This document shows positions 1 through 12,222 of a DNA stretch of 12,222 nt, one piece after another. Both the position numbers and the translations under genes were made by a program. The notes under the pieces are model-generated. The model was not told where the DNA came from and did not search any database. It saw nothing but the letters and a program-made list of their open reading frames with translations. Numbering within the stretch: the first letter of the stretch is position 1; each line of letters opens with the position of its first letter. This DNA comes from Deltaproteobacteria bacterium. GTDB taxonomy: Bacteria; Bdellovibrionota_F; JAHFAK01. The stretch lies in NCBI GenBank assembly GCA_023250585.1, contig JAHFAK010000071.1, forward strand, positions 1 through 12,222, written 5' to 3'.

Positions 1-49
1 TGCATTTTCTGAAAAAGAGCGATAGGAAACTGAAATGTCCAAATCGACT

Positions 50-172
50 GTCATTGCGAAAACCTGAAGGGTTTGAAGCAATCTCTTCTTACATATGCAC
101 GATTGCGAGTTTATCCCGAACCTGCTTGAGATTGCTTCGTCGGACAAGAAAACGTGTCCTCCTCGCAATGAC
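50..172. repeat. Composite dispersed inverted repeat
   Basis: Two nested pairs of inverted words are visible. GTCATTGCGA at 50-59 pairs with TCGCAATGAC at 163-172, and GAAGCAATCTC at 75-85 pairs with GAGATTGCTTC at 128-138. The wording (cattgcga ... gaagcaatctc) resembles short palindromic intergenic repeats that I know from many bacterial genomes, often in multiple copies. No coding frame is supported in 1-274, and 1-49 shows nothing I can name. Whether this family is multicopy here cannot be seen from one window. Confidence 0.6.
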
Positions 173-188
173 AGGTGAGGGACCACCC

Positions 189-240
189 TCGAAATGACAA
201 CGTGCGGTCTTCTGTCATTTCGAACGAAGTGAGAAATCTC
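189..240. repeat. Second dispersed palindromic repeat
   Basis: TCGAAATGACA at 189-199 is a perfect 11-bp inverted match to TGTCATTTCGA at 213-223, with a 13-nt loop. The right arm continues into a gaacgaagtgagaaatctc tail ending at 240. This tail echoes the architecture of the neighbouring 50-172 repeat (gcaatctc replaced by gaaatctc), so the two look like related repeat types placed side by side. No T-tract follows on either strand, so I do not call a terminator. Confidence 0.55.
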
Positions 241-255
241 AGTTTTTCACACCTT

Positions 256-267
256 CTGAGCTGGTAC
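256..267. repeat. 12-bp inverted repeat flanking greA
   Basis: CTGAGCTGGTAC here is the exact reverse complement of GTACCAGCTCAG at 820-831, so greA and its promoter sit between the two copies. The core AGCTCAG also recurs in both arms of the stem-loop at 967-988. The flanks beyond 12 bp do not match. It may be the edge of a small repeat family or a chance match in repeat-rich sequence. Confidence 0.4.
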
Positions 268-274
268 AAGACAT

Positions 275-745
275 CTATCTTCGTATCTTTATGATCTCGT
301 AATTCTTCACTCCGCCCGGGGTATTAATAGTAACTTCAGCTCCTTCTTCTTTGCCAAGTAATCCACGACCGACAGGGCTCGTAACGGAGATTCTCTTTTT
401 TTCAATATCTGCCTCGACTTCGGATACAAGAGTATACGTCACCTCTTCTTCTGTTTCTACATTTGCAAGTGTAACCGTTGCACCAATATAAACTTTGTCG
501 TCAGCAATATTTTCGTATTCAAGAATCTTTGCACCACCAAGCTGGCTTTCAAGATATTCTATACGGGCTTCGTTATGAGATTGAGATTCCTTTGCTGCAT
601 GATACTCGGCATTCTCAGACAAATCTCCATGCGCACGAGCTGTATCTATTTCTTTGGCAATCTGTCTTCGTTTTGTTGTCTTTAAATAATCGAGTTCTTT
701 TTTTAGTTTGTCGTACCCTTCTTTAGTTAAATAATTTTGATCCAT
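275..745 (-). CDS. greA: Transcription elongation factor GreA
   Basis: GreA binds the RNA polymerase secondary channel and stimulates cleavage of backtracked transcripts. The 156-residue product has the usual GreA length. Residues 1-75 form the antiparallel coiled coil, with the tip motif ARAHGDLSENAEY carrying the acidic pair D41 and E44 at the same numbering as E. coli GreA. The C-terminal FKBP-like domain shows the typical SPVGRGLLGKEEG segment and ends in a basic tail. I chose the ATG at 745 because AGGAG lies 5 nt upstream of it. The further upstream in-frame ATG (772) falls inside the -10 box of the predicted promoter and has no ribosome site. The gene is monocistronic here and divergent from the vapBC pair. 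GreB is less likely, given the GreA-type tip and C-terminal motif. Identification is firm. Confidence 0.96.
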   Translation of the reverse strand: MDQNYLTKEGYDKLKKELDYLKTTKRRQIAKEIDTARAHGDLSENAEYHAAKESQSHNEARIEYLESQLGGAKILEYENIADDKVYIGATVTLANVETEEEVTYTLVSEVEADIEKKRISVTSPVGRGLLGKEEGAEVTINTPGGVKNYEIIKIRR

Positions 746-770
746 GAAAACTCCTCTTATACAAAAGTTC

Positions 771-800
771 ATTATACGTAATAACTATAACTCGTTGCAA
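771..800 (-). promoter_or_regulatory. greA promoter
   Basis: Read on the minus strand, a -35-like TTGCAA (795-800) is separated by 18 bp from a perfect TATAAT -10 box (771-776). The predicted start near 764 leaves a leader of about 19 nt containing the AGGAG ribosome site before the ATG at 745. Confidence 0.65.
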
Positions 801-824
801 GTAGAATAGCTTAGTGTACGTACC

Positions 825-974
825 AGCTCAGTAAATGGGAATGATTAAGTAGTTTCTCTATGGAACTGGATCCCCGCGGTCAAGCCGTGGGATGACAATT
901 TGAGAGTGTTTCCCGTTTGTCATCCCGTGGCTTGACCGCGGGGATCCATCTTCATTTTTCCCCTTAACTGAGCT
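825..974. mobile_element. Foldback (MITE-like) palindromic element
   Basis: The whole segment folds back on itself. The inner arms, 867-898 and 917-948, are 32 nt each and complementary except for two adjacent mismatches, around an 18-nt loop. The outer arms, 825-849 and 950-974, match at about 20 of 25 positions and start with AGCTCAGT. The left side has 17 extra unpaired bases (850-866). The inner word (ggatccccgcggtcaagcc) resembles palindromic repeats I associate with intracellular and other low-GC bacteria. It encodes nothing. No target-site duplication is evident, so calling it mobile is an inference from shape. Confidence 0.5.
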
Positions 975-988
975 ATTACTAGCTCAGT
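967..988. repeat. 8-bp stem-loop upstream of vapBC
   Basis: ACTGAGCT (967-974) and AGCTCAGT (981-988) form a perfect 8-bp stem around ATTACT. The left arm is also the outer end of the foldback element, so the two structures are mutually exclusive. It lies 12 bp upstream of the vapBC -35 box. There is no following T-run. Confidence 0.4.
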
Positions 989-999
989 CTAAAATTAAT

Positions 1000-1028
1000 T
1001 TGACATCATGATGTCATTATAGTATGAT
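1000..1028 (+). promoter_or_regulatory. vapBC promoter with palindromic operator
   Basis: A consensus -35 TTGACA (1000-1005) and a TATGAT -10 box (1023-1028) are spaced by exactly 17 bp. TGACATCATGATGTCA at 1001-1016 is a perfect 16-bp palindrome covering five bases of the -35 box and the spacer. The half-site ATGATGT occurs at 1003-1009 (minus strand), 1008-1014 and again at 1024-1030 over the -10 box. This is the expected layout for autorepression by a ribbon-helix-helix antitoxin. The predicted transcription start is close to 1035, on the first ATG, so the mRNA may be leaderless. Confidence 0.75.
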
Positions 1029-1034
1029 GTATTT

Positions 1035-1268
1035 ATGCACAGAATGACAATAAACTTAGAAAAAATTACCTATCACGAACTGAAGACTCGGGCACATAGA
1101 GAGGGGAAATCAATTGCAAAAATTATTCAGGAACTCATTAATTTTGCCTTAAGAAAGAATAAGAAAAAAAGCACAATGAATCTTCCTCTCCATAAAAACA
1201 ATGGACCTCACAAAGAGATTGATATTAGCGATAGAACAACCCTATACGATATTATGGAAAAAATCTAA
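1035..1268 (+). CDS. VapB-like ribbon-helix-helix antitoxin
   Basis: This is a 77-residue protein. It begins with a beta strand (MTINLEK) followed by two helices (TYHELKTRAHREGKS and IAKIIQELINFALRK), the pattern of a MetJ/Arc-type DNA-binding ribbon-helix-helix. The basic linker and C-terminal segment (to ILE/MEKI-type end) would be the toxin-binding part. Its stop overlaps the start of the PIN-domain gene by one base (TAATG), so the two are translationally coupled. The upstream palindrome is the likely operator. No Shine-Dalgarno is visible before the ATG at 1035 or the alternative ATG at 1044 (MTINLEK). The first ATG would fit leaderless initiation, and the second gives a shorter N-terminus closer to typical RHH antitoxins. 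The role as antitoxin is inferred from fold, size and linkage. Confidence 0.82.
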   Translation: MHRMTINLEKITYHELKTRAHREGKSIAKIIQELINFALRKNKKKSTMNLPLHKNNGPHKEIDISDRTTLYDIMEKI

Positions 1269-1702
1269 TGTTTGCAGTCGATACCAACATTTTTCTTTAT
1301 GCTCATTTTGAACAATTCTCACAACATAAAAAAGCACGAATATTTTGTAAGGACTTATTAACAAACACTAAGCCATGGTGTATGGGATGGCAAGTTTATT
1401 ATGAATATCTTCGTATAACAACACATTCGAGAATATTACTAAGACCTCTTTCGATCAATGATGCGCTCGCAGACCTACAGCCATACCTTGAATTGGATAC
1501 ACTGTATATACTTAGCCATACCGCTCAACACAGGCAGATATCTTCTGATCTTTTCTCACAAATAAAAAGCGCAAAGGGAAATTTTATTCATGATTGTCAC
1601 TATGCTGCTTTATTGAAAGAATATGGAGTAAAAATATTGTATACTGCGGATATGGACTTTAAAAAATTCAACTTTCTTGAAGTTATCGATCCAACGGTAT
1701 GA
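1268..1702 (+). CDS. vapC: VapC-like PIN-domain toxin ribonuclease
   Basis: PIN-domain toxins are Mg2+-dependent endoribonucleases that usually cut tRNA or rRNA and are neutralised by the cognate VapB. This 144-residue protein has the family length and the full acidic set: D5 in AVDTN, E46 in YYEYLR, D109 in FIHDCHYAALL, and D128 in the TADMDF motif. The product is therefore likely active. The start overlaps the antitoxin stop by one base, with only a weak GGAA upstream, consistent with coupled translation. The stop lies one base from the stop of a decayed minus-strand DUF971 gene end. The subtype, with an HxxA-type helix and a long insert between E46 and D109, resembles VapC proteins that carry a TTHSRI-like segment. 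The RNA target cannot be read from sequence. Confidence 0.88.
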   Translation: MFAVDTNIFLYAHFEQFSQHKKARIFCKDLLTNTKPWCMGWQVYYEYLRITTHSRILLRPLSINDALADLQPYLELDTLYILSHTAQHRQISSDLFSQIKSAKGNFIHDCHYAALLKEYGVKILYTADMDFKKFNFLEVIDPTV

Positions 1703-1703
1703 A

Positions 1704-1772
1704 TTACCCCAAAGACTTCAATAAATCATAGGAATAAATTCCCGTACTGTTGCCGCCATTCCAATAGATAAC
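1704..1772 (-). pseudogene. Remnant 3' end of an Mrp/DUF971 gene
   Basis: Read on the minus strand, this translates to VIYWNGGNSTGIYSYDLLKS followed by LG and a TAA. It aligns with the last residues of the intact mrp-DUF971 gene (VIDWNDGHSTGIYSYDLLRS followed by L). By my hand alignment, 17 of 21 residues and about 50 of 63 bases agree. Several differences are synonymous (GTT/GTC, ATC/ATT, TCC/TCA, TCT/TCG), so the copy seems to have diverged while still coding. Immediately upstream in this frame are two stop codons and recognisable similarity ends, so only a gene tail is left. It could derive from a duplicated mrp or from a separate DUF971 gene. Confidence 0.72.
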
Positions 1773-1796
1773 CTATTAGTTTTAAAAGACTTTTTT

Positions 1797-1826
1797 TTGA
1801 ATACTCTGGCACAATAATTGCATACT
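1797..1826 (+). promoter_or_regulatory. Possible promoter of the transglutaminase-like gene
   Basis: TTGAAT (1797-1802) lies 18 bp before CATACT (1821-1826), each matching four of six consensus bases. This would give a start near 1833 and a leader of about 19 nt. No clear Shine-Dalgarno precedes the ATG at 1852. The T-run at 1791-1798 just upstream could also help end vapBC transcription, but I see no convincing GC stem. Weak call. Confidence 0.25.
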
Positions 1827-1851
1827 TTTTAATCAAGAGCATTATAACGCT

Positions 1852-4800
1852 ATGAAACTACTGAAAATAAGCATTGTAATATTTATTCTTACCCAACAAT
1901 TCATAAGAGCAGAAGAGACAGTAATAGTTCCGGCCACAATGTCGTATCCTATTGAATATGAAAGGATTCATAGCTTATTCTCATTAGATTCTCCTACAAA
2001 GAAAGATTTAGAAATCCTGATGCTGCTCTATAGTAGAAGCCTTAGAGCCGAGCCTACGCTGCCTCTTATCCATGAAAAAGCTAAAGACTATGTTTCAACA
2101 AGGATAAATAATGAATACCAAGCATTGAAAAAAAGATTCGATGACAATCTCTCATCTTTTGATGTTTTAGGATTAAAGGCATTGTATCTAGATTTTGATA
2201 ATCTCGAATTTATAGAAAAAACATATAAACGTTTTTACAAAATTGTTTTCGATTCAGTCTATGACAAATTACTCCGGGTTTATCTTGATAAGGAAACAAA
2301 CGATGAAAAAATATACGAATGCTATGGAAGTATAATTCGTATTCTTGAATCAATGCTCAATCAACTGAAAAGTAGGCAGGAAAAAGAAGCACTTCTTGCA
2401 TTGCTTTCACAAGAAAGTTTTTTTCTTAAACTAAAAAAAATAATAAACGTTGGAAAAAAGGATTTTGATTTTGTAATCAGAAACATATTACTTGAGGTTT
2501 CTTTAGAATTTTTAGCATACATAAGGCTTGCCCAAGCAAAAATATTGCTAAAAAATACGGAATATTTCACTGAACAAACAAAAATGTCGCCTTTTGATGT
2601 ATCGCTTGCATATGTGTATGAGGCGAAGGAACATTATAATAAAAGTTATTCTCTCTTTGTCTATGAGGTGCCTCCATTTAAGAAATATCTCGGACCGATT
2701 CCCAATTACTCAATTGTTATTCCAAAATTTGATGAATTATATGAAGCAATAAAAAGAATAAAAACTACTACAAAGTTTAGAAATGAAAACTATCACACAT
2801 CATTACAAACAAATGATCCGAAGGCTCTTGTAAAAACAATACAGGCTGAAGCAAGAAGAATAGATGAACTGCAAGAAGAAAAATTACAGTCAGCTTTAAA
2901 AAATCGTAAAATTACTAAAACTGATACTATAAACGATAGCTTTTCTGCACAATTTGCGGATGAAAACCAAGAGGCTATTGCCCTTGATTTTTATATAGAA
3001 CCTGAAGTGAGTGAAACATACTTTGCCAAAAATGTCATCGATGAATTTAATCTAAAAACAGCAGATGGTGTGAGTTCAAAAAATCGAAAATTACAAAGCT
3101 TTGTGTATAAAAATACAAAATACGAACATACGTATTATGGAAGGATTTCACGTAAGAAAAAGATGATCGTTTTGCCAAAGGGCTTTGTTCCGGTAACAGA
3201 CTCTGTCGTTATTATTAATAAAGAGAAGGTTAGCTATAGTTTTTCACAAGACGAATATGGATTTATCTATTTTGAATTAACTCAAAAACCAACAAAAGAT
3301 ATTTACTTTTCATTGGGAATTGTTCTTGACGAGAATAAACATAATCCTCCGGTATCATTACCGAATACTCTCGAAAATAAATTAAAACAAAAATTATTTA
3401 CCGGAACGTATTCATCTCATACGGAAGAACATTTATTTGATACACTCAAAGAAAATAAAACACTTTCTTGGATTGTTGAATCAACTAATAATTATATTCA
3501 AGATTCATATGTTTACTTTGCAGGGCTTGATTACCAAAAACAAATTTTTCACGGAAAATACAAAAATAAAGTAGAAGCAATTGATCGCTCAATCGAAACG
3601 ATAAGCCTGCACTATAAAGGCAAAAATGTGCGGCCAAGTATTTGTAATATTACGGCACTCGTTGCTACCGCTTATTTACGTGAGCTCGGTATTCCAACTG
3701 TCATTGTTGTCGGATATTCTCATAAAGGAAATAATATGTTCATTCCTCATGCGTGGATTCGTTATTATAATGGAAAAAAATGGATAAGCTTAGATCCTAC
3801 TGCGAGAAACATTATGAAGAATTTTATTTTTAAAAATGTTCCCATTTCAAATACCTCTATGAGGTATCCAAAATGGGAGGCTTTTAGACTCAAAGAAAAA
3901 CTAGAAGAAAGAACACAAAAGCAAAAATTTTATGAACGTATTGATGTTTTAAAAAAGGAATTTGAGGAGATTGAACGTATCGACCCATTTGAAGGAATAA
4001 CAAATTATACTGATCCAATAAGTAAAAGTATTGCTCTTCGAAAATCTGACGAAAAACTAAAAAAACAAAATGAACAAGAAGATATTTTTTTACACTATAC
4101 CAATGAATTTATTAAGCACCTGAACGAAGCTCATACCTTTACCCAAACTGAAAAAGATAAAGATCTACTCGGCGCATATTGCGAATTTTACTTAGGCAAG
4201 ATTGAATATTTTTTAAAAAATCTAGGTAATCGCATTCCGAATGAAGATTCTCTACAATTGAATGAACTGATAAACAAATTCAGACAATGTTTCAATGGCA
4301 GTAATCGAGAAAATATATATAAATTCAATGCACCAAGTACAATATTTGGCTCTGATGATTCGAGTGGATATAAACGCAACTACGTAATTATTGAACAAAA
4401 CAATGAATTATTTTTAAAAAACAAGAAAACATTTCATGCAACAAAATTAGGTATAAAGAAATCGGACTATTCTGAGATATCAAAATTTGATGTTTTGGAA
4501 GATCCAATAACCCATTCTTTAATAAACTATGTTGTCTCTGGAGTAAAAAAAGATGGCACTCTTTTCTATCGTCATAAGAATAACGATGTCAGCATCAACA
4601 GAAATGTCCAAGACTTTACGATCGATCAAATAATTATTGATAAACATTCTGATGTATATCTTTCAATAAAAACTAATATTGAATACAAGCCATACTATTT
4701 ATTCAAAAACGGCAAAGAAATATTTTCAAATGCAACGAATACGATATGGCTCAATAAATCAAGCGCTGATGATAGTATCATTCTCATACCTTTTAAAAAT

Positions 4801-6759
4801 AAAAAGAAACAAAAACGAGTTAAAATATTAATTAATGGAGAATATCTCTCATACAAAAACCTCAATGACTTTATGATCGAGGATCATTTTACTCTATCAA
4901 ATAAAGCTCCCTTCATAATGATAGAATTAGATGATGGAAAAAGTATAGTATATTGCGATACTACCCTATTAAAAGATGAAAAAAATACGATTATTGAATT
5001 TCCATCTTCTCATAAATTAGAAAACGAATGGGAATACACCCATGGTATTATTTTTTGGTTTGGTAATAAAAGAATACAAAAGGACCATAAAACTCATCAT
5101 AAAATATTCTACCGAGTGTATAATCGTTCATTAGGATTAACAAAGATAATCAATAAAGATAATAATTACGATGTTTATTACAACAGTGTTGAATTTGATG
5201 TATCATACACTCATTATGGAATTCTGTTAATACCAGATTACGATGATCTACCTTATAAAATTATCTTTGACGATGAAGAATATACACTCAATGTGCAAAT
5301 GTTCAAAAAGAGTAAAGCAACAGTCCTCGCATTCACTATTAATGAAAATGATTTTTCATTAGTGCTGAAGACAGAAAATGGGTTTGTATTTGAGATTGAT
5401 AAATCATCATTACTCCATGGTGTTTATATAGCTGATGAAAAAGAGCGGCCAGGGAAATTTAGTAATTTTGCTGCTATAAAACATCAAAATAATAAATTCA
5501 GTTATTTTATTAACGGTAAAGAGCTTACGTTAATGGATGGAACAACATTTTATTCGGATATTAAATTCCAATCTCCAGTTCCACGATATGTTATAAAAGA
5601 AAATTATAATATCACCAAACGTTTTATCCCTTTCGGTTTGGAATATATAAGATATTATTCTGCTACTGAACCTACATATGACAGTTATCTATACATTTTA
5701 GACAGGCAAAATGGACAAATATTTTCAGGAAAAGAATATTCACACTATGAAAAGTTATTTATCTCAAAATCCCTTACTACCTTAATTTATATAGAAAAAG
5801 ATGATCATTTTGTTAATGTGCATGTTGAGGGCGATGCATTTAATGGGGAAAGAATTATTCAAATACCTCGATTCCCAAAAAAGATAAAAATCTGTGCCGG
5901 TCAAGTAAGGTCGCTTATTGTCAATAATGATGGAAAACACTACATGTTTATCGGGGTCTTTCCAGGTAAGAACTCTAGCAAAGAATTTATGTATAAAGTC
6001 TTTAAAGATGGTGAAGTAATTAAAGAATGGTCATACCCTAGAGAAGACTATCGAGAAGATTGTAGGTTTAATGATACGTTTACTATTAGTCTTGATAGCT
6101 GCGAAACTGATAATGCTTACTCAAATAATGCTTCAATTGAATGCTTCCAAATCAAGCATTTTGATGAAGTAATTTTCGATTCAACGATAGAGAAAGTCGA
6201 TAAATTCATAGTGACCGAAAATCAGGACGAAAAAATTACTACTCTAAAAACATCAATTGAAACGGAATCAAGAGAAGAAGCAAAAAGCGAACTCATTGAA
6301 TTATTACATAATCAAAAAAATAATTCACGAGATAGAATTGCTCTCATTTGGAGAAATTACACGCTGTCTCGTGAATTATTAGACCCTGAATTACAAACCA
6401 AGTGCAGTGATGAAATCATACAAGCACGATATAGAATTTTAGAGACATCGTTATCGGCCGAGGATAAAGCTCTTATGATCTTCTTTGTATTTGATGAACT
6501 GATCAAAAAATATATCGACACCGAAGAAGAATCAAAAAAAGCTGAAATTATACGATTTGTCCATTATATTATGAGTGCTCATACAACAATCAAAGAACTC
6601 GTAGCGCTAAAAGTTTATGAGAATATTGATTCCTATCGTGAGTACAAAGAAATACCTATTCAGAGTATAACAAAATCATTGGAAATAAAAAAAGAAATCG
6701 TAGAATTATTAGACAAAGAAAAAACCTATTATGACAAATACATACAGAAAAAAAATTAA
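1852..6759 (+). CDS. Giant exported transglutaminase-like protein
   Basis: This is a 1635-residue protein. Residues 1-20 form a signal peptide (basic MKLLK, hydrophobic core, then FIRA before EE) with no lipobox. About 25-400 is helical, with a coiled-coil-like stretch near 325-360. About 400-520 looks beta-rich. The transglutaminase-like core follows, with C598 in RPSICNITALVATAYLRELG, the GIPTVIVVGY strand, H633 in PHAW and D648 in WISLDPTAR, a complete Cys-His-Asp triad. About 820-1460 is beta-rich, with recurring phrases such as LFKNGKEIF, ILINGEYLSY, YFINGKELTL and VFKDGEVIKEW, suggesting a propeller-like or repeat fold. The last ~170 residues are helical. The enzyme could crosslink, act as a protease or be a peptide-binding relic; the substrate is unknown. 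The gene is very A-rich and stands alone between two DUF971 gene ends. The location, periplasm or exported, is inferred from the signal peptide. Confidence 0.8.
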   Translation: MKLLKISIVIFILTQQFIRAEETVIVPATMSYPIEYERIHSLFSLDSPTKKDLEILMLLYSRSLRAEPTLPLIHEKAKDYVSTRINNEYQALKKRFDDNLSSFDVLGLKALYLDFDNLEFIEKTYKRFYKIVFDSVYDKLLRVYLDKETNDEKIYECYGSIIRILESMLNQLKSRQEKEALLALLSQESFFLKLKKIINVGKKDFDFVIRNILLEVSLEFLAYIRLAQAKILLKNTEYFTEQTKMSPFDVSLAYVYEAKEHYNKSYSLFVYEVPPFKKYLGPIPNYSIVIPKFDELYEAIKRIKTTTKFRNENYHTSLQTNDPKALVKTIQAEARRIDELQEEKLQSALKNRKITKTDTINDSFSAQFADENQEAIALDFYIEPEVSETYFAKNVIDEFNLKTADGVSSKNRKLQSFVYKNTKYEHTYYGRISRKKKMIVLPKGFVPVTDSVVIINKEKVSYSFSQDEYGFIYFELTQKPTKDIYFSLGIVLDENKHNPPVSLPNTLENKLKQKLFTGTYSSHTEEHLFDTLKENKTLSWIVESTNNYIQDSYVYFAGLDYQKQIFHGKYKNKVEAIDRSIETISLHYKGKNVRPSICNITALVATAYLRELGIPTVIVVGYSHKGNNMFIPHAWIRYYNGKKWISLDPTARNIMKNFIFKNVPISNTSMRYPKWEAFRLKEKLEERTQKQKFYERIDVLKKEFEEIERIDPFEGITNYTDPISKSIALRKSDEKLKKQNEQEDIFLHYTNEFIKHLNEAHTFTQTEKDKDLLGAYCEFYLGKIEYFLKNLGNRIPNEDSLQLNELINKFRQCFNGSNRENIYKFNAPSTIFGSDDSSGYKRNYVIIEQNNELFLKNKKTFHATKLGIKKSDYSEISKFDVLEDPITHSLINYVVSGVKKDGTLFYRHKNNDVSINRNVQDFTIDQIIIDKHSDVYLSIKTNIEYKPYYLFKNGKEIFSNATNTIWLNKSSADDSIILIPFKNKKKQKRVKILINGEYLSYKNLNDFMIEDHFTLSNKAPFIMIELDDGKSIVYCDTTLLKDEKNTIIEFPSSHKLENEWEYTHGIIFWFGNKRIQKDHKTHHKIFYRVYNRSLGLTKIINKDNNYDVYYNSVEFDVSYTHYGILLIPDYDDLPYKIIFDDEEYTLNVQMFKKSKATVLAFTINENDFSLVLKTENGFVFEIDKSSLLHGVYIADEKERPGKFSNFAAIKHQNNKFSYFINGKELTLMDGTTFYSDIKFQSPVPRYVIKENYNITKRFIPFGLEYIRYYSATEPTYDSYLYILDRQNGQIFSGKEYSHYEKLFISKSLTTLIYIEKDDHFVNVHVEGDAFNGERIIQIPRFPKKIKICAGQVRSLIVNNDGKHYMFIGVFPGKNSSKEFMYKVFKDGEVIKEWSYPREDYREDCRFNDTFTISLDSCETDNAYSNNASIECFQIKHFDEVIFDSTIEKVDKFIVTENQDEKITTLKTSIETESREEAKSELIELLHNQKNNSRDRIALIWRNYTLSRELLDPELQTKCSDEIIQARYRILETSLSAEDKALMIFFVFDELIKKYIDTEEESKKAEIIRFVHYIMSAHTTIKELVALKVYENIDSYREYKEIPIQSITKSLEIKKEIVELLDKEKTYYDKYIQKKN

Positions 6760-8052
6760 TTATAGCGACCTCAATAAATCATATGAATAAATTCCCGTAC
6801 TATGCCCATCATTCCAATCAATGACAAAGGCATAATTACCAAGTGGTTTAATGCGATCAATTTTAATATCAGGGCGAATACCTTCTCGTTTAATTACTTT
6901 TTGTCCTGAATATTCATTAATACATTGAGCACAAGGGCAAGCATCACGGAGATCAAGATTAGTTATCACGTGCCGTCTTCCATCAGGCCATATAAATAAA
7001 ACCTCTTTTTCATTATGTCGCACTTCGGGACGTTGATTTGGCTCAAGACTTTTCTTGCCAAGCGATCGAATCATTGTATCAACCATATCTTCAATTGCTT
7101 TTTTCCTCTCATAATTTTGGAATCCCTCGGTAAATGTTTTATTAAGAGGTAAACGCGCCAATGTCTCGAGGCCAAATTTATCGAGAAGTGTTGTGTCTGA
7201 TTCAGGTCCAAAAATGAAATGCTTTTTATCGCAATTATCACAAGTAAAGTAACTCATGTTTTCCACTATACCGAGCATGGGAATATTAACGCTTTCAAAC
7301 ATCATGATGCCTTTAGCCACATCCACTAAAGATAGAGACTGCCGTGTCGTTACAATTACTGCACCGGAAAGTTTCAAAAGCTGAGTAATCGTCAATTGAA
7401 TATCGCCAGTTCCCGGCGGTAAATCGAGAATCAAATACTCAAGCTCACCCCAGGCAACTTGTTTAAAGAGTTGCTGAATATAGCCCGTTACCATTGGACC
7501 CCTCATAACCGCAGGCTTTTCACCAATCAAAAACCCAAACGACATGAGCTTCAATCCATTGATTTCTAATGGATGCAACAGATTCGCCTGTTGATCATAC
7601 GGAATGCGTGGGTTATACAGATTAAATAAGGTCGGTACTGATGGACCAAAAATATCAGTATCAAGAAGACCCGTTTTATGCCCACGTCGTGCAAGCTCAG
7701 CAGCAATATTGGCTGCAACCGTTGATTTGCCAACACCGCCTTTACAGGATGCAACAGCAATAATTGAACGGACGTTTTTTAATGCAGGAAATTCATTCCC
7801 TAAGTCTCGTTCTTGTGACTTCATTGTAACAAAAACCTTTTGTACTCCTTCAATGCCATACAGAGCGTCTTCTGCTTCTTTTCGAAACATCTCCTTCACG
7901 GGACATGCCGGCGTTGTAAGTTCGATATCAACTGAAACACTCGTGTCTTGAATCTTAATATTTTTTACAAAACCCAAAGACACAATGTCTTTGTTAAAAT
8001 CAGGATCTATAATTGCCTTTAAGGCTTCTTTAATTTTTTCTTCAGTAATCAT
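6760..8052 (-). CDS. mrp: Mrp/ApbC Fe-S carrier ATPase with DUF59 and DUF971
   Basis: Mrp/ApbC (NBP35-like) proteins are cytosolic P-loop ATPases that bind and hand on Fe-S clusters. The 430-residue product has an N-terminal DUF59/MIP18-like domain (1-78, conserved TTPACPV with C50). The central ATPase carries the deviant Walker A CKGGVGKS at 103-110, the GLLDTDIFGPSVPTLF segment, LDLPPGTGD near 210-217 and the cluster-binding CxxC at C271 and C274. A C-terminal DUF971 domain (about 341-430) contains DACPCAQC, with C372, C374 and C377. The ATG at 8052 follows AAGGGAG by 5 nt. The stop directly abuts the stop of the convergent transglutaminase-like gene, leaving no room for separate terminators. 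The fusion with DUF971 is known in other bacteria and suggests the DUF971 cysteines act with the carrier; that role is inferred. Confidence 0.95.
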   Translation of the reverse strand: MITEEKIKEALKAIIDPDFNKDIVSLGFVKNIKIQDTSVSVDIELTTPACPVKEMFRKEAEDALYGIEGVQKVFVTMKSQERDLGNEFPALKNVRSIIAVASCKGGVGKSTVAANIAAELARRGHKTGLLDTDIFGPSVPTLFNLYNPRIPYDQQANLLHPLEINGLKLMSFGFLIGEKPAVMRGPMVTGYIQQLFKQVAWGELEYLILDLPPGTGDIQLTITQLLKLSGAVIVTTRQSLSLVDVAKGIMMFESVNIPMLGIVENMSYFTCDNCDKKHFIFGPESDTTLLDKFGLETLARLPLNKTFTEGFQNYERKKAIEDMVDTMIRSLGKKSLEPNQRPEVRHNEKEVLFIWPDGRRHVITNLDLRDACPCAQCINEYSGQKVIKREGIRPDIKIDRIKPLGNYAFVIDWNDGHSTGIYSYDLLRSL

Positions 8053-8075
8053 ATAATCTCCCTTGTATTGTACTG

Positions 8076-8150
8076 ATGTTAAGATTGTGCTGATGTACTG
8101 ATGTTAGAATATTTCTCTTCAACATCAGTACATCAGCACAATCTTAACAT
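8076..8150. repeat. 30-bp perfect hairpin upstream of mrp
   Basis: Positions 8076-8105 and 8121-8150 are perfect reverse complements over 30 bp around a 15-nt loop. A 13-nt word, TGTACTGATGTTA, is also directly repeated at 8069-8081 and 8094-8106, overlapping the left arm. On the minus strand the hairpin ends about 12 nt before the mrp ribosome site, so it would lie in any leader read from upstream. No T-tract follows on either strand. Perfect pairing implies a recent origin or active maintenance. Confidence 0.8.
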
Positions 8151-8268
8151 GATACATACCCTGAAAATTTGTATCCTGCAACACTAAAAGTTCAATCATC
8201 TCTTCATCGGCATACTGATGGAAATGGTGTTTTGTTTGAATATAGTAGGCTTCAGGACTGATTGTCAT
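8125..8268 (-). CDS. Possible 47-residue small protein
   Basis: An open frame runs from an ATG at 8268 to a TGA at 8125. It begins MTISPEAYYIQTKHHFHQY, continues through ADEEMIELLVLQDTNFQGMY and ends HVKIVLMY. The composition is protein-like, with charged and hydrophobic residues mixed. Its last codons are the right arm of the perfect hairpin before mrp, and its first codons lie in the 14-bp stem-loop at 8241-8281. The ATG sits at the edge of that loop with only a weak TAGG upstream. I do not recognise the family. It could be a real small gene between the big lipoprotein and mrp, or the tail or remnant of a broken gene interrupted by the hairpin element. Confidence 0.35.
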   Translation of the reverse strand: MTISPEAYYIQTKHHFHQYADEEMIELLVLQDTNFQGMYHVKIVLMY

Positions 8269-8281
8269 GAAGCCTACTATA
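8241..8281 (-). terminator. 14-bp stem-loop after the lipoprotein gene
   Basis: TATAGTAGGCTTCA (8241-8254) and TGAAGCCTACTATA (8268-8281) pair perfectly around a 13-nt loop, 34 bp past the lipoprotein stop. The stem could end or stabilise that transcript. The following minus-strand bases (TTCAAACAAAA) are not a T-tract, so a classic Rho-independent terminator is not shown. It also overlaps the start of the possible small ORF, where it might instead control translation. Confidence 0.4.
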
Positions 8282-8315
8282 ATGAGCCTAAATAGCTATT
8301 TCAAGAAAGATCATT

Positions 8316-11300
8316 CTATTGTTCTTCAGGAAGATCCCAATAATTGCCTGCATACGTACCAGCGAAAGCACCTCTATCGGTGAAACTACCAAATTCACTA
8401 TTCGCATTCATGTCATCGTTATAATAACTACTATCAGGACCAGAAATATTTGGATTCACCGTGGAATTACCATTTCCAGAGGCATACGCAGAACATGAGA
8501 TTTGGTCTTGGCCTAGAGCAAAATTGTAATAACAATTATTTGTAGAAGTATTATAGGTAGTGTTACTTGTAAAAGTTAAACCACTATACGGCAAAAACAT
8601 ATTTATGTTAATAATGTTATTATATGCTGTTATATTATTTGTAAACGAAATGATAGGCTCTGTAATCGTCGCTTCTAGTAAGATTGAAGGAACATCGATT
8701 GAAGGAACATCACTAGTATTACTTGATAATCTATCATTCCTAATGATCGTGTTATACTTACTATTGAAAACACCGCCCGGATTCTTACGATCTGACGTAG
8801 CTGCAATATACAGGGCTGAACCTTCTTTCACGCTGTAATTATAATAGAAGAGGTTATTCGAAAGTGTAGCATTATCCGATTCTTTCATATATACACCAGC
8901 ACCGGTACCACCTACATTTGATAATACTGTTGCACTATTATTTGCAATAACATTGTTTCGTAAAAGAATACTATCGCTTCTCACAATAGTGTTTCCTTGC
9001 ATATCCGTTTTTGGACAAAATTCTCGAGAATTTTTTTCAGTATACCCAGCATAGTCAGAACACGGTAAGTTATCTCCTGGAGTTGTATCCTCATGGGCGA
9101 AAACATATTTTGTATCATTACCGTTCACACACATATATTCCGTTTCACGCTGACCGGTAGGATATGCTTCGCTATTACATGAATAGACAGCAAAGCTCAA
9201 TCCACCTCCGTAATAACTCGTATTCTCAGCAATAATATTATTATCTAGAACAATATCTCTATCAAAATACGTTCCAAATTTTCTATTGTAACCATCTGTT
9301 TCAAGGTCAAGATATATACCACCACCAGAACTCAATTCTGGGCTGCTTGTAGAATATGTAGCCTTATTGCCTATAATGACGTTTTGACTAAAGACAGGTA
9401 CGGAGTTAATAAAATAGATTCCTCCTCCTTTTGTTCTTGCAATATTATTACGTATAATATTATTTTTTATAATAGAACCGTCTATTATACTATCTTCGGG
9501 ATTAGAGTCTCTTTTTGAACCACCAATATACATACCACCACCTAATCCAGCGGCATTATCAAAAGTATTATAGGCACTGTTATTCTCAATTGTATTATCA
9601 GTCATCACTATATTTAGCTTCATTCCTTGTTTGAAGATACCTCCTCCACTTTTTTTCGTTGTATTTCCTGAAATAGTATTCTTTTCCAGTGTGATAACGT
9701 AAGTGGATTGATCATAACCATCTTTTGTAGTTTCATTAACCCATTGAATACTTGTAAGTGCCTCTAAGTATATTCCTCCACCATTTGAATTATCACCAGA
9801 TGTAGTATTATCCTTAATTCTATTATTACGGATTACAGGGCTTGAATAATTCGCAGCAATTGCACCTCCACCGGAAACCCCGATATTATTTTCAAATGTA
9901 TTATTTTCAATAGCATATTGAGAAGGATTCTTAGCTTTATCGTAGCTGGTGAAAATATAGATTCCGCCTCCTTGTGTCCCCTTATTATATAGAAAAGTGT
10001 TATTGATAATTTTTGGTGGAGCTGTTGTCGTCGTGGTTGTGATATAAATCCCACCCCCACCAGTACCTCCTTTTGCGATGTTTGAGTGGAACGTGTTATG
10101 TTCTATACGTAATGCATTGGTCTTGTATAAATAAAGTCCTCCACCGTCCGTAAGTGATTGGCTTCCGATAAAAGAATTATTCGCAATAACCTGCTCATTA
10201 GTATCAGATAAGTCTGAAAGATATATTGCTCCTCCCTCAGCATGGGATTCATTAACCTTATCAAATTCGTTACCATCCTCAGATGAAAAACCTCCAATAA
10301 TCATATGTGATACTTTAAATAATGCAATAGCTCCTCCGGCAGAATCTTCGTTCTTATTACCATTAAAACTATTTGCCGAGAAACGTATATTATCTGATTG
10401 AACCCCAAGAATACCAGCACCAAACAGAGTTAAATTAGCTCCTTGTGTATCTGATAGTTTAGCCTTATTACTTCGTATCTCACTACCGGTAATGGTAATA
10501 TTAGAGGAACTATCAAAGAATAAAGCACCTCCACCATGATACGTACTCACAGTACTGTTAATTTCGCCTAATGCTTCATTATTAGAGAGAAGAGACATAT
10601 CACTAACTGCGAGGATTCCATCTTTATTCTTTAAATAAATTCCGCCGCCACTGTCTTTTGCTTTATTTGAATCGATGGTTGTTCTTTGTATTGTAAGATT
10701 TGACACATTCTCAAGGGCAATCCCACCGCCATTTATTGCTATGTTGTTTCTAAGGATTGCATCATCAATTAAAACGTTGGAGTTATTAATATATAGAGCC
10801 CCACCATTGGTAACACTATTTCCATTTTGGAATATAAGACCAATAATACTACTCTCTTCGTTGACGCCACTAGCATAAAATGAAAGTATGTTATTCTTAT
10901 TGTCTCCATCAATAATAGTCTCTGCAGGCACAACTTTACCATTTTCAACTTTATAACATTTTCTTGCAATCAAGGTTATATCTTTACTCTTAATAGTAAT
11001 ACCTGATTCTTTGTAAGTGCCCACAGCAATGGAGATCGTAGAACTCTTACTCTCCAGAGAAGAAATTGTTAGGTTAAGACTTTTCCCCGGATTATCTTCT
11101 GGATAGAGCACAGTTGGATAAATATCTTCATCATCATCCTTCAGATCATCGCATGTATCTGAATATCCCGGAGGTATATGAGTACAAGCTACATAATATA
11201 TTTCTTTATTTCCAAAACCATCCTCATCGTTATCTTTATGATAAACCACCTCTTTGCCGGGGCAATCCGCATTATCATCAACTAAACCATTACAGTTATC

Positions 11301-12222
11301 ATCAATGCCATTATCTTGTTCTTTGGCACCTGGATTAATTGATGGTACGTCATCATTACAATCTACATTTGAAAGATATCCATCGCTATCTAAATCTTTA
11401 CATATACTTGTGGTTCCGTCGCAGTTATAATCTACTGGCGTACTTTGACCAGCAATGTAACATGATTCAGGAGCACCTGGATACCGAGTCTTATCATTAT
11501 CATCGCAATCTGCTTGGTTAAGTGAATAACCATCGCCATCCATATCTAAATCGCTGCATGCTAAATCGCTACCATCACAATTCTGATCTATTCCGTCACC
11601 GCAAATTTCTTGAGCACCAGGATAGATCTTCACATTATTGTCATTACAATCCACATTGGCTGTTGACCCATCACCATCTCTATCAAGATCTTTGCAATTG
11701 ATTATACTTCCATTGCAGTTATAATCTTTTGGACTATCGCATTCTTCCGCAGCGCCAGGATATGTTTTCGCATCTGCATCATCGCAATCAGCTTGATTCT
11801 CAGTAAATCCATCCTTATCGTCATCGACGTCTTTACAATCGAGATCTTTGCCATTACAGTCTTGATCTATGCCATCACTGCAAACTTCTTGAGCGCCCGG
11901 AAATAATGTTTTATCAGCGTCATTACAATCGCTCTGATTTTCTGTATATCCATCGCCATCGTTATCTACATCATTACAACTTATATCTTTTTCATTACAA
12001 TCCTGATCGATACCGTCATCGCATACTTCGGGAGCGCCGGGATAAATACTTTTATCAGCGTCATTACAATCTCCTTGGGTTTCATTAAAACCATCACCAT
12101 CATTATCTGCTTTAAGTTCTGCAAGCGTTGTAGATCGAAATGCGCTATCTCCAAAACATCCTGCTACACTAAATAATATTAGTACTAGCCCATGTATGGA
12201 GTAAAAACGTATGTTGTTTTTT
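8316..12222 (-). CDS. Large MopE-repeat/beta-helix surface lipoprotein, 5' truncated
   Basis: The frame is open from the window edge to a stop at 8316, giving at least 1301 residues. No in-frame ATG is visible at the start, so initiation is just outside the window. Visible residues 4-22 form a hydrophobic signal ending in the lipobox VAGC (C22). After a short linker come six MopE-type units (39-319: about 39-82, 83-129, 130-176, 177-222, 223-274 and 275-319). Their pattern is DxDGDGYT..QxDCxDxD...PGAxExCxDGIDQDCNG. A degenerate seventh runs to about 370. Then a right-handed parallel beta-helix begins (VGTYKESGITIKSKDITLI) with about 19 GG[GA][IL]-type coils to near residue 1140, ending in DRGAFAGTYAG. 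There is no C-terminal autotransporter barrel. It is likely an outer-membrane or surface-anchored protein binding Ca2+ or Cu; adhesion is inferred. The DNA-level start at GTG 11654 is internal. Confidence 0.88.
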   Translation of the reverse strand, partial: KNNIRFYSIHGLVLILFSVAGCFGDSAFRSTTLAELKADNDGDGFNETQGDCNDADKSIYPGAPEVCDDGIDQDCNEKDISCNDVDNDGDGYTENQSDCNDADKTLFPGAQEVCSDGIDQDCNGKDLDCKDVDDDKDGFTENQADCDDADAKTYPGAAEECDSPKDYNCNGSIINCKDLDRDGDGSTANVDCNDNNVKIYPGAQEICGDGIDQNCDGSDLACSDLDMDGDGYSLNQADCDDNDKTRYPGAPESCYIAGQSTPVDYNCDGTTSICKDLDSDGYLSNVDCNDDVPSINPGAKEQDNGIDDNCNGLVDDNADCPGKEVVYHKDNDEDGFGNKEIYYVACTHIPPGYSDTCDDLKDDDEDIYPTVLYPEDNPGKSLNLTISSLESKSSTISIAVGTYKESGITIKSKDITLIARKCYKVENGKVVPAETIIDGDNKNNILSFYASGVNEESSIIGLIFQNGNSVTNGGALYINNSNVLIDDAILRNNIAINGGGIALENVSNLTIQRTTIDSNKAKDSGGGIYLKNKDGILAVSDMSLLSNNEALGEINSTVSTYHGGGALFFDSSSNITITGSEIRSNKAKLSDTQGANLTLFGAGILGVQSDNIRFSANSFNGNKNEDSAGGAIALFKVSHMIIGGFSSEDGNEFDKVNESHAEGGAIYLSDLSDTNEQVIANNSFIGSQSLTDGGGLYLYKTNALRIEHNTFHSNIAKGGTGGGGIYITTTTTTAPPKIINNTFLYNKGTQGGGIYIFTSYDKAKNPSQYAIENNTFENNIGVSGGGAIAANYSSPVIRNNRIKDNTTSGDNSNGGGIYLEALTSIQWVNETTKDGYDQSTYVITLEKNTISGNTTKKSGGGIFKQGMKLNIVMTDNTIENNSAYNTFDNAAGLGGGMYIGGSKRDSNPEDSIIDGSIIKNNIIRNNIARTKGGGIYFINSVPVFSQNVIIGNKATYSTSSPELSSGGGIYLDLETDGYNRKFGTYFDRDIVLDNNIIAENTSYYGGGLSFAVYSCNSEAYPTGQRETEYMCVNGNDTKYVFAHEDTTPGDNLPCSDYAGYTEKNSREFCPKTDMQGNTIVRSDSILLRNNVIANNSATVLSNVGGTGAGVYMKESDNATLSNNLFYYNYSVKEGSALYIAATSDRKNPGGVFNSKYNTIIRNDRLSSNTSDVPSIDVPSILLEATITEPIISFTNNITAYNNIININMFLPYSGLTFTSNTTYNTSTNNCYYNFALGQDQISCSAYASGNGNSTVNPNISGPDSSYYNDDMNANSEFGSFTDRGAFAGTYAGNYWDLPEEQ
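8802..10816 (-). repeat. Pmp-like GGGI beta-helix coil repeats
   Basis: Within the lipoprotein, about 19 motifs of the GG[GA][IL]Y type recur, for example NGGALYI, NGGGIALEN, SGGGIYLK, EGGAIYLS, DGGGLYLY, QGGGIYIF, LGGGMYIG, KGGGIYFI and YGGGLSFA. Each is followed by an N-rich turn such as ENNTFENN, the ladder typical of polymorphic outer membrane protein passengers and PbH1 helices. Coil spacing varies from about 20 to 60 residues. One coil carries a Thr run (ITTTTTT) at about 10025-10050. Confidence 0.75.
11112..12107 (-). repeat. Tandem MopE-type metal-binding units
   Basis: The DNA shows about 141-bp periodicity, with cattacaatc and gcgccgggata-like words recurring on the plus strand. 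It encodes six units with DCxD, PGAxE and DQDCNG signatures, plus a degenerate seventh that keeps DNDEDGFGN and CDDLKDDDEDIYP. Units 3 and 5 replace the GIDQDCNG word by DYNC(N/D)G variants, and unit 6 lacks the PGAxExC cysteine. The Asp-rich loops suggest calcium binding and the paired cysteines suggest disulfides; both are inferred. Confidence 0.8.

Follow-up and report, generated by a model that had tools for sequence, protein, structure and literature searches.

A 1635-residue exported transglutaminase-like protein with a common catalytic core, orphan flanking regions and an upstream sigma-54 promoter motif

LapG, DvhG and HvyA (BTLCP, Peptidase_C93) are exported enzymes of the transglutaminase fold with a Cys-His-Asp triad; LapG and DvhG are characterised proteases, and exported HvyA needs all three residues of its triad (PMC4241560). 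The core fold is also present in S. pyogenes TglA (9crn), in a C. hutchinsonii putative cysteine protease (3isr) and in the core of P. aeruginosa TgpA (6g49), and animal-type transglutaminases have two beta-barrels directly after it. Here we describe a protein that has the same core and an exported Cys-His-Asp arrangement like that of the LapG group, set within 1635 residues and encoded in a 12,222-nucleotide stretch of DNA (the window) from a bacterium of an uncultured lineage.

The initial annotation had proposed an exported protein with a helical N-terminal third, a C598-H633-D648 triad at its middle and a long beta-rich region after it, and all of these elements are recovered. The reading frame occupies exactly 1852-6759 of the + strand with no interruption, the N-terminus (MKLLKISIVIFILTQQFIRA followed by EE) is signal-peptide-like both by eye and by a crude rule, the N-terminal third is helix-rich by composition, the three triad residues are at these positions and inside a PF01841 match, and the ~630 residues from 830 to 1460 are beta-rich by composition. 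The layout of the gene and its product is as follows.

1852..6759, + strand: open reading frame for the exported transglutaminase-like protein of 1635 aa, a single frame of 1635 codons
1852..1911, + strand: probable signal peptide, residues 1-20 (boundary IRA-EE), from inspection by eye and a crude rule
1912..3051, + strand: helix-rich N-terminal region, residues 21-400, by composition, with no Pfam match and no credible homologue in 386 genomes
3124..3327, + strand: predicted beta-sandwich-like domain preceding the core, residues 425-492, from the AlphaFold2 (AF2) model (strand pLDDT about 70-82)
3409..3912, + strand: predicted transglutaminase-like catalytic core, residues about 520-687, from PF01841, the AF2 model and Foldseek and VIA matches
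3643..3645, + strand: predicted catalytic Cys598, invariant in the 15-sequence alignment
3748..3750, + strand: predicted catalytic His633, invariant in the same alignment
3793..3795, + strand: predicted catalytic Asp648, likewise invariant
3871..4326, + strand: predicted helical spacer, residues 674-825 (AF2 pLDDT about 65-74 from ~731, mostly <50 before)
4339..6231, + strand: beta-rich region with NG-type hairpin phrases, residues 830-1460, by composition and a motif test (AF2 pLDDT 33)
6259..6756, + strand: helix-rich C-terminal region, residues 1470-1635, by composition, with no Pfam match

Searches of NCBIfam, PHROGs and PADLOC gave no family for the protein, and a Rho_RNA_bind match at residues 385-415 scores below its cut-off and is ascribed to chance. 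No terminator-like stem or Rfam match bearing on the gene was found.

The designation as transglutaminase-like holds at the level of the profile and of the predicted fold. A Pfam scan matched Transglut_core (PF01841) to residues 596-649 (E 1.3e-6, 29.0 bits), and the core region scanned alone reached 33.9 bits, against a curated cut-off of 23 bits. A profile search of GTDB species genomes provided 14 core homologues that were aligned with the 1635-aa protein (15 sequences in all), and the invariant columns are C598, G621, H633, W635, W644, D648 and T650; the one nearly invariant column, the Gly two residues before the Cys, is S596 in the 1635-aa protein. Most of these homologues, at 330-590 residues, are exported or sit in the membrane, and they lack the giant flanks, the nearest being about 470-540 aa and mostly exported or lipoprotein-like. 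An AF2 model of residues 365-830, built on this alignment, has low overall confidence (mean pLDDT 60, pTM 0.39), with values mostly of 76-91 around the triad, and predicts a beta-sandwich before the core and helices after it. In the model a helix begins with C598, H633 is part of a strand and D648 comes just past the next strand. The triad thus sits in a canonical core of the model, whereas members that lay apart would have counted against the initial annotation.

Comparisons with solved structures point the same way. Foldseek placed 3isr as the top match of the core model, and VIA placed 9crn first (Z 13.0, rmsd 3.3, 135 aligned, model 156-323), with LapG at Z about 9 and animal enzymes, factor XIII and TG2 included, at Z about 8. 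The 15-sequence profile matched 3isr (E 1e-21), 6g49 (2e-11) and 9crn (7e-8), and also 4xz7, and alignment with the TgpA core 6g49 brings the Cys, HAW and DPT motifs into coincidence, the E-value taken alone being weak (0.81). The profile match, the triad at the family positions and the predicted papain-like fold, with Cys at the start of a helix and His and Asp on or after adjacent strands, together with the matches to solved folds, place the predicted core in the well-described Transglut_core superfamily. The initial annotation had allowed that the region might match a well-described family with a known role, and the first part of this is the case at the superfamily level; the second is not, as the family does not fix a role. 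PF01841 is common, with 228 of the 290 genomes surveyed carrying it, which makes the fold of the enzyme unsurprising.

The differences from described enzymes lie largely outside the core. The exported PF01841 proteins of ~470-540 aa from Candidatus Calescibacterium, Zixibacteria and WOR-3 (L025, L029, L031) have the same core and invariant residues, are at best about 40-43% identical to the 1635-aa protein over 50-60 residues, and often have a signal peptide or lipobox plus a region ahead of the core; however, they are one third the length, their core is C-terminal, and they have neither the helical N-terminus nor the 630-residue beta-rich region. TglA, the C. hutchinsonii protein and TgpA have other surrounding domains and lengths, and identity over the aligned core is low (14% to 9crn and 21% to 3isr). 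The triad spacing of 35/15 residues is close to the 34/15 of HvyA, and by analogy the 1635-aa protein may work like the LapG-type proteases. By profile and calcium-binding residues it is nonetheless predicted to stand outside the LapG/BTLCP family: the Pfam scan of the core region lists no PF06035 (Peptidase_C93) match, and the acidic calcium-binding residues that flank the Cys in DvhG (D316-C317-E318) correspond to I597-C598-N599 here. The LapG-type proteases are also several times shorter. In place of the two beta-barrels of the animal-type enzymes, the AF2 model has helices at ~674-825, predicted with modest confidence.

The initial annotation had not recognised this combination of domains as a described family, and searches with the core and with the flanks, in up to 386 genomes, found the architecture nowhere else. 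No credible relative of residues 23-516 was found in 386 genomes from across the domain, the two weak N-terminal matches being judged chance (a 98-codon frame, and a protein with a CAP-like domain by eye), and no credible relative of the beta-rich region was found in the same 386, where the sole weak match (L046) is an apparent aspartate kinase and likewise ascribed to chance. The full-length protein has no relative beyond its core in 98 genomes, and a full-length search of genome contigs, viral contigs and plasmids returned no relatives. The phylum is represented by two surveyed genomes only; the sister genome has no relative of the 1635-aa protein, and its one transglutaminase-like gene is a different one, of about 690 aa. 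As judged from these sequence searches, the protein combines a very common core with a new architecture, in which the catalytic part is already explained and the remainder is orphan.

The beta-rich region had been described as carrying recurring xxF(K/I)NGKE phrases and perhaps repeat units. A hairpin phrase does recur, as the looser pattern h-x-[ND]-G-[KE] is found at five places where shuffles predict 0.27; the exact phrase F(K/I)NGKE is present just twice (at 951 and 1219). Longer internal repeats did not gain statistical support, the best internal self-alignment scoring 66 when one of 20 shuffles reached 76. The AF2 model of this region has a mean pLDDT of 33, and no fold search was run from it. 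A beta-propeller at 830-1460 is a guess prompted by the hairpin phrases, and it stays a guess because the region could not be folded: the phrases are enriched, the repeats are not significant and the pLDDT is 33. A PDB match of the region to WhiA (E 0.04) was judged chance.

Other giants with a transglutaminase-like core are few. Among the matches listed from the core search of 386 genomes, three frames exceed 1,000 codons: the 1635-aa ORF, one of 1436 codons in G264 and one of 1018 codons in G176, the last of which we rejected as a giant, since it is a high-GC open frame that apparently holds an ordinary ~480-aa protein. The G264 protein (G264:C494, L117 243-4472; 1409 aa) is likewise exported-looking and multidomain with a transglutaminase-like motif region in mid-protein, but its accessory regions are different (by eye lectin-like, von Willebrand A-like and Pro/Thr-rich linkers) and its similarity to the 1635-aa protein is confined to 27 residues (E 0.0017). 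The same genome as the window encodes one other PF01841 protein, of at least 2224 aa (C25 28201-34872, L010), which is cut by a contig end just inside an apparent signal peptide. It too is exported-looking, with a helical N-terminus, a mid-protein core and a long C-terminus; its flanks are helical-looking, its similarity to the 1635-aa protein is limited to the active-site motifs (E 0.17), and it has no relatives in 386 genomes.

Upstream of the 1635-codon frame is a perfect match to the promoter motif of the -24/-12 class.

1807..1822, + strand: sigma-54 (-24/-12) promoter motif TGGCAC-N5-TTGCA (TGGCACAATAATTGCA), perfect match

The motif ends 29 bases before the start codon and is the sole one in the window at up to one mismatch. 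We took as putatively sigma-54-dependent a gene with TGGCAC-N5-TTGCW within 100 nt of its start in a genome that encodes RpoN, and both are found here. Besides rpoN, the genome matches the sigma-54 activator domain 14 times, in 11 cases strongly. Fourteen perfect sites occur in the genome against none for the reversed pattern. Two are at contig ends and were left out; at ten of the 12 that could be assessed, the protein encoded just downstream has a signal peptide or lipobox. A papain-family (C1) lipoprotein and a lipoprotein with a lamin-tail domain are also among the targets. By the same crude rule about 31% of 195 ORFs, taken from 383 kb of contigs, count as exported, and relative to this background the binomial P is about 3e-4, which is approximate because the window's own site is among the ten and the export rule is permissive. 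Control of the cell exterior by sigma-54 has been proposed in the literature (PMC3162934), and the distribution of sites fits that proposal; the perfect sites suggest that this uncultured lineage has exported proteins grouped in a sigma-54 regulon. The transglutaminase-like gene would then be switched on by sigma-54 and an enhancer-binding activator, alongside other exported proteins and lipoproteins.

The gene is placed between a PIN gene and mrp, and part of mrp is present on both sides of it.

6760..8052, - strand: mrp/ApbC-type Fe-S carrier with a C-terminal DUF971/GBBH-like_N domain, by profile matches; the intact copy of a repeat forms its 3' end
1704..1772, - strand: degraded duplicate of the mrp 3' end, 69 nt, reading YWNGGNSTGIYSYDLLKSLG and then its own in-frame stop, by repeat match

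A 59-nt direct repeat (1714-1772 and 6767-6825; 83% identical, 5053-nt spacing) brackets the gene, and the left copy can be extended to 1704-1772 with a local score of 69 against a shuffle maximum of 35. This copy, on the far side of the transglutaminase-like gene, still reads as the mrp C-terminus with a stop of its own. Either the gene was therefore inserted beside mrp, or mrp itself underwent partial duplication or replacement. Presumably the gene entered the PIN-mrp site, or was rearranged into it, and left the mrp duplicate behind. That it was cargo of an integrative element with the mrp 3' end as attachment site is a doubtful but arguable origin: an intact and a degraded mrp 3' end flank the gene and the sister genome has no relative, yet the 1635-aa ORF is alone between the repeats, with no integrase or recombinase in the 5-kb segment, and partial duplication or gene replacement of mrp could equally leave such a scar. 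The codon usage of the gene does not stand out from that of the genome (z +0.8), which does not support horizontal transfer, and GC is only modestly low (0.305 vs 0.357 +/- 0.031).

Several other features occur in the window. The PIN protein (1268-1702) is VapC-type, scoring 73.4 bits to TIGR00028 against a cut-off of 73.6, and is overlapped by a small ribbon-helix-helix-looking ORF (1035-1268), the two forming a toxin-antitoxin-like pair. A 39-bp inverted repeat at 860-955 (TCATCCCGTGGCTTGACCGCGGGGATCC type) has a core that is also present in L072, L076 and L100, and so is a dispersed palindromic element. Between mrp and a large gene on the - strand (8316-12221) lies an inverted repeat (8076-8150), perfect over 30 bp and with a loop of 15 nt. 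The product of the large gene, cut by the contig end, has six MopE metal-binding motifs along with right-handed beta-helix repeats.

As to function, we put roughly even weight for and against an exported thiol enzyme acting on amide bonds of envelope or extracellular proteins, a hydrolase in preference to a cross-linker, and switched by sigma-54. The signal peptide implies export by Sec, and the family and predicted fold suggest one active papain-like/transglutaminase-fold thiol catalyst, in which C598 would attack a carboxamide, either a peptide bond or a Gln side chain, with H633 and D648 activating it and an acyl-enzyme being formed. With water as the likeliest acceptor, the enzyme would in effect deamidate an envelope or extracellular protein or cut it by limited proteolysis, and not cross-link it. 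Its long flanks, helical and beta-rich, would most likely be scaffold and substrate-recognition modules; none of the neighbouring genes suggests a substrate. The initial annotation had listed cell-surface crosslinking, peptide processing and inter-bacterial or host interaction as possible roles. A protease or amidase is favoured purely on family grounds, by analogy with the exported proteases LapG and DvhG and with the dependence of HvyA on its triad. A true cross-linking transglutaminase, forming isopeptide bonds between envelope or extracellular matrix proteins, is unlikely: it would have the superfamily and triad in common with factor XIII and TG2, and possible substrates in the long exported proteins with MopE, TSP3 and RCC1 repeats that the genome encodes, but a helical segment replaces the barrels that follow the core in the animal enzymes, and the best sequence relatives are not known cross-linkers.

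The sequence before the nucleophile bears on whether the core is active at all, as S596-I597 precede C598 where most relatives have Gly-Asp or Gly-Val, and this could alter or weaken catalysis. Together with the >1,300 non-catalytic residues that make up most of the protein, the loss of the nearly invariant Gly could fit a weak or inactive module that binds surface peptides or proteins, the giant being mainly structural or adhesive; we consider this unlikely too, since the triad and G621, W635, W644 and T650 are all kept, which is unexpected in a dead enzyme. Polymorphic toxins carry the toxic domain at the C-terminus, and the mid-protein position of the core here argues against a secreted effector or toxin in which the core would be the toxic domain, directed against other bacteria or a eukaryotic host. 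Nor did the neighbourhood yield an immunity gene, a delivery domain or a secretion-system marker, and no PADLOC or PHROG family reaches significance. Papain-like and transglutaminase-like domains do serve as toxins in many systems (PMC10318531) and the gene adjoins an insertion scar, and even so we regard a toxin as very improbable. The reading that we prefer is an exported, sigma-54-switched thiol hydrolase.

A bolder extension, which we think quite improbable, would make the protein the founding member of a class of giant surface enzymes, specific to its lineage and switched by sigma-54. Their transglutaminase-like core would be set between large orphan modules for recognition and would remodel repeat-rich extracellular proteins of the organism itself; the two unrelated giants in this genome would then be two such machines. 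The interest of the protein is in its scaffold, which exceeds 1,300 residues, has no detectable relative, comes from a phylum with two surveyed genomes and would be under a sigma-54 programme apparently directed at exported proteins. If active, the protein would offer a concrete way into how bacteria of an uncultured lineage reshape the outside of their cells.
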